Shown here: piece by piece, positions 1 through 61,172 of the stretch
Layout of the letters: the number at the start of each line of letters is the position of its first letter
Numbering within the stretch: position 1 is the first letter of the stretch
Translations under genes and position numbers: made by a program
The notes under the pieces: generated by a model
The model's input: the letters and a program-made list of their open reading frames with translations, nothing else
Told to the model about the DNA's origin: nothing
The model's database searches: none
DNA from: Oscillospiraceae bacterium
GTDB taxonomy: Bacteria > Bacillota > Clostridia > Oscillospirales > Oscillospiraceae
Reading direction: 5' to 3'
Length of the DNA stretch: 61,172 nt
NCBI GenBank assembly: GCA_017439805.1
Contig: JAFSIK010000014.1
Span: 1-61,172, forward strand

Positions 1-184
1 CGATATCAAGGGCGTTCAGATGAAGATCGAATGGGGCAGCCAGATCCGCTCCTATGTCTTTATGCCCTACACTCTTGCCAAGGATCACCGCACCGGTCAC
101 GAAAACGGCAACATAAACGCCGTTATGGACGGTGACATCGACGGATTCATCAACTCTTACCTGGCCATGAAGGCCGTAAAATAA
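1..184 (+). CDS. prfB: Peptide chain release factor 2, C-terminal end (partial)
   Basis: This is the last ~60 codons of an RF2-type release factor, read in frame from base 2 to the TAA at 182-184. RF2 recognises UGA and UAA stop codons and triggers peptide release on the ribosome. The visible tail carries the family signatures [16 protein letters not shown] and the closing [10 protein letters not shown], which fit RF2 better than RF1. The GGQ domain and the site of any programmed frameshift lie upstream of the window and cannot be judged. secG follows on the same strand after about 100 bases that contain a possible promoter. Confidence 0.9.
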
Positions 185-206
185 TCCGAAAAATCAAAAT
201 TTCCCC

Positions 207-235
207 TTGATTGTTGCGGGAAAATATGATAATAT
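207..235 (+). promoter_or_regulatory. Possible sigma-A promoter for secG
   Basis: TTGATT at 207-212 and TAATAT at 230-235 are 17 bases apart, in the AT-rich gap between prfB and secG. Each box matches consensus at four of six positions, so this is only a candidate. Read-through from prfB is the alternative. Confidence 0.35.
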
Positions 236-287
236 TCGGGTTACGCTGATTATTGTGCCTTTTTGGGCTTATTAAGGAGTTTTATAA

Positions 288-542
288 ATGGAAGCTATTA
301 AAGTCATCATCACTATAATTCAGGTTATTTCTGCGGTTGCTCTGATTCTGGTTGTTATGGGCCAGGACGGCAAGGAATCCGGTCTTTCTGCGGCTATCGG
401 TGGCGGCAACGGCGCCGAGACCTTTATGTCCAAAAACAAGTCCAGCTCCATGAAGGCGAAGCTTGCAAAGGCTACCAAGTGGGTCGCCGTTGCGTTCTTC
501 GTACTGTCCCTGGTACTGAACCTGTTCATCGCCGCTATGTAA
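288..542 (+). CDS. secG: Preprotein translocase subunit SecG
   Basis: SecG is the small accessory subunit of the SecYEG channel and assists protein export at the cytoplasmic membrane. The 84-residue protein has the expected layout: a first membrane helix (about residues 4-24), a cytoplasmic loop rich in Gly, Ser and Lys (about 25-64) and a second helix (about 65-83). The loop carries the family pattern QDGKESGLSAAIGGG. The ATG at 288 has an AAGGAG ribosome site at 274-279. A strong hairpin with a U-run follows directly, so secG is probably the last gene of its transcript. Confidence 0.92.
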   Translation: MEAIKVIITIIQVISAVALILVVMGQDGKESGLSAAIGGGNGAETFMSKNKSSSMKAKLAKATKWVAVAFFVLSLVLNLFIAAM

Positions 543-550
543 AAATCCTG

Positions 551-580
551 CCCGGAAGCACTGCGCTTCCGGGTATTTTT
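551..580 (+). terminator. Rho-independent terminator after secG
   Basis: CCCGGAAGC (551-559) pairs perfectly with GCTTCCGGG (565-573), followed by a T-rich run (TATTTTTATT). The hairpin starts 8 bases after the secG stop codon. Confidence 0.85.
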
Positions 581-624
581 ATTGCCTGTCGGGCAAAAGT
601 CCGGCAAAATGGGCATAAAAGAAG

Positions 625-653
625 CACCGCCAATGATGGCGGTGTTTTCTTTT
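625..653 (+). terminator. Second, back-up terminator
   Basis: CACCGCC (625-631) and GGCGGTG (638-644) form a 7-bp stem with a 6-base loop, followed by TTTTCTTTT. It lies 45 bases past the first terminator and faces the same way, protecting the convergent minus-strand operon from read-through. Confidence 0.7.
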
Positions 654-662
654 GCCGTTTAT

Positions 663-694
663 AAAAAAGCAGCCGCATATGCGGCTGCTTTTTT
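663..694. terminator. Bidirectional terminator between secG and the HD-protein gene
   Basis: A near-perfect palindrome: AAAAAAGCAGCCGCA, then TA, then TGCGGCTGCTTTTTT. It gives a GC-rich hairpin with a U-run on both strands. On the minus strand it ends the dgt-dnaG-rpoD-HD unit, whose last stop codon is at 696. Confidence 0.85.
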
Positions 695-695
695 A

Positions 696-1268
696 TTACT
701 CTTCAAGATAGTACGCCGCCTCCATGTCAGCGGTATACAGTGCAAGGGCCAGAGGGTACATTTTAAAGGCCTTGGTGATATTGCGGGTGTCCTGAACATT
801 GGCAAATCCCATGTGGTAGCGGATCGCGAAGGCCTCCTCACGGCTAAGGCGCATGAAGCCGTTTACTATGTACACACTCTTTTCGCCGTGACCGTATGGC
901 ATATCATCGTCAAAGGTATAATAGGGTTTCTGGATCCAGCGACCGTTTTCGTCCTTGACGTTTCGCATGGAGGTCTTGTAGCAGCCTATTTTGCACACAT
1001 CGTGCAGAAGGCCGCATACAGCGATGGTTTCGGCAGTGTAATTGCCGCCGTAAAGCTCCTTCACTCTGGGGCGGGACAGGTAATCCGCCAGACACTCGTA
1101 GACATTTATGCTGTGCTCCACAAGGCCGCCTTCGTGGTTGCCGTGGTATATGGTACTGGCAGGAGCGGTGAAAAAGTCGCTTTTATCGCTGCAGAGGTAG
1201 TCCAGCAGCTCGTTTGCCCCCTCACGGGTCACGTGAGTCCTGTAAATATCAATGAATTTTTCTTTCAT
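696..1268 (-). CDS. HD-domain phosphohydrolase
   Basis: A 190-residue metal-dependent HD-superfamily protein. Visible ligand motifs are HGNHEGGLVEHS (residues 42-52), LLHD (87-90), GHGEKS (126-131) and RYHMG, followed by ALYTADMEA. The HGNHEGGLVEHS-LLHD pattern resembles the HD half of YhaM-type 3'-5' exoribonucleases, but the OB-fold nucleic-acid domain of YhaM is missing, so the substrate is unknown (a nucleotide or short RNA is possible). Its ATG shares one base with the rpoD stop codon (TGATG), so it is translationally coupled to rpoD and is last in the dgt-dnaG-rpoD unit. Confidence 0.75.
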   Translation of the reverse strand: MKEKFIDIYRTHVTREGANELLDYLCSDKSDFFTAPASTIYHGNHEGGLVEHSINVYECLADYLSRPRVKELYGGNYTAETIAVCGLLHDVCKIGCYKTSMRNVKDENGRWIQKPYYTFDDDMPYGHGEKSVYIVNGFMRLSREEAFAIRYHMGFANVQDTRNITKAFKMYPLALALYTADMEAAYYLEE

Positions 1269-2539
1269 CAGTTCAGGAAGTCCTTAAGTTTTTTGGAACG
1301 GCTGGGATGGCGCAGTTTGCGCAGTGCCTTTGCCTCGATCTGGCGGATACGTTCACGGGTAACGTTGAATTCCTTGCCCACTTCCTCAAGAGTGCGGGTG
1401 CGGCCGTCCTCAATACCGAAGCGAAGCTTGAGAACCTTCTCCTCTCTGGGGGTAAGAGTACCCAGCACCTCAACCAGCTGTTCCTTAAGCAGAGTGAAAG
1501 ATGCGGCCTCGGCAGGCTCGGATGCGTCGATGTCGGGGATAAAGTCGCCCAGATGGCTGTCCTCTTCCTCGCCGATGGGGGTTTCCAGAGACACGGGTTC
1601 CTGTGCGATTTTCAGAATATCGCGGACCTTGTCAACAGGCATATTCATCTCCTCGGCGATCTCCTCGGTAGTGGGATCGTGGCCCAATTCCTGCAGGAGC
1701 TGACGGGAAACACGGATAACCTTGTTGATGGTCTCCACCATATGAACGGGGATACGGATGGTACGGGCCTGGTCGGCGATGGCACGGGTAATGGCCTGAC
1801 GGATCCACCAGGTTGCGTAGGTGGAGAACTTATAACCCTTGGTATGGTCAAATTTCTCTACCGCCTTGATAAGACCCAGATTACCCTCCTGAATAAGGTC
1901 AAGGAACAGCATGCCGCGGCCAACGTAGCGCTTTGCAATGGATACGACCAGACGCAGGTTTGCCTCAGCCAGACGGCTGTTGGCTTTTTCGCCGGCCTTT
2001 ACCTTCTTGCGAAGGTCCGCCAGTTCTTCCTCGGAAACGGGATATTCTCCGGTTTCGGCGAATACGTTTTCCACTTCTTCCAGCTTTTCACGGGCCATAT
2101 TGCCGTCGCTCATGGCGGTGGCCAGCTCAACTTCCTCTTCGGGAGACAGCAGGTTTACCTTGCCGATCTCCTTAAGGTACATACGGACAGGGTCGTCGAT
2201 GCTGAAGCTGTCAACCAGAGCCTCGGGGTCGACCAGCTCTTCCTCCTCCATATTTTCCATTTCTTCCGGAGGGGGAATCTCGCTGTCGGGCAGGTCGTTG
2301 AAAAGATCTTCTGCGATAATATCAATATTCAGCGCCTCAAGAGTGTCGTAGAGTTTGTCCACCTGCTCGGTGCTCATCTCCACTTCTTCAAGAAGCTTGA
2401 GAAGTTCCTTGGCGGTTACTTTGCCGGACTTTTTGCCGTTGTCCAGAAACTCGCGAAGCTTCGCCTCGCGGGCCTCGTCAGTGAGTTTATTCTCCACTGC
2501 TTTGTTTTCGGTGTCTTTTTTAGCCATTGTCCCTATCAT
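1268..2539 (-). CDS. rpoD: RNA polymerase primary sigma factor RpoD/SigA
   Basis: This is the housekeeping sigma factor that directs RNA polymerase to -10/-35 promoters. The 423-residue protein shows a region 1.1-like N-terminus, region 1.2 ([12 protein letters not shown]), the region 2 block with [34 protein letters not shown] and [14 protein letters not shown], and region 4 with [16 protein letters not shown] and the helix-turn-helix [18 protein letters not shown]. The first ATG (2539) overlaps the dnaG stop as ATGA; an internal ATG at 2527 (MAKKDTE) is an alternative start with an equally weak ribosome site. The dnaG-rpoD pairing is the classic macromolecular-synthesis operon order. Confidence 0.96.
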
Positions 2540-4299
2540 CCGTGCTTATTCTCTTTAGCATTAAGATACATCTGCCTCAAATCTCCGCTTTCCTCTGCGG
2601 CTCGTTTCAGACTTTCCCGTTTTACCGCCCCTATGTAGTCACGCAGAGCCCCCTCCGCTGCGGCGGAGTTTTCAGGCTGCTGCAAAAGAGCGGTAAGTCT
2701 GGAAATTTCCTCGCTCTCCAGTTGTCCAGTGAGAGCATCCATGGATACCGGTCTGCCTTCCGACAGGCGGGTTTTGATGATTCGGTAGGTTTTCGCCAAA
2801 AAGGGCGATGAAAATTCTTCCGGCTCTATATCGCAGAGCTCCGGACGGACATATTCCATCAGCAAAAGTCTGATAATGCCCTCCTCTGCCCGGGCAGAGC
2901 GGATATTTTCGTATCTGATAGTGCGTTCTTTCGGTTGGGCGTTGCGGTCGGGACTCTGCACCATCTGAGTCTGTTTCTTTTTCTGGTAGCCGGCGCGGCT
3001 TTTTATTGCACGGTTTACCTCCTGCTTCATCACATCGGGGCTGACCTTTGCCTGCTCCGCTGCGCGAACGGAATATATTTCCCGCTCCACCGGACTGGTA
3101 AGACCGGCGATAAAGCGGCTGGCTTCCTTTAAAAATTCCACCCTGTGGTCGTCCAGAGAAAAATCGTACTTTGCGGCAATAACCGCAAGACCGTACTGGG
3201 CGGAAGTTCCGCTGCCGGACAGCAGCGCTTCAAAAGCGTCGGCACCGTGATTTTTTATAAAATCATCCGCATCCTGCTTGACGGAAACTCCGTCTTTGAC
3301 AATATTGGGCAGACGCAGCACCTTCACGCTTAGCTCGGAGTCCTTCAAAACCTCCAGCGCCCGTGCCGTGGCCTTTTGTCCCGCCTCGTCGTTGTCGTAG
3401 CAGATAACAAGTTCCTTTGTATATCGGGCAAGCAGCCGGGTCTGCTCCGTGGTAAGGGCGGTGCCCATCGACGCTACGGCGTTATCAAACCCCGCCTGAT
3501 GCAGCGTTACCACGTCAAGGTTGCCCTCGCAGAGGATTATATTCGGCCGCTTTGAATTTTTTGCGATGTTCAGGCCGTAGAGAGCCCGGCGCTTGCTGTA
3601 TACCACATTTTCCGGGGAGTTTAAATATTTCGGCTCCGACTTGTCGATGACACGGCTGCCGAAACCTATTATCTCGCCACGGACATTTATAACCGGCAGC
3701 ATAAGCCTGTTTCTGAAGCGGTCATAAATGCCGCCTTTGGCATTTTTAACTGCCAGACCCGCGTCCAGAAGTTCTCTTTTTTCATATCCCATGGCGGTCA
3801 TGGCTTTTAAAAGAGAGTCCCATGAATCCGGCGCGGCGCCCATGCCGAAGTCCCGGGCCACCTTGCCGCTGATACGCCGGGAGGCCAGATAATCGGCAAC
3901 CGGTTTGCCCTCCGGGCTGCGCAGATATTTATAATAGTATCTGGCGGCGTCACGGTTTAGCTTCAAAATCCTGTCGCGGGTGCGGTTTTCCCGGTATTCC
4001 CCGTCCTCGGGGACCTCCATTCCTGCCCGACGGGCCAGAAACCGAACCGCATCCGGATAGCTGAGATTTTCAATCTCCATTATGAAATTTATAACGCCGC
4101 CGCCCTTGCCGCAGCCGAAGCAGTGGTATATCTGCTTGTCGGTGGACACGGAAAAGGAGGGGGTTTTTTCATTGTGAAAGGGGCACAGGCCGAAAATATT
4201 CGAGCCGGAGCGCTTGGTGAGAGCCACGTAGCTGCCCACAACGTCGGAAATTTCGCTCCTGCTGACAAGCTCTTCGATAAAAGCTTCGGGAAAAGCCAT
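2536..4299 (-). CDS. dnaG: DNA primase DnaG
   Basis: DnaG makes RNA primers at the replication fork and works with the DnaB helicase. The 587-residue protein has an N-terminal CHC2 zinc finger (C39, H42, C60, C63, in [11 protein letters not shown] and CFGCGKGG), the RNA-polymerase core, a Toprim domain with CEGNLD and the metal-binding [11 protein letters not shown], and a C-terminal helical part expected to bind DnaB. The open frame extends 52 codons upstream, but the ATG at 4299 is preceded by a full AAAGGAGGTGAG ribosome site and starts with [11 protein letters not shown], typical of the family. Its stop overlaps the rpoD start. Confidence 0.96.
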
Positions 4300-4322
4300 G
4301 CTCTCACCTCCTTTAAAGTGTG

Positions 4323-4352
4323 ATTTTAACCATTTTTCGCCTTTTAAGGCAA
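4323..4352 (-). promoter_or_regulatory. Possible promoter upstream of dnaG
   Basis: On the minus strand, TTGCCT (4347-4352) and TAAAAT (4323-4328) are 18 bases apart, in the 100-base gap between dgt and dnaG. The same gap also contains the short inverted repeat GCCTTAAAAGGC. The match is weak and dnaG could simply be read from dgt. Confidence 0.3.
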
Positions 4353-4399
4353 GGAAACACCCGCCCACGCCTCCGACACGGGCGAATGTCGGTGTTATT

Positions 4400-5401
4400 T
4401 TATCTGAGACTCCATGAGGAGGGCACAAAAAGCTGATTGAATTTATAAACCGCAAAATTATCCGTCATACCCGCCACATAATCGCAGACGCAGCGCTCCT
4501 TGCCCTCGTTTTCAAGAATGCCGCTCATATCGGCAGGCAGTTCCTCCGGGTGGTGCATGTAATGCTGGAACAGGGCGCTGAGGATATTGAAGGTCTTTTG
4601 TTCCTCGCTTTTTGCCTTGGGGTTTGTGTAGACGTTTTCAAACATAAAGGTGCGAAGTTCACCCATGGCGCGCTCGTAATCGGGGAGCATAACGATATCC
4701 CCTTCCCTGCTGCCGTTTATAAGGGCGGCGACAAGGCTGTTTATGCGCCATTTATGTGTAGAACCGAGAATTTCGGAAATTTCCGCCGGGATGTCCTCAT
4801 CGGTGATGATGCCGCCGCGGATGGCGTCGTCAATATCGTGATTTATGTAGGCGATCTTGTCGGCATAGCGCACAACTCTCCCCTCTGGGGTAGCCGCAAG
4901 CTCCGGCCCTGTATGGCAGAGTATGCCGTCACGGGTCTCCATGGTAAGGTTCAGACCCCGGCCCGCCTTTTCGATAACGTCCACCACCCGCAGGGAATTT
5001 TCATTGTGGTGAAATCCTTTGGAGTAGATGACGTTCAGCGCCCTCTCGCCGGCGTGACCGAAGGGGGTGTGACCAAGGTCATGACCGATAGCGATGGCCT
5101 CGGTAAGGCCCTCGTTGAGTCCAAGGGCACGGGAAACCGTGCGGGCGATGCGGGAAACCTCGATAGTATGTATCATACGGGTGCGGTAATGGTCGCCCTC
5201 GGGCCGCAGGAATACCTGAGTCTTGTGCATAAGACGGCGGAAAGATTTGCTGTGGACGATCCTGTCCGCGTCCCGCTGAAAGCAGGTGCGGATATCGCAC
5301 TCCTCCTCCTGCACCGGGCGACCGGAGGATCTGCAGGACAATGTGGCGTATTTGGACAGAGTTTCAAGCTCCATCTGCTCTGCAAGCAAACGACAATTCA
5401 T
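4400..5401 (-). CDS. dgt: Deoxyguanosinetriphosphate triphosphohydrolase-like protein
   Basis: HD-superfamily dNTPase that cleaves dNTPs to the deoxynucleoside and triphosphate. The 333-residue protein has the Dgt/SAMHD1-like core: FRRLMHKTQV, then HYRTRMIHTIEVSRIAR, then the HD motif GHDLGHTPFGH (H107, D108, H111, H116). It is the shorter form that usually heads the dnaG-rpoD operon in Clostridia. The start is taken as the ATG at 5401 because AGGAGG lies 8 bases upstream; a TTG at 5407 is too close to that site. dnaG follows after a 100-base gap. Confidence 0.88.
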   Translation of the reverse strand: MNCRLLAEQMELETLSKYATLSCRSSGRPVQEEECDIRTCFQRDADRIVHSKSFRRLMHKTQVFLRPEGDHYRTRMIHTIEVSRIARTVSRALGLNEGLTEAIAIGHDLGHTPFGHAGERALNVIYSKGFHHNENSLRVVDVIEKAGRGLNLTMETRDGILCHTGPELAATPEGRVVRYADKIAYINHDIDDAIRGGIITDEDIPAEISEILGSTHKWRINSLVAALINGSREGDIVMLPDYERAMGELRTFMFENVYTNPKAKSEEQKTFNILSALFQHYMHHPEELPADMSGILENEGKERCVCDYVAGMTDNFAVYKFNQLFVPSSWSLR

Positions 5402-5429
5402 ACGCAATACCTCCTGTCAATTACTTATA

Positions 5430-5473
5430 CGACAAAAAATCAAAAAACCCTTTTTAAAAAAAGAGTTTTTTGA
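5430..5473 (-). terminator. Terminator after yigZ
   Basis: On the minus strand, a 16-bp almost fully paired stem (arms 5458-5473 and 5440-5455, loop of two bases) ends in TTTTTTG. The stem is AT-rich but long, and sits 12 bases past the yigZ stop, before the dgt ribosome site. Confidence 0.75.
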
Positions 5474-5484
5474 AAATTTTGGTA

Positions 5485-6123
5485 CTATTTCTTTTCAATT
5501 CGCACCGGGCGGAGCATGCTTCCCATTTTTTCCGGGTATATCTGACCGTTGGTCATGTCGATTATTTTAGCCGCGAATTCATCTGCGTCGGCGCCGGGAA
5601 GCAGTGCGGAGATAAGCACATCCGCTCCGTATTCGGCGTTTTCAATCTCGCCCCAGCGCTCAGTTTCCAGTTTTACCCGCTCGAAAAGCGGATAGGGGCA
5701 GTGCAGCTGCATCTTCACAAGCTCCCGCATGGCGTAAAGCCCGGCCGCCTCAAGAGCAAGAGAGGCGGTCTTGCCGTAGGCTCTCACAAGTCCTCCGCCG
5801 CCCAGAAGTATACCGCCGAAGTAGCGGGTTATAACACAGCAGAAGCTGTAAACCCCGCCCTTTCGGAAAACATCCAGAGTGGGCAGGCCGGAGGTGCCGG
5901 AGGGTTCGCCGTCGTCGGAGAAGCGGGTGGCACCGTCACGGACGCAGTAGGCATATACATTGTGAGTTGCGTCCCAGTGCTGCTTTCGCATATCGGCAAT
6001 ATGGGCAAGGGCTTCCTCCTCGGACTCAACACGCCATACCCGGCCTATGAAACGGGAACGCTTTTCAATAAATTCAGCCTCGCCGTAAAGGCCCGGCACA
6101 AGATATTCCTCCAAGGAGCTCAC
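5485..6123 (-). CDS. yigZ: YigZ/IMPACT (UPF0029) family protein
   Basis: A 212-residue member of the YigZ/IMPACT family. The diagnostic stretches are present: KSRFIGRV-like text near the N-terminus (KRSRFIGRV), HNVYAYCVRD, the strongly conserved SDDGEPSGT with GLP, and RYFGGILLGGGGLVRAYG. The domain resembles ribosomal-protein-S5-type folds; eukaryotic IMPACT modulates translational control, but the bacterial role is not established. The start is a GTG with a poor ribosome site, five bases after the hflX stop, so translational coupling is likely. It is the last gene of the rpmE-flavin reductase-hflX-yigZ unit. Confidence 0.88.
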   Translation of the reverse strand: MSSLEEYLVPGLYGEAEFIEKRSRFIGRVWRVESEEEALAHIADMRKQHWDATHNVYAYCVRDGATRFSDDGEPSGTSGLPTLDVFRKGGVYSFCCVITRYFGGILLGGGGLVRAYGKTASLALEAAGLYAMRELVKMQLHCPYPLFERVKLETERWGEIENAEYGADVLISALLPGADADEFAAKIIDMTNGQIYPEKMGSMLRPVRIEKK

Positions 6124-6128
6124 CTCGC

Positions 6129-7391
6129 TTATTTTATAAATTTGGTAACCGTCTGCAAAACCTTGGTGGTGCAGGTCAGTTTAACTTCGATGCCCTCGGC
6201 GGTATAGTCCACGCCGTCCACGCTGGCCTCGCGGTAGAGTCTGTCAAGGACGCCGCCCTCGCTGTAAGGCAGAAGCAGGGTAACGCTGTGGCGGCCACGG
6301 TCAAGGGCAGTGCGGATTTTTTCCTTAAGCTCGTCCACATTGCGGCCGTTAAGGGCACTTATGCAGACCACATTTTCACCTCTGGGCAGAGCCACGGCGT
6401 CGGTAAGGTCAGCCTTGTTATACACCCTCACCTGAGGCACATTGGAGGCGCCCAGCCGCTCTATAAGCTGGTCGGTTACCCGTTCGTGCTCGGTATGGAG
6501 GGGGTTTGAAACGTCAATAACATGGAGGATGCAATCGGCATAGCAAAGCTCCTCCAGGGTTGCCTTGAAGGCCTCCACCAGATGATGGGGCAGTTTGCGG
6601 ATAAAGCCGACGGTGTCGGACAAAAGCACCGTAAGGTCGGGGCCTATGACAAACTGGCGGGTTGTTGTATCCAGTGTGTCAAAAAGGCGGTCATTGGCGT
6701 GGATGCCCGCGTCGGTCAGAGTATTCATAAGGGTGGACTTGCCCGCGTTGGTGTAACCCACCAGAGCAACCACGGGAATGTCGTTTTTGATACGCTGGCG
6801 GCGCTGAATGCCGCGCACACGGCGCACTTCTTCCAGTTCCTCGCCCAGTTTTGAGATTTTTCGTCTGATATGACGGCGGTCGGTCTCCAGCTGGGTCTCG
6901 CCGGGGCCGCGGGTGCCGATGGCGCCCTCCTGTCTTTCAAGGTGTGTCCACATACCCAGAAGCCGGGGCAGTACATATTTATACTGGGCAAGCTCCACCT
7001 GCAGGCGACCCTCACGGGTACGGGCCCGCTGGGCAAAGATGTCCAGAATAAGGGTGCTGCGGTCAATGACGCGCAGACCTATCTCCTGCTCAAGCGCCTG
7101 TGTCTGGGAGGGAGTAAGGTCATTGTCAAAAACAATAAGGGTGGCCTGCTCCATGGCGGCAAGCTCTTTCACCTCGGCGCATTTGCCCTCGCCGATAAAA
7201 GTATGGCCGTCCGGGGTATCCCTGCGCTGTATTATTCTTGCGGCGCTCTCGCCTCCGGCGGTTTCCAGAAGAGCCTCCAGCTCGTCCATTGTGTCGTCGG
7301 TGCTGACCTCATCGTCGGGCAGGCTGCGCGCCCAGAGGCCTACAAGGACTGCCCGCTCGCTGGTTTTTGCAAATTTCTCAAATTCGTTCAT
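6129..7391 (-). CDS. hflX: GTPase HflX
   Basis: HflX is a ribosome-associated GTPase that splits or rescues stalled 50S/70S ribosomes. The 420-residue protein has the N-terminal HflX domain (VFDNDLTPSQTQ, LDIFAQRARTREGRLQVELAQ), the glycine-rich linker GTRGPGETQLETDRR, and a GTPase domain with the P-loop GYTNAGKST (212-220), DTVGF as G3, NKAD as G4 and CISAL as G5. It abuts the flavin-reductase gene with no gap (that stop ends at 7392, hflX ATG at 7391), so the two are co-translated. Confidence 0.95.
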   Translation of the reverse strand: MNEFEKFAKTSERAVLVGLWARSLPDDEVSTDDTMDELEALLETAGGESAARIIQRRDTPDGHTFIGEGKCAEVKELAAMEQATLIVFDNDLTPSQTQALEQEIGLRVIDRSTLILDIFAQRARTREGRLQVELAQYKYVLPRLLGMWTHLERQEGAIGTRGPGETQLETDRRHIRRKISKLGEELEEVRRVRGIQRRQRIKNDIPVVALVGYTNAGKSTLMNTLTDAGIHANDRLFDTLDTTTRQFVIGPDLTVLLSDTVGFIRKLPHHLVEAFKATLEELCYADCILHVIDVSNPLHTEHERVTDQLIERLGASNVPQVRVYNKADLTDAVALPRGENVVCISALNGRNVDELKEKIRTALDRGRHSVTLLLPYSEGGVLDRLYREASVDGVDYTAEGIEVKLTCTTKVLQTVTKFIK

Positions 7392-7889
7392 TTATCTGGC
7401 AAGTACCTCTACAATTTCTCCGTAGAACATTTTGTGGTAATCATCGGCGGCGTAAACGGCTGCGGGAATGCTTCCGTCAAGGAAGTTTTCCTTTTTCAGG
7501 CTGTCAACGTAGAGTTTTTTGCACACAAGTACAAATTTCGCCTGCTCCACATAGGGGGTCTCGCCGGAAAAGCCAACGGTCAGTCCGGTTTCGGCGGCCT
7601 TGTCAAAATCACGGCCACTTTTGCTGCCGCAGAAGTTCATCTCTTCACGGCACTGACCGTCCATAAGGCACATGGAAAAAGTGTCCTGCTTTTCCATAAA
7701 CTCGATGGTATATCTCTGGGGACGCACCGCGGCGATGGCGCAGTCTTTGCCCCACATATGGCCCATAAAGCCCCAGGAGGCGGTCATAAAGTTGTTCTTT
7801 TCACGGTCACCGGCGCAGATAAGGCTCCAGCCCTTTGAAATGCCGGAGAAGGGAGAGAGAGTTATCTCCTCGGGGGTGATTTTTCTCAT
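7392..7889 (-). CDS. Flavin reductase-like (FMN-binding split-barrel) protein
   Basis: A 165-residue protein of the flavin reductase-like/FMN-binding family. The N-terminal run TASWGFMGHMWGKDCAIAAVRPQRYT fits the FMN-phosphate-binding segment, and EQAKFVLVCKKLYVD is the usual second half. Such small proteins bind FMN and are annotated as flavin reductases or NAD(P)H-dependent oxidoreductases; the physiological acceptor is unknown. The ATG at 7889 is chosen because AAAGGAGA lies just upstream; an in-frame upstream extension lacks a site. It sits between rpmE and hflX. Confidence 0.8.
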   Translation of the reverse strand: MRKITPEEITLSPFSGISKGWSLICAGDREKNNFMTASWGFMGHMWGKDCAIAAVRPQRYTIEFMEKQDTFSMCLMDGQCREEMNFCGSKSGRDFDKAAETGLTVGFSGETPYVEQAKFVLVCKKLYVDSLKKENFLDGSIPAAVYAADDYHKMFYGEIVEVLAR

Positions 7890-7910
7890 ATTTTGTCTCC
7901 TTTCGCGCAA

Positions 7911-7948
7911 ATGAGAATAGGCGAAGAGCGCATATACGTTCTTCGCCT
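7911..7948 (-). terminator. Hairpin downstream of rpmE
   Basis: AGGCGAAGA (7919-7927) and TCTTCGCCT (7940-7948) form a perfect 9-bp stem with a 12-base loop. The minus-strand tail is only moderately T-rich (ATTCTCATTT), so this may be a partial terminator that sets rpmE above the downstream genes. Confidence 0.55.
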
Positions 7949-7965
7949 AAGTACAGCAGATATGA

Positions 7966-8166
7966 TTATTTCAGACCGAACTTCTTGTTGAAGCGGTCAA
8001 CGCGTCCACCGGTATCAACCAGCTTCTGCTTGCCGGTGTAGAAAGGATGGCACTTGGAGCAGATTTCAACCTTGATGTCCTTCTTAGTGGAGCCGGTTTC
8101 GATAACCTCCCCGCAAGCGCACCTGATGGTGGTCTGCTCGTACTTGGGATGGATACCTTCCTTCAT
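7966..8166 (-). CDS. rpmE: 50S ribosomal protein L31
   Basis: The 66-residue protein is the zinc-binding (C+) form of L31: CAC near the N-terminus and CSKCHP further on supply the Cys ligands. It begins [11 protein letters not shown], typical of the family, and ends HFN-type as [13 protein letters not shown]31 bridges the large and small ribosomal subunits. AGAGGTGA lies 7 bases before the ATG. It has its own strong promoter, and the same 17-base upstream block occurs at rpmB, another Cys-rich ribosomal protein gene. Confidence 0.97.
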
Positions 8167-8219
8167 TTGGGTTCACCTCTTTCGAAACAGGTCAATGCCT
8201 GAATACTTGCGCAACGGTT

Positions 8220-8258
8220 ATTATAGCATTACATTTTCGCCAATGCAAGCATTTTTTT
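8220..8258 (-). promoter_or_regulatory. rpmE promoter with upstream A-tract/palindrome block
   Basis: Minus-strand TTGCAT (8243-8248) and TATAAT (8220-8225) are 17 bases apart, with an extended -10 (TGC before TATAAT). The block AAAAAAATGCTTGCATT (8258-8242) covers an A-tract and the inverted repeat AATGC-TT-GCATT; it is identical to that at the rpmB promoter. Confidence 0.85.
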
Positions 8259-8276
8259 GCATTTATTCAGACTTTT

Positions 8277-9500
8277 TTATTTAAGGATAATGCGATGCAT
8301 TTTCTTTTTGCCGCGCTTTACGATAATTCCCTGGCGAAGAGCATCTGCGGTGTAAGTCTGGGTGAAGAAAGAGACCTTCTCCCCTGCCGCCTCAACGCCG
8401 CCCTGCTCCACGTTACGCCGTGCGTCGCCGCGGGAGGTGCACAGGCCGGACTTCACCAGCAGGTCAACGATGGAAACGGCGCCGTCGGTCAGGTCGGCCT
8501 CGGTCAGCTCGGTGGTGGGCATATTTTCAAGGCTTCCGGCACCGGAGAACAGGCCTTTCGCGGTTTCCTGAGCTTTTACCGCCTCTTCCTCGCCGTGAAC
8601 CAGCTTGGTCAGCTCGAAAGCCAGAATTTCCTTCGCCTTGTTGAGCTGAGCGCCTTCCCAGGAATCCATTTCGTTTATCTGCTCCAGAGGCAGGAAGGTC
8701 AGCATTCTGATGCACTTGAGAACGTCGGCGTCCTCAACGTTGCGCCAGTACTGGTAGAAATCGTAGGGGGAAGTTTTGTTGGGGTCAAGCCATACGGCGC
8801 CGCTGGCGGTTTTGCCCATCTTTTTGCCCTCGGAGGTGAGAAGCAGGGTGATGGTCATGGCGTGGGCGTCCTCGGCAAGCTTGCGGCGGATAAGTTCGGT
8901 GCCGCCCAGCATGTTGCTCCACTGGTCGTTGCCGCCGAACTGCATGTTGCAGCCGTACTTCTGATACAGGTAGTAGAAGTCATAGCTCTGCATGATCATG
9001 TAGTTAAATTCAAGGAAGCTGAGACCCTTTTCCATACGCTGCTTGTAGCACTCGGCACGGAGCATATTGTTTACGGAGAAGCAGGCGCCCACTTCGCGCA
9101 GCAGTTCAACGTAATTAAGATCCATCAGCCAGTCGGCGTTGTTGACCATCATGGCCTTGCCTTCGCCGAATTCGATGAAGCGTTCCATCTGCTTTTTGAA
9201 GCATTCGCAGTTATGCTCGATGGTTTCGCGGGTCATCATGGAGCGCATATCGGTACGGCCGGAGGGGTCGCCGATCATGGCGGTGCCGCCGCCGATAAGG
9301 GCGATGGGACGGTTGCCGGCCATCTGAAGGCGCTTCATCAGACACAGAGCCATAAAGTGTCCCACGTGGAGGCTGTCGGCAGTGGGGTCAAAACCGATAT
9401 AAAATACCGCCTTGCCCTCGTTTACCATTTTGGAGACTTCTTCCTCGTTGGTGACCTGGGCAATAAGGCCGCGGGCTTTAAGTTCTTCGTAAATAGTCAT
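8277..9500 (-). CDS. tyrS: Tyrosyl-tRNA synthetase
   Basis: Class I synthetase that charges tRNA-Tyr in the cytoplasm. The 407-residue protein has the HIGH-type motif HVGH (45-48) in FDPTADSLHVGHFM, the tyrosine-pocket segment GGNDQWSNM, the KMSKS-type motif KMGKT, and a C-terminal S4 RNA-binding domain (LLVKSGLCTSRGDARRNVEQGGV). Length is normal. The ATG at 9500 follows GAGGTAAG. It is the last gene of the long nusB-recN unit, 14 bases after recN, an unusual place for tyrS. I see no T-box leader, so control would come from the operon promoter. Confidence 0.96.
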   Translation of the reverse strand: MTIYEELKARGLIAQVTNEEEVSKMVNEGKAVFYIGFDPTADSLHVGHFMALCLMKRLQMAGNRPIALIGGGTAMIGDPSGRTDMRSMMTRETIEHNCECFKKQMERFIEFGEGKAMMVNNADWLMDLNYVELLREVGACFSVNNMLRAECYKQRMEKGLSFLEFNYMIMQSYDFYYLYQKYGCNMQFGGNDQWSNMLGGTELIRRKLAEDAHAMTITLLLTSEGKKMGKTASGAVWLDPNKTSPYDFYQYWRNVEDADVLKCIRMLTFLPLEQINEMDSWEGAQLNKAKEILAFELTKLVHGEEEAVKAQETAKGLFSGAGSLENMPTTELTEADLTDGAVSIVDLLVKSGLCTSRGDARRNVEQGGVEAAGEKVSFFTQTYTADALRQGIIVKRGKKKMHRIILK

Positions 9501-9514
9501 TTTACTTACCTCGT

Positions 9515-11158
9515 TTATCTGTCATTTCCGTCCAGCATCTCACGGGCGGAGCGTAAAGTATTTTCGGTAATATTGTCGCCGCCCATAAGACGGGCAATCT
9601 CCATTGTGCGTCCGTGGGCGTCCAGAGGCGTCACGGCGGTGTAGGTGCGGCCGTCACGCTCGGCCTTTTCAATGGAAAAATGTCTGTCCGCCATTGCGGC
9701 AATCTGGGGCAGATGGGTAACGCAGAGCACCTGCTTTGAGCCGCCCAGCTGTTTAAGCTTTCCGCCCACTTTAACTGCGGCTCTGCCGGAAACACCTGCG
9801 TCCACCTCGTCAAATATGAGGGTGGAAACGGCATCGCTTTCAGACAGGACATTTTTAAGAGCCAGCATTATGCGGGACATCTCGCCGCCGGAGGCTATGC
9901 GGGAAAGGGGTTTGAGAGCCTCGCCGGCGTTGGCGCTCAAAAGGAACTTTACATCATCGGCGCCGGTTTCGTCAATCTCTTTTTGCGCAAAATCAACCTT
10001 AAAGCGCACTTTGGGCATGTCAAGCTGGGAAAGTTCCTCAATAACTCCCGCTTCCATGCGCACGGCAGCGGCTTTTCTGAGCTTCGAAAGCTCTGCGGCT
10101 TTTTCCTCAGCATCCTTTTTTGCCGCCGCAAGTTCTTTTTCAAGGCGTTGGCGGTTTTCGTCGGAAAGTTCAATCTCCTCAAGCTGAGCCTTTGCCTTTT
10201 CAAGATAGGCCAGCATTTCCTCCGCTGTGTCGCCGTATTTGCGGCGCAGGCGGTACAGCAGATCAAGACGTTCCTCAATTCGCTCGATTTCATCGGGGGA
10301 AAAATCCAACTCGGAAAGCAGGTCGCCGGCTTCGGCGGCAACATCCTCAGCCTCGGCGGAAAGCTCCGCCAGACGGCTTGAAAGTGCTGCTGCCTTTTCG
10401 GATATTTTGCCCGCGGAACGCAGTTCTCTCTCGGCTCTGGAAATCAAGGTACAGGCGCCGGCCTCATCGTCGCCGCCGGAAAGAGCGGCGCTGGCTGCGC
10501 TTACGCTTTCAATAAGGCGGGTGGCGTTTGAGAGCACTTTTTTACGCTCTGCCAGTTCCGCGTCCTCGCCGGGAACCAGCCTTGCCCGCTCAAGTTCGTC
10601 AATCTGGAAAGTAAGGCTGTCCACAAGGCGGCTTTTTTCCGCCTCGTCCATGGTTTGTTTTTTTAGTTTGGCAGCGGTGGCGCGGTAGGCCTCATAGGCG
10701 GCGGCAAACGCCGCTTTTTCGGCATCAATTCCGGCAAATCCGTCCAGAAACTCCAGGTGGAACGAGTCGGAAAGGAGCTGCTGTCCGTCATGCTGGCCGT
10801 GAATATTGATAAGGGCATTGCCCAGCTCTTTCAAAACCGAAAGAGTGGCCGGCTTACCGTTTACCCGGCAGACATTCCGTCCGTCCAGGTATATCTCGCG
10901 GGAAATCAGCAGGCTGCCGTCCTCGTCAGCCAGAGGCAGGTGGCTGCAGCCGGTGAACACCGCCGTAACGGAGGCCTTGTCCTTGCCGGTACGCAAAATA
11001 TCACGGGAAGCTCTTTCGCCTTTAAGGGCGGAAATTGCATCGATGACCATACTTTTGCCCGCGCCGGTCTCGCCGGTGAGCACATTGAAGCCCCCGGCAA
11101 ATTCTATGTCCGCCGACTCGATGACGGCGATGTTTTCTATGTGTATCGACTGCAGCAT
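9515..11158 (-). CDS. recN: DNA repair protein RecN
   Basis: SMC-like ATPase recruited to double-strand breaks. The 547-residue protein has Walker A in LTGETGAGKSMVIDA (about 28-36), two central coiled-coil arms rich in Ala, Glu, Lys and Leu (about 150-370), the ABC signature ASGGEMSR, Walker B in TLIFDEVDAGVSG, and the late VTHLPQIAAMADRH motif. The ATG at 11158 follows the argR stop by three bases. The argR-recN pairing is the usual Firmicutes arrangement. Confidence 0.96.
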   Translation of the reverse strand: MLQSIHIENIAVIESADIEFAGGFNVLTGETGAGKSMVIDAISALKGERASRDILRTGKDKASVTAVFTGCSHLPLADEDGSLLISREIYLDGRNVCRVNGKPATLSVLKELGNALINIHGQHDGQQLLSDSFHLEFLDGFAGIDAEKAAFAAAYEAYRATAAKLKKQTMDEAEKSRLVDSLTFQIDELERARLVPGEDAELAERKKVLSNATRLIESVSAASAALSGGDDEAGACTLISRAERELRSAGKISEKAAALSSRLAELSAEAEDVAAEAGDLLSELDFSPDEIERIEERLDLLYRLRRKYGDTAEEMLAYLEKAKAQLEEIELSDENRQRLEKELAAAKKDAEEKAAELSKLRKAAAVRMEAGVIEELSQLDMPKVRFKVDFAQKEIDETGADDVKFLLSANAGEALKPLSRIASGGEMSRIMLALKNVLSESDAVSTLIFDEVDAGVSGRAAVKVGGKLKQLGGSKQVLCVTHLPQIAAMADRHFSIEKAERDGRTYTAVTPLDAHGRTMEIARLMGGDNITENTLRSAREMLDGNDR

Positions 11159-11161
11159 CGC

Positions 11162-11611
11162 TTAGTTGAGCATACGGCGCACCTCGGCGGTGAACTCCGC
11201 CGCGGAGGTCAGGTCGCGTATAAGGATAAAGGCGGTGTCGTCACCAGCCAGCGTGCCTACTATGTAGGGCAGTCCCATGGTGTCGATGGCGCTGCAGGCG
11301 GCGCTGGCAAGACCGGGCAGGGTCTTTACGCAGACGATGTGGCCCGCCTGGTCGATGGAGGTGACGCTCTCTTTGAAGATTTTATTGAGCCGCACGGAAA
11401 AATCGCGGCCCGCGTCCTTTTTCGCCACGGTGTAGCGATAGCCGCCGCCGTGAAGTTCCTTTACAAGGCGAAGCTCTTTAATGTCGCGTGAAATTGTGGC
11501 CTGAGTGCTGGACACGCCCCGCTTTTTAAGCTCTGCCAAAAGCTGCTCCTGGGTGTCCACGTCCACAGTCTTGATAATGTCGAGTATCATTGTCTGTCTG
11601 TTGTTTTTCAT
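11162..11611 (-). CDS. argR: Arginine repressor ArgR
   Basis: ArgR/AhrC senses L-arginine and represses biosynthetic or activates catabolic arginine genes as a hexamer. The 149-residue protein has an N-terminal winged helix (QEQLLAELKKRGVSSTQATISRDIKELRLVK) and a C-terminal oligomerisation/arginine-binding domain with GTLAGDDTAFILIRD. The ATG at 11611 gives the usual length and the start MKNNRQTMILDII; a TTG 21 bases upstream overlaps the nadK stop. GAAAGGA lies a little far upstream, fitting coupling to nadK. Confidence 0.93.
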   Translation of the reverse strand: MKNNRQTMILDIIKTVDVDTQEQLLAELKKRGVSSTQATISRDIKELRLVKELHGGGYRYTVAKKDAGRDFSVRLNKIFKESVTSIDQAGHIVCVKTLPGLASAACSAIDTMGLPYIVGTLAGDDTAFILIRDLTSAAEFTAEVRRMLN

Positions 11612-11628
11612 GACGGGTGCGTCCTTTC

Positions 11629-12489
11629 TCAAGTACTGAGCTTGTCTTCAAGGCTTTTGAAAAAGCTCTGATTTTTAATTCTGGCAAGGCAGGTTTTGTT
11701 TTCGGAACGTCTGATATGCAGGGTGTCCTCCGGCTCAAGACGGAATGCCTCGCCGCCGTCTGCGGAGACCCACAGGGTTCGGGTGGGATTGCCGGAGGAG
11801 TTTACGGTCACATGTCTGCCGCCGCTGAGCACGCGGCTGCGGGCGGTCAGATTGTGAGGGCAGATGGGGGTAACGATAATATTTTCGGCCTCAGGCTCCA
11901 CGATGGGGCCGCCGGCGGCCATACAATAGGCGGTGGAGCCGGTGGGCGTGGCGATTATCACGCCGTCGCCGAAGAACTCCAGTATTTCCACTCCGTCGCT
12001 GGAAATCTCCAGCCCTGCAAGACGGGCCGCGGGGCCGGTGCTCACAACGGCGTCGTTAAGGGCGGTTAGGCGGAGTATCTCCTCGCCGCCCCGCTCCACG
12101 GCAATTTCCAGCATCATTCTGTAATCGTACTGGATTTTCCGGTCCGCAAAATTTTCAAGCAGTTCCAGCTCGGACTTTTCAATGTCGGTTATAAAGCCGA
12201 TTTTGCCCATGTTTACCCCCAGAAGGGGCAGGTCGTACTGAGCCGCAGGCACCGCCATATGGAGTATGGTGCCGTCACCGCCAAGGCAGATAACAAGCTC
12301 CGCCCAGGCGATAGTGTCCGCCATTGGCTCAAAATTAAGGTCTGAGGGCAGTTCCACCTTAGCCTCAATGTTGAAGGGCAGGGATATTTTCAGCTCATAA
12401 CCCTGACGGCTGAGAATTTCATATATTTTTCTTGTGGCGGCAAAATCCAGATCCCGGTGGGGATTGGGCGCCAGAAGGATTTTTTTCAT
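11629..12489 (-). CDS. nadK: NAD kinase
   Basis: Phosphorylates NAD to NADP. The 286-residue protein has the GGDGT motif (70-74), LGVNMGKIGFITD, the ALNDAVV segment (the NE/D loop) and the strongly conserved ATPTGSTAY with the GGPIVEP strand. Length is normal. GGGGTGAT precedes the ATG. It sits between tlyA and argR, as in many Clostridia. Confidence 0.96.
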   Translation of the reverse strand: MKKILLAPNPHRDLDFAATRKIYEILSRQGYELKISLPFNIEAKVELPSDLNFEPMADTIAWAELVICLGGDGTILHMAVPAAQYDLPLLGVNMGKIGFITDIEKSELELLENFADRKIQYDYRMMLEIAVERGGEEILRLTALNDAVVSTGPAARLAGLEISSDGVEILEFFGDGVIIATPTGSTAYCMAAGGPIVEPEAENIIVTPICPHNLTARSRVLSGGRHVTVNSSGNPTRTLWVSADGGEAFRLEPEDTLHIRRSENKTCLARIKNQSFFKSLEDKLST

Positions 12490-12507
12490 TTCAGATCACC
12501 CCGAAAA

Positions 12508-13311
12508 TCATTTGTCCAGTTCCTGATGGGAGGCCTCCACCAGCGTCTTGGCGTCGGGGAGAGCATCTGCGTCGGGAGCATCTTTTTCAATGTAAGCAAG
12601 GTATTCGATATTTCCCTCGGGACCCTTCACCGGAGAGTAATCCAGTCCAAGAACGCCAAAGCCGTTGGTTTTCGCCGTTTCAAGGAATGCCTCGATAACC
12701 TCAATATGGGTGCTTTTTTCCCGCACCACGCCTTTTTTGCCCACCTTTTCCCGGCCCGCTTCAAACTGGGGTTTTATAAGGCAGACCATCTTTCCCCCCG
12801 GGGTCAAGAGCTCTCTTGCGGTCGGCAAAACCAGCTTCAGGGATATGAAGGATACGTCCACAGAGGCGAAGTCTGCCTGCTCGGCAAGCATGTCCGGTGT
12901 TACGTAGCGTATATTGGTGCGCTCCATGGATACCACACGGGGATCTGTGCGAAGGCTCCAGGCCAGCTGACCGTATCCCACGTCCACAGCGTAGACCTTT
13001 GCCGCGCCGTTTTGAAGCATACAGTCGGTAAAGCCGCCGGTGGATGCGCCGATGTCGATGCACACCTTGCCGCCGAGGTCGATGGGGAAACTCTCCATTG
13101 CCTTTTTAAGCTTCAGTCCGCCGCGACTGACAAAGGGCAGTTTATCCCCTTTTATTTCGATTTTATCTTCGGCGTTTACGCCTGCGCCCGCCTTGTCCAC
13201 GCGCTGACCGTTAACCAGCACCTGTCCGGCCATTATCAGTGCGCGGGCCTTTTCCCGGCTCTGGCACAAATTCAGGCGCATCATCGCCATATCAAGTCTT
13301 TCCTTTGCCAC
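12508..13311 (-). CDS. tlyA: TlyA-family rRNA 2'-O-methyltransferase
   Basis: A 267-residue protein with an N-terminal S4 RNA-binding domain (MRLNLCQSREKARALIMAGQVLVNGQ...) and an FtsJ/RrmJ-like SAM-dependent methyltransferase domain starting CIDIGASTGGFTDCML. TlyA proteins 2'-O-methylate 16S and 23S rRNA; the Firmicutes form (YqxC) is less well tested. The start is the GTG at 13311, because AGGGAGG lies 6 bases upstream inside the dxs 3' end, giving a 20-base overlap with dxs. Confidence 0.93.
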   Translation of the reverse strand: MAKERLDMAMMRLNLCQSREKARALIMAGQVLVNGQRVDKAGAGVNAEDKIEIKGDKLPFVSRGGLKLKKAMESFPIDLGGKVCIDIGASTGGFTDCMLQNGAAKVYAVDVGYGQLAWSLRTDPRVVSMERTNIRYVTPDMLAEQADFASVDVSFISLKLVLPTARELLTPGGKMVCLIKPQFEAGREKVGKKGVVREKSTHIEVIEAFLETAKTNGFGVLGLDYSPVKGPEGNIEYLAYIEKDAPDADALPDAKTLVEASHQELDK

Positions 13312-15121
13312 TTAAAGCCTCCCTGACCGTCCGGGCGATGCCCGGGGCATCCAGACCGTATTTTTCCATAAGTACCCCGGTTTTGCCGTGGGGCACAAGT
13401 CCGTCGCCCAGATTTATTCTGGTAACCTTTTTGCCCAACCGGGCCGCAAGGCGTTCGCCTATACTGCCGGCGTCGGCACATTCCTCCGCCACCACGATGG
13501 GCAGGGACAGGTCGATGCCGTCAATATCCAAAGGCGTCAGCACATTCAGCTTGAGCACTCCGGCACCTATGCTCTCTTTTTCAAGAAGCTCCGCTGCTGC
13601 AAGGGCTGCGTCTGTCATACGCCCGTAAGTGAGAATATTCACGTCACTGCCTTTTTTTATACAGGCAAGGGCTTCGCCGGAAGTGTCCTGTGTAAAATCA
13701 CCCTGACAGCCGCGTGGATACCGTATGGCGGCGGGGCCTGCGGTGTCGTATATTGCGCGGTGCAGCATGGCGCGAAGCTCGGCGTAATTGGCGGGAGCGT
13801 AAACCGTCATACCGGGTATCTGGTTTAAAAACCCAACGTCGAAAACTCCGTTGTGTGTTTCTCCGTCCTCGCCCACGATTCCGGCGCGGTCAACGGCGAA
13901 AACCGCGTGAATACCATCAATGGCTACATCGTGCAGCAGCATATCGTAGCTTCGCTGCAGGAATGTGGAGTAAACCGCGAAAACCGGCAGCGCGCCCTGT
14001 TTTGCCATTGCTGCGGCCATAACGGCGGCATGTTCCTCTGCGATTCCTACGTCAAAAGCTCTGGAAGGGAATTTTTCAAAAAATCCCTCAAGTCCCGTAC
14101 CGGACTGCATTGCGGCGGTAATGGCGCAGATTCGTGAGTCCTGGGCGGCAAGAGCCTCCATGGCCTCTCCGAAAGCGGTGGAAAAGGTTTCTTTTCGCGG
14201 AGCGGTTTCGCCGGTATCCGGGTTAAAGGCTCCGATGCCGTGGAATTTTTCCGGGTCGGATTCCGCCGGTGCATAGCCTTTGCCCTTTTTTGTCACCACG
14301 TGCAGCAGTACAGGCTTGCCCAGCTGGCGGGCCACGGTAAGCATATACGTCAGCTTTTCAACGTCGTGTCCGTCGATGGGCCCCATATACTGAAAACCCA
14401 TACCCTCAAATATTCCGCCGGACAGGACGATGCGCTTGATGTTTTCCTTGATGCGGTGAGTAAAATTATAAAGATGTTTGCCGCCGGGGATCTTTTTGGT
14501 AAAAGCCCGGTAGAATTTTTTGAATTTAAAATAGCTGGGTCGCACCCGCTGGCGGGAAAGATGGGTGGAAACGCCGCCCACATTGCCCTTGATGCTCATA
14601 GCGTTGTCGTTGAGCACCACTACCAGAGGCTCGCCGGAGGCTCCGGCGTCGCTGAGTCCCTCGAGGGCAAGGCCGCCGGTGAGAGCGCCGTCGCCGATAA
14701 CCGCCACGACCCCGTAATTTTCATCAAGTATACTCCGCGCCCGGGCCATGCCCAGCGCTGCGGAAACGGAATTTGAGGCGTGACCGCTGATAAATGCGTC
14801 TGCCTGGGACTCGGTGGGTTTGGGAAAGCCGGAAAGTCCTCCGTAAGTGCGCAGGGAACCAAGCCCCTCCGCCCTGCCGGTGAGCATTTTATGGACGTAA
14901 CTCTGGTGACCCACGTCAAATATTATCCTGTCCTTAAAGGGGTCGTAGACCCGGTGAAGCGCCACGGTAAGCTCCACCGCACCCAGATTGGAGGCCAGAT
15001 GCCCGCCGGTGCGGGACACGCTGTCCACAAGGGCGCGGCGTATCTGCGCGCACAGCTCGTCAAGCTGGGCGCTGTCAAGGCTTTTCAGTTTTTCGTGGCT
15101 GATATTTTCAAGCATTCCCAA
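13292..15121 (-). CDS. dxs: 1-deoxy-D-xylulose-5-phosphate synthase
   Basis: First enzyme of the MEP isoprenoid pathway, condensing pyruvate with glyceraldehyde-3-phosphate using thiamine diphosphate. The 609-residue protein shows FDVGHQSYVHKMLTGR, the TPP motif beginning GDGALTGG and ending LNDNAMSI, the transketolase-type middle domain with DVGIAEEHAA and AVYSTFLQRSYDM, and the C-terminal transketolase domain. The TTG at 15121 is favoured because AGGAAG lies 6 bases upstream; an ATG two codons later (15115) is the alternative. The ispA gene that usually separates xseB and dxs is absent. Confidence 0.96.
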   Translation of the reverse strand: MGMLENISHEKLKSLDSAQLDELCAQIRRALVDSVSRTGGHLASNLGAVELTVALHRVYDPFKDRIIFDVGHQSYVHKMLTGRAEGLGSLRTYGGLSGFPKPTESQADAFISGHASNSVSAALGMARARSILDENYGVVAVIGDGALTGGLALEGLSDAGASGEPLVVVLNDNAMSIKGNVGGVSTHLSRQRVRPSYFKFKKFYRAFTKKIPGGKHLYNFTHRIKENIKRIVLSGGIFEGMGFQYMGPIDGHDVEKLTYMLTVARQLGKPVLLHVVTKKGKGYAPAESDPEKFHGIGAFNPDTGETAPRKETFSTAFGEAMEALAAQDSRICAITAAMQSGTGLEGFFEKFPSRAFDVGIAEEHAAVMAAAMAKQGALPVFAVYSTFLQRSYDMLLHDVAIDGIHAVFAVDRAGIVGEDGETHNGVFDVGFLNQIPGMTVYAPANYAELRAMLHRAIYDTAGPAAIRYPRGCQGDFTQDTSGEALACIKKGSDVNILTYGRMTDAALAAAELLEKESIGAGVLKLNVLTPLDIDGIDLSLPIVVAEECADAGSIGERLAARLGKKVTRINLGDGLVPHGKTGVLMEKYGLDAPGIARTVREALSGKGKT

Positions 15122-15136
15122 ATTGTACTTCCTGTT

Positions 15137-15361
15137 TTAAATTTCAAAAGGCTCCTCTGTAAGTTCGCCGCCTTCGCCCCGGCTCAGAATATTGACCTGC
15201 TGCTCGGCTCTGTCCAGAACGGAGGATATTTTTTTCACAAGCTCCGCTCCCTCGGCAAAAAGTGCCAGAGCCTTTTCCAGCTCTCCCTCTCCTTTTTCAA
15301 GGGCGGCAACTATTTCTTCAAGACGCTTCAGGTCGTCTTCAAATTTAACGGTCTTTTTCAT
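15137..15361 (-). CDS. xseB: Exodeoxyribonuclease VII small subunit
   Basis: The 74-residue protein is a short helical protein of XseB type, with FEDDLKRLEEIVAALEKGEGELEKALALFAEG, the hallmark of the family. XseB binds XseA to form exonuclease VII, which degrades single-stranded DNA. Its ATG overlaps the xseA stop as ATGA, ensuring coupled synthesis of the two subunits. Confidence 0.95.
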   Translation of the reverse strand: MKKTVKFEDDLKRLEEIVAALEKGEGELEKALALFAEGAELVKKISSVLDRAEQQVNILSRGEGGELTEEPFEI

Positions 15362-16557
15362 TTGTTTACCTCATAAACTTCACATTTAAGGCTTCCCCGG
15401 TGCAATGTCAGCTCAATTTTGTCGCCGGGGGAGGCCTGGTCGGCGTCGGTCATTACGCCCCTCTCGCCTATTGCCACGGCATAGCCACGGGAGAGTACCT
15501 TCAGCGGACTCATGGCGTCCAGGGACGCTGCAAGAGCCGCGGTTTTCATACGGCGGGCGGATACTTCACCCGAAACCGCGGCGATAAGCCGCTGACTGAG
15601 CATATCCAGCGCCACCCGGCGCTCCGCCACATATCCGCCGGGGCCTCTGGAAAGAATTCCTCCGGCGGCCCGTTCAAGGCGGTTTCGTTTTGATTTTATA
15701 AGGCTTTCCACCGAAATTTCCATTGAGCGGCGAAGGCTCATCACCCTGTCGCGAAGTTCCATTGCGTCCGGAAGAGCTATTTCGGCCGCGTTGGATGGGG
15801 TGGATGCCCGGGCGTCTGCCACGAAGTCGGATATGGTAACGTCCGGTTCGTGACCAACGGCGGAAATTACGGGGATTCTGCTGTCCGCGATAGCCATGGC
15901 CACCTGCTCGTCGTTGAAGGCCCACAGGTCCTCAAGGCTGCCGCCTCCCCTGCCGGTTATTATAACGTCGGCAAGCTCAAGGGCGTTTGCCAGGGCGATT
16001 GCGGTGGCGATTTCGCCGGGAGCCTCCGCCCCCTGAACGCGCACAGGCACGATAACGATTTTGCTGTACGGAAATCTTCGTCCTGCGATGCGTATCATAT
16101 CTCTCACCGCCGCGCCGGCGGGTGAGGTTATAAGTGCGATTTTCTCCGGAAAGCGGGGCAGCGGCTTTTTCCTTGCCGGGTCGAAAAGCCCCTGTGCGGC
16201 AAGTTTTGTTTTCAGCTGCTCAAAAGCGGCGTAGAGAGCGCCCAATCCGTCCGGTTCCAGCATGGTGCAGTACAGCTGGTACTGTCCGTCTCTGGGATAT
16301 ACCGTCACACGACCGGCGGCAATAAAACTCATACCGTTTTCCGGGCGGTAGCGCACCCGCATGGCGTCTCCCTTGAACATGACGCAGCGAATGGAGCAGT
16401 TTTCGTCCTTCAGCGAAAAATACCAGTGCCCCGATGGATAGGCTTTGAAATTGGACATTTCGCCCCGGACGACAACATTGCCCAGATAAGGGTCGTCATC
16501 AAGAATATTTTTAATGTAGTTGTTTACCTGTGTAACAGTGAAAACATTATCGTGCAT
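15358..16557 (-). CDS. xseA: Exodeoxyribonuclease VII large subunit
   Basis: Catalytic subunit of exonuclease VII, which degrades single-stranded DNA to oligonucleotides. The 399-residue protein has an N-terminal OB fold (VVVRGEMSNFKAYPSGHWYFSLKD), the central nuclease domain with ALITSPAGAAVRDMI, GRGGGSLEDLWAFNDE and SAVGHEPDVTISDFVADARASTPSNAAE, and a helical C-terminus ending in the LSRGYA segment. The 3' end of the gene upstream overlaps its start by about 10 bases. Confidence 0.96.
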   Translation of the reverse strand: MHDNVFTVTQVNNYIKNILDDDPYLGNVVVRGEMSNFKAYPSGHWYFSLKDENCSIRCVMFKGDAMRVRYRPENGMSFIAAGRVTVYPRDGQYQLYCTMLEPDGLGALYAAFEQLKTKLAAQGLFDPARKKPLPRFPEKIALITSPAGAAVRDMIRIAGRRFPYSKIVIVPVRVQGAEAPGEIATAIALANALELADVIITGRGGGSLEDLWAFNDEQVAMAIADSRIPVISAVGHEPDVTISDFVADARASTPSNAAEIALPDAMELRDRVMSLRRSMEISVESLIKSKRNRLERAAGGILSRGPGGYVAERRVALDMLSQRLIAAVSGEVSARRMKTAALAASLDAMSPLKVLSRGYAVAIGERGVMTDADQASPGDKIELTLHRGSLKCEVYEVNK

Positions 16558-17473
16558 TTTTCATGTGCTCCCTGTGGCACAAAATTGCCGTGCCGTAGGC
16601 GTTGTCAGATGAATACCGGGGCAGTGCGAATCGGGCGGAGAACTTCTCGCCCATTTCCTGACGCAGCATACTGCTGCAGGCCACGCCGCCGGAGCAGACC
16701 ACCGGCAGACCGGGATACTGTTCAAGGGCCGCAGCGGTGCAGCGCTCAACCGCATCGCAGACGCTCTTCATGGCAAAGTAGGAGATATCCTCCGGCGTTC
16801 TTCCCCCGGCGTGCATATCCTTTACTTTATTTTCAAGACCAGAAAGGGAAAATTCCAATCCCCGGAGCTTAACCTTGAAAAATTCTTTCTTTTCAGCCTT
16901 TTGGGAAAGGGCGTCCACGGTTTTTCCCGCGGGGAACCCGCTGCCCAGCATAACGCCGGTGCGGTCAATAAGCTGCCCTGCCGCAAGGTCTTCGGTGCCG
17001 CCGATACGGGAGGCGTCGATTCCCTTTACATGCAGAAGCTCCGTTGTGCCGCCGGACAGGTGCCAGCATAGAAATTCCCCATCCATAAGCTCCGGCGCCC
17101 CTGCGCTGTAACAGGCGGCGGCAATATGCCCCTGCTGGTGGGAAAATGCATAAAACGGCACGCCCAGAGCGGCAGCCAGCACGCGACCATGGCTCTCCCC
17201 TGCCAGAAAACAGGGCATATATGACCCCTCCACCGCCCGGGGGCGGGTACTGGCGGCAACAGCGGCTATATCGGCGCCGTCATATTGGGAAAGAAGCTCC
17301 TCTGCAAGGGCCGGAAGCCTTTTTACGTGAAAAAACAGGGCGTCGCTCTGACGCAGTCCCAGCTGACCTGCTTCAACGTCAAGAAGGCGACCCCGGTTTT
17401 CACCGGTGACGCCGTCAAATACTGCCACGGAAGTGGTATAATTGCTTGTATCAAATGCCACAAAAAGGCTCAT
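16547..17473 (-). CDS. TsaD/Kae1 (peptidase M22) family paralogue
   Basis: A 308-residue ASKHA-fold protein related to TsaD, the enzyme making t6A in tRNA. Kept features are the N-terminal FDTSNYTTSVAVF (the phosphate-1 loop), the two metal histidines in HQQGHIAAA, a glycine loop HLSGGTTELL, and the late SSDNAYG with its Asp. It differs from canonical TsaD in the exact wording of these motifs and lacks the usual tsaB/tsaE neighbours, so it is probably a paralogue and not the tRNA-modifying enzyme itself. It occupies the interval between nusB and xseA, overlapping both (TAATG with nusB). Function unknown. Confidence 0.8.
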   Translation of the reverse strand: MSLFVAFDTSNYTTSVAVFDGVTGENRGRLLDVEAGQLGLRQSDALFFHVKRLPALAEELLSQYDGADIAAVAASTRPRAVEGSYMPCFLAGESHGRVLAAALGVPFYAFSHQQGHIAAACYSAGAPELMDGEFLCWHLSGGTTELLHVKGIDASRIGGTEDLAAGQLIDRTGVMLGSGFPAGKTVDALSQKAEKKEFFKVKLRGLEFSLSGLENKVKDMHAGGRTPEDISYFAMKSVCDAVERCTAAALEQYPGLPVVCSGGVACSSMLRQEMGEKFSARFALPRYSSDNAYGTAILCHREHMKNAR

Positions 17474-17916
17474 TATTTCTCGCCTCTTACAAAGCCGCCA
17501 AGAACGCCGTTTACAAAGGATACAATTTCCTTCTCCTCATACTTCTTGGCAAGTTCAACCGCCTCGTTAACGGCAACGCTGTCGGGCACATCGTCCATAT
17601 ACAGCACTTCGAACATACATACGCGCATGATTGCGGAGGCGGTTTTGGAAATTCGGGAGAAATTCCAGCCCTTGGAGTATTTTTCAATATAGCCGTCCAG
17701 TTCGGCGCTGTGGGCGTCAACGCCCTCCACCACTCTCTTTATGTATTCGAGAGAGTTTTCGTCGGGCTTTTCGGTGTATATCTCATCCTCGCCGGACAGA
17801 CCGGGGAAATATTCATCGGAAAATCTGTGCCTGAGCGCCTCCGCTGCACCGGCGTCATTATAAGCCAGTTCAAAGGAAAAATGCATGGCGATTTCTCTTG
17901 CAGTACTTCTTTTCAT
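17473..17916 (-). CDS. nusB: Transcription antitermination factor NusB
   Basis: NusB binds boxA RNA with NusE (S10) and supports rRNA antitermination. The 147-residue all-helical protein has RSTAREIAMHFSFELAY at the start and the conserved end DVPDSVAVNEAVELAKKY then FVNGVLGGFVR. The ATG at 17916 is preferred over the one two codons upstream because GGAG lies 7 bases before it and only one base before the other. It heads the ten-gene minus-strand unit running to tyrS. Confidence 0.94.
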   Translation of the reverse strand: MKRSTAREIAMHFSFELAYNDAGAAEALRHRFSDEYFPGLSGEDEIYTEKPDENSLEYIKRVVEGVDAHSAELDGYIEKYSKGWNFSRISKTASAIMRVCMFEVLYMDDVPDSVAVNEAVELAKKYEEKEIVSFVNGVLGGFVRGEK

Positions 17917-17953
17917 ATCCATACTCCATAATATTAATTAAGGTTTATTGCTC

Positions 17954-17959
17954 ATTATA
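17954..17959 (-). promoter_or_regulatory. -10 box of probable nusB promoter
   Basis: A perfect TATAAT on the minus strand, about 38 bases before the nusB start, in a very AT-rich gap. The -35 region 17 bases upstream reads TTTTAT and is poor, so box usage is uncertain. Confidence 0.5.
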
Positions 17960-18018
17960 CAAAATATTCATGAATAATAAAAGGGGTTTTGAATAAAAAA
18001 ACTTATTTTTACAATTAT

Positions 18019-18057
18019 AAAAAAATGCTTGCATTTTGCGATACTATCTGCTATTAT
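18019..18057 (+). promoter_or_regulatory. rpmB promoter with upstream block shared with rpmE
   Basis: TTGCAT (18029-18034) and TATTAT (18052-18057) are 17 bases apart, with TGC before the -10. The upstream block AAAAAAATGCTTGCATT (18019-18035) is identical in sequence and position to that at the rpmE promoter. Confidence 0.85.
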
Positions 18058-18094
18058 AGTTGATGCTTTTAAAAACTCTTAAGGAGGTGCAGTG

Positions 18095-18280
18095 ATGGCA
18101 AAGTGTGATGTTTGCGGCAAGGGCGTGACTTTCGGTATTAAGGTATCCCACTCTCACAGGCGTTCCAATAAGGCCTGGAAGCCCAACGTCAAGCGCGTCA
18201 AGGCTATTGTTGAAGGAACTCCCAAGCACATCTACGTCTGTACGAGGTGCCTCCGTTCCGGTAAGGTCGAACGTGCCTAA
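18095..18280 (+). CDS. rpmB: 50S ribosomal protein L28
   Basis: The 61-residue protein is the Cys-containing form of L28, with MAKCDVCGKG at the start and YVCTRCLRSGK near the end forming two CxxC pairs that can hold zinc. FGIKVSHSHRRSNKAWKPN is diagnostic. The ATG at 18095 is used, not the GTG three bases earlier, because AAGGAGGTG is then correctly spaced. It is a single-gene transcript with its own promoter and terminator. Confidence 0.97.
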   Translation: MAKCDVCGKGVTFGIKVSHSHRRSNKAWKPNVKRVKAIVEGTPKHIYVCTRCLRSGKVERA

Positions 18281-18300
18281 TCAGCAAATTAAAAACATGA

Positions 18301-18330
18301 CCGCGGCCTGATGGCTGCGGTTTTTGTTTT
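18301..18330 (+). terminator. Terminator after rpmB
   Basis: CCGCGGCC and GGCTGCGG form an 8-bp stem with one G-U pair and a TGAT loop, followed by TTTTTGTTTT. Confidence 0.85.
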
Positions 18331-18347
18331 ATTGTAAAAACAAAATC

Positions 18348-18376
18348 AAAAAAGGCGGCTGAAAAGCCGCCTTTTT
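18348..18376. terminator. Bidirectional terminator between rpmB and plsY
   Basis: AAAAAGGCGGCT, loop GAAA, AGCCGCCTTTTT: a GC-rich stem with A- and T-runs on both sides. It ends the minus-strand DUF512-der-plsY unit and backs up the rpmB terminator. Confidence 0.85.
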
Positions 18377-19006
18377 CTATTGTTCTTTTATTATATACAT
18401 TCTTTTTTCCGTGCCGTCCAGCAGGCGCTGGATATTGCCCCGGTGTCGGATTACCAGCAGTGCCGCAGAAGCGAACATAAAGATATACATCCAGTTTTCG
18501 CTGCAGGTGCCGAGGCAGGCCGCAACAAAAGGATAGGCCATACCGGCGCCGATACTGCCAAGAGATACAAGGTGGGTAAGCAGGAATATCATAGCAAACA
18601 CCGCCCAGCACACCAGTGCCACGCGCCAGTCGATAAACCACATTCCCACGCCCGCACACAGAACGGTCTTGCCGCCCTTGAAGCGATGGTAGATGGGGAA
18701 GGAGTGTCCCAGCATCACAAAAAACAGTGCGCAGGCGCGAACTCCTTCAATATCCACATTCATGTTTTTAAACACGATGCCCGCAAGATATACAGGCACA
18801 GCAGCCTTAACCGCATCAATAATCAGCAGCAGGGCCACGCCTCTTTTGCCAAACACGCGGCAAAAGTTTGTAAGGCCCGGGTTACCGCTGCCGTATTTGC
18901 GGATATCTCTGCGGAAAACGTATTTCGACGTCACGATGGCGCCGTTGACACAGCCGCAGAGATAGGAAATCACGGCGGTCAGCGTCAGAATGACGAATAA
19001 GGTCAT
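18377..19006 (-). CDS. plsY: Glycerol-3-phosphate acyltransferase PlsY
   Basis: Membrane enzyme that transfers an acyl group from acyl-phosphate (made by PlsX, also in this window) to glycerol-3-phosphate, the first step of phospholipid synthesis. The 209-residue protein has about five membrane helices and the PlsY motifs KYGSGNPGLTNFCRVFGKRG and GHSFPIYHRFKGGKTV. The first motif has Leu where many homologues have Ala. Its ATG overlaps the der stop (ATGA). Confidence 0.93.
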   Translation of the reverse strand: MTLFVILTLTAVISYLCGCVNGAIVTSKYVFRRDIRKYGSGNPGLTNFCRVFGKRGVALLLIIDAVKAAVPVYLAGIVFKNMNVDIEGVRACALFFVMLGHSFPIYHRFKGGKTVLCAGVGMWFIDWRVALVCWAVFAMIFLLTHLVSLGSIGAGMAYPFVAACLGTCSENWMYIFMFASAALLVIRHRGNIQRLLDGTEKRMYIIKEQ

Positions 19007-20331
19007 TCCTTGTCCCCTTTCTGGCGAATGGTAAAACGGACGGGCGTACCTTCCAGACCGAAGGTTCTGCGGATCTGGTTTTCAAGGTAACGCTGGTATG
19101 AAAAATGGAACAGTCTTGCGTCGTTTACAAAGAAAACAAAATGGGGAGGATTGATGCCGGTCTGGGTCATGTAGTAAATCTTCAGACGGCGTCCCTTGTC
19201 GCTGGGGGGCTGGACGCGGTTGGTTGCGTCCTCCAGCACGCTGTTGAGCATACCGGTGGTGATGCGGGTGCAGTTCTGGCCGTAGACGTAGTTTATAAGC
19301 TCGTAAAGCCTGTCAACACGCTGACCGGTAAGGGCGGAGATAAACAGCACGGGGGCATAGGACATAAATCCCAGATCGTCCAGAACCTTGGCGCGCATTT
19401 TGTCCATGGTTTTGTCGTCCTTGTCCACGGCGTCCCATTTGTTTACAACGATAATGGATGCCTTTCCCGCTTCGTGAGCCATGCCGGCCACCTTGGTGTC
19501 CTGCTCGGTAACGCCCTCGGTGCCGTCGATCATAATAAGACAGACATTGGCGCGCTCGATAGCCATGGTGGAGCGCAGCACGCTGAACTTTTCCACCCTG
19601 TCGTCCACCTTGGACTTTTTTCTGATGCCGGCGGTGTCCACGAATACATATTTACCATACTCGTTTTCAAAGCGGCTGTCAATAGCGTCCCTCGTGGTTC
19701 CGGGGATATCGCTGACGATAACCCGCTCAAATCCCAGAATACGGTTGGTGAGAGAGGATTTGCCAACATTGGGGCGTCCGATAAGAGCCACGTTGATGGC
19801 GTCGTCGTCATCATTATCCCAGGCGCTTTCGGGAAAATATTCAAAGCAGGCGTCCAGCAGGTCGTCGGTTCCGATGCCATGGAGGGCGGAAACGGCGATG
19901 GGGTCGCCCAGGCCCAGATTATAGAATTCGTAAATTTCGGGGTTTACGCCCACGCCGGTACGGTCACACTTGTTAACCGCCAGCACCACGGGCTTTTTGC
20001 TGCGCTGAAGCATATTTGCAACATCCTGGTCGGCGGCGGTAAGGCCGGTGCGGCTGTCCACCACCAGCACCACCACGTCGGCGGTGTCAATGGCGATGGT
20101 GGCCTGCTCACGCATAAAGCGGAGCATCTGGCTGTCGGTGGACATCTCGATGCCGCCGGTATCAACCAGGTCAAATTCCTTGCCGCGCCATTCCGAGCTG
20201 CCGTAAATACGGTCGCGGGTAACGCCGGGGGTATCCTCAACAATGCTGACACGGCGGCCGGTAAGCTTGTTGAACAAAAGGCTCTTGCCCACATTGGGGC
20301 GGCCTACTATTGCGATAAGAGGCTTAGCCAA
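19003..20331 (-). CDS. der: GTPase Der (EngA)
   Basis: Tandem GTPase needed for 50S ribosome assembly. The 442-residue protein has two G domains, each with GRPNVGKS (about 10-17 and near 184-191), DTxG motifs (DTGGI, DTAGI), NKCD and NKWD, and a C-terminal KH-like domain ending in the RPVRFTIRQ-type text. The start is a TTG at 20331 (MAKPLIAIVGRPNVGKS): AAGGAGG lies 5 bases upstream, and the length then fits the family. It overlaps the DUF512 gene by 8 bases. Confidence 0.96.
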   Translation of the reverse strand: MAKPLIAIVGRPNVGKSLLFNKLTGRRVSIVEDTPGVTRDRIYGSSEWRGKEFDLVDTGGIEMSTDSQMLRFMREQATIAIDTADVVVLVVDSRTGLTAADQDVANMLQRSKKPVVLAVNKCDRTGVGVNPEIYEFYNLGLGDPIAVSALHGIGTDDLLDACFEYFPESAWDNDDDDAINVALIGRPNVGKSSLTNRILGFERVIVSDIPGTTRDAIDSRFENEYGKYVFVDTAGIRKKSKVDDRVEKFSVLRSTMAIERANVCLIMIDGTEGVTEQDTKVAGMAHEAGKASIIVVNKWDAVDKDDKTMDKMRAKVLDDLGFMSYAPVLFISALTGQRVDRLYELINYVYGQNCTRITTGMLNSVLEDATNRVQPPSDKGRRLKIYYMTQTGINPPHFVFFVNDARLFHFSYQRYLENQIRRTFGLEGTPVRFTIRQKGDKE

Positions 20332-21616
20332 GGTGTCCTCCTTTCCGGGCGGCAAGAGCTGATTTCAGCGCCGCGCCGTCATTTTCAATGATTTCCACGG
20401 GAGCGCCCAGCTCCCGCTCTATTTCCTCCACGGTGACGTTGTCAAGGAACACCCGTTCGCCGCTTCTGAGCATCACCAGAGGGATGAGTATTTTTTCGCC
20501 CACGGGTTTGCCCCTGAGCTGCTTTATGATGTCGCCGCCGGTAACAAGACCGGCAACGTCTATCGTCTCGCCGAAAAATTCGTTTACAATGGGGTAAACG
20601 GTACAGTTTTTATTCACCGCGTCTGCCAGACGTTTCATAAACGGTGCCGCAGACACGCCGGTAACAAGGGATATCTCCGCGTCGCCCTTTTCATCCGGGG
20701 CGGCAAAAAACTCCGTTTCCAGACTGCGCATCAGACCTACGCCATTTTCTATCTGGGGATAGTCCTCATAATATTCCTCGTCGGGGATATCAAGGCCGGC
20801 CTTCAGATAAAGTTCGTCGGCGCAGAAAACCACTCTGCTGCCGCACTCTTTCATAAACTCCACGCCGAGAGCATCCACCTGAGCGATGGTCTTCCGGGCG
20901 GCCTCCCTGTCAAAAGGAGTAAGGGGATAAAGGTTTTCGCGGAATTTCGTAAGTCCCACGGGCACCACGGAAACACTGGGCACCATGGGCCAGAGGGAGT
21001 ACAGGTCCCGCAGGGATTTTTCCAGCTGAGCGCCGTCATTGAGCCCCGGGCAGACAACAATCTGGCAATTCATGGTGATGCCGGCGGCGGCAAGGCGCTG
21101 CATAAGGTCAAATCCCCGTCCGTCCTTATTGCAGCCAAGCATAAGCTTGCGAAGCTCGGCGTCGGTGGCATGGACGGATATGTTTATGGGGCTGATTTTA
21201 AGGTCAATGATGCGCTGAATTTCCCTGTCGGTAAGGTTTGTCAGGGTGATATAGTTTCCCAGCAGGAAGCTGAGTCTGCTGTCGTCGTCTTTGAAATACA
21301 GAGTGCTTCTCATGCCCCGGGGAAGCTGGTCCACGAAGCAGAAAACACAGCGGTTGCAGCAGGCGCGGGATTTGTCCATCAGATAATTTTCAAATTCCAG
21401 GCCAATATCTTCGGAGCTATGCTTGAGCATACGAAGCTGCAGGGTATCCTCTCCCCTTTTTACGGTGAGGGTGACCTTGCGGCTGGCGCCGTGGAATTTG
21501 TAATCGAGAACATCCTCGATTTTATGACCGTTGACGGCGATAAGCTCGTCTCCCGGCATAGCACCGGCACGGGCTCCGGGGGAGCGCGGCTCCACTTTCT
21601 TTATTATGTGCTGCAT
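20324..21616 (-). CDS. DUF512 protein with PDZ-like and radical-SAM-like domains
   Basis: A 430-residue conserved Clostridia protein. It begins with a PDZ-like segment (VEPRSPGARAGAMPGDELIAVNGHKIEDVLDY), followed by a Cys cluster CCNRCVFCFVDQLP that resembles a radical-SAM CxxxCxxC site, a TIM-barrel-like middle (INISVHATDAELRKLMLG) and a C-terminal DUF512 domain with VTGVSAAPFM and GLVTGGDIIKQL. The combination suggests an Fe-S enzyme with a peptide-binding module; the reaction is unknown. It sits directly before der, a frequent pairing, hinting at a ribosome-related role. GGAAAGGAGG precedes the ATG. Confidence 0.85.
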   Translation of the reverse strand: MQHIIKKVEPRSPGARAGAMPGDELIAVNGHKIEDVLDYKFHGASRKVTLTVKRGEDTLQLRMLKHSSEDIGLEFENYLMDKSRACCNRCVFCFVDQLPRGMRSTLYFKDDDSRLSFLLGNYITLTNLTDREIQRIIDLKISPINISVHATDAELRKLMLGCNKDGRGFDLMQRLAAAGITMNCQIVVCPGLNDGAQLEKSLRDLYSLWPMVPSVSVVPVGLTKFRENLYPLTPFDREAARKTIAQVDALGVEFMKECGSRVVFCADELYLKAGLDIPDEEYYEDYPQIENGVGLMRSLETEFFAAPDEKGDAEISLVTGVSAAPFMKRLADAVNKNCTVYPIVNEFFGETIDVAGLVTGGDIIKQLRGKPVGEKILIPLVMLRSGERVFLDNVTVEEIERELGAPVEIIENDGAALKSALAARKGGHLG

Positions 21617-21649
21617 GGCTCCTCCTTTCCCGCCAAAGGCAAAATTTCT

Positions 21650-21685
21650 CCGGATAAAAAGTAAAGGGGGAGATAACTCTCCCCC
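21650..21685 (-). terminator. Terminator after rpmF
   Basis: Minus-strand GGGGGAGA (21685-21678), loop GTTA, TCTCCCCC (21673-21666), then TTTACTTTTTATC. It ends most DUF177-rpmF transcripts; no clear promoter follows, so the DUF512-der-plsY unit may depend on read-through. Confidence 0.8.
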
Positions 21686-21689
21686 GATT

Positions 21690-21881
21690 TTACTTCTCGG
21701 CTGCTTTAACAGCTATGACCTGACGGCCGTTGTAGTAGCCGCAAGCCTTGCAAGCTCTGTGAGGAGCGCGCATCTCGCCGCAGTTGGGACATACGGCTAC
21801 GCCGGGAATGTCCAGCTTCCAGACGTTGCTTCTTCTCTTATCTCTGCGAGCTTTGGAAACTTTTCTCTTGGGTACTGCCAT
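21690..21881 (-). CDS. rpmF: 50S ribosomal protein L32
   Basis: The 63-residue protein has the L32 start MAVPKRKVSKARRDKRRS and a zinc ribbon made of CPNCGE and CKACGYYNGR. GGAGGTG precedes the ATG. It follows the DUF177 gene, a pairing conserved across bacteria (yceD-rpmF) that often leads into fatty-acid genes; here those genes lie elsewhere. Confidence 0.97.
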   Translation of the reverse strand: MAVPKRKVSKARRDKRRSNVWKLDIPGVAVCPNCGEMRAPHRACKACGYYNGRQVIAVKAAEK

Positions 21882-21901
21882 CTTAAAACACCTCCGCGCA
21901 A

Positions 21902-22417
21902 TTAATCACTATCTTTGTTCTGACTCTCCAGAAGCTGCGCAAGCACAGCAAGTCTGGGATCAATTTCGGCCTTGCAGTCGCAGGGCCCTTGGTTAAGGTC
22001 TTTGCCGCATCTGTGGCACAGGCCCTTGCATTCGGGGCTGCAGAGGAATCTGCTGTCCATCTCCAGCACAAAGACCGTAGTCGCTATTTCGTCAATGTCC
22101 ACGCATTCGTTTTCCGCCATGGGGTAGGCATCCACCGGCATATCGTCGGTTTCCTCCTGCACGATTATAACGGAAAACTCCTGTTTGCGGGGCAAAAGGA
22201 ACGGCTTGAGACAGCGGTCGCACACGCAGTGGAGCGTGGTTTCCATGGATGCGTTCATCACAAGCACACCGGCCCTGTTTTCGACCCTGCCTTCCACAAC
22301 GACAGGCTCCTGCACAATGGCCACACCGCCGAATTCCATATCCGAAAGGTTTAATTCGGTTTTGAACGGGAGGCTCTCTCCCGGGCGGTCAAGGATACTT
22401 GTAAGCTTTAAAAACAT
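21902..22417 (-). CDS. DUF177 (YceD-like) protein
   Basis: A 171-residue YceD/DUF177 protein. It has the CDRCL segment in the middle and the C-terminal signature CKGLCHRCGKDLNQGPCDC, rich in Cys and probably metal-binding. The family always sits next to rpmF and has been linked to 23S rRNA accumulation, but its mechanism is unsettled. The ATG at 22417 is chosen because GAGGTGG lies five bases upstream. It has a consensus promoter. Confidence 0.88.
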   Translation of the reverse strand: MFLKLTSILDRPGESLPFKTELNLSDMEFGGVAIVQEPVVVEGRVENRAGVLVMNASMETTLHCVCDRCLKPFLLPRKQEFSVIIVQEETDDMPVDAYPMAENECVDIDEIATTVFVLEMDSRFLCSPECKGLCHRCGKDLNQGPCDCKAEIDPRLAVLAQLLESQNKDSD

Positions 22418-22445
22418 CGTTGCCACCTCATACAGATACGACGGT

Positions 22446-22474
22446 ATTATAAGTTAAAAAAAATCTGTTGTCAA
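22446..22474 (-). promoter_or_regulatory. Consensus sigma-A promoter for DUF177-rpmF
   Basis: Minus-strand TTGACA (22469-22474) and TATAAT (22446-22451) are exactly 17 bases apart: a perfect consensus pair. Its -35 box overlaps that of the divergent rluA promoter. Confidence 0.92.
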
Positions 22475-22495
22475 TTACTTTTTTTGTGTTATTAT
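22468..22495 (+). promoter_or_regulatory. Probable promoter for rluA
   Basis: TTGTCA (22468-22473), 16 bases, TATTAT (22490-22495), about 34 bases before the rluA start. The -35 box lies back-to-back on the -35 box of the minus-strand promoter, so polymerase binding to the two is likely mutually exclusive. Confidence 0.6.
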
Positions 22496-22528
22496 TACAT
22501 TATATATACAAATTTCCGGGAGATTTCA

Positions 22529-23500
22529 ATGAAAGAATTCATTATCGGCAAAAATGACGCCGGTCAGAGGCTGGACCGCTTCGTGCAGAAAAGTGTCCCC
22601 TCCCTGCCCTCGGCGCTGATGCAGAAATATATACGACTCAAAAGAGTGAAGGTCAACGGCAAGGGTTCGAAAATGGACACCCGTCTTGCCGAGGGTGACC
22701 TTATTCAGCTTTACATAAACGACGAATTCTTCCAGGCTCCCTCGGAGGAAAATTCCTATCTGGCCGTGGTTGAGCCTAAAATCTCCATAATTTACGAGGA
22801 CGAAAACATAATCCTCTGCGACAAGCGTCCGGGAATGCTCTGTCACAGCGACGGTTCATGGGATTACAACACCCTTATCGCCCACATTCAGGCATATCTT
22901 TACCAGAAGCGGGAGTGGAAACCCCGTGAGGAAAATTCCTTTGCCCCCGCTCTGTGCAACCGCATTGACCGCAACACCGGCGGTATCGTGATCGCTGCGA
23001 AAAACGCCGAGGCTCTGCGCATAATGAACCAGAAAATAAAGGACCGAGAGCTTGACAAATGTTATCTCTGCGCCGTTCACGGACGCCCCTCCCCCGCCGA
23101 GGGTAAGCTGGAGGGTTGGCTTTTCAAGGACGAAAAGAAAAATCAGGTCTTTGTGAAAAACTCCCCTGTCAAGGGCGGAAAATCCGCCGCCACCGTTTAT
23201 AAAACTCTGAAAACTCAGGGGGGCATTTCTCTGGTTGAGTGCAGGCTCATCACGGGACGCACCCATCAGATACGCGCCCAGATGGCTCACGCCGGACATC
23301 CCCTTGTGGGCGACGGAAAATACGGCTCCCTTCGCAAGGACAAAGGCTTTGACCAAAAGGGTCAGGCTCTGTATTCCTACAAGCTGATTTTTGATTTTAC
23401 CACCGACGCCGGCGCTCTCGAGTACCTTAACGGACGCAGCTTTACCGTGGACAAGGTGGACTTTGTCGAAAAATATTTCCCGGGGTACGATTTTCATTGA
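22529..23500 (+). CDS. RluA-family pseudouridine synthase
   Basis: Isomerises specific uridines to pseudouridine in RNA, most likely 23S rRNA (RluC/RluD type). The 323-residue protein has an N-terminal S4 domain (LDRFVQKSVPSLPSALMQKYIRLKRVKVNG) and the catalytic domain with NRIDRNTGG (catalytic Asp147), replacing the common HRLDxxTSG, plus CRLITGRTHQIRAQMAHAGHPLVGDGKYG. The ATG at 22529 has GGGAGA upstream; the frame is open earlier without a site. Which uridine it modifies cannot be told from sequence. Confidence 0.92.
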   Translation: MKEFIIGKNDAGQRLDRFVQKSVPSLPSALMQKYIRLKRVKVNGKGSKMDTRLAEGDLIQLYINDEFFQAPSEENSYLAVVEPKISIIYEDENIILCDKRPGMLCHSDGSWDYNTLIAHIQAYLYQKREWKPREENSFAPALCNRIDRNTGGIVIAAKNAEALRIMNQKIKDRELDKCYLCAVHGRPSPAEGKLEGWLFKDEKKNQVFVKNSPVKGGKSAATVYKTLKTQGGISLVECRLITGRTHQIRAQMAHAGHPLVGDGKYGSLRKDKGFDQKGQALYSYKLIFDFTTDAGALEYLNGRSFTVDKVDFVEKYFPGYDFH

Positions 23501-23551
23501 CTTTTGCGTGCAATAATTGTATATTACAATTTACAATATATTTATATATTG
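23497..23551 (+). promoter_or_regulatory. pot operon promoter with two palindromes
   Basis: TTGACT (23497-23502) overlaps the rluA stop codon; TATATT (23520-23525) is 17 bases downstream. ATTGTA-TAT-TACAAT (23516-23530) covers the -10 box and CAATATAT-TT-ATATATTG (23534-23551) lies just after it. Their placement suggests an operator, but no regulator gene is adjacent. Confidence 0.7.
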
Positions 23552-23595
23552 AGGGCATTTCGCCCGCTATTCTTCAACGAAACGGGGGAGGATAA

Positions 23596-24765
23596 ATGGC
23601 AAAGGAGCTCATACGCCTGGTTAACTGCTCCATGGCGTTTGACGGCGAAGTTGTTTTAGACAACATTAACATCTATTTTAATGACAAAAAGTTCCTCACA
23701 CTGTTGGGCCCCAGCGGTTGCGGCAAAACCACAACCCTGAGGATCATCGGCGGCTTTCTCAAGCCTACTTCCGGTGACGTGCTGTTCGACGGGGTGAGGA
23801 TTAATGATGTACCACCCCATAGGCGGAGGGTAAACACGGTGTTCCAGAAGTACGCCCTGTTTCCCCATCTGGATGTTTTTGAAAATATTGCTTTCGGTCT
23901 GAGACTGCAAAAGAAGCCCAAACTGGCAGAGGCAGAAATCAAAGAACGTGTTCTTGAAATGTTGGAGGTTGTAAACCTCAAGGGTTTCGAGCACCGTCAG
24001 GTTTCCTCCCTGTCCGGCGGTCAGCAGCAGCGCGTGGCTATCGCCCGTGCTCTGGTAAACCGTCCCGAGGTGCTTCTTCTTGACGAGCCTCTGGGCGCTC
24101 TTGACATGCGCCTTAGAAAGGATATGCAGAATGAGCTGAAACGCATCCAGCAGGCCATGGGGATTACTTTTATCTATGTCACCCACGACCAGGAGGAAGC
24201 TCTGTCCATGAGCGACACCGTGGTCGTTATGAACGAGGGCAAGATCCAGCAGATCGGCACCCCCGAAGACATTTACAATGAGCCGAAAAACGCCTTCGTG
24301 GCGGACTTTATCGGCGAGAGCAACATCGTCGACGGCATCATGCACGAGGACGGCGTTGTTGAGATTTTCGGACGCAAGTTCAAATGTCTGGACTCCGGCT
24401 TTGACCCCATGGAGCCTGTTGACGTTGTTATCCGCCCGGAGGACGTGGACATCGTGCCTCTGAAAGAGGGTATGCTGACAGGTCTTGTCACCAACGTTAC
24501 CTTCAAGGGCGTCCATTACGACATTATCGTTGATTTCAAGGGCTTCAAGTGGCTTATTCAGACCACCGATTTCTGTCCCGTTGACTCCAAAATCGGCATC
24601 AAGATCGATCCGGACGGCTTCCACGTTATGAAAAAGAGCAAGTACTCCGGTATGTTCGGCGATTACAGCTCTTACAGCGATGAATACGATGAGATCTCCG
24701 ATTCCGAATATGATCCGGAGGCCGAGGAGGAGGACGGCCAGGGGGGCGGCTACTATGAAGACTAA
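23596..24765 (+). CDS. potA: Spermidine/putrescine ABC transporter ATP-binding protein PotA
   Basis: ATPase of the polyamine importer PotABCD. The 389-residue protein has Walker [11 protein letters not shown] (38-47), the Q-loop [13 protein letters not shown], the signature [15 protein letters not shown], Walker [12 protein letters not shown], the switch histidine VTHDQEEAL, and a C-terminal TOBE-type domain (IRPEDVDIV). After the usual end it carries an unusual acidic, Tyr/Ser/Gly-rich tail of about 35 residues. GGGGGAGGA precedes the ATG. It overlaps potB by 11 bases. Confidence 0.95.
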
Positions 24766-25567
24766 GCTGTTCGCCGTTCCTTACATAATCTGGATGGCTC
24801 TTTTCGTTTGCATACCCATCGTGCTCATTGTGGTTTATGCCTTTACAAACGATGCCGGAGCCTTTACCTTTGAAAACTTCAAGGGCATGACTTCCTACGC
24901 GTCGGTTTTCGGCAGGAGCTTCCTGCTGGCGGCCATCGCCACCATCATATGCATTCTTATCGGCTATCCCCTTTCCATCGTTATGAGCAAGTTCCCCTCC
25001 AACTGGCAGAAGATATTCACCATGCTGATCATGCTGCCCATGTGGATGAACTTTCTGCTCCGCACCTATGCATGGATGTCCATTCTGGAAAAGACCGGCC
25101 TTATAAGCCAGCTTTTGGGTCTGGTTGGCCTGCCTCCTCTGGACATCATAAACACCAACACCGCCGTGGTCATCGGCATGGTGTATAACTTCCTGCCCTT
25201 TATGGTGCTGCCCATCTACTCTGTGGTCACCAAAATCGACCGCAGCCTTATCGAGGCGGCGCAGGATCTGGGCGCCACCCCCGGAAAAGTTTTCAAAAAG
25301 GTCACTCTGCCTCTGAGTCTGCCCGGTGTGCTTTCCGGCATAACCATGGTTTTCGTTCCGGCGGTCAGCACCTTCGTCATCTCCCAGCTTCTGGGCGGCG
25401 GCAAGCATATGCTGCTGGGTGACCTTATTGAAATGCAGTTTCTCGGCACGGCGTATAACCCCCATCTCGGCTCGGCCATAGCCCTGGTGATGATGATAAT
25501 CGTCATCATCTGTCTGCGGATAATGAACCGCTTCGGCGATGGCGAGGGACAGGCGGTGATACTGTGA
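24755..25567 (+). CDS. potB: Spermidine/putrescine ABC transporter permease PotB
   Basis: Membrane subunit of the polyamine importer. The 270-residue protein has about six hydrophobic helices and the cytoplasmic EAA loop [30 protein letters not shown], which docks on PotA. The frame is open upstream, but the ATG at 24755 ([14 protein letters not shown]) gives the standard length and overlaps the potA end. potC begins four bases before its end. Confidence 0.94.
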
Positions 25568-26442
25568 CCAGACGAAACGCAAGGCTGGGCGGCAAGATAT
25601 TCACCGCTCTTGTATTCCTTTTCCTGTACGCGCCTATTTTCGTTCTGATAGTATTCTCCTTCAACAGCTCCAAAAGCCGCACCACCTGGACGGGTTTCAG
25701 CTTCAAGTGGTACGCGGAACTGTTCCAGAACGACGCTATTATGAGCTCGCTGTACACCACCCTGCTGGTAGCCGTAATTTCCGCCCTTATCGCAACGGTG
25801 CTGGGCACCTTCGCGGCACTGGGCTTTTACACCATGAAAAAGCGCTGGCGCAATCCCCTGCTGGAGGTCAACAACATTCCCCTGATGAACGCGGACGTGG
25901 TCACCGGCGTTTCCCTGTGCCTGCTTTTCGTGGCGGCGGCGGCCATCATGGGCGATTTCACCGCCTGGATAAACAAAATTTTCGGCACCGACCTTAAAAC
26001 CAACTTCCATCTGGGTTTTGCCACCCTGCTTATTGCTCACATCTCCTTCAATACACCCTATGTGATATTGTCGGTAATGCCCAAGCTGTACCAGCTTGAC
26101 CGCAATCTGGTGGACGCGGCGCAGGACCTTGGCTGCACCTTTATGCAGGCCTTTTTCAAGGTGGTCGTTCCCCAGATAATGCCCGGCATAGTAAACGGCA
26201 TCATTATCGCCTTTACAATGTCCATTGACGACTTCGTCATCAGTTATTTCACGGCGGGCTCCACGGTAAACACCCTGTCCATGACAATTTACGCCATGGC
26301 CAGACGGCGCGTATCGCCGGAGATAAACGCCATTTCCACCCTGCTTTTCCTGGCGGTGCTGATACTGCTTGTCATCATCAACCTGCGTGAAATACGGCAG
26401 GAAGACAAGAAAAAGCGCCTGCAGAAAGCCATTGCAAGATAA
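25564..26442 (+). CDS. potC: Spermidine/putrescine ABC transporter permease PotC
   Basis: Second membrane subunit. The 292-residue protein has about six hydrophobic helices, the PotC-typical FSFNSSKSRTTWTGFSFKWYAELF, and an EAA loop VDAAQDLGCTFMQAFFKVVVPQIMPGI. The start is a GTG overlapping the potB stop as GTGA. Order A-B-C-D is the standard one. Confidence 0.94.
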   Translation: MTRRNARLGGKIFTALVFLFLYAPIFVLIVFSFNSSKSRTTWTGFSFKWYAELFQNDAIMSSLYTTLLVAVISALIATVLGTFAALGFYTMKKRWRNPLLEVNNIPLMNADVVTGVSLCLLFVAAAAIMGDFTAWINKIFGTDLKTNFHLGFATLLIAHISFNTPYVILSVMPKLYQLDRNLVDAAQDLGCTFMQAFFKVVVPQIMPGIVNGIIIAFTMSIDDFVISYFTAGSTVNTLSMTIYAMARRRVSPEINAISTLLFLAVLILLVIINLREIRQEDKKKRLQKAIAR

Positions 26443-26456
26443 CGAGGTACACCAAA

Positions 26457-27527
26457 ATGAAAAACATGAAAAAAATCATTGCCCTGCTGCTGGCTGTCTG
26501 CTGCGTGGGCGCGGTAATGGCCGGCTGCGGCTCCGGCAGCAGCGCGGGAACCAACGGTGAGGTTACCGTTTGCAACTGGGGCGAGTACATCGACGAGGAC
26601 GTTCTCGACCAGTTCGAAGAGGAGACCGGCATTAAGGTCAACTACACCTACTTCAACAGCAACGAGACCCTTTACTCCACTCTGAACACCGGCGGCGCCA
26701 GCTATGATGTTATAATTCCCTCCGACTATATGATTTCCCGTCTTATTGATGAGGGAATGCTTGAGCAGCTGGACTTTGCCAATATTCCCAATTACGCTCT
26801 CATAGACGACCAGTACAAGGGTCTGGAGTATGACCCCGACGAGCTGTATTCCGTTCCCTACATGGGCGGCACCGTGGGCATCATCTACAACACCACCATG
26901 ATCGAAGATGAAATCACCGGCTGGAGCGCTCTGTTTGATCCCAGATACGAGGGTGACATTCTGATGTTTGACAACCCCCGTGATGCTCTGGGTATCGCGC
27001 TTTTGTATCTGGGTTACTCTCTGAACACCGAGAGCGAGGCGGAGCTTAACGAAGCTTATGCCCTGCTTGAGCAGCAAAAACCCCTTGTTCAGGCCTACGT
27101 TATGGATCAGATTTTTGACAAACTGGAAAGCGGCGAGGCCGCAATCGGTCCTTACTACGCCGGCGATTATCTGACCATGATCGAAAACAACCCCGACCTG
27201 GCCTTCGTCGTTCCCGAAGAGGGCACCAACCAGTTCGTTGACGCCATGTGCATTCCCAAGGGCAGCGAGAACAAGGCCAATGCGGAAGCTTTCATCAATT
27301 TCATGTGCGAAACCGATGTGTGTCTTGCCAATATGGACATGATCGGCTACACCTCCGCCAACGCCGAGGCCTGTGAGATTTACGCTCAGGAGCTGGATGA
27401 AGAAGCCGCCGCAATTATGTTCCCCTCTGAGGAAGTTATAAACCGCTGCGAGGTTTTCAAAAATCTCAGCCCCGAGGCTCTGGCCATGTACGATGCTCTG
27501 TGGACAAAGCTTAAATCCGGCGCATAA
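26457..27527 (+). CDS. potD: Spermidine/putrescine-binding lipoprotein PotD
   Basis: Substrate-binding subunit. The 356-residue precursor has a lipoprotein signal peptide with lipobox VMAGC (Cys24), so it is lipid-anchored outside the membrane, followed by the family start VTVCNWGEYIDEDVLDQFEEETGIKV. The body shows the periplasmic-binding-protein II pattern, including PSDYMISRLI and the PYMGGTVGIIYN hinge. It ends in a strong terminator, so potABCD is one transcript. Confidence 0.94.
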   Translation: MKNMKKIIALLLAVCCVGAVMAGCGSGSSAGTNGEVTVCNWGEYIDEDVLDQFEEETGIKVNYTYFNSNETLYSTLNTGGASYDVIIPSDYMISRLIDEGMLEQLDFANIPNYALIDDQYKGLEYDPDELYSVPYMGGTVGIIYNTTMIEDEITGWSALFDPRYEGDILMFDNPRDALGIALLYLGYSLNTESEAELNEAYALLEQQKPLVQAYVMDQIFDKLESGEAAIGPYYAGDYLTMIENNPDLAFVVPEEGTNQFVDAMCIPKGSENKANAEAFINFMCETDVCLANMDMIGYTSANAEACEIYAQELDEEAAAIMFPSEEVINRCEVFKNLSPEALAMYDALWTKLKSGA

Positions 27528-27535
27528 AAAATTAA

Positions 27536-27567
27536 CCCCCGACGAAAGTCGGGGGTCTTTTTTATTT
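27536..27567 (+). terminator. Terminator of the pot operon
   Basis: CCCCCGAC (27536-27543), loop GAAA, GTCGGGGG (27548-27555), then TCTTTTTTATTT. The T-run overlaps the 3' end of hydF on the other strand. Confidence 0.92.
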
Positions 27568-28761
27568 GTCCAGCATTGCGGAAAGATGGGGGAAAATGTC
27601 CACGCTCCGGCGCAGTACGCCGTGGAAAAGGGCGATGGAAATGCCGTAATTTGTAAAAGGCACTCCCGCGTACCGGGCACATTTCATACGCCAGAGCACT
27701 TCCCTCTCCGGCAGCATGCAGCCGCCGCAATGAATGACCAGAGCGTATTTTGAAAGGTCTTCCGGAAAACCGGTGCCGGATGAAAATTCAAAATTCAGTT
27801 CCCTGCCCGTGTGGGCTTTAAGCCAGCCGGGCAGCTTCACCGTGCCGATGTCGTTGCATTGGCGGTGATGGGTGCATCCCTCGGAAATGAGTACTGTGTC
27901 GCCGTCTTTCAGAGTCTTTATGGCCGCCGCGCCCTCCACCGCCGCATCCAGAAAACCTTTGTACCGGGCCATCAGAATGGAAAAAGAGGTGAGAGGTATA
28001 TCCTCCGGCACGTCCTTCGAAACCGGACCGAACACCTGGCTGTCGGTGATGACCAGAGCTGGCTTTTCAGACAGGGATGCCAGAGCCTTTTTAAGCTCCG
28101 TTTCCTTTGTAACCATACAGAAAGCATCTGCGTCCAGCACGTCACGGAGGGTCTGCTGCTGGGGCAGGATAATGCGCCCCTTGGGCGCGGATTCGTCAAT
28201 GGGGGTCACCAGCACCACCATGTCCCCCGGCGCGATAAGGTCGCCCACGATGCGTTTTTCCTCACCGGGGACGGAAAGCTCCGCCAGACGGGTCTTTATC
28301 TCGTGTATCCCCTGCCCCGTTACGGCGCTGGCGTGTACGGCGCCCTCCGGTGCGTCGGGACATTTGGCAAGGTCAGATTTGTTGCAGACGATGATGGACG
28401 GTATTTCTTTTTCTCTGAAAAGGTCTAAAAGCTCCTTGTCCACGGGAGTTAACCCCCGGGTGGAATCCAGCACCAGCACGGCAATATCCGTTTTATTGAG
28501 CACCTGCCGGGTACGCTGTACCCTCTTTTCGCCAAGCTCCCCCTCATCATCAAAACCTGGGGTGTCAACTATCATCACAGGCCCCAGGGGCAGAAGCTCC
28601 ATGGCCTTGTAAACAGGGTCCGTGGTGGTGCCTTTCACGTCGGAAACCAGGGAAATTTCCTGATTTGTAACGGCGTTTACAATGCTGGACTTACCGGCAT
28701 TTCGCAGGCCGAAAAATCCGATGTGGATACGCTGGGCGGATACGGTGTCGTTAAGTCCCAC
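27562..28761 (-). CDS. hydF: [FeFe]-hydrogenase maturation GTPase HydF
   Basis: Scaffold and carrier that receives the 2Fe subcluster built by HydE and HydG and delivers it to HydA. The 399-residue protein has an N-terminal GTPase domain (G1 GLRNAGKSS at 18-26, DTPGF, NKSD), a dimerisation domain and a C-terminal cluster-binding domain with the ligand pattern ISEGCTHHRQ and HCGGCM. The start is a GTG with AAAGGAGG six bases upstream. Last gene of the TM1266-hydE-hydG-hydF unit. No hydrogenase gene is present in this window. Confidence 0.95.
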   Translation of the reverse strand: MGLNDTVSAQRIHIGFFGLRNAGKSSIVNAVTNQEISLVSDVKGTTTDPVYKAMELLPLGPVMIVDTPGFDDEGELGEKRVQRTRQVLNKTDIAVLVLDSTRGLTPVDKELLDLFREKEIPSIIVCNKSDLAKCPDAPEGAVHASAVTGQGIHEIKTRLAELSVPGEEKRIVGDLIAPGDMVVLVTPIDESAPKGRIILPQQQTLRDVLDADAFCMVTKETELKKALASLSEKPALVITDSQVFGPVSKDVPEDIPLTSFSILMARYKGFLDAAVEGAAAIKTLKDGDTVLISEGCTHHRQCNDIGTVKLPGWLKAHTGRELNFEFSSGTGFPEDLSKYALVIHCGGCMLPEREVLWRMKCARYAGVPFTNYGISIALFHGVLRRSVDIFPHLSAMLDK

Positions 28762-28776
28762 GGTCTGCCTCCTTTC

Positions 28777-30225
28777 TCAGAAGCGGAAATCACGGCGGTT
28801 TGAGTTTTTGATGTCCTCTACATTCTGTGCCGCAATGCCTCTTGCCTTGAGATTTGGCACCTTTTCAAGTTCCCTCTCAACCATCTCAAAACCGACTTTC
28901 TTTGTTTCCTCCCCGCCGTAGTCCACAAGGTACTCCGTAAGGGTCATAAGAGCGTTGGGGTGGCAGCAGTTGGCAATCTGGCCGGTCTTGCACAGGCTCA
29001 TAAACCGGTCGCCGGTGCGCCCCTCCCGGTAGCAGGCGGTGCAGAAAGAGGGTATGTGGCCGTTTTCCATCAGCCAGCGCACCACCTCGTCCAGACTGCG
29101 CTGGTCGGAAACGTCGAACTGCTCGGTATCGTGGGGACGCTCTTCCTCGGCATAGCCGCCCACGCTGGTGCGGGAGCCGCCGCTGACCTGAGACACGCCC
29201 AGACGAAGCAGTCTGCCGCGTACCTGCTCGGATTCGCGGGTGGAAATAATGATGCCGGTATAGGGTACGGCAAGGCGTATACAGGCGGTTATTTTGGCAA
29301 ATGTATCGTCGTCGATGCCGTTGTCAAACTGGTCCGGGTCAATGTCGCTGGCGCGCTTGAGCCGGGGTACGCTGATGGTATGGGGGCCTACACCGTGGAC
29401 AGCCTCCAGATGCTCGGCATGCATGATAAGGCCGGCAAATTCGTATTTATAAAGTTCCAGACCGAAAAGCACTCCCAGACCCACATCGTCAATGCCGCCC
29501 TCCATGGCTCTGTCCATGGCCTCGGTGTGGTAGGCGTAATCGTGTTTGGGGCCGGTGGGATGGAGCTTTTCGTAGCTTTCCTTGTGATAGGTTTCCTGGA
29601 AGAGAATATAGGTGCCGATGCCCGCGTCCCTGAGTTTGCGGTAATTTTCCACGGTGGTGGCGGCTATATTTACATTTACGCGACGGATGTCGCCGTTTTT
29701 GTGATGGACGCTGTAAATGGTCTTGATGCACTCAAGAATGTACTCGATGGGGTTATTGACAGGGTCCTCACCGGCCTCGATGGCCAGACGCTTGTGACCC
29801 ATATCCTGCAGGGCGATAACCTCCCGCCGCACCTCTTCCTGAGTGAGCTTTTTGCGGGGTATCTCCTTGTTTTTCAGATGGTAGGGACAGTATACACAGC
29901 CGTTTACGCAGTAGTTGGACAGATAAAGGGGCGCGAAGATAACGATGCGGTTGCCGTAAAAGGCAAGCTTTATCTCCTCTGCGATTTTGTAAATCTGCTC
30001 TATCTTTTCCGGAATGTCGCAGGCCAGAAGCAGGCTGGCTTCACGGTGGGTAAGACCGGCGCAATGCCAGCCCTTTTCCGTTTTGCGGGGGCGAGCCTTT
30101 TCAAGAATTTCGTCGATAAGCGCGACGTTATTTTTATTTTCCTCCGCCCAGGCGAGAGTCTGAAGTATCTCGCCGTCGTTTATAAATTCTTCTGCTTTCA
30201 GAGATTTGGGATTGTAGTTTGCCAT
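28777..30225 (-). CDS. hydG: [FeFe]-hydrogenase maturation radical SAM protein HydG
   Basis: Cleaves tyrosine to make the CO and CN- ligands of the H-cluster. The 482-residue protein has the radical-SAM CxxxCxxC at C106, C110, C113 (NYCVNGCVYCPYH) and the C-terminal second cluster site CTACYREGRTG plus IANCC. Long HydG-specific stretches such as GEDPVNNPIEYI and FQETYHKESYEKLHP confirm it over ThiH. AAGGA precedes the ATG. 15 bases separate it from hydF. Confidence 0.96.
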   Translation of the reverse strand: MANYNPKSLKAEEFINDGEILQTLAWAEENKNNVALIDEILEKARPRKTEKGWHCAGLTHREASLLLACDIPEKIEQIYKIAEEIKLAFYGNRIVIFAPLYLSNYCVNGCVYCPYHLKNKEIPRKKLTQEEVRREVIALQDMGHKRLAIEAGEDPVNNPIEYILECIKTIYSVHHKNGDIRRVNVNIAATTVENYRKLRDAGIGTYILFQETYHKESYEKLHPTGPKHDYAYHTEAMDRAMEGGIDDVGLGVLFGLELYKYEFAGLIMHAEHLEAVHGVGPHTISVPRLKRASDIDPDQFDNGIDDDTFAKITACIRLAVPYTGIIISTRESEQVRGRLLRLGVSQVSGGSRTSVGGYAEEERPHDTEQFDVSDQRSLDEVVRWLMENGHIPSFCTACYREGRTGDRFMSLCKTGQIANCCHPNALMTLTEYLVDYGGEETKKVGFEMVERELEKVPNLKARGIAAQNVEDIKNSNRRDFRF

Positions 30226-30264
30226 AATATTTTTCCTTTCTTACGGGTCGGAAGTTCTTCCCCG

Positions 30265-31305
30265 TCAGATATGTTTTACATTTCCGATGTGGTTTGTGAC
30301 TTCGTAGCCTATGTTTTCCATACGTTTTTTAAGGTCGGCAAGGTTTTCCGCCGCCTCGCTGCCGCTGTGGAGTTTGCCCTGATAAAGGTCATACTTTTCC
30401 CGGGCATCCTTCGGAGACAGGTTGGGCATTACAACGTTTGCTCCGGCCAGAATGCCCCGCTCCCGTCCGTCGCCGCTGACGGTACCCAGCGCCGTGGTGG
30501 CGGGCAGCAGCACCGCCGGGTGGATAAGCCTTATAATAGACAGAAGTTTGCAAGTCAGCTCAGCCGAACCCGCTGCGAAATCCTTAAAAGGGGTATGGCG
30601 GTGGGGTATAAAAGGGCCGATGCCGCACATATCGGGTCTGAAATCCGAAATAAATTCAAGGTCGGCGGCAATGTGCTCTTTGGTCTGGTAGGGCGAACCC
30701 ACCATAAATCCGCAGCCTGCCTGAAATCCCGCATCACGCAGGTCATTAAGACAGCGCAGGCGGTTTTCCAGCGTCATCTCCGCCGGGTGAAGCTTTTTAT
30801 AGTGCTCCGCCGTGGCGGTTTCGTGGCGGAGAAGATAGCGGTCTGCGCCGGCGGCCTTAAGACGTTTATAGCTTTCCCGGCTTCGCTCGCCCAGAGAAAG
30901 GGTCACGGCGCAGTCGCTCCAGCGGCGTTTAATTTCGCCGATAAGTTTTTCCAGAACCTCGTCCGTAAAATACGGGTCCTCACCGCCCAGCATGACAAAG
31001 GTGCGAAAGCCCAGCTCCCAACCCTTTTCACAGCAGGAGAGTATCTCTTCCCGGGTAAGCCGGTATCGGCTGCATTCGGCATTGCTCCTTCGTATGCCGC
31101 AGTAATAGCAGTCATTTTTGCAGATGTTGGATATTTCAATAAGTCCGCGGATATAGACGTCCCTGCCGTAAACTCTTTGACGAACCGCCTCAGCCCGCTC
31201 GCGCAGGTACCCGGCGTCCTCTCCGGAGCAGTCCATAAGGGTTATGTATTCCTCCCGGGCGATGCGGCCGTGACGCTCAAGACGGTCAATGAGAGATTTA
31301 ATCAT
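30265..31305 (-). CDS. hydE: [FeFe]-hydrogenase maturation radical SAM protein HydE
   Basis: Radical-SAM enzyme acting in assembly of the H-cluster 2Fe unit. The 346-residue protein has CxxxCxxC at C62, C66, C69 (SNICKNDCYYCGIR), LGGEDPYFTDE, and the barrel motifs SLGERSRESY, RHETAT and GFMVGSPYQT. The ATG at 31305 (MIKSLIDRLERHG) is taken because the TTG nine bases upstream has no ribosome site; the real site is a weak GAAAG. It overlaps the TM1266-type gene by 8 bases, so translation is coupled. Confidence 0.94.
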   Translation of the reverse strand: MIKSLIDRLERHGRIAREEYITLMDCSGEDAGYLRERAEAVRQRVYGRDVYIRGLIEISNICKNDCYYCGIRRSNAECSRYRLTREEILSCCEKGWELGFRTFVMLGGEDPYFTDEVLEKLIGEIKRRWSDCAVTLSLGERSRESYKRLKAAGADRYLLRHETATAEHYKKLHPAEMTLENRLRCLNDLRDAGFQAGCGFMVGSPYQTKEHIAADLEFISDFRPDMCGIGPFIPHRHTPFKDFAAGSAELTCKLLSIIRLIHPAVLLPATTALGTVSGDGRERGILAGANVVMPNLSPKDAREKYDLYQGKLHSGSEAAENLADLKKRMENIGYEVTNHIGNVKHI

Positions 31306-31561
31306 TGCTTTCAAATACGGTGTTGGAATAGGCGGTCTTTACGCCAACACCGGGAAGCTTGCCGATTTTACCCGCCAGTGCGGATATTGCGTCCTGTGGG
31401 GCGTCAATGGCGATGGATATAACGCTTATTCCCTTTTCACGGTAAGGAATGCCCATACGGCCGATTATAAATCGGGCGTACTCATGCAGCACGGCGTTGA
31501 GATGCTCTGTATCGCCGCCCTGTTCAACGATTATTCCCATAACTGCAACTCTTGTCTGCAT
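31298..31561 (-). CDS. TM1266-type putative [FeFe]-hydrogenase system regulator
   Basis: An 87-residue ACT/ferredoxin-like-fold protein of the TM1266 family, often annotated iron-only hydrogenase system regulator. It has the family pattern RVAVMGIIVEQ, then YARFIIGRMGIPYREKGISVISIAIDAPQDAISALAGKIGKLPGVGVKTAY. Its role is inferred from constant linkage to hydE/hydF/hydG; it lacks a DNA-binding domain. GGAGG precedes the ATG. First gene of the maturation unit, behind a structured leader. Confidence 0.9.
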   Translation of the reverse strand: MQTRVAVMGIIVEQGGDTEHLNAVLHEYARFIIGRMGIPYREKGISVISIAIDAPQDAISALAGKIGKLPGVGVKTAYSNTVFESND

Positions 31562-31572
31562 AATGACCTCCG

Positions 31573-31640
31573 AAATAAAAATTTGCCGCAGCCAAAAGGC
31601 GCGGCAAATAAATACACCGGTGGTGTCATTATAAAAATTG
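31573..31640 (-). promoter_or_regulatory. Attenuator-like leader of the hydrogenase-maturation unit
   Basis: On the minus strand, TTTGCCGC (31608-31601) pairs with GCGGCAAA (31589-31582), with an inner GCC/GGC pair, followed by TTTTTATTT. This is a terminator-shaped hairpin that ends about 10 bases before the ribosome site of the first gene. A second hairpin, ACACC-ACC-GGTGT (31626-31614), precedes it. Further upstream, GCGGC (in the AAAGGCGGCTGC stretch) could pair with the GCCGC of the terminator's 5' arm. I do not recognise a known riboswitch. Confidence 0.6.
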
Positions 31641-31690
31641 CAGCCGCCTTTCAGCCAGAGATAAACTCTTCATGTCAGGTTGGTAATTAT

Positions 31691-31719
31691 ATTATACCCT
31701 GCCGGCAGACATATTTCAA
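31691..31719 (-). promoter_or_regulatory. Promoter of the hydrogenase-maturation unit
   Basis: Minus-strand TTGAAA (31714-31719), 17 bases, perfect TATAAT (31691-31696). The spacer holds the palindrome CTGCCGGCAG. It predicts a leader of about 120 nt before the TM1266-type gene. Confidence 0.85.
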
Positions 31720-31762
31720 TACGGTCAGGATGTTTATTATTTAACAATGCGGCGCGGTGTTT

Positions 31763-32377
31763 TTATATCTTCAATATTTCAAGCGCCTCCTTTTCCGAAA
31801 GGAACTCCATATTTACACAAACCTGCTCATCCCCTGCGCACAGTGCGATAAACAGTTCCTCCCGGCGGGCGGTGAAAAATTCTCTGCCCAAAACGCTGAA
31901 GCTTTTAAGCGGCAGATTGAACCCCATGCCGCGGTACTTCATATAAGCCTCTTTTTTTGTCCAGATTTCGAAAAAGCGGTCAAGGTCGCCGGAGACATAT
32001 TCCTGCTCCGACGGGGCAAATTTCCGTGCCACGGATATTTCCGCCTCACGGCGGCGTTCAATATCCACCCCCACTTCCCTGTCCCACACCGCGGCACAAA
32101 CCGCCCGGGTGGTGGAAGAAAGGCTGAAATGTATGTGGGGAGCGTTTTTCAAAAAGGGTTTGCCGTACTCATTTGCGCCGTATTCCGGCTCACCGGGCGG
32201 CGTTTCAAACTCTCTGAGCGCCAGTTTCAAGGCAATCTCGCCCCAGGCGGCGTGAGCCTTGGCCCGGTGATTTTTTGCCGCCAGAACCCGTTCTTTACGC
32301 TGTGGACTGAGCGCGGAGAGGATATTTTCGTCCAGGGTATCGTCGCAGAGCGAAATAACTTTTAAAATAACGTCCAT
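31763..32377 (-). CDS. 4'-phosphopantetheinyl transferase (Sfp family)
   Basis: Transfers phosphopantetheine from CoA to a carrier-protein serine. The 204-residue protein has the two Sfp motifs: GVDIERR (103-109) and WTKKEAYMKYRG (139-150), with FSLSSTTRAVCAA before the first. The ATG at 32377 has AAAGGAGG six bases upstream. It belongs to the broad-specificity Sfp group, not the short AcpS group; no peptide-synthetase gene is in the window, so it may serve AcpP (also here) or distant carriers. No clear terminator follows. Confidence 0.9.
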   Translation of the reverse strand: MDVILKVISLCDDTLDENILSALSPQRKERVLAAKNHRAKAHAAWGEIALKLALREFETPPGEPEYGANEYGKPFLKNAPHIHFSLSSTTRAVCAAVWDREVGVDIERRREAEISVARKFAPSEQEYVSGDLDRFFEIWTKKEAYMKYRGMGFNLPLKSFSVLGREFFTARREELFIALCAGDEQVCVNMEFLSEKEALEILKI

Positions 32378-32419
32378 CTCCACCCTCCTTTCATTTTTTC
32401 ATTTTACCACAGCGGCCGG

Positions 32420-32455
32420 AAAATTCAATGCCCCGGAGCAAAGGCTCCGGGGCAT
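32420..32455 (-). terminator. Terminator after the P-type ATPase gene
   Basis: ATGCCCCGGAGC (32428-32439) and GCTCCGGGGCAT (32444-32455) form a perfect 12-bp stem with a 4-base loop. The minus-strand tail TGAATTTTCC is only moderately T-rich. Confidence 0.75.
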
Positions 32456-32460
32456 CAGAT

Positions 32461-35043
32461 TTATTTTTTGTTTCGTATGAGCTTTATAAGCTGAATAACC
32501 AGCATACTGGCAAAGGCGGCGATAACGATGGTGAGTATCATCATACCGTTGAGAGCCGCTACGCTGAACAGACCCTTCAAACCGGGGACGAGCAGTACCA
32601 GCGCAAGAAGCACCACGCCGGCGGCAAAGGCGCCGATGAGGGAACGGTTGTTCCAGAAACGTTTGGTGAAAATCACCGGGCGGGCGGCCTTGCAGCTGAA
32701 GCCATGGAACAGACGTCCGAGGCACAGTGTGGCAAAGGCCATGGTGCTGCCCAGCTCCGCTCCGCCGTTTCTGATGCCGATGTGGAACGCCACAGCGGTG
32801 GCAATTGCGATTACAAGACCCTCGATGCCCACACTGGCAAGGAAGCTCTTCGTGAGAATTCCCTCGCTGCGGGGGCGGGGTTTTTCAAGCATTACCGCGT
32901 CGGAATGGGGCTCAACGCCCAGAGCGATGGCGGGCAGAGAGTCGGTAAGCAGGTTAATAAACAGCAGGTGCACCGCCGCGAAAGGCACGGGCAGTCCCGC
33001 AAGAGACGCGTACAGAACCATCAGAATACCGGCCATATTGCCGGAGAGCAAAAACTGAATGGCGCGCTTGATATTGGCGTATACGTTTCTGCCGTTTTTA
33101 ACAGCCTTTACTATGGTGGCGAAGTTATCGTCGGTGAGCACCATGCCGGCGGCGTCCTTGGCAACCTCTGTACCGGTAATGCCCATGGCAACGCCGATGT
33201 CCGCCTGCTTAAGGGCGGGAGCGTCGTTTACGCCGTCACCGGTCATGGAAACAAGACAACCTCTGTTCTGCCAGGCGCGAACAATACGGATTTTATGCTC
33301 GGGGGAAACACGGGCGTATACGGACACCCGGGGAACGAACTCAATAAGCTCCTCGTCGGTCATGTTTTCAATAACCGCACCCTCCACGGCCTCGGTACCC
33401 TCGGTGAGTATGCCTATCTCACGAGCGATGGCGGAGGCGGTGATCTTGTGGTCGCCGGTTATCATAATGGGACGGATACCTGCGGCGATACACTCGGCAA
33501 CGGCGGCGGCAGACTCGGGTCTGGGAGGATCCATCATAGCTATAAGGCCAAGGAAGTCAAGGCCGTTTTCATCTGCCAGACTGATGGCGGTGCTTTCAAC
33601 CTTGCGGCATGCAAAGGCCAGCACACGCAGGCCCTGATTGGAAAATTCCTCGTTGGCGGCTTCGATCTGACGGCGCTCGTCATCGGCTATGACGGATCTG
33701 TCCAGCAGCACGTCCACGGCACCCTTGGTGACCATAAGCAGGCCGCCGGATAGTTCGTGAACGGTGGACATCATCTTGCGGTCGGAGTCGAAGGGTATCT
33801 CGGTCAGGCGGGGCCAGCGGCCGCGGGTGATAAGCTCGTCAAAGCCGTGGTCTTCGCCAAGGCGAACCAGGGCGGTCTCGGTGGGGTCGCCCACCTCGCC
33901 GTTTTCGTCCACGGTGGCGTCGCTGCATAGAAGAGCCGTACGCAGCAGGGGTTCCTGAAAAGGATCGTTGAAGTCCGCGTCGGCGGCATTGATTATTTTT
34001 CCGCCCACGTAAATCTTCTTTACGGTCATCTTGTTCTGGGTAAGGGTGCCGGTCTTGTCAGAGCAGATAACGGACACGCTGCCCAGACCCTCAACCGCCT
34101 GCAGCTTGCGTATAATTGCGTTTTCCTTGGCCATTTTCTGTGTGCCGAAGGAAAGAACGATGGTAACGATGGAACTGAGTGCCTCGGGAATGGCCGCAAC
34201 CGCCAGAGCGATGGCAAACAGGAAGGCACTCATAATGTTTTCTTTGCGCACAAAAACGCTGACGCAGAAAATTATCGCGCAGATGATGAGGATAATGATG
34301 GACAGCTTTTTGCCAAACTGGTCAAGGCTGACCTGCAGGGGAGTCTTTTTCTCCTCAGTGGTTTTAAGCAGGGTGGCAATCTTGCCCATTTCGGTGTCCA
34401 TGCCGGTGGCGGTTACAACAAAAGCGGCGCGGCCGTAGGTAACGAAACTGCCGGAAAACACCATATTTTTGCGGTCTCCCAGAGGCACGTCGCCCTCAAT
34501 TTCGGTGCGGTCCTTTTCAACGGGCAGGCTCTCGCCGGTAAGGGCGCTTTCGGCGCACTTCAGACTGGCGCATTCCAGCAGCCGTCCGTCAGCGCATACA
34601 GAGTCGCCGGCCTCAAGGATAACCACATCGCCGGGTACCACTTCCCTGCCGGGAATCTGTACCACCCGTCCGTCGCGCATAACCTTTGCCGTGGGCGCGG
34701 ACATCTGTTTAAGACTGTCCAGAGAGGCGGAGGCTTTTACGGTCTGAACCGTTCCCAGAATGGCGTTCATAACCAGCACAGCCAGAATTACTATGGTGCT
34801 CTCCACATCGCCTACGATGGCGGAGACCACCGCGGCAATGATAAGGATTATAACAAGGAAATCGGCAAACTGCTCTAAAAATATTCTGGCAACGCTCTTG
34901 CGTTTACCGGAAATCAGCTCGTTCGGGCCATGTTTTTCAAGCCTGGCCTTTGCCTCGGCAGAAGTCAGCCCCTCTTCGCCGCAGTTTAAATCGCGGAAAA
35001 GTTCAACTCGCGTTTTTTGCCAAATTTGCTTCTCTTCGTTCAT
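32461..35043 (-). CDS. P-type cation-transporting ATPase, probable Mn2+/Ca2+ exporter
   Basis: An 860-residue P2A-type ATPase. It has an N-terminal cation-ATPase domain, the actuator TGES (169-172), the membrane motif IPEAL (285-289) in helix 4, the phosphorylation site DKTGTLT (329-335), the P-domain TGDGVNDAPALKQADIGVAMG, and about ten membrane helices. By sequence alone it would be called a PMCA/SERCA-like Ca2+ pump. The Mn2+-type riboswitch in its leader points to Mn2+ export, as known for the Lactococcus YoaB group; this is inference. The ATG at 35043 has AGGAAGGA upstream; the open frame begins 16 codons earlier inside the leader terminator. Confidence 0.9.
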   Translation of the reverse strand: MNEEKQIWQKTRVELFRDLNCGEEGLTSAEAKARLEKHGPNELISGKRKSVARIFLEQFADFLVIILIIAAVVSAIVGDVESTIVILAVLVMNAILGTVQTVKASASLDSLKQMSAPTAKVMRDGRVVQIPGREVVPGDVVILEAGDSVCADGRLLECASLKCAESALTGESLPVEKDRTEIEGDVPLGDRKNMVFSGSFVTYGRAAFVVTATGMDTEMGKIATLLKTTEEKKTPLQVSLDQFGKKLSIIILIICAIIFCVSVFVRKENIMSAFLFAIALAVAAIPEALSSIVTIVLSFGTQKMAKENAIIRKLQAVEGLGSVSVICSDKTGTLTQNKMTVKKIYVGGKIINAADADFNDPFQEPLLRTALLCSDATVDENGEVGDPTETALVRLGEDHGFDELITRGRWPRLTEIPFDSDRKMMSTVHELSGGLLMVTKGAVDVLLDRSVIADDERRQIEAANEEFSNQGLRVLAFACRKVESTAISLADENGLDFLGLIAMMDPPRPESAAAVAECIAAGIRPIMITGDHKITASAIAREIGILTEGTEAVEGAVIENMTDEELIEFVPRVSVYARVSPEHKIRIVRAWQNRGCLVSMTGDGVNDAPALKQADIGVAMGITGTEVAKDAAGMVLTDDNFATIVKAVKNGRNVYANIKRAIQFLLSGNMAGILMVLYASLAGLPVPFAAVHLLFINLLTDSLPAIALGVEPHSDAVMLEKPRPRSEGILTKSFLASVGIEGLVIAIATAVAFHIGIRNGGAELGSTMAFATLCLGRLFHGFSCKAARPVIFTKRFWNNRSLIGAFAAGVVLLALVLLVPGLKGLFSVAALNGMMILTIVIAAFASMLVIQLIKLIRNKK

Positions 35044-35069
35044 TTTATCATTCCTTCCTGCGCCGGTAC

Positions 35070-35208
35070 AAAAAAATAAAGACCTCTGCACCGATGCGCA
35101 TAGCTATCACGCATGATACAAAAGTCTCGCCATTTAAATCCGAAGCGGGGCCGAAACCCGTATTGACGCCGCGGATACACAATATTGTGCCAACTACTCC
35201 CTTTTTTG
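35070..35208 (-). ncRNA. Probable yybP-ykoY (Mn2+) riboswitch with terminator platform
   Basis: The minus-strand leader starts AAAAAAGGGAGTAG (35207-35194) and closes with GGCGAGACTTTTG (35131-35119), the conserved ends of the yybP-ykoY aptamer. In between are a CACAA-TA-TTGTG hairpin, CGTCAATACG and an ATCCG...CGGAT arm. AAAAG and CTTTT close helix P1. The 3' P1 strand is also part of GAGACTTTT (35128-35120), which pairs over 9 positions (with G-U pairs) with AGAGGTCTT (35087-35079), followed by TATTTTTTT. So P1 and the terminator exclude each other: ligand binding should allow read-through into the P-type ATPase. Confidence 0.75.
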
Positions 35209-35210
35209 GC

Positions 35211-35239
35211 ATAATACGCCCGCCGGGTTTAAAAGTCAA
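35211..35239 (-). promoter_or_regulatory. Promoter of the riboswitch-P-type ATPase transcript
   Basis: Minus-strand TTGACT (35234-35239), 17 bases, TATTAT (35211-35216). Transcription would begin at the first bases of the riboswitch. The rest of the 35240-35376 gap, leading to sigK on the other strand, shows no promoter I can assign; a sigma-E-type site would be expected but no clear match is seen. Confidence 0.85.
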
Positions 35240-35376
35240 GAGATTTTTGACGAAAAAAGCCTCCTCAGCGCTGAAATACTCTTTGTTTTGCTCCGCCTTG
35301 TCCGACAAAAAATTACATGTCCCCAGTAATCTGTACTTGCCGTTTTCAAATATGCTTTAGAAAAAAGGAGGTAAGT

Positions 35377-36060
35377 ATGCTGAGCGGTTCAATTTTCATG
35401 CTGCTGCACGGGATTTTTTTCATGCTGAGGGTTTCCGGCGGCGGCACATTTCCAAAACCTCTCACCGCCGATGAAGAGCGCGATTGCCTTTTACGCATGG
35501 CAAACGGCGACACACAGGCCAGAAACACCCTAATAGAGCGCAATCTGCGCCTTGTGGCGCACATAATTAAGAAGTATTATACCCAAACCAGTGACCAGGA
35601 TGACCTTATTTCCATCGGCACCATAGGGCTTATTAAAGGCATTTCCACTTTTAAACCCGATAAAAACGTGCGCCTGGCCACTTATGCGTCCAGATGCATT
35701 GAAAACGAGATACTGATGTATTTTCGCTCCTGGAAAAAACTGGCAAACGAGGTTTCCCTGTCGGACTCAATCGAAAACGACAAGGACGGCAACTCTCTGT
35801 CGCTTATGGATATAATTTGCGTTGAGGACACTCTTTTGGAGGATCTGAGTTCCCAGGACGACTGCAAAAACGTATATGCTCTGGTGCAGCATCTGGAGCC
35901 AAGGGAGCGGGAGATAATCTCCCTGCGCTACGGACTTTCCGGACGGGTACCACTGACCCAGCGCGAGGTTGCCGACCACTGCGGAATATCAAGATCGTAC
36001 GTGTCCCGTATTGAGAAAAAAGCGCTGGAAAAGCTGAGAGGAAAAATGGAAGGCAAATAA
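35377..36060 (+). CDS. sigK: RNA polymerase sporulation sigma factor SigK (pro-form)
   Basis: Late mother-cell sigma factor of sporulation. The 227-residue protein starts with a hydrophobic pro-sequence (MLSGSIFMLLHGIFFMLRV) of the kind removed from pro-sigma-K by SpoIVFB, then FPKPLTADEE, region 2 (ARNTLIERNLRLVAHIIKKY, DLISIGTIGLIKGISTF, YASRCIENEILMYFRSWKK) and region 4 with LTQREVADHCGISRSYVSRIEKKALEKL. AAAGGAGGTAAG precedes the ATG. The gene is uninterrupted: no skin-type element. Its presence argues that the host forms spores or did recently. Confidence 0.93.
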   Translation: MLSGSIFMLLHGIFFMLRVSGGGTFPKPLTADEERDCLLRMANGDTQARNTLIERNLRLVAHIIKKYYTQTSDQDDLISIGTIGLIKGISTFKPDKNVRLATYASRCIENEILMYFRSWKKLANEVSLSDSIENDKDGNSLSLMDIICVEDTLLEDLSSQDDCKNVYALVQHLEPREREIISLRYGLSGRVPLTQREVADHCGISRSYVSRIEKKALEKLRGKMEGK

Positions 36061-36091
36061 AAAACCGGCGTCTTTATCAGACGCCGGTTTT
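36061..36091. terminator. Bidirectional terminator between sigK and the CD1247-type gene
   Basis: AAAACCGGCGTCT (36061-36073), loop TTATC, AGACGCCGGTTTT (36079-36091): a perfect 13-bp palindrome with A- and T-runs on each side, ending both convergent genes. Confidence 0.9.
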
Positions 36092-36101
36092 GAAATTAAA
36101 A

Positions 36102-36539
36102 TTATTCGCAGCAGTCGCAGTCGTCATCTTCGCAGACTTCGAACTCAAGCTTCTCGCCGCAGTTGGGGCAGGTCATGCCGCCCTGGTCAAGGATATCGCC
36201 GTCGATGGTGATTTCCTCGCCGCAGCTGGGGCACTCGATATCGTAGATTTCCTCGCCGTCCCAGTCATAGTCCTCATCATCATCGTCGTCGCAGCAGCAG
36301 CAATCGTCGTCTTCGAAGATAGCTTCTTCAACTTCGGCCAGATCGTCGGAAATGGCTTCCATCTCTTCAACGATGGCGGCCTGCTCGTCGGTGATGTCCT
36401 CAATGCTGATGGCTACGTCCTCAAGAACCTCAAGGACCTTCAGAATGAGCTTGTTCTGGGCTACGGAAGCGTCCAGCTCCATACCCTCGGCCAGGCCCTT
36501 CAGATAAGCGACTTTCTCGGTAAGAGTCATGAATTCCAT
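36102..36539 (-). CDS. CD1247-type protein with acidic/Cys-rich linker and zinc ribbon
   Basis: A 145-residue conserved Clostridia protein. The N-terminal ~75 residues are helical (LTEKVAYLKGLAEGMELD... through a Glu/Asp-rich helix). A linker follows with four consecutive Cys inside a run of Asp (DDDCCCCDDDDDEDYDW), then a zinc ribbon built from CPSCGEE and CPNCGEKL, and a tail ending EDDDCDCCE. Function unknown. The linker and tail Cys are outside the ribbon and could hold extra metal. AAGGAG precedes the ATG at 36539. It lies downstream of efp on the same strand. Confidence 0.75.
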   Translation of the reverse strand: MEFMTLTEKVAYLKGLAEGMELDASVAQNKLILKVLEVLEDVAISIEDITDEQAAIVEEMEAISDDLAEVEEAIFEDDDCCCCDDDDDEDYDWDGEEIYDIECPSCGEEITIDGDILDQGGMTCPNCGEKLEFEVCEDDDCDCCE

Positions 36540-36576
36540 AATTTTCTCCTTTCGGCACACAGGCCTTCGTAATTAT

Positions 36577-37140
36577 TTAGCCCTTGGCTCTTTCGATGTA
36601 CTCGCCGGTACGGGTATCGATCTTGATGCGGTCGCCCACGTTGATGAACAGGGGAACCTTTACCTCGGCGCCGGTTTCAACGGTGGCGGGCTTGAGTACG
36701 TTGGTGGCGGTGTCGCCCTTGAAGCCGGGGTCGGTATCGGTGATCTCCAGCTCAACAAAGTTGGGAGCCTCAACGCCGAATACGTTGCCCTTGAAGCTCA
36801 TGATCTTGCAGTTCATGTTTTCTTTTACGAACTTGAAGCTGTTGTCAAGAATGTGGGCGTCGATGGGAACCAGTTCGTAGGTTTCCATGTCCATGAAGTA
36901 GTACAGATCGCCGTCATTGTAGCTGTACTCCATGTCCTTGCGCTCGACATAAGCGGGTTCGAACTTGTCGGTGGGGTTGAAAGAGGTTTCAACAACGGCA
37001 CCGGTAATGACGTTTTTCATCTTGGTACGAACGAAAGCGGCACCCTTACCGGGCTTAACATGCTGGAACTCGATGACCTGCATGACCTTTCCGTCCATTT
37101 CGAAGGTTACGCCGTTTCTGAAATCGCCGGCAGAAATCAT
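36577..37140 (-). CDS. efp: Elongation factor P
   Basis: EF-P relieves ribosome stalling at polyproline. The 187-residue protein has three beta-barrel domains: the N-terminal KOW-like domain with the loop [15 protein letters not shown] whose Lys sits at the tip facing the P-site tRNA, the middle domain, and the C-terminal OB domain ending [17 protein letters not shown]. Which modification, if any, the loop Lys carries cannot be told here; no epmA/epmB or ymfI gene is nearby. GGAGG precedes the ATG. Confidence 0.97.
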
Positions 37141-37192
37141 ATCTTTTTCCTCCGTATGTAAAAAATTTTTTGTTTATTATTTTATCTCTGAT

Positions 37193-37221
37193 ATTTTATA
37201 GTATTTTACTCATGATTGCAA
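37193..37221 (-). promoter_or_regulatory. Probable promoter for efp
   Basis: Minus-strand TTGCAA (37216-37221), 17 bases, TAAAAT (37193-37198), in the 99-base gap between the M24 peptidase and efp. Confidence 0.6.
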
Positions 37222-37239
37222 GGAAATATTGCAACTTCG

Positions 37240-38301
37240 TCATAAAATTATCAGCTCTTTGGGGAAAAGGGTGAGATTATCGCACCCATTCGGGGTGATA
37301 TGGAGTATATCCTCGATGCGCACGCCGAATTTTCCGGGCAGATAAATGCCCGGCTCGGCAGATATAACGGCTCCGGCGGGGATGCCCTCTTCGGACTGCA
37401 GACTCATGCGGGGAGCCTCGTGTATCTCCAGGCCAAGACCGTGGCTGAAATTATGGGTGAAAAACTCGCCGTAGCCTGCGTCGGAAATGACCTGATGGGC
37501 GGCGTTGTGGATATCCTTCCCGGGAACTCCGGCGGCGGCTTTTTCAATGCCTGCCAGCTGAGCGGAAAGGACAATGTTGTATACATGGCGCATTTCGTCG
37601 GTGGGTTCGCCTATGCAGACTGTGCGGGTCATATCCGAGCAGTAACCCATATATCTGGCACCGAAATCCATCAGCAGGAAATCGCCCTTTTTAACAGCGT
37701 TGTCGGAGGTTGCGCCGTGAGGCACGCTGGTGCCGGAGCCGGAAATGACGATGGGGTCAAAGCTGGTCTTTTCCGCGCCCATTTTAAGCATACGTCCCGT
37801 CAGCTCCGCGGCAATTTCCCTCTCGGTAATGCCTGGGCGGATAAGGGGCAGAGTTTCCTCAAGAGCCTTTTCGGCAATGCGCTGGGCATTTACGATGCGT
37901 TCAAGCTCCTCCGGAGTTTTCTCCGCACGCAGGTTCATAATCAGCTCGCCCAGAGGACGCACACGACCCTCAAAGGCCTTGTCGTACCTGGTATAGGCGG
38001 CATATGAAAGGGTGGTTTCCTCCATGCCTACAGCGGCGCAGCCGACAAGAGCCTGGCAGGCAAATTTTTCATAATCTCCCGAAGATTTCACACAGCGCAC
38101 ACGGGCGCCGGGTATCGCCTTTTCCGCCGCCTCGAAGTAGCGGGCGTCAGTATAAAACTCAAGTGAGTTTTCCGTGACCACGGCCATACCGGCGGTGGAC
38201 GGAAAACCGGTTACGTAACGGCGGTTTACACCGCTTAATATAACCGCAGCGTCCAGACCTGCGTCACGGAGTTTGCGGCGTAATTTCACAAGGTCAGTCA
38301 T
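37240..38301 (-). CDS. M24-family Xaa-Pro peptidase
   Basis: Metallo-aminopeptidase of the Xaa-Pro dipeptidase/aminopeptidase P group. The 353-residue protein has a creatinase-like N-domain and a pita-bread catalytic domain with the five metal ligands visible: two Asp in MDFGARYMGYCSDMTRT, His in FSHGLGLEIHEAP, Glu in SAEPGIY and Glu in RIEDILH. The ATG at 38301 is chosen because GGAGG lies five bases upstream; the ATG four codons earlier has none. In Clostridia this gene is often found just upstream of efp, as here. Confidence 0.9.
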   Translation of the reverse strand: MTDLVKLRRKLRDAGLDAAVILSGVNRRYVTGFPSTAGMAVVTENSLEFYTDARYFEAAEKAIPGARVRCVKSSGDYEKFACQALVGCAAVGMEETTLSYAAYTRYDKAFEGRVRPLGELIMNLRAEKTPEELERIVNAQRIAEKALEETLPLIRPGITEREIAAELTGRMLKMGAEKTSFDPIVISGSGTSVPHGATSDNAVKKGDFLLMDFGARYMGYCSDMTRTVCIGEPTDEMRHVYNIVLSAQLAGIEKAAAGVPGKDIHNAAHQVISDAGYGEFFTHNFSHGLGLEIHEAPRMSLQSEEGIPAGAVISAEPGIYLPGKFGVRIEDILHITPNGCDNLTLFPKELIIL

Positions 38302-38322
38302 TTTTTCCTCCATGGAAGCGTA

Positions 38323-38340
38323 TGCTTATCAAAATAAGCA
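38323..38340. repeat. Inverted repeat between the M24 peptidase and unknown gene
   Basis: TGCTTAT-CAAA-ATAAGCA, 7-bp arms, lies between the divergent starts. It could be a small operator or a leader hairpin. It overlaps the first possible ATG (38322) of the plus-strand gene, which argues that the gene really starts later. Confidence 0.5.
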
Positions 38341-38354
38341 AAGGGGTGTGTGGT

Positions 38355-39122
38355 TTGAATATATATCTGGCGGCTTCGGTGAACGAAGCCTCGGCCGCAG
38401 CGGGCAGACAGGCCCGGCTGGGATTTTTTCTTGGTGAAGGGGGACGGTTGGTGTCCCGGGTGCCGATGCAGGCAAAACAGGGGGAGATAATGGTGCTCTT
38501 TGACAACGGCTGCCGTGGTCCGGGCAATCCGGAAGCGCTCGCCTCCCAAATTGTCAGAGAGGCGGTGCGGCGCGGTTTTTCCGGCGTTGTGGCGGATTTC
38601 GAGGGTGTGAGAAACTCTTTCCTCACCGCTCTGATTTCCGCCATGGAGAGCGGGCTTTATTCCCGCGGCAAAAGCCTTTATGTGCCGGAACAATACGCCC
38701 CTGTCACGGCAAAAAGTAAAATACTCATCCCCTCCGCCCTGTCCGGCGGCTCTCTTAAGGGTCGGCTGCAGGAGGCCGCAGGCAAATGGGGCGCCGGGCG
38801 GCTGGCGCTGGAATGTCAGAGAGTCAGAGAGAGCTTTCCCCTTCCCTCACGCAGCGGCAGCGGCGAGCCTCTTACCGGGCCGCAGCTTCGCCGGATACGG
38901 GAAAAATACCGGCCCGCCTGTTTTTTCTCCGCGCCTCTGTGCGCATATTATTTTACTTATCGCAATGAAGCGGGAAAAACCCGCTTTGTTTTGTTTGACG
39001 ATTCGGTGAGCATGGCGCGAAAAATCAATACTGCAAAAGAACTGGGCATAAACGACGCGTTTTTGCTTTTTGCAGAGATAGAGGATATTTTCCCCGATCT
39101 TGTCCGCCGTATGCCCGGATAA
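38355..39122 (+). CDS. Uncharacterised protein, TIM-barrel hydrolase-like
   Basis: About 255 residues from a TTG at 38355 (preceded by AGGGGTG); an ATG at 38322 is possible but has no ribosome site. I do not recognise the family. The pattern of alternating strands and helices, with EIMVLFDNG, then GFSGVVADFEG, then YVPEQYAP and a late DDSVSMARKINTAKELGINDAFLLFAE, looks like a TIM barrel; VVADFE resembles part of the DxxDxDxE strand of GH18-like spore hydrolases but the full motif is not there. No signal peptide, so it should be cytoplasmic. Divergent from the M24 peptidase gene and close to sigK. Confidence 0.6.
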   Translation: MNIYLAASVNEASAAAGRQARLGFFLGEGGRLVSRVPMQAKQGEIMVLFDNGCRGPGNPEALASQIVREAVRRGFSGVVADFEGVRNSFLTALISAMESGLYSRGKSLYVPEQYAPVTAKSKILIPSALSGGSLKGRLQEAAGKWGAGRLALECQRVRESFPLPSRSGSGEPLTGPQLRRIREKYRPACFFSAPLCAYYFTYRNEAGKTRFVLFDDSVSMARKINTAKELGINDAFLLFAEIEDIFPDLVRRMPG

Positions 39123-39127
39123 AATCA

Positions 39128-39156
39128 AAATCCCCTGCCGCAATGACAGGGGATTT
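39128..39156. terminator. Terminator between the unknown gene and rpsU
   Basis: AAATCCCCTG (39128-39137) and CAGGGGATTT (39147-39156) pair fully around a 9-base loop, with A- and T-rich ends on both strands. Confidence 0.7.
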
Positions 39157-39168
39157 AAATCAATCGAA

Positions 39169-39351
39169 TCAACCGTAACGCTTTTTGTTCTTGCGGGCTG
39201 CTTCAGATTTTTTGCGGCGCTTTACGCTGGGGCTTACATAGTGTTCTCTTTTGCGGACTTCCGCCATTACACCGGCCTTGGCGCAGTTGCGCTTAAAACG
39301 CTTAAGAGCGCTTTCAAGGGATTCATTTTCCTTTACGTGGACTTCAGACAT
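39169..39351 (-). CDS. rpsU: 30S ribosomal protein S21
   Basis: The 60-residue basic protein begins [28 protein letters not shown], diagnostic of S21, and ends in a Lys/Arg-rich tail ([14 protein letters not shown]). The ATG at 39351 has AAGGAGG upstream. It is a single-gene transcript with a near-consensus promoter directly after leuS. Confidence 0.97.
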
Positions 39352-39404
39352 TGTATTCCCTCCTTCCGGTTCCCAACTTGCGGGGTGAGGTATCACACCG
39401 TAAG

Positions 39405-39433
39405 ATTATAATAAGTTTTTACCACAAAGTCAA
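39405..39433 (-). promoter_or_regulatory. rpsU promoter
   Basis: Minus-strand TTGACT (39428-39433), 17 bases, perfect TATAAT (39405-39410). It begins 4 bases after the leuS stop codon. Confidence 0.92.
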
Positions 39434-39436
39434 GGA

Positions 39437-41845
39437 TTATTTTATGATAAGATTGACCAGTTTTCCTTTTACGACGATAGTTTTCACCAAAGTACCGCTT
39501 TCAAGATATTTTTTGATCTTTTCGTCGGCCTTTGCTGCCTCGGCAAGAACGTCGTCGGGGCTTCCGGCGGGGACGGTGGCGGTGGAGCGCAGCTTGCCGT
39601 TTACCTGAATGGCGATCTGTACCTCGGCATCAACGGTCTTGCTTTCGTCGTACTGAGGCCAGCTCTGCTGGCTTACCTGACCCTCGCCGCCAAGGATCTC
39701 CCAGCACTCCTCGGCAATGTGAGGAGCAAAGGGACTCAGCAGGCGCATGAGGATCTTAAGGTCGCCACGGGAGGCGCCGTTGGATCCGAACTCGTTTACC
39801 AGAGCCATCATGGCGGCAATGGCGGTGTTGAATTTCAGAGTTTCGATATCCTGAGTGACCTTTTTTATGGTTTTATGCAGGATGGACTCATTGGCGGGGG
39901 TAATTTCGTCGCTGTCGGTGGCGTTTTCAACGAAGTTCCAGATGCGGTCAAGGAAGCGCTTGGAGCCCTTGACAGCCTCGGTGGACCATATGGCCGCCTT
40001 TTCGAAATCGCCCACGAACATAATATACAGACGCATGGTGTCCGCGCCGTACTGGTCAACGATGTCGTTGGGGTTTACAACGTTGCCGCGGGATTTGGAC
40101 ATCTTTTCGCCGCCCTCGCCAAGGATCATACCGTGGCTGGTGCGCTTGGCATAGGGTTCCTTGGTAGGAACCACGCCGATGTCGTAGAGGAATTTATGCC
40201 AGAAGCGGGAATAGAGCAGGTGCAGAGTGGTGTGCTCCATGCCGCCGTTGTACCAGTCAACGGGTCCCCAGTAATCAATGGCTTCCTTGGAAGCCAGAGC
40301 CTGGTCGTTGTGGGGATCCATATAGCGCAGGAAATACCAGCAGGAGCCGGCCCACTGAGGCATGGTGTCGGTCTCGCGCTTGGCAGGGCCGCCGCAGTGG
40401 GGACAGGTGGTATTTACCCAGTCGGTCATCTTGGACAGGGGGCTTTCGCCGTCGTCGGTGACTTCGTAGCTGTCAACCTCGGGCAGAAGCAGGGGCAGTT
40501 CCTTTTCATCCAGAGGCACCCAGCCGCACTTGTCGCACCATACCAGGGGAATAGGCTCGCCCCAATAGCGCTGGCGGGAGAATACCCAGTCGCGGAGCTT
40601 GAAATTGGTTTTGGGGCGACCGATACCTTTTTCGGTAACCCAATTCTTCATGGCGGGAATAGCGTCCTTGACGGTCATGCCGTTGAGGAAGTCGGAGTTT
40701 ACCATGATGCCGGTGTCGTCCTTGAGGACGAAGGCTTCCTTGGTGATGTCGCCGCCGGAAACGACCTCGATAATGGGCAGACCGAACGCGGTGGCGAAGT
40801 CCCAGTCACGCTGGTCGTGGCCGGGAACGCCCATGACGATGCCGGTGCCGTAGCCCATGAGAACATAGTCGGAGATGAAAATGGGCAGCTTTTTGCCGCT
40901 GACGGGATGGACAGCCTCAATGCCCTGCAGTCGCACGCCGCTCTTTTCCTTATTGAGCTCGGTACGCTCCAGATCGGACTTGCGGGCGGCCTCCTTTATG
41001 TAGGCTTCGGCCTCGTCCCAGTTTTCAATGATATCCTTCCACTGCTTGAGATAGGGATGCTCGGGGGAAAGTACCATGTAGGTAACGCCGAACAGAGTGT
41101 CGCAGCGGGTGGTGTAAACGGTCATCTTGTCGCCGTTGGTGGCAGTGAAGTCCACCTCGGTGCCTTCAGAGCGGCCGATCCAGTTTCTCTGCTGTATCTT
41201 TACGCGCTCGATATAGTCCAGATCATCCAGATCGTCGATAAGTCTGTCGGCGTACTCGGTGATTTTCAGCATCCACTGGCTCTTTTCCTTGCGCACAACG
41301 TCACTGCCGCAGCGCTCGCAAACGCCTTCCACAACCTCTTCGTTGGCAAGGACGCACTTGCAGCTGGTGCACCAGTTTACGGGCATGGAAGCCTTGTAGG
41401 CCAGACCCTTTTTGAAAAGCTGCAGGAAAATCCACTGGGTCCACTTGTAGTAGCCGGGGTCGGTGGTGTCCACAACGCGGTCCCAGTCGAAAGAGTAGCC
41501 CAGCATATGCAGCTGCTTGGTAAAGTTTGCGATATTGTCGCGGGTAACGATGGCAGGATGGATATGGTTCTTTATTGCATAGTTCTCCGTGGGCAGGCCA
41601 AAGGCGTCAAAGCCGATGGGGAAAAGAACGTTGTAGCCTTCCATCCTCTTCTTGCGGCAGATAATGTCCATGGCGGTAAAGGGACGGGCGTGGCCAACAT
41701 GCAGGCCCTGTCCGGAGGGATAGGGAAATTCAATAAGACCCATGAATTTTTCGCGGGTGCTATCGCCGGTAACAGCGCCGTAGGGCTGCTGCTGCAGCCA
41801 CTTGCTCTGCCATTTATTTTCAATGGCGGTAAAATCATACTTCAT
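39437..41845 (-). CDS. leuS: Leucyl-tRNA synthetase
   Basis: Class I synthetase charging tRNA-Leu. The 802-residue protein has the HIGH-type HVGH (49-52) in [14 protein letters not shown], a zinc-binding insertion ([13 protein letters not shown] with CERCG), the CP1 editing domain with [19 protein letters not shown] and [10 protein letters not shown], the motif [20 protein letters not shown], and [11 protein letters not shown] second Cys pair (CDKCG, CPHCGG) lies before the catalytic half. AAGAAGG precedes the ATG. It is last in the smc-to-leuS unit. Confidence 0.97.
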
Positions 41846-41879
41846 ATTTCAGCCTTCTTTTCTCTCTGATTTGTGCGGC

Positions 41880-42227
41880 TTATTTAACGGGGGTAACGTC
41901 GGTGCCGTCTTTCCACAGACGCTCAAGGTCGTAAAATTCACGCTGGTCCTTCAAAAACAGGTGAACGATAAGGCAGCCAAAATCCAGCAGCACCCAGCTG
42001 CCGCCGCGGTAGCCCTCGATATGGTGGACTTTTTCGCCCTTCTCCTCCAGCTTCTTTTCCACTTCCTCGGACATGGTTTTCAGCTGGGTGGTGGAGGTGC
42101 CGGTACAGATTACGAAATATTCTGCCAGAGAGGTTATCTCGGCAATGTGGATAACCTTGATGTCCGCTCCGTTTTTGCTTTCCAGAGCTTCCACCGCGGT
42201 CATAGCCATTTCGTGGGGAGTCATCAT
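41880..42227 (-). CDS. rsfS: Ribosomal silencing factor RsfS
   Basis: RsfS binds L14 and blocks subunit joining in starved cells. The 115-residue protein has the family text DIKVIHIAEITSLAEYFVICTGTSTTQLKTM and HHIEGYRGGSWVLLDFGCLIVHLF. Two ATG codons are adjacent at the start, with GAGGA upstream; the first is used. In Firmicutes it usually follows nadD-yqeK, as it does here after an inserted LCP gene. Confidence 0.95.
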   Translation of the reverse strand: MMTPHEMAMTAVEALESKNGADIKVIHIAEITSLAEYFVICTGTSTTQLKTMSEEVEKKLEEKGEKVHHIEGYRGGSWVLLDFGCLIVHLFLKDQREFYDLERLWKDGTDVTPVK

Positions 42228-42260
42228 ATTTAAAATTCCTCTTTTCAGGTTGGATTTAAT

Positions 42261-43841
42261 TTATTCTGCGGGAGTGGTGTCACCCTCGCCGGGAGTAGCA
42301 GGATTTGAAGAGCCGCCGGGAGTTACGATGGTAAGACCGCCGGGACCGGAGGTGACGATACTGCCGTCGGGAAGAATATGGGTAACGCTGTCGCCGGAGT
42401 CAGCGGTGCTTCCGTTGGGTTCATCATCGCTGTCGCCGGTGTCACCGGAGCCGCTGCCCGTCTGAGGCGCGGAGGGCGTTTCGCTGCCGGGGCTTAAAAT
42501 CTCCCTGCCGCTGTAGGACACAATGCTTCCGTTCTCTACGCCTATTACATCCAGGTCGGAAAACTTGATGGTTGCGTTGGTGTAGGGATTGAAGTAGTCG
42601 TTAAGCAGGCTCAGCAGGGCATTGGGGTGAATCATATAGTAGGACAGGTTCTGAAAATAAATGCCCTCGCCGGGAAGAGTCATAAAGTTGATGTCCGAAA
42701 TGGATACGTTGGAAAGTATCTGCACACCTATCCAGGCCAGCTCGCCGGTGGTAAGGTTGGTATCCACGTATTCATTCATAACCTTGGAGATGGTACCGAT
42801 CTGGGCAAGGTTTTTCACCTTGAGCATCTGGCCCATAACCTCTTCAAGGAAGCGCTGCTGCAGCTGGATACGGCCAAGGTCGCCCATAAGGCGATACTGC
42901 TCGGCCTCCTCATCGTAGACGCCGGAGTTGTTCTGGCGCCAGCGAAGCAGATTGCTGCATTCCTTGCCGGTGAGAGTCTGGACACCGGGCTGGAAGTCGA
43001 TGACAAGGTTCTGGGCGTCATCCACATAGTACATTCTGAAAGGCACGTCGTACTCGATGCCGCCGATGGCGTCGATAACCTCGGCAAAGGCCTGCAGGTC
43101 GACACAGATGTGGAAGTCAATGGGGAAGCCTACGATACCCTCAATAACAGTTGTAAGTCCCTCTATGCCGGAGGAGGCGTAAACGGAATTGAGCTTGTAA
43201 TTGTAATAGGCCTTGATATTGACCATGGTGTCGCGGGGCAGGGACAGTGCGCTGACCGTCTGCTCCTCGGCATTGTAGGACATGATTATCATGGTGTCGG
43301 TATTGGCGCCCACTCTGTCCATACCTACGACCAGAATATTGTAAATATTTTCGTTTACGGTGGCGGGAATCTCCGTGTCGTAACCAAGAATATCGCTGCC
43401 GGGACTGCCCTGTGAATCGTCGGGAGGAGGCAGGGTGGCATTGGGACTATCAACAACCGGGTCGCTGCTGACAGGGGGATTTACGGGATGAGAGGGGGGG
43501 CGCATGGAAATCTTCACCGCCGCCAGAAGCCCGCAGATTATGGCAAGAAGCACCGCGGCGACAATGATAACCGCCTTCATCCAGCGGGTAAGTCCCTTCT
43601 TTTTGGGTGCGGAACGCTTGCCCTGAGCAGAGGCGGCGGGGGCAGGAGCTGCGGCCTTGGGTGCCTCTCTCTTGCCGCCGGAAGTTCTGGGCGCGGAGGA
43701 AGTGCCTCTTACGATAGCCTCTTCCTCGGGAGTCCAGTTTATACCCCTGCGGGGCTGGTCGGCGGTTTTTTTGCCCGTTGGTGCACGCCGTTTACTGTTT
43801 TCAAGGTTTTTCGCATCTTTTTTATTTCCGAACAGTTTCAT
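42261..43841 (-). CDS. LytR-CpsA-Psr (LCP) family wall-polymer ligase
   Basis: Membrane-anchored enzyme family that attaches teichoic acids or other polymers to peptidoglycan. The 526-residue protein has a basic, Ala/Pro-rich cytoplasmic N-terminus (1-86), one membrane helix (about 89-109), a Pro/Ser linker and the LCP domain: NILVVGMDRVGANTDTMIIMSYN, LSLPRDTMVNI, and LRWRQNNSGVYDEEAEQYRLMGDLGRIQLQQRF with the pyrophosphate-binding Arg and Asp residues. The last 55 residues are a low-complexity Ser/Gly/Pro/Asp tail. Its ATG overlaps the nadD-yqeK stop (ATGA). Confidence 0.92.
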   Translation of the reverse strand: MKLFGNKKDAKNLENSKRRAPTGKKTADQPRRGINWTPEEEAIVRGTSSAPRTSGGKREAPKAAAPAPAASAQGKRSAPKKKGLTRWMKAVIIVAAVLLAIICGLLAAVKISMRPPSHPVNPPVSSDPVVDSPNATLPPPDDSQGSPGSDILGYDTEIPATVNENIYNILVVGMDRVGANTDTMIIMSYNAEEQTVSALSLPRDTMVNIKAYYNYKLNSVYASSGIEGLTTVIEGIVGFPIDFHICVDLQAFAEVIDAIGGIEYDVPFRMYYVDDAQNLVIDFQPGVQTLTGKECSNLLRWRQNNSGVYDEEAEQYRLMGDLGRIQLQQRFLEEVMGQMLKVKNLAQIGTISKVMNEYVDTNLTTGELAWIGVQILSNVSISDINFMTLPGEGIYFQNLSYYMIHPNALLSLLNDYFNPYTNATIKFSDLDVIGVENGSIVSYSGREILSPGSETPSAPQTGSGSGDTGDSDDEPNGSTADSGDSVTHILPDGSIVTSGPGGLTIVTPGGSSNPATPGEGDTTPAE

Positions 43842-45013
43842 TGAACATTTCCTTTCAGAAACCGATAAGCAGCCAGTGAATTGCCGTGGACTTGGCGGCC
43901 ACGCTCTTTGATTTCATCCATAGTAAGTTCCAGACCATAGATTATAGCCGCATCCAAATCTTTATATGCAAGCTCCCGCAGGGCGTCCACCCCGGGGAAT
44001 TTTCTGTTTTCCTCGATATAGTCGGCCATGAACACTATCTTTTCCTCTATATTCATGTCCGGCTTTCCGGTGGTGTGCCAGCGCACACAGGAAACCACAT
44101 TTTCGCTTTCCCGAAGCACCTTTTCTGCAACATAGGCACCGGTAATTGAATGGAGGAGCTTTTCCTCCCCTATTTCAGAGCTATCTGTTAGAATATCATA
44201 TCTTTCACACATTTTCAACTGCTCTTTATATGTAAGAGCCTTGGTTATGTCGTGCAGAATCGCCGCCCGGCGGACGGTATTTTCATCGCCGCCCCAGCGC
44301 TCGCAGAGCTTTACCGCTTCCTTTTCGCAGCCCTGCACATGAGGTACTCTTTTCGCCTTGTGGCAGGGATAGGAAAAGTCCCTCAGCTGCTGAAGGGTTT
44401 CGGTAGCAGGGGCGGTGCGGTAAAGACCCTTTTTGAGGATGTAATCGTAAACTTCTCCCTCAAGGTACTCCACTCCCGCACCGACTGGTATCAGCTGGCG
44501 CACCCGGGTGGAGGATATCTCCACAGGCTCGATATTCATAAGTGTAAGCCTGTCGCCGAAATAAGCTCTTATAGCCTCGGTGTTGCCGCAGTGAGTCATT
44601 TCGTCATCGGCCATTCTGGGGAAGGCCGCAATGCGGGCAAGGGAGAGTATCTCTTTCGGCTCACGCCAGGTGTGAAAGCTCATAAGCATGTCGCTGCCCA
44701 TGATGAAAATAAGCTCGTCCCGGGGATACTGCTCCTTTAAAATGCGCAGGGTATCCACGGTGTAGCTGCGCCCTTCCCGGCGAAGTTCCATGTCGGAAAC
44801 GGTGCAGTTTTCAAGATTTTTCGCCGCCAGCTTCGTCATTTCCAGACGGTCTTCGGCGGTGGCGCTGCTGGCCTGAAGAGCCTTGTGAGGTGGTATCTTA
44901 TCTGGAATAAGTAACAGGCGGTCAAGGCCAAGGGCTTTTGCCGCCCCGGCCACCGCCTGTATATGTCCTTTGTGCGGAGGATCAAAGGTCCCTCCGAAAA
45001 TTCCGATTTTCAA
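43838..45013 (-). CDS. nadD: Fused nicotinate-nucleotide adenylyltransferase (NadD) and YqeK HD phosphatase
   Basis: One 391-residue frame encodes two enzymes that are usually separate neighbours. Residues 1-200 are NadD, which adenylates NaMN in NAD synthesis: GGTFDPPHKGH (7-17) and ISSTRVR (166-172). Residues 205-391 are YqeK, an HD hydrolase that cleaves Ap4A: H218 and H225 (CHKAKRVPHVQGC), HD at 254-255 (LHDITKAL), a later HSITGAYVA and HTTGKPDM. No stop or frameshift lies between them. The start is a TTG at 45013, with AAAGGGG about 8 bases upstream. Confidence 0.93.
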   Translation of the reverse strand: MKIGIFGGTFDPPHKGHIQAVAGAAKALGLDRLLLIPDKIPPHKALQASSATAEDRLEMTKLAAKNLENCTVSDMELRREGRSYTVDTLRILKEQYPRDELIFIMGSDMLMSFHTWREPKEILSLARIAAFPRMADDEMTHCGNTEAIRAYFGDRLTLMNIEPVEISSTRVRQLIPVGAGVEYLEGEVYDYILKKGLYRTAPATETLQQLRDFSYPCHKAKRVPHVQGCEKEAVKLCERWGGDENTVRRAAILHDITKALTYKEQLKMCERYDILTDSSEIGEEKLLHSITGAYVAEKVLRESENVVSCVRWHTTGKPDMNIEEKIVFMADYIEENRKFPGVDALRELAYKDLDAAIIYGLELTMDEIKERGRQVHGNSLAAYRFLKGNVQ

Positions 45014-45027
45014 ACGAAAATGCCCCT

Positions 45028-45621
45028 TTATCGCTTTCCCAGCTCTGCCTTGAGCTTTTCAAGAGCCAGCGCTCTGTGGGAAATGCGGTTTTTTTCTTCA
45101 GCGGATATTTCTGCCATGGTCAAGCCACCGCATCCGTCAGGCACGAAAAGAGGGTCGTAGCCAAAGCCGCCCTCGCCCTTTTCGGTGTCGGTCATATGCC
45201 CCTCGCACTGACCCTGTACCTCAACGGCGCTCCCGTCGGGCAGGATACAGGCAATGGCGCAGACAAATCTCGCTTTACTGTTAGACGCATTTATGGCGGA
45301 AAGGTTCCGCGCCAGCAAGGCATTTCTTTCCTTATCGGTGTTCATTCCGCCATATCGGGCAGAGTAAACGCCGGGGTCGCCGCCCAGAGCGTCAACGCAA
45401 AGGCCGCTGTCATCGGCAACAACGCCCATTCCTTCGGGCACAAGTTCGAATATGGCTCTGGCCTTTATCATGGCGTTTTCGGCAAAGGTAACGCCGTTTT
45501 CCTCCACATCGGTATCTATACCCATATCCGCCAGAGAATAGACCTCCGCTCCAAGGGGCGCCAGAATGGCGGACATTTCACGCACCTTACCCTTATTCTG
45601 GGTAGCAAGAACTATTTTCAC
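45028..45621 (-). CDS. rdgB: RdgB/HAM1 non-canonical purine NTP pyrophosphatase
   Basis: Hydrolyses ITP, dITP and XTP and so keeps deaminated purines out of nucleic acids. The 197-residue protein has the N-terminal LATQNKGKVREM, TFAENAMIKAR, the catalytic VVADDSGLCVDALGG with YSARYGG, and GFGYDPLF followed by MAEISAEEKNRISHRALAL. The start is a GTG overlapping the ftsY stop (GTGA), with GGAGG upstream. Confidence 0.95.
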   Translation of the reverse strand: MKIVLATQNKGKVREMSAILAPLGAEVYSLADMGIDTDVEENGVTFAENAMIKARAIFELVPEGMGVVADDSGLCVDALGGDPGVYSARYGGMNTDKERNALLARNLSAINASNSKARFVCAIACILPDGSAVEVQGQCEGHMTDTEKGEGGFGYDPLFVPDGCGGLTMAEISAEEKNRISHRALALEKLKAELGKR

Positions 45622-46508
45622 AGCATCGCCTCCGCAAATTCAGCCGGGTCAAAGGGCATAAGGTCATCCACCTGCTCGCCCACGCCCACGTATTTTACAG
45701 GCACGCCCAGAGTTTCGGTGACAGCCAGAACCACGCCGCCCTTGGCGGTGCCGTCCAGCTTGGTAAGCACAACGCCGGTAATAGGAACCACTTTTTTGAA
45801 TTCGCGGGCCTGAATCACCCCGTTCTGGCCGGTGACGGCATCCAGCACCATAAGAGTCTCCTGTGCGGCGTCGGGCAGTTCACGGGCGATAACGCGGCCG
45901 ATTTTTTCAAGCTCGTTCATAAGATTGGACTTATTGTGAAGTCTGCCGGCGGTATCGCAGATGATAACGTCGGTGCCGCGGGCTTTGGCGGCGGCGATGG
46001 CGTCAAAAAGTACGGAGGCAGGGTCGGCTCCCTCATGCTGGCGCACGATGTCGCAATTTGCCCTTCCTGCCCAGATTTCCAGCTGGTCGGCAGCAGCGGC
46101 ACGGAACGTATCTCCGGCACACAGCAGGACTTTCTTCCCCTGGGCGGTAAGTCTTGCGGCCATTTTACCGATGGTGGTGGTCTTGCCCACACCGTTTACG
46201 CCAACCACAAGGATTACAGAGGGTTTGGTGGCAAGGTTAAGGGAAAGCTCACCCACGGAAAGGCGCTCGGCCACGATGGCCTGAAGCTCCGCCTTTACTT
46301 CTTCGCCCTCTTTGATGCCTTTCTCCTTTACCCGGCCGCGAAGCTCCTCAACCAGCTGGCAGGAAAGCTCCGCGCCCACGTCGGCAAGGATGAGAGCCTC
46401 TTCAAGGTCGTCGTAAAACTCGCTGTCGATGTGGGAAAAGCTGATGATGTTTGCAAGGGATTTGCGGGTCTTTTCAAGGCCGCTTTTGATTTTATCGAAA
46501 AATGCCAT
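45618..46508 (-). CDS. ftsY: Signal recognition particle receptor FtsY
   Basis: SRP receptor GTPase that docks ribosome-SRP complexes at the membrane and the Sec channel. The 296-residue protein is the short form: only a small amphipathic N-terminus before the NG domain. G1 is GVNGVGKTTT (103-112), then DTFRAAAADQL, DTAGRLHNKSNLM, and TKLDGTAKGG. GGAG precedes the ATG, 12 bases after the smc stop; the smc-ftsY pairing is typical of Firmicutes. Confidence 0.96.
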   Translation of the reverse strand: MAFFDKIKSGLEKTRKSLANIISFSHIDSEFYDDLEEALILADVGAELSCQLVEELRGRVKEKGIKEGEEVKAELQAIVAERLSVGELSLNLATKPSVILVVGVNGVGKTTTIGKMAARLTAQGKKVLLCAGDTFRAAAADQLEIWAGRANCDIVRQHEGADPASVLFDAIAAAKARGTDVIICDTAGRLHNKSNLMNELEKIGRVIARELPDAAQETLMVLDAVTGQNGVIQAREFKKVVPITGVVLTKLDGTAKGGVVLAVTETLGVPVKYVGVGEQVDDLMPFDPAEFAEAML

Positions 46509-46520
46509 TTGAATTCTCCT

Positions 46521-49500
46521 TTACGAAATGCCAAGCTCTTTTTCCATCTCGCCCAGACGCAGGCTGAGTACCTTGGAAACCCCCTGCTCCTGCATGGCAA
46601 CGCCGTAGAGCACGTCCGCCTCCTCGATGGTGGGACGGCGGTGGGTAATGACGATAAACTGGGTGTTCCGGGCCATCTTGCGCAGGTATTTGGCGCAGCG
46701 GACGGTATTGACCTCGTCCAGGGCAGTCTCAATCTCGTCCATGATGCAGAAAGGTGTGGGACGGACCTTGATGATGGCAAAATACAGGGCGATGGCAATG
46801 AAGGCGCGCTCGCCGCCGGACAGCAGGCTGATGCTCTTTACCTGCTTGCCGGGAGGCTGAACCTTTATCTCGATGCCGCAGCCCAGAACGTCATTGGGGT
46901 CTTCAAGGCTGACAGAGGCGCTGCCGCCGCCGAAAATATCAAGGAAGGTTGCCTGGAAGCTTTCGTTTATCTGGTGGAATTTTTCCACAAACTGGCTCTG
47001 CATATTCCTGGTTATGCCGGCAATGATACCCTCCAGCTTGTCACGGGCGGTCTCGGCGTCGGTGCGCTGGGTGGTAAGGAAGGTGTAACGCTCGTTGACC
47101 CTCTGGAACTCCTCAATGGCGCCAAGGTTGGGGTTGCCCATGGCGCTCATCTCGTTTTTGAGCTTTGCTGCGCGGGTTTTGGCGCCGTTGGTGTTTTCAA
47201 GCTGGGCGGCAAGCACCTTGGCGGCACTGCGGGTCAGGCCGTAGGTTTCCCACATGCGGTCAAGGATATGTTTTTCCTCCATAAATCCGCCGGCCTGTTT
47301 CTGCTCGAGGCGGGCGTACTCACGCTCCAGATTGATTATTTCACGGCTGGCGTCCTGTGCCTCACGGTCGCAGGCGCTCTTGCGGGCCTCCAGCTGCAGC
47401 TTGGCGTTGACGCTCTCGCGGAGTTTTTCTTTCTGTATGGCGAGAGCTTCCCTCTCCCCTGCCAGACGCTCACCGGAGGCGGCAAGGCCGGTCTCCAGCT
47501 CCTCACTGCGCCGGCGGATGGCTTCCAGCTCCGCACTCTGGCGGATACCGGTTTCCTCATACTCCCGGGCGGAAACTTCAAAATCGGCGATTGCTCCCAG
47601 GCAGGAAGTCTTTTCTGCTTCAAGAGCCGCCATGGAGCTTCGCACGGCGGAAATTTTGTCGTAAATTGCTGCCGCAGCCTCCTCAAGCTGCTCACGGCCT
47701 GCGGCGCTTTCGGAAATGCGTCCGTCAAGGTCGGCAATCTCGCTCTCCAGCTGTTCTATCTCGGCTTTTACAGCCGCCTTTCGGGGCTCGGCTCCGGCAA
47801 GCTCCGCCTGCCACAGTTTTGCCTCGTTTTCGGCTTCGGCGGCATCCTGCTCCGCTTGCAATACGGTCTGCTCAAGAGCCTCTCCGCGGGCCTTCAGAGA
47901 TGCCACCTCGTCGTCCACGAAGCGCTGGCGCACCCGGGCGTTTTCAAGTTCCTCCGCAGCCTGCTCGCGGGCGCGTCTGGCGTCACGCTCCGCCTTTTCA
48001 GCGGCCTGCAGGCGGCTTTCCATAAGGCTCAGCTCTTTGAGTATCTTCTCAAGTTCGTTTGCGCGGGAGATATCGCCGGATTTGCGGCTGACGCTGCCGC
48101 CGGTCATGCTGCCGCCGGGGTTGAGCATCTGCCCGTCAAGGGTTACGATGCGCAGCCGGCTGTTGTATTTTTTGCCCATGTCCACGGCAAGGGCCAGATT
48201 TTCAACCACGAGAGTTCTGCCAAGGAGGTATTCCATAATTCCGGCGTAGCGCTCGTCAAATCTTACAAGCTCGCTTGCCACAGCGATAAAGCCGGGCTCG
48301 GCGGAGTAATCCTCCTTCATGGCGACGCCCTTCACCGCGTCCATGGGCAGGAAGGTGGCTCTTCCCGCGTCGGTATCGCGGAGAAATTCCATGGCGGTTT
48401 TTGCGCTCTGACGGGAGGTGGTGACAATATTCTGCATTGCGCCGCCAAGGGCGGTCTCGATGGCAACGGTGTATTTTTCATCCACCCGCACAAGACGGGA
48501 AACAGGGCCGTGAATGCCCTTTAGTTTGTCATTGGAGGCGGACTGCATGACGGTCTTTACCGCCTTGCCGTAGCCGTCGAAGCCCTTTTCCATATCCCGC
48601 AGCATGGCTGCTCGGGAAGAAAGGCTGTTTTTCTCCACCAGCATCTGGGACAGGCGCTGGGCTGCGTTTGACACCGCGGTCTCCGCGTTTTTCAGCGCGG
48701 CGGCGCGGTTTTCCTGTTTTTTGGCCCACTCGTCGGCCTCGCTGCGGGCATCTTCAAAATCTTCGTTATTTTCACCAAGCTCCCTGCGGGCCTTTTCGAG
48801 GCGTGCCGCCGTTTCAGCCTGACGCGCCATCACTCTCTCGCCGCGCAGTACGGAACCCTGTGCGTTTTCCTCCATGGCGGCAAGCTCCGCCTCTCTGGCG
48901 GATATTGCGGCGGCGCACTGGCTGCGGCGGGCGCGAAGCCCCTCCGCCTGTGCCACGGCGGCGGCGGCGTTTTTCATATTTTCGCCGGAGCTTTCTTCCA
49001 GACCGGTCAGTTTTCCGGCAAGCTCCTCAATTTCGCACTCAATTTCAGCAATGCGCTCACGGCGGGCGGCAACTATCTCCGCGGCGGTCTTTGCCTTGGC
49101 GCTCTCGCGCTCCATTTCGGCAAGAATGCGCTGCTCGTTTTCCGCGTTGGCGGTGGCAAGACTCTCGGTCATTTTAAGGCTGCTTTCAAGCTCTGCCAGA
49201 GCCACCTCGCGGGCGGAAATACCGTCACGCATGGAAAGTATGGCGACCTCATCCGCACCCATACGGCGGGTAAGTTCCTCGCCCTCGGCATAGAGAGTCT
49301 CCAGCGCGGCCTTTGCTTTGTCCAGCGCCTGGGAAGCCGCCTCAAAGTCTGCCCGGTTTTTGGCCTCATTTCGCTCAATGCGCTCCAGGGCCTCGCTCCA
49401 CAGGGCTGCCTCAAGTATTTTAAGTTCGTCCCTGTACTCCAGATAGCGTTTAGCCTCTTCCGCCTGGCGGCGCAGGGGCTCCACCTGAAGCTCCAGTTCG

Positions 49501-50087
49501 GAAATTTTATCGTTTATACGCACAAGGTTATCGTTGGCGCTTCTGAGCTTGCGCTCGGCCTCCTCCTTGCGGTAGCGGTATTTGGAAATGCCTGCGGCTT
49601 CCTCGAAAATCTCTCTTCTTTCGCCGCTTTTTTTGGAGAGAATATCGTCGATTTTGCCCTGACCGATAACGGAATAGCCGTCACGTCCCAGGCCGGTGTC
49701 CATAAAAAGCTCGTTTACATCGCGCAGACGCACGGCCTGCTTGTTTATGTAATATTCACTTTCGCCGCTGCGGTAATAGCGGCGGGTGACCATGATTTCA
49801 CGCTCGTCCATGGGAAAAAGGCCGTCGGAGTTGTCCAGTATCAGAGATACCTGGGCATAGCCCATCTGAGGCCGCTTCTGAGTGCCGCCGAAAATAACAT
49901 CCTCCATCTTGCCCGAGCGCAGAGTACGGGCGCTCTGCTCGCCCATTACCCAGCACAGAGCGTCGGATATATTCGATTTGCCGCTGCCGTTGGGGCCAAC
50001 GATGGCGGTCACAGGCTCGTCAAAGGAAAGCCTTACCTTGTCGGGGAAGGATTTAAATCCCTGTATTTCCAGCGCTTTCAGATGCAT
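46521..50087 (-). CDS. smc: Chromosome segregation protein SMC
   Basis: ATPase of the SMC-ScpAB condensin. The 1188-residue protein has a Walker A GPNGSGKSN (31-39) and the N-head text SNISDALCWVMGEQ, two very long Ala/Glu/Lys/Arg-rich coiled coils (about 165-480 and 670-1000), a hinge domain between them (GIHGPVSRLVRVDEKYTVAIETALGG and the glycine-rich PGGSMTGGS), and the C-head with LSGGERAF (from 1089) and Walker B CIMDEIETALDE (1114-1125). It heads the unit smc-ftsY-rdgB-nadD/yqeK-LCP-rsfS-leuS and has its own promoter overlapped by an inverted repeat. Confidence 0.97.
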   Translation of the reverse strand: MHLKALEIQGFKSFPDKVRLSFDEPVTAIVGPNGSGKSNISDALCWVMGEQSARTLRSGKMEDVIFGGTQKRPQMGYAQVSLILDNSDGLFPMDEREIMVTRRYYRSGESEYYINKQAVRLRDVNELFMDTGLGRDGYSVIGQGKIDDILSKKSGERREIFEEAAGISKYRYRKEEAERKLRSANDNLVRINDKISELELQVEPLRRQAEEAKRYLEYRDELKILEAALWSEALERIERNEAKNRADFEAASQALDKAKAALETLYAEGEELTRRMGADEVAILSMRDGISAREVALAELESSLKMTESLATANAENEQRILAEMERESAKAKTAAEIVAARRERIAEIECEIEELAGKLTGLEESSGENMKNAAAAVAQAEGLRARRSQCAAAISAREAELAAMEENAQGSVLRGERVMARQAETAARLEKARRELGENNEDFEDARSEADEWAKKQENRAAALKNAETAVSNAAQRLSQMLVEKNSLSSRAAMLRDMEKGFDGYGKAVKTVMQSASNDKLKGIHGPVSRLVRVDEKYTVAIETALGGAMQNIVTTSRQSAKTAMEFLRDTDAGRATFLPMDAVKGVAMKEDYSAEPGFIAVASELVRFDERYAGIMEYLLGRTLVVENLALAVDMGKKYNSRLRIVTLDGQMLNPGGSMTGGSVSRKSGDISRANELEKILKELSLMESRLQAAEKAERDARRAREQAAEELENARVRQRFVDDEVASLKARGEALEQTVLQAEQDAAEAENEAKLWQAELAGAEPRKAAVKAEIEQLESEIADLDGRISESAAGREQLEEAAAAIYDKISAVRSSMAALEAEKTSCLGAIADFEVSAREYEETGIRQSAELEAIRRRSEELETGLAASGERLAGEREALAIQKEKLRESVNAKLQLEARKSACDREAQDASREIINLEREYARLEQKQAGGFMEEKHILDRMWETYGLTRSAAKVLAAQLENTNGAKTRAAKLKNEMSAMGNPNLGAIEEFQRVNERYTFLTTQRTDAETARDKLEGIIAGITRNMQSQFVEKFHQINESFQATFLDIFGGGSASVSLEDPNDVLGCGIEIKVQPPGKQVKSISLLSGGERAFIAIALYFAIIKVRPTPFCIMDEIETALDEVNTVRCAKYLRKMARNTQFIVITHRRPTIEEADVLYGVAMQEQGVSKVLSLRLGEMEKELGIS

Positions 50088-50108
50088 GTCGTTTTCTCTC
50101 CAAACATT

Positions 50109-50163
50109 AAAATGGCACCATTATCCATTAGATAATGATACCATTTTATCGCATTGTTGGCAA
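50109..50163 (-). promoter_or_regulatory. smc promoter overlapped by a 17-bp inverted repeat
   Basis: Minus-strand TTGCCA (50158-50163), 17 bases, TATCAT (50135-50140). The arms 50109-50125 and 50131-50147 form a 17-bp inverted repeat (two G-U pairs as RNA, 5-base loop) covering the -10 box. As RNA it is followed by a short U-rich tail, so it could also be a terminator for rnc. Confidence 0.65.
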
Positions 50164-50208
50164 GCAAAATATAGTGTTCAAAAGCTCTTTGTCACACAAT
50201 TTGTTGTA

Positions 50209-50889
50209 TTAATCCTTCTGGCGCAGGTCAAGTGCGTTGTGGGCGGCCGCCTGCTCGGCCTCTTTTTTGCTGTGCCCCACACCGCTGCCGATGGTCTCTC
50301 CGTTCAAAACCACCTCAACGGTAAAGCGCTTGTCATGGTCGGGGCCGCTTTCGCCGGTAAGGCGGTAGCTGAGATGGCTGTCTTTTTCCCGCTGGACAAG
50401 TTCCTGAAGAATGGTTTTGAAGTCTTTTCCCATACGGCCGGAGCGCACCTGAGGCAGTTTGGAAAGTATCAGACGATCAACGATAAGACGCACGGGTTCC
50501 TCCCCACCGTCAAGGTAAACCGCGGCCAGAACGGCCTCCATCGCATCGGCGTTGATGGAAGGACGCTCCCGTCCGGCCATCTGCTCGCCCTTGCCCAGAA
50601 GCAAATGCTCGCCAAGGCCGATTTCAGCGGCGGAGTCAGCCAGACTCTGCTCACACACCAGCGCGGCACGGATGCGGGTCAGTTCTCCCTCGGGTTTGTC
50701 ATGCAGGTCTCTGTAAAGAGCCTCCGCCACCACCTTGCCCAGAATGGAGTCGCCAAGAAATTCAAGGCGTTCGTTGCTCTGCACGCCGTTTTTTCGGTTT
50801 TCGTTGGCATAGGAACTGTGGGTCAGCGCCCGGCGGAGATATTCGGGATTTTTGAAGGTGTAGCCCAGACGCTGTTCAAGCTTTACCAT
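50209..50889 (-). CDS. rnc: Ribonuclease III
   Basis: Double-strand-specific endoribonuclease acting on rRNA precursors and mRNAs. The 226-residue protein has the catalytic signature NERLEFLGDS (39-48), a second acidic patch INADAMEAVLAAVYLDGG, and a C-terminal dsRNA-binding domain (DFKTILQELVQ, then GSGVGHSKKEAEQAAAHNAL). The ATG at 50889 is used because GGAGGG lies 7 bases upstream; the TTG two codons earlier is too close. It follows acpP and precedes smc. Confidence 0.95.
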   Translation of the reverse strand: MVKLEQRLGYTFKNPEYLRRALTHSSYANENRKNGVQSNERLEFLGDSILGKVVAEALYRDLHDKPEGELTRIRAALVCEQSLADSAAEIGLGEHLLLGKGEQMAGRERPSINADAMEAVLAAVYLDGGEEPVRLIVDRLILSKLPQVRSGRMGKDFKTILQELVQREKDSHLSYRLTGESGPDHDKRFTVEVVLNGETIGSGVGHSKKEAEQAAAHNALDLRQKD

Positions 50890-50913
50890 TGTCAAACCCT
50901 CCCAATAGCGGTA

Positions 50914-50934
50914 AGGCCGCCTTGACGGCGGCCT
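50914..50934 (-). repeat. GC-rich hairpin between acpP and rnc
   Basis: AGGCCGCC and GGCGGCCT form a perfect 8-bp stem with a 5-base loop, ending just before the rnc ribosome site. No U-run follows, so it is not a simple terminator; it may be an RNA-processing or stability element. Confidence 0.6.
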
Positions 50935-50940
50935 GTTGTT

Positions 50941-51177
50941 TTATTCTGCGATTTTTCTCTGGACAAATCTTACGACGTCACCCACGCTCTTGATGTTGGC
51001 AAGCTCTTCGTCGTCGATTTCGCCGAAGTCGAACTCCTCTTCCAGAGCCATGGTCAGCTCAACTATGTCGAGGGAATCGGCGCTAAGGTCCTCTTCAAAA
51101 AGGGTCTCCATGGTGATGTCTTCCACATCTACGGTAAACTGCTCAGCAACCAGCTGGCAAACTTTTTCAAATACCAT
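50941..51177 (-). CDS. acpP: Acyl carrier protein
   Basis: Carrier of growing fatty-acyl chains. The 78-residue acidic helical protein has the modification site DSLD with Ser35 ([23 protein letters not shown]). The ATG has GGGAGG upstream at a slightly long spacing. It is first in a two-gene unit with rnc and has a good promoter with a palindromic spacer. plsX, its functional partner in phospholipid synthesis, lies just upstream in a separate unit. Confidence 0.96.
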
Positions 51178-51213
51178 TTTAAATAGTTTCCTCCCTAGTT
51201 TTTAACTGGCAAA

Positions 51214-51242
51214 AGAATAATTCATACTATCGAGTATGTCAA
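51214..51242 (-). promoter_or_regulatory. acpP promoter with palindromic spacer
   Basis: Minus-strand TTGACA (51237-51242), 17 bases, TATTCT (51214-51219). The spacer contains the perfect inverted repeat CATACT-ATCG-AGTATG (51223-51238), which is well placed for a repressor. Confidence 0.85.
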
Positions 51243-51271
51243 GTACTATTTAATAAAAAAATGGGAATTTT

Positions 51272-52306
51272 TTATTTTTCGCCCGCTTCGCGCCTGAGCT
51301 TCATAAGTTCGATGTTCTCGTTTATGAGACTTGCGATATCCTTGATGGCAAAATCACGGGCCTGAACAATTGCGCTGCGGATAGCTCTGGCATCGGAGGA
51401 ACCGTGAGCCTTGATAACAGGCTTGGAAATTCCCAGAATGGGCGCGCCGCCCACCTCTTTGTAATCCATCATGGAGCGCATGGCATAGAAATCTTTTTTG
51501 ATGAGAGCACCGGCGATTTTGTTTTTGGTGCTGGAATAAAGCAGGTCCTTTATCATGGTCATAAAGAACTTTGCCGCACCCTCGATGGTCTTGAGGACGA
51601 TGTTGCCGGAGAAACCGTCGCAGACCACAACGTCCGCGTCGCCCAGCAGAACACCTCTGCCCTCGATATTGCCCACGAAATTGATGTGGCCGGCATCACC
51701 GGCGGCTTTCAGCAGAGCATAAGCCTCACGCTGCAGGTCGGTGCCCTTGGTTTCCTCAGCACCGATATTCAGCAGACCCACACGGGGCTGGGGGATACCC
51801 AGAACGTTTTCGGAGTAGTAGGAACCCATATAGGCAAACTGCAGCAAAAATTCCGCAGTACACTCGGCGTTGGCGCCGCTGTCAACCAGCAGAGTCTTGC
51901 CCTTGGCACTGGGGATTGCGGTGGTGATGGCAACACGGCGGATGCCGCGGATACGCTTGGCAATAAGAGTTGCTCCGGTTACCAGAGCACCGGTGCTGCC
52001 GGCGCTGATAAAGGCGTCGCCTGCGCCGGAGGACAGCAGGTTAAGACCCACAACCAGAGAAGAATCCTTCTTCTCACGCAGTACGCCGGTGGGGTCATCC
52101 TCAATCTCCACCACCTGAGAAGCGTGAGCAATCTCAACTCCCTTGGGCAGAGTATCGTAGCCGTTTTCCTTCAGACAGGTGAGAATTTCCTCTCCCCTGC
52201 CCACAAGGATAACTTCCACGCCAAGCTCTTTAACGGCGTCAATGGCACCCAGAACTTCCGCCTGAGGGGCGTTGTCGGAGCCCATTGCGTCAATTATTAT
52301 CTTCAT
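51272..52306 (-). CDS. plsX: Phosphate acyltransferase PlsX
   Basis: Makes acyl-phosphate from acyl-ACP for PlsY. The 344-residue protein starts MKIIIDAMGSDNAP and has SAGSTGALV, the VDSGANAECTAEFLLQFA segment, GLLNIGAEETKGTDL, and CDGFSGNIVLKTIEGAA. The ATG at 52306 is fixed by this standard start and by GGGGAAAA just upstream; an earlier in-frame codon lies inside trmFO. It overlaps trmFO by 17 bases and is last in the greA-to-plsX unit. Confidence 0.96.
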   Translation of the reverse strand: MKIIIDAMGSDNAPQAEVLGAIDAVKELGVEVILVGRGEEILTCLKENGYDTLPKGVEIAHASQVVEIEDDPTGVLREKKDSSLVVGLNLLSSGAGDAFISAGSTGALVTGATLIAKRIRGIRRVAITTAIPSAKGKTLLVDSGANAECTAEFLLQFAYMGSYYSENVLGIPQPRVGLLNIGAEETKGTDLQREAYALLKAAGDAGHINFVGNIEGRGVLLGDADVVVCDGFSGNIVLKTIEGAAKFFMTMIKDLLYSSTKNKIAGALIKKDFYAMRSMMDYKEVGGAPILGISKPVIKAHGSSDARAIRSAIVQARDFAIKDIASLINENIELMKLRREAGEK

Positions 52307-53645
52307 TCTTTTCCCCTTCCCCTTCACAGGCGGGCTCTTCCTCAATGCCGAAAAAGCCGTTTATCTCCGCCAGAGCGCGCTGCGCTATCTGAAGGTTTTT
52401 TTGCTGCTTGCCCCGAACCTTATAGCCAAGGGGCGATATAATGCCGAAGTTTACGTTCATCGGCTGGAAGTTCGCCACGGACTCGTCGCTGACGTACAGG
52501 GACAGAGCGCCTATGGCGGTATTTTTGGACAGCTGGGGCAGAGTCTCTCCTCTAATCTCTGCCGCCGCGGCAAGAGCCGCGAAAAGTCCCGATGCGGTGG
52601 ATTCAACGTATCCCTCAACGCCGGTCATCTGACCGGCAAAGGACACACGTGTGTCCTTTCTGGCCCTGTACCAGCGGTCCAGAAGCCTGGGGGAATCTAT
52701 GTAGGTATTGCGGTGCATAACGCCGAAGCGCAGGTACTCCGCATTTTTCAGGGCGGGTATCATGGAAAAAACCGCCTTCTGCTCGCAGAAGAGCAGGTGG
52801 GTCTGACAGCCGACCAGATTGTATATGCTGCCTTCGGAGTTGTCCTTGCGAAGCTGCAGTACGGCGTAAGGCTCCTTGCCGGTTTTGGGGTCTTTGAGTC
52901 CAACGGGCTTCATAGGGCCGAAGCGCAGGGTGTCAACGCCGCGCCTTGCCATGACCTCCACGGGCATACATCCCTCGAAAACACCCGCATCCTCAAAGCC
53001 GTGCACCGGCGCCTCCTGCGCGCCGCACAGGCGCTCCCAAAAGGCCATGTACTCCTCTTTGGACAGGGGGCAGTTGATGTAATCGGGAGTACCCTTGTCA
53101 TAGCGGGAAGCAAACCAGGCGCTTTCCATATCAACGCTTTCAAAGCTAACCAGAGGAGCCGCCGCGTCAAAGAAATTCAGATACTCCGCACCGCCGAAAA
53201 ACTGTCGGATATTTTCCGAAAGCGCATCGCTGGTCAGAGGGCCGGAAGCCACGATTACCCGGCCTTCGGCGGGAATTGCGGTGACCTCCCCCTCCCTTAC
53301 GGTTATGTGGGGGTGATTTTTGATTTTCTCCGTGACCATTGCGGAAAAGCCTTCTCTGTCAACGGCCAGAGCGCCGCCGGCCTCTACTGCTGTGGCGTCT
53401 GCACAGGACATTATAAGGCTGCCGGCGCGGCGAAGTTCCTCTTTCAGCAGACCAACGGCGTTTGAAAGTCCCGCAGCGCGGAAAGAGTTGGAGCAGACCA
53501 GCTCCGCAAAGGTGTCAACATGGTGGGCGGGGGTCCTTTTTATGGGCTTCATCTCCCATAAGGTGACATCTATCCCCTTTTCGGCAAGCTGCCATGCGGC
53601 CTCACAGCCGGCAAGTCCGGCGCCGATAACGGTTACCGCGCTCAT
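52290..53645 (-). CDS. trmFO: Folate-dependent tRNA m5U54 methyltransferase TrmFO
   Basis: Flavoprotein methylating U54 of tRNA with methylene-tetrahydrofolate. The 451-residue protein has the FAD-binding VIGAGLAGCEAAWQLA near the N-terminus, the conserved ELVCSNSFRA with Cys51, ASGPLTSD, RRGVDTLRFGPMKPVGL, QLRKDN, and FAGQMTGVEGYVES with ANFQPMNVNFGI. Its ATG overlaps the topA stop (ATGA); topA-trmFO is a common Firmicutes pairing. Confidence 0.96.
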   Translation of the reverse strand: MSAVTVIGAGLAGCEAAWQLAEKGIDVTLWEMKPIKRTPAHHVDTFAELVCSNSFRAAGLSNAVGLLKEELRRAGSLIMSCADATAVEAGGALAVDREGFSAMVTEKIKNHPHITVREGEVTAIPAEGRVIVASGPLTSDALSENIRQFFGGAEYLNFFDAAAPLVSFESVDMESAWFASRYDKGTPDYINCPLSKEEYMAFWERLCGAQEAPVHGFEDAGVFEGCMPVEVMARRGVDTLRFGPMKPVGLKDPKTGKEPYAVLQLRKDNSEGSIYNLVGCQTHLLFCEQKAVFSMIPALKNAEYLRFGVMHRNTYIDSPRLLDRWYRARKDTRVSFAGQMTGVEGYVESTASGLFAALAAAAEIRGETLPQLSKNTAIGALSLYVSDESVANFQPMNVNFGIISPLGYKVRGKQQKNLQIAQRALAEINGFFGIEEEPACEGEGEKNEDNN

Positions 53646-55888
53646 GCCTTTGCCTCCGCCTTTTTGGTGGTCTTTTTGGCGGTGGACTTTGCCGCGGTTT
53701 TCTTTGCGGCGGTCTTTTTCGCAGTCTTTTTGGCGGTCTTCTTTTCCGCCTTGGCCTCATCGCCCTCGGTTTTGGAGGCAGGTTTCTTATAGCCGCCGCG
53801 CTTATCCTCGGGGGTGAAGTTGGAGCAGCTTTCATTTATGCAGAAAGGCTTTTTATGGCCGCGGCCGCTCTTTTTGAACATAGTCTGACCGCAGACGGGG
53901 CAGTTGTCCTTTACAGGGACGTCCCAGGTCATAAAACCGCATGTAGGGTTCTTTTCGCAGCCATAATACGCATAACCCTTTTTGGAGGTCTTTTTGAGAA
54001 TGCGGCCGCCGCAGACAGGGCACTTGCCGGGCATCTCAACCACCAGAGGCTTGGTAAACTTACATTCGGGGAAGCCGGGGCAGGCAAGGAATTTGCCGAA
54101 ACGGCCCACCTTAACCACCATCTGCTTGCCGCACAGGTCGCAGACTTCATCGCTGACCTCATCGGGCACCTTGATACGCTTGTCTTTAAGGTCCTCTTCG
54201 GCCTGAGAGAGGGACTTGCTGAAGCCTCCGTAGAACTCCTCAAGCAGGTCTTTCCAGTTGACCTCACCCTCCTCGACCTTGTCAAGGCTCTCCTCCATAT
54301 TGGCGGTGAACTCGGTGTTGACAATGTCGGGGAATTTTTCCTTCATAAGGTTGGTGACAACCTCGCCCAGGGGGGTGGGAACGAGAGCCTTGCCCTCTTT
54401 ATTTACATATTCGCGGTCCAGAATGATGGACACGGTGGCGGCGTAGGTGCTGGGACGGCCCACGCCCAGTTCCTCCATGGCCTTTACCAGGGTGGCCTCG
54501 GTATAGCGTGCGGGAGGCTGGGTAAAGTGCTGGGCGGCAATGGGGCGGGTGTACTTGAGCTTTTCGCCCTCCTCCACGGGAGGCAGGCCGGTGTTCTGCT
54601 CTTCCTTTTCCTCGTCTCTGCCCTCTTCATAGATGGCGGTATAGCCGGGGAACACCATCTCGGAAGCGGAGGCGCGGAAAGTGTATTCGCCGGCGGCGAT
54701 ATCGGCGGAAGTATTTTTATAAACAGCACTGGACATCTGGCTGGCAATGAAACGCAGCCAGATAAGTCTGTAAAGCTTATACTGGTCGGCGGTGAGGGAG
54801 CCTCTGATGTTATCCGGCTCAAGATTTACATCACTGGGGCGGATAGCTTCGTGGGCATCCTGTGCGCCGGGCTTGTTTTTGCCGCCGCGCTGAGCACCGA
54901 AGTAACAGAAATCCTTGCCGTAGCGGGAGGTAATGAAGCCTCTGGCGGCGGACACGGCCTCGGCGGATACGCGCTGGGAGTCGGTACGCATATAGGTGAT
55001 AAGACCCACGGCGCCCACGCCTTCAATCTCTATGCCTTCATACAGCTGCTGAGCCACGGTCATGGTGCGTCTGGGAGTCATACCCAGACGGCGGGAGGCC
55101 TCCTGCTGCAGGGTGGAGGTGATGAAGGGAGGAGTGGGTGCGTACTTCTTCTCGCCGGTTTTGATGGTATCGACAATAAATTCCTGATTTTTTACGTATT
55201 CGGAAACGGCATTGGTCTCGGCCTCGGTTGCAGGCTCGTACTTCTTGCCGTTTTTGGCGGCCAGACGGGCAATGAAGCTGCCCTTTGCGGCCTCCAGCTC
55301 CACATCAAGAGTCCAGTATTCTCTGGCCTCAAAAGCGCGGATCTCCTCTTCCCTGTCCACTACCATGCGGGTAGCCACGGACTGCACACGTCCGGCGGAA
55401 AGGCCACGGCGGATCTTCTTCCACAGCAGAGGAGACAGCTGATAGCCTACGATGCGGTCCAGAACACGGCGTGCCTGCTGGGCATCCACCAGGTCAAGGT
55501 CGATGTCGCGGGGATGCTGCACGCTTTCGGTGACGGCTTTTTTGGTAATTTCATTGAAAGTGATGCGGTGGGTCTTTTCATCGGACAGACCCAGCAGTTC
55601 CTTCAGATGCCAGGAAATAGCCTCACCTTCGCGGTCAGGGTCGGTTGCCAGATAGACGGCGTCGGCCTTTTCGGCGCTTTCCTTCAGGTCGCTGATAATA
55701 TCCTCTCTGCCTTTCAGGGGGATATAGTTGGGCTCGAAGCCGGCCTGGATATCAACACCGATGGTGCTCTTGGGCAGGTCGCGCAGATGACCCATGGACG
55801 CCTTGACCTTATAACCGGCGCCTAAATATTTACCTATAGTCTTTGCCTTCGCAGGGGATTCGACTATTACAAGGGCAGATTTTGCCAT
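53642..55888 (-). CDS. topA: DNA topoisomerase I
   Basis: Relaxes negative supercoils. The 748-residue protein has an N-terminal Toprim domain (VIVESPAKAKTIGKYLG, DPDREGEA at 83-90), the catalytic region with GLITYMRTDS (Tyr299), and three zinc ribbons near the C-terminus (CDLCGK, CPVCGG, CPVCGQ with their partner Cys). After these comes a Lys/Ala/Thr-rich tail of about 35 residues with repeated KKTAKKTA units, resembling histone-like DNA-binding tails. GGAGG precedes the ATG. Confidence 0.97.
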   Translation of the reverse strand: MAKSALVIVESPAKAKTIGKYLGAGYKVKASMGHLRDLPKSTIGVDIQAGFEPNYIPLKGREDIISDLKESAEKADAVYLATDPDREGEAISWHLKELLGLSDEKTHRITFNEITKKAVTESVQHPRDIDLDLVDAQQARRVLDRIVGYQLSPLLWKKIRRGLSAGRVQSVATRMVVDREEEIRAFEAREYWTLDVELEAAKGSFIARLAAKNGKKYEPATEAETNAVSEYVKNQEFIVDTIKTGEKKYAPTPPFITSTLQQEASRRLGMTPRRTMTVAQQLYEGIEIEGVGAVGLITYMRTDSQRVSAEAVSAARGFITSRYGKDFCYFGAQRGGKNKPGAQDAHEAIRPSDVNLEPDNIRGSLTADQYKLYRLIWLRFIASQMSSAVYKNTSADIAAGEYTFRASASEMVFPGYTAIYEEGRDEEKEEQNTGLPPVEEGEKLKYTRPIAAQHFTQPPARYTEATLVKAMEELGVGRPSTYAATVSIILDREYVNKEGKALVPTPLGEVVTNLMKEKFPDIVNTEFTANMEESLDKVEEGEVNWKDLLEEFYGGFSKSLSQAEEDLKDKRIKVPDEVSDEVCDLCGKQMVVKVGRFGKFLACPGFPECKFTKPLVVEMPGKCPVCGGRILKKTSKKGYAYYGCEKNPTCGFMTWDVPVKDNCPVCGQTMFKKSGRGHKKPFCINESCSNFTPEDKRGGYKKPASKTEGDEAKAEKKTAKKTAKKTAAKKTAAKSTAKKTTKKAEAKA

Positions 55889-55916
55889 AATTTTTCCTCC
55901 GATGCAGAGTTTATCT

Positions 55917-57119
55917 TCACAGGCTTTCCGACAGCTTAAAGCGGCCGCCGGGAAGCTGTATCGCGGTTGCTTCTATTTCAAGCATGGTAAGAGCCGACAG
56001 AACCTCCGGGGCGCTCAGTCCCGTCTGTTCTATTATCTCATCCCTGCTTTTTTCGCCCTCCAGAAGGCACATTGCCACAGCCTTCTCCTGAGCGGTGTTT
56101 TCGCGTAAAAGTTCCTCCAGCGCCGTCCTGTCCGGGCCGGCGGGAGCGGTTTTTTCGGTTTTGCGGGGTTTTTCGTCGGCTTCTTCCCGGGGCGGCGAGT
56201 ACTTCAATTCATTATCCGGGCGGCGCAGAACGCCGGGATAGTAAAGTTCGTATCCGGAAAGAACGTCCCAGCCTGTCTGTGCCATCTGGGCTCCGTCGTG
56301 AAGCAGCTTGTTGCTGCCACGACAGGTCGGAGAATTTATACTGCCGGGAACGGCGAAAACGTCCTTGCCCTGCTCGGCTGCGTGGTCGGCGGTTATCAGC
56401 GCGCCGCTGACCTCCGCTGCCTCAACCACCAGAACCCCCAGACTCAGACCGCTGATAATGCGGTTTCTGATGGGGAAATTCCAGCTGTAGGGTTTTGTGC
56501 CGGGCGGAAACTCGGTAATAAGAGCTCCGTTTTCAGCCACTTTTTCATATAATTTGCGGTTATAGGCGGGATATACCACGTCAATACCGCAGCCAAGGAT
56601 ACCGAATACTTTTCCTCCGGCCTCAAGGGCTCCCTTGGCAGCCATGGTGTCAATACCCTCTGCCATGCCGGTGATTACCGAACCACCGCAGCAGGCAATT
56701 TCATAGCTGAGCCTGCGGGCGCTTATCTGACCGTCGGCCGAGGCCTTTCTGCTGCCTACCACACCCACCGTAACGGCACCCTCCAGGGCGGCTATATCGC
56801 CGGTGTAGTAAAGCACCGGCGGCGGGCCGGGAATTTCCCGAAGGCGTGTGGGATAATTGTCATCTGTCAGGCAGATAACGCCGAATCCCCGTTTGCGGCA
56901 GGTCTCCAGCGCCATATCGGCAGCCTTCATGCCTTTGTTCATCAGAGCGGCAATATTTTTGCCGGAAAGCCCGCTTACACAGCGCAGCTGCTCTTCCCGG
57001 GCGAAATATATGCTTCTGGCGTCACCGAAATGCTTCAGCAGGCGCTCTGCCTTAACTCCGCCAACGCCGTTTACGGCGCTGAGCCATATCCAGTATCTGA
57101 TATCGTCCAGAGGACTCAT
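55917..57119 (-). CDS. dprA: DNA-processing protein DprA
   Basis: Loads RecA on incoming single-stranded DNA in natural transformation. The 400-residue protein has an N-terminal helix-hairpin-helix/SAM-like part (VNGVGGVKAERLLKHFG), the Rossmann-type DprA domain (VGVVGSRKASADGQ, ITGMAEGIDTMAAKGAL, GCGIDVVYPAYN, FPIRNRIISGLS, EVSGALITADHAAEQGKDVFAVPG) and a C-terminal winged helix. The ATG at 57119 is chosen for its AGGAAAGG site and ATGA overlap with the upstream gene; a GTG 24 bases earlier is possible. Found in many non-competent Clostridia too. Confidence 0.95.
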   Translation of the reverse strand: MSPLDDIRYWIWLSAVNGVGGVKAERLLKHFGDARSIYFAREEQLRCVSGLSGKNIAALMNKGMKAADMALETCRKRGFGVICLTDDNYPTRLREIPGPPPVLYYTGDIAALEGAVTVGVVGSRKASADGQISARRLSYEIACCGGSVITGMAEGIDTMAAKGALEAGGKVFGILGCGIDVVYPAYNRKLYEKVAENGALITEFPPGTKPYSWNFPIRNRIISGLSLGVLVVEAAEVSGALITADHAAEQGKDVFAVPGSINSPTCRGSNKLLHDGAQMAQTGWDVLSGYELYYPGVLRRPDNELKYSPPREEADEKPRKTEKTAPAGPDRTALEELLRENTAQEKAVAMCLLEGEKSRDEIIEQTGLSAPEVLSALTMLEIEATAIQLPGGRFKLSESL

Positions 57120-57859
57120 TCCTTTCCTCGGTACATCTCCCACATGATAACGGTTGCCGCCATTGCGGCGTTGAGGGACTCCGCCCCGGGCTCCATGGGA
57201 ATGGAAAGTATGCCGGTGGCGGCTTTTTTCAGAAACTCACTGACGCCGGAGCCTTCCGTGCCTATTATCACGGCGCAGTCGGAAAGGTTGCTCTTCCCTG
57301 CCGTAACGTTGCCGTTCATATCGGCGGCGTAGAGAGTGCGTCCGGCGAAAAGGGCGGGTATCTCCTGCCGGGGGCAGAAAATGAAGTTATTTTTGAACAC
57401 CGCACCCATACTGGCGCGGACACATTTGGGATTGTAGGGGTCGGCGCAGTCCTCGGTCAGCACCACGCCGTCAACACCAAACGCGTCGGCGGTACGCAAA
57501 ATTGTGCCGACGTTTCCCGGGTCCTGCAGACCGTCCAGAACGATATGACAGCGCCCCTCAAGGGCGGTTTTTTCCTGCGGTATCACGCACACCGCCAGCA
57601 CCCCCTGAGGGGTCTTGACGGGAGACAGCCCCGCCATAAGACTCTCGGAAACGGTGTATACCTCGGTGTAGTCCGGCAGGGCGGGCAATTGTTCCCCCTC
57701 AAGAGCAAGAACGTAGCGTACCCTCGCGCCTCTTGTCAGGGCTTCGCCCAGAAGCTTGTGACCTTCGCAAAGGTAAAGCCCCTGGGCGTATCTTTCCTCT
57801 TTATCCTTAAGCTTGCGAAGCCGTGTGACCAGAGGATTGTTCTTTCCCAGTTCCCTCAT
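57116..57859 (-). CDS. SpoU/TrmH-family RNA 2'-O-methyltransferase
   Basis: SPOUT methyltransferase that modifies a ribose in rRNA or tRNA. The 247-residue protein has an N-terminal substrate-binding part (ARVRYVLALEGE) and the knotted domain with its three motifs: LDGLQDPGNVGTILRTADAFGVDGV, IIGTEGSGVSEF and IPMEPGAESLNAAMAATVIMWE. It is RlmB/TrmH-like, but the target nucleotide is not deducible. Its ATG shares a base with the lysS stop (TGATG), and no ribosome site is seen, so it depends on coupling. Confidence 0.92.
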   Translation of the reverse strand: MRELGKNNPLVTRLRKLKDKEERYAQGLYLCEGHKLLGEALTRGARVRYVLALEGEQLPALPDYTEVYTVSESLMAGLSPVKTPQGVLAVCVIPQEKTALEGRCHIVLDGLQDPGNVGTILRTADAFGVDGVVLTEDCADPYNPKCVRASMGAVFKNNFIFCPRQEIPALFAGRTLYAADMNGNVTAGKSNLSDCAVIIGTEGSGVSEFLKKAATGILSIPMEPGAESLNAAMAATVIMWEMYRGKE

Positions 57860-59361
57860 CAGGCGAGGGGCTTCATGGTGGGGAACAGAATTACGTCACG
57901 GATGGAGTCGTTGCCGGTAAGCAGCATTACGCAGCGGTCGATGCCGATGCCCAGGCCGCCGGTGGGAGGCATGCCGTACTCCAGCGCGGTGATGAAATCC
58001 TCGTCCATCATATTGGCTTCTTCGTCGCCCTTGGCGCGCATTTCCGCCTGCTTCTGGAAGCGCTGCTTCTGATCGATGGGGTCGTTGAGTTCGCTGAAAG
58101 CGTTGCCCATCTCGCTGCGGCAGATGAAAAGCTCGAATCGCTCGGTCAGACGGGGGTCTGCGGGAGAGCGCTTTGCCAGGGGGGATACATCCACGGGATG
58201 CATGGTGATAAAGGTGGGCTGGATCATATGCTGCTCCACCTTCTGGTCGTAGCATTCAAACAGGGCGTGACCCCAGGTGGGCTCAACGCCGTCCATGTCA
58301 ACACCGGCAGCCTTGGCAGCGGCAACGGCGTCGGCGTCATTGTCAATGGCCATGAAATCAATGCCCATGTATTCCTTTACGGCATCGGCCATGGTCATGC
58401 GGCGGAAACCGGGTGCCAGGGAGATTTTCTCGCCCTGCCACTCCACGTCGTAGGTACCCAGAATGTCCATGGCAGCGCCGGACAGCAGGTCCTCGAACAG
58501 ATCCATCATATCATTGAAATCGGCATAAGCCTGATAGAGCTCAACGGTGGTGAACTCGGGATTGTGCTTGGTGTCCATACCCTCGTTGCGGAAAATGCGG
58601 CCAACCTCGTAAACTCTCTCCATGCCGCCTACGATAAGGCGCTTGAGGTGCAGCTCGGTTGCTATGCGCATATACATGTCGATATCAAGGGTGTTGTGGT
58701 GAGTGATAAAGGGGCGGGCAGCGGCACCGCCGGCCAGAGTACTCAGCACAGGGGTCTCCACTTCCATATATCCGCGGCCGTCAAGGAAGGCGCGCAGGTA
58801 CTTGATGAACTTGGAGCGTATTTCAAAAGCACGGCGGGATTCGGGGTTTACGATAAGGTCAACGTAGCGCTGACGGTAGCGGGTCTCCACGTCGGTAAGA
58901 CCGTGGAACTTCTCGGGCAGGGGCAGCAGGGACTTGGACAGCAGAACAAGTTCCTTCACGTGGACGGAAATTTCGCCCATACGGGTACGGAAAACAAAGC
59001 CCTGGCAGCCGATAATGTCGCCGATATCGTACTTTTTGAAAGCGTTGAAAGCTTCCTCGCCCACATCGTTGAGACGGACATAGATCTGGAGTCTGTCGTG
59101 TCCGTCCTGAATGTCGGCAAAAATGGCCTTGCCCATGCCTCTTTTGGACATAAGGCGGCCGCAGACGGAGACATCCTTTTCCTCAAGGGCCTCGAAGTCT
59201 GCCTTGATTTCATCGCACCAGTGGGTGCGCTGGAATTTGGTTATCTGGAAGGGGTCCTTTCCGGCAGTCTGCAGCTCGGTAAGCTTGTCCCTTCTGATCT
59301 GCAGCAGCTCGGACAGGTTTTCTTCCTGAATTTCGGGTACGTTGTTTACGTTTTCAGACAT
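57859..59361 (-). CDS. lysS: Lysyl-tRNA synthetase (class II)
   Basis: Charges tRNA-Lys. The 500-residue protein has the N-terminal OB-fold anticodon-binding domain (VSVCGRLMSKRGMGKAIFADIQDG) and the class II core: motif 1 region RSKFIKYLRAFLDGRGYMEVETPVL, motif 2 YEVGRIFRNEGMDTKHNPEFT, and motif 3 PPTGGLGIGIDRCVMLLTG. GAGG precedes the ATG, 10 bases after greA. greA-lysS is a common Firmicutes pairing. Confidence 0.97.
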   Translation of the reverse strand: MSENVNNVPEIQEENLSELLQIRRDKLTELQTAGKDPFQITKFQRTHWCDEIKADFEALEEKDVSVCGRLMSKRGMGKAIFADIQDGHDRLQIYVRLNDVGEEAFNAFKKYDIGDIIGCQGFVFRTRMGEISVHVKELVLLSKSLLPLPEKFHGLTDVETRYRQRYVDLIVNPESRRAFEIRSKFIKYLRAFLDGRGYMEVETPVLSTLAGGAAARPFITHHNTLDIDMYMRIATELHLKRLIVGGMERVYEVGRIFRNEGMDTKHNPEFTTVELYQAYADFNDMMDLFEDLLSGAAMDILGTYDVEWQGEKISLAPGFRRMTMADAVKEYMGIDFMAIDNDADAVAAAKAAGVDMDGVEPTWGHALFECYDQKVEQHMIQPTFITMHPVDVSPLAKRSPADPRLTERFELFICRSEMGNAFSELNDPIDQKQRFQKQAEMRAKGDEEANMMDEDFITALEYGMPPTGGLGIGIDRCVMLLTGNDSIRDVILFPTMKPLA

Positions 59362-59371
59362 TTTTTACCTC

Positions 59372-59842
59372 TCAGTCCAGATCGATAAGCTCGTACTCAA
59401 GAATACCCATGGGGGCTTCAACTCTGATGGTATCGCCAACGGAGGCACCGATCAGAGCCTTGCCAAAGGGAGCGTCCTCGGAGATGCGGCCCTGCATGGG
59501 GTCGGCCTCCTGAGAGCCAACAATGGTATACTCCTCAATATCGCCGCATTCCATATCCTTGACCTTTACCTTGCTGCCAATACGCACGTGGAGAGAGGCA
59601 CCCTCAATCTCCTCGATAATGACAGCATTGGCAATAATATTTTCGACCTCAGCGATGCGGGAATAAAGCTTGCCCTGCTCGTTTTTGGCCTCGTCATATT
59701 CGCTGTTCTCGCTCAGGTCGCCGAAGCTGCGGGCTTCCTTGATCTGCTCGGCTACTTCCTTTTCCCTTACTGTACGCAGGTAATCCAGTTCTTCTTTAAG
59801 TTCTTTCAGACGGTCTTCGCTCAGCTTAAATTCCTTAGCCAT
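59372..59842 (-). CDS. greA: Transcription elongation factor GreA
   Basis: Rescues backtracked RNA polymerase by stimulating transcript cleavage. The 156-residue protein has the N-terminal coiled coil with the acidic tip (ARSFGDLSENSEYDEAKNEQG, two Asp/Glu at the turn) and the C-terminal FKBP-like domain (GKALIGASVGDTIRVEAPMG). It heads the unit greA-lysS-methylase-dprA-topA-trmFO-plsX and has a perfect-consensus promoter. Confidence 0.96.
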   Translation of the reverse strand: MAKEFKLSEDRLKELKEELDYLRTVREKEVAEQIKEARSFGDLSENSEYDEAKNEQGKLYSRIAEVENIIANAVIIEEIEGASLHVRIGSKVKVKDMECGDIEEYTIVGSQEADPMQGRISEDAPFGKALIGASVGDTIRVEAPMGILEYELIDLD

Positions 59843-59906
59843 AGTCGAATCTTCCTTTCAATTATTACAAATACATATTATAAATATAAACCGATATTTC
59901 ACAGGG

Positions 59907-59935
59907 ATTATAATAAAGAGAGTTTATTCTGTCAA
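59907..59935 (-). promoter_or_regulatory. Consensus promoter of the greA unit
   Basis: Minus-strand TTGACA (59930-59935), 17 bases, TATAAT (59907-59912): perfect boxes, starting 4 bases after the upstream gene's end. Confidence 0.93.
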
Positions 59936-59938
59936 GAC

Positions 59939-60631
59939 CTACCATGTAAATTTTATTTTGCGCACCGAAACATCTTCCGGCCGAATTTTGCCACGGGCGG
60001 ACAAATATGCCGCGTATGAAAGTGCCTCAAAATCTTCCGGTGCCTGTATACCGCCGGAAATTATTATGTCCGTTTCCGGCGGCGTATCCCCGTGCAGGCG
60101 CAGCGTGGGAGTGTCCGTCACTGCGGAAACAAGGGGTGAAAATTCAACAACAAGGTCACATTTTGGGGGCACAGGAAAATTTTGCGCCGCCACGCCGTAC
60201 CCCGAAAGCATAGCCGCGCAAAGTTCCTCTCCTCCCCTCGGTAAACAGAAAAAAATATTTTTAACCAACGGGTATAGCCTGACCGCAGCATTTTCAAGCT
60301 GCGGCATATATCTTTCCGCCGCCAGACACACCGACGCCCTTTCCGCGGGCCGCTCCAGAGACGCCAGAGCGGCCACAGCGGCCTGCGCAGCCACCGCCCT
60401 GAGCAGATTCATTTCCGAATATGGAAAAAGGCCGTGAGAGGCAAAAATTTCCCTGTACGGAAATTCTTTGGAATATAACACTTTACGAACGCCCTTCGAC
60501 CGGATACGTGCCGCGCAGGCATTGGCAGCACGCATATTTTTTTGCGGCGTTTTAGGCTTTATGTAAACCTGTACATGGTTTCCAACAATATCGAATCCGG
60601 ATTTATTAGCAATTTGGGCGGTAATTATCAC
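59939..60631 (-). CDS. Uncharacterised protein
   Basis: About 230 residues from a GTG at 60631, chosen because AGAGGTGA lies five bases upstream; the frame is open 21 codons further but has no site there. I do not recognise the family. It has no signal peptide or membrane helix. The middle is Ala-rich and helical (residues 77-108), and the second half alternates strands and helices with Gly/Pro turns (FFCLPRGGEELCAAMLSGYGVAA, IIISGGIQAPEDFEALSYAAYL), suggesting an alpha/beta fold. It stands between the SLH gene (divergent) and greA. Codon use resembles its neighbours. Confidence 0.6.
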   Translation of the reverse strand: MIITAQIANKSGFDIVGNHVQVYIKPKTPQKNMRAANACAARIRSKGVRKVLYSKEFPYREIFASHGLFPYSEMNLLRAVAAQAAVAALASLERPAERASVCLAAERYMPQLENAAVRLYPLVKNIFFCLPRGGEELCAAMLSGYGVAAQNFPVPPKCDLVVEFSPLVSAVTDTPTLRLHGDTPPETDIIISGGIQAPEDFEALSYAAYLSARGKIRPEDVSVRKIKFTW

Positions 60632-60666
60632 AAAAATCACCTCTTTTTTCAGCTTATGCGCAAAAT

Positions 60667-60694
60667 ATTTTAAAAATACCGGCCTCCCATTCAA
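60667..60694 (-). promoter_or_regulatory. Possible promoter for the 59939-60631 gene
   Basis: Minus-strand TTGAAT (60689-60694), 16 bases, TAAAAT (60667-60672). A plausible but imperfect sigma-A match. Confidence 0.4.
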
Positions 60695-60760
60695 GGTTTA
60701 TCCTTTGCGGCGCAAGGGATTGAGGGTTTTCGCGAAAAAACAGGAACGCTAAGTTCTTAC

Positions 60761-61172
60761 ATGAGAAATCTCAAGAAGGTTCTCACACTGGTACTGGCTC
60801 TCGTAATGGTAGTCGGTTGCCTGGCTATCGGCGCTGGCGCTGCCTACACCGATGAGGCAAACATCTATTACGAAGATGCAGTATCCACCACCACTGCTCT
60901 TGGAATCTTCGAAGGCGCTGACGGCGCTTTCCTGCCCAAGAACAACCTGACCCGTCAGGAAGTCGCCAAGATCGTCGCTATGACCCTCACCGGCGGCACC
61001 ATCGATCCCAGCCTGTATGAAGAAGCTTCCATCTTCACCGACGTTGACGGTCTGTGGGGCGAAGGCTACATCAACTACCTGGCTGGTATCGGCGTAGCTA
61101 CCGGTCACGCCGGTAAGTACAACCCCCAGGATCCTGTAACCGCTCAGGAACTGGCCAAGTTCATGCTGGTAG
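60761..61172 (+). CDS. S-layer homology (SLH) domain protein, N-terminal part (partial)
   Basis: The frame starts with ATG at 60761 and runs off the window. It encodes a signal peptide (MRNLKKVLTLVLALVMVVG..., likely cut after GAGA) and at least two SLH repeats: TALGIFEGADGAFLPKNNLTRQEVAKIVAMTL and, after FTDVDGLWGEGYINYL, GIGVATGHAGKYNPQDPVTAQELAKFML. SLH repeats bind pyruvylated wall polymers, so this is a cell-surface protein. Codons are strongly C-ended, as in highly expressed genes. The ribosome site is poor (an AGGAA 16 bases upstream). Confidence 0.9.
   Translation, partial: MRNLKKVLTLVLALVMVVGCLAIGAGAAYTDEANIYYEDAVSTTTALGIFEGADGAFLPKNNLTRQEVAKIVAMTLTGGTIDPSLYEEASIFTDVDGLWGEGYINYLAGIGVATGHAGKYNPQDPVTAQELAKFMLV

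Follow-up and report, generated by a model that had tools for sequence, protein, structure and literature searches.

A P4-less yybP-ykoY-type riboswitch that overlaps a terminator and most likely serves as an ON switch for Mn2+ export precedes a P2A-type ATPase gene in an Oscillospiraceae bacterium

What signal controls a P-type ATPase gene that follows a long structured leader in an Oscillospiraceae bacterium, and which ion does the encoded pump export? We analysed the 61,172-nucleotide stretch of DNA that carries this gene (the window), where positions 35245-35040 of the minus strand hold, in order, a promoter match, the leader, an AGGAAGG ribosome-binding site and the ATPase start codon, at 35043 (Table 1). 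An initial annotation had read the leader as a Mn2+-sensing yybP-ykoY riboswitch with a terminator switch, and the pump as an exporter of Mn2+ rather than Ca2+. It is highly probable, in our assessment, that a Mn2+-responsive yybP-ykoY riboswitch without helix P4 controls, by antitermination, a P2A-type ATPase that exports Mn2+ and probably Ca2+ too. The element is an ordinary one, a further member of a known riboswitch class before a known type of pump.

Table 1. Features of the ATPase locus (window positions).
Feature	Position	Strand	Details
Promoter match, sigma-70-type	35211..35239	-	TTGACT (35239-35234), spacer 17 nt, TATTAT (35216-35211)
yybP-ykoY-type Mn2+ riboswitch aptamer (predicted), three-way-junction subtype without helix P4	35120..35205	-	R1 model match and covariation in relatives
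P1.1 5' strand AAAAG	35201..35205	-	pairs with CUUUU 35124-35120
L1 5' half GGAGUA	35195..35200	-	sarcin-ricin-like loop in solved structures
P1.2 5' strand GUUG	35191..35194	-	pairs with UGGC 35132-35129; helix covaries in relatives
P2 hairpin GCACAAUAUUGUGU	35177..35190	-	R1 alignment, folding
P3.1/P3.2 arm with L3 loop	35138..35176	-	R1 alignment, folding, covariation
L3 loop UCAAUAC	35160..35166	-	third base A = 35164; aligns with the Mn2+-binding A41 of L. lactis
GAGACUUUU, L1 3' half and P1.1 3' strand	35120..35128	-	common to aptamer and terminator
Intrinsic terminator	35070..35128	-	5' arm 35128-35109, loop 35108-35100, 3' arm 35099-35079, U-tract 35079-35070
P2A-type cation ATPase, 860 aa, controlled gene	32461..35043	-	Pfam and NCBIfam; AGGAAGG ribosome-binding site just before ATG

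The promoter matches the consensus at 10 of 12 positions and predicts a transcription start near 35204, and a TTGAC/TATA-like pair is also found upstream of the leader in several orthologues. Its distance to the aptamer is about 7 nt shorter in the window than in the closest orthologues, so that transcription may begin inside P1.1. Divergent from the leader runs an uninterrupted gene for a sigma-70-family sigma factor (35317-36060, plus strand), which we take to resemble sporulation sigma K, and the minus strand at 27562-31314 holds three consecutive genes for putative [FeFe]-hydrogenase maturases, HydF, HydG and HydE, as judged by eye from their translations.

Searching the window with the whole of Rfam returned no family at its gathering score, and RF00080, which had been proposed as a check of the riboswitch assignment, gave no match even at E<=10. 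The best Rfam match in the leader was RF02617 (SSRC10; 31 bits, E=3.8e-4, window 35206-35074), below that family's 56-bit cut-off, and it was accompanied at E<=10 by a single chance match. The same pattern extended to 150 genomes of the family, where sub-threshold matches were found in 40 genomes for RF02617 (E<=10) and in 22 for RF00080 (E<=1), and neither model reached its cut-off in any of the 150. In its alignments RF00080 leaves P1.1 and P1.2 unpaired and has its final helix spanning the region of P4 and the terminator; the model probably misses the window because these two helices are unmodelled and a fourth helix, absent in this subtype, is expected. A gathering-score match to RF00080 was accordingly counted as a criterion of detection and not as a defining property of the class. 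Searching with the DNA sequence of the leader alone found similar sequences in just 3 of 60 genomes, a number too low for comparative work.

We based the class assignment on a purpose-built covariance model, R1, and on homologous sites at which both Rfam models find a match. When 26 leaders from relatives, excluding the window, were aligned with MAFFT, compensatory changes appeared in 8 of the 9 pairs of P1.1 and P1.2. When MAFFT was applied to all leaders, P1 came into register but P2 and P3 did not, so that RNAalifold recovered only 9 pairs, and R1 was therefore built from four well-aligned leaders of other genera, located before YrbG-like and Na/Pi-like genes and again excluding the window. 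R1 matched the window at 35210-35115 with 61.3 bits (E=7.6e-19), its sole match in the 61 kb, and found one further match only in the whole genome, at E=2.2. Chance is excluded as the source of the R1 match, and we judge the RF00080 result to be a false negative.

At E<=1e-3, R1 had matches in 119 of the 400 family genomes searched. Of 80 named loci that code for the nearest ATPase relatives, 52 carried the element, in every case on the coding strand upstream of the ATPase and nearly always about 70-300 nt away, with representatives in Oscillospiraceae as well as in Clostridium, Enterococcus, Vagococcus and Thermoanaerobacterium. Across the 52 leaders, both-sided changes occurred in 28 of 29 pairs and 95% of cells paired, in an alignment that was fitted to the model and leans its way; in this same model-fitted alignment the score was 0.694 versus 0.216 after shuffling, and shifting the partner strand by 1-3 columns brought pairing below 50%. 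Furthermore, R1 and SSRC10 match the same place in enterococcal and vagococcal leaders, RF00080 and SSRC10 match the same site at one locus (L040), and R1 finds every one of the seven RF00080-type loci on which it was tried, indicating that the three models describe one family. Because R1 matches sister loci with and without P4, that helix was treated as a subtype feature and not a defining one.

Three blocks of the leader are conserved: GGGAGUAG from 35201, the L3 loop at 35166-35160, and GGCGAGAC ending at 35124. The outer two are the conserved ends of the yybP-ykoY aptamer that the initial annotation had named, and both are indeed present on the minus strand; the L3 block is an addition to it. 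Folding yields P2, P3.1, a 7-nt L3 and P3.2 as the class predicts, with P1.1 and P1.2 closing the structure. In L1, GGGAGUA faces (G)(A/G)AGA and is closed by P1.1/P1.2 (35201-35191 with 35132-35120); GGGAGTA is invariant in the leader alignment and present in 97/97 leaders of a census preselected for GG[GA]AG[TC]A. The loop UCAAUAC, between P3.1 and P3.2, shows the N-C-A pattern whose third base, an adenosine, is predicted to contact Mn2+. In solved structures the Mn2+ site includes N7 of A41 in UCA41AU43UC of L. lactis and A48 in ACA48UACU of X. oryzae (PMC6754395), and the loop in the window is of the L. lactis type (UCAAUUC in L. lactis). P1.1 has just five pairs, all but one A-U, and is 97.7% paired among relatives, with compensatory changes; P1.2 comprises one G-C and three G-U pairs. 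Helix P4 and a four-way junction are not present in this aptamer, whose junction is a short unpaired stretch in the R1 alignment. Taken alone, the aptamer has an uninformative fold z-score (-0.01), as would be expected if tertiary contacts provide most of its stability.

The terminator stem comprises 19-20 pairs with one bulged C at 35093 and runs into the U-tract UUAUUUUUUU. The initial annotation was right that the 3' strand of P1 is reused and that the two folds exclude each other, and wrong in giving the stem 9 positions. Its predicted free energy is -23 to -25 kcal/mol (-24.9, with z -4.97, for 35128-35070), and z ranges from -4.4 to -5.0 relative to dinucleotide shuffles; none of 200 shuffled sequences was as stable. 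A generic terminator scan, which allows loops of up to 8 nt, passed over the 35128-35070 terminator, whose loop has 9. Since the 5' arm holds the 3' halves of L1 and P1.1, the terminator and the aptamer, including P1.1, are mutually exclusive, as in a terminating ON riboswitch, and the 5' arm coincides with the aptamer 3' strand in 47 of the 51 leaders analysed (the window counted among them). The full leader folds at -46.0 kcal/mol with the terminator versus -31.4 with P1 enforced, in a calculation outside which the tertiary Mn2+ energy lies. The weak P1.1 and the G-U pairs of P1.2 account for a ground-state prediction that so strongly favours the terminator; the 14.6 kcal/mol by which the P1-enforced leader is less stable implies that the default state is OFF, and that ON needs a P1.1 stabilised by ligand during transcription. 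The same mechanism is described for L. lactis, where the ligand stabilises P1.1 as transcription proceeds and the terminator is excluded (PMC11087558).

By analogy with known family members we infer that this RNA binds Mn2+, that binding turns the gene on, and which ion the pump exports. At low free Mn2+, positions 35128-35120 would be captured by downstream sequence into the terminator, and transcription would stop in the U-tract. When Mn2+ rises, L1 would dock on L3, with A35164 giving the N7 contact, and this docking would stabilise the weak P1.1 and withhold its 3' strand from the terminator. RNA polymerase would then reach the ATPase gene, leading to export of Mn2+ and probably of Ca2+ too.

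The ATPase itself scores best on PMR1-, SERCA- and PMCA-type Ca2+ ATPase models, yet under their curated cut-offs. Its nearest solved structure is the Listeria Ca2+ pump LMCA1 (lmo0841; 782 bits, residues 6-859), and this full-length homology, together with LMCA1-like site residues, places it among LMCA1/MgtA-type P2A ATPases. The retained residues are IPEAL in M4, an M5 without the SERCA Glu771, N-x-x-x-D in M6 and an Arg in M8, which we take to be ion-site positions of LMCA1. As far as can be judged from the protein sequence, such motifs do not separate Mn2+ from Ca2+ as cargo. Two further P-type ATPases, CD2503 of C. difficile and YoaB of L. lactis, sit behind Mn2+ riboswitches and are tied to Mn2+ tolerance (PMC11477304). 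Pneumococcal MgtA is likewise a P-type ATPase behind a Mn2+ riboswitch (PMC9936198), and is described as exporting both Mn2+ and Ca2+ under the control of a yybP-ykoY riboswitch that senses Mn and Ca (PMC11434433). With LMCA1 as the nearest structure and MgtA described as exporting both ions, the original wording, a Mn2+ exporter instead of a Ca2+ exporter, was too sharp. Elsewhere in the genome (assembly about 80% complete), no Nramp Mn2+ importer was found; one MntP-family gene lies on another contig (1271-1735), with no riboswitch-model match nearby, and this weighs neither for nor against the Mn2+ reading.

We also took a census of genes downstream of 97 family leaders, which were selected by the GG[GA]AG[TC]A motif and whose counts are not phylogenetically independent. 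Behind them lay P-type ATPases (24), MntP (20), YrbG-like (14), ArsB-like (14), sodium-pump decarboxylase beta-like (13) and Na/Pi-like (12) genes, so that the same riboswitch family precedes the Mn2+ exporter family MntP at other loci, which favours the Mn2+ reading. L3 types were counted from an L3-specific table, as CAACA also matches outside L3. By this count CAACA occupies L3 in 20/20 MntP leaders and CA-xx-AC in all 39 ArsB-, decarboxylase-beta- and Na/Pi-like leaders, and both types occur before ATPases and YrbG-like genes. Sodium-ion-translocating decarboxylase beta-like genes stand directly behind P4-less Mn2+ riboswitches at four loci (L005, L044, L151 and L249). At L249, the one such locus examined for neighbours, ABC transporter genes follow and no other decarboxylase subunit does, and its beta-like protein is a candidate for an unrecognised metal transporter. 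ArsB/DASS-like genes (L014, L015, L147) and Na/Pi-like genes (L008, L024, L142) follow the same riboswitch subtype, and roles in Mn2+ or Ca2+ homeostasis are possible for them.

The census and the pump both bear on whether the same architecture might sense mainly Ca2+, or Ca2+ together with Mn2+, and control a Ca2+ pump. We regard this as improbable. LMCA1 is the nearest solved relative, the pneumococcal mgtA riboswitch is presented as Mn/Ca-sensing (PMC11434433), a review considers it likely that some yybP variants have altered divalent-ion specificity (PMC7266159), and UCA-RUAC leaders stand before Na/Pi-like, Na+-pump-like and ArsB-like genes, with the other L3 type before MntP. Against these points, L1 and L3 agree with the Mn2+-bound structure from L. 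lactis down to the discriminating adenosine, and the ATPases of C. difficile and L. lactis under related riboswitches are linked to Mn2+ tolerance (PMC11477304). A broader form of this idea makes the whole P4-less UCA-RUAC subtype a ligand-shifted variant, for example for Ca2+ over Mn2+, and we give it a similarly small chance. On this reading Oscillospiraceae would employ the shifted variant before P-type ATPases and before families with no customary link to Mn2+ (decarboxylase beta-, Na/Pi- and ArsB-like genes), and the other L3 type for MntP. A ligand shift argued from the L3 sequence was not adopted, UCAAUAC being the L. lactis Mn2+ type.

Two other explanations dispense with a Mn2+ switch altogether. 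That the leader is a mere attenuator or a short terminated small RNA without metal sensing would fit its sole above-noise Rfam match, as SSRC10 is a discrete terminated transcript in S. pyogenes. SSRC10, however, has a putative calcium transporter gene directly downstream on its own strand, shares all aptamer blocks and looks like what the same switch would yield on termination, and a plain terminator would not need conserved tertiary loops and covariation; this explanation is very unlikely. The SSRC10 'small RNA' is probably this same element, a terminated riboswitch leader filed as an sRNA. Sister leaders before sodium-pump decarboxylase beta-like and Na/Pi-like genes also recall the Na+-I (DUF1646-type) riboswitch, which is found before oxaloacetate decarboxylase genes as well. 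Na+-I RNAs are built from a pair of extended stems, P1 and P2, carry their conserved clusters at the P1 base and in the P2 loop, and do not form this three-way junction, and Rfam matches in the leader at E<=10 were limited to SSRC10 and the chance match. The Na+-I class, to which we assign a very small probability, was rejected on architecture. We therefore return to the Mn2+-responsive yybP-ykoY riboswitch: the leader most likely switches on Mn2+ export in a gut-type bacterium. As the pneumococcal switch is described as Mn/Ca-sensing, Ca2+ is a possible second ligand and, by comparison with pneumococcal MgtA, a possible second cargo.

The class, its terminator switch and its association with the pump gene, all part of the initial annotation, are thus backed by covariance, comparative and anatomical evidence. 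For the pump, the riboswitch predicts Mn2+, perhaps with Ca2+, as substrate, where protein homology alone would say Ca2+ ATPase. For annotation more widely, a widespread form of the Mn2+ riboswitch without P4 escapes the public RF00080 model, whose cut-off is passed in 0/150 family genomes, compared with 119/400 matched by R1 (E<=1e-3).

Among described systems, the pneumococcal mgtA leader reportedly forms a three-way-junction aptamer whose read-through is activated by Mn2+ (as credited to Martin et al. 2019). By description, S. pneumoniae mgtA (caxP) likewise has a yybP-ykoY-type leader before a Mn2+/Ca2+ P-type ATPase, in a streptococcal and not an Oscillospiraceae lineage (PMC11434433, PMC9936198). 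SSRC10, which in S. pyogenes lies before a putative calcium transporter (PMC3675131), shares with the leader the blocks GGGAGUAG, CGUCAAUACGG and GCGAGAC and the terminator overlap, although Rfam files it as a small RNA gene and not as a riboswitch. The L. lactis yybP aptamer and RF00080 resemble the leader in L1 and L3 sequences and in the exclusion between P1.1 and terminator (PMC6754395, PMC11087558), whereas the L. lactis and X. oryzae structures have a four-way junction with P4 and the leader is without P4. In C. difficile CD2503 and L. lactis YoaB a Mn2+ riboswitch likewise controls a P-type ATPase (PMC11477304); those are recognised Mn2+ riboswitches, whereas this leader falls under the Rfam cut-off. 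Close equivalents of the switch in the window are thus known in Streptococcus, Lactococcus and Clostridioides.
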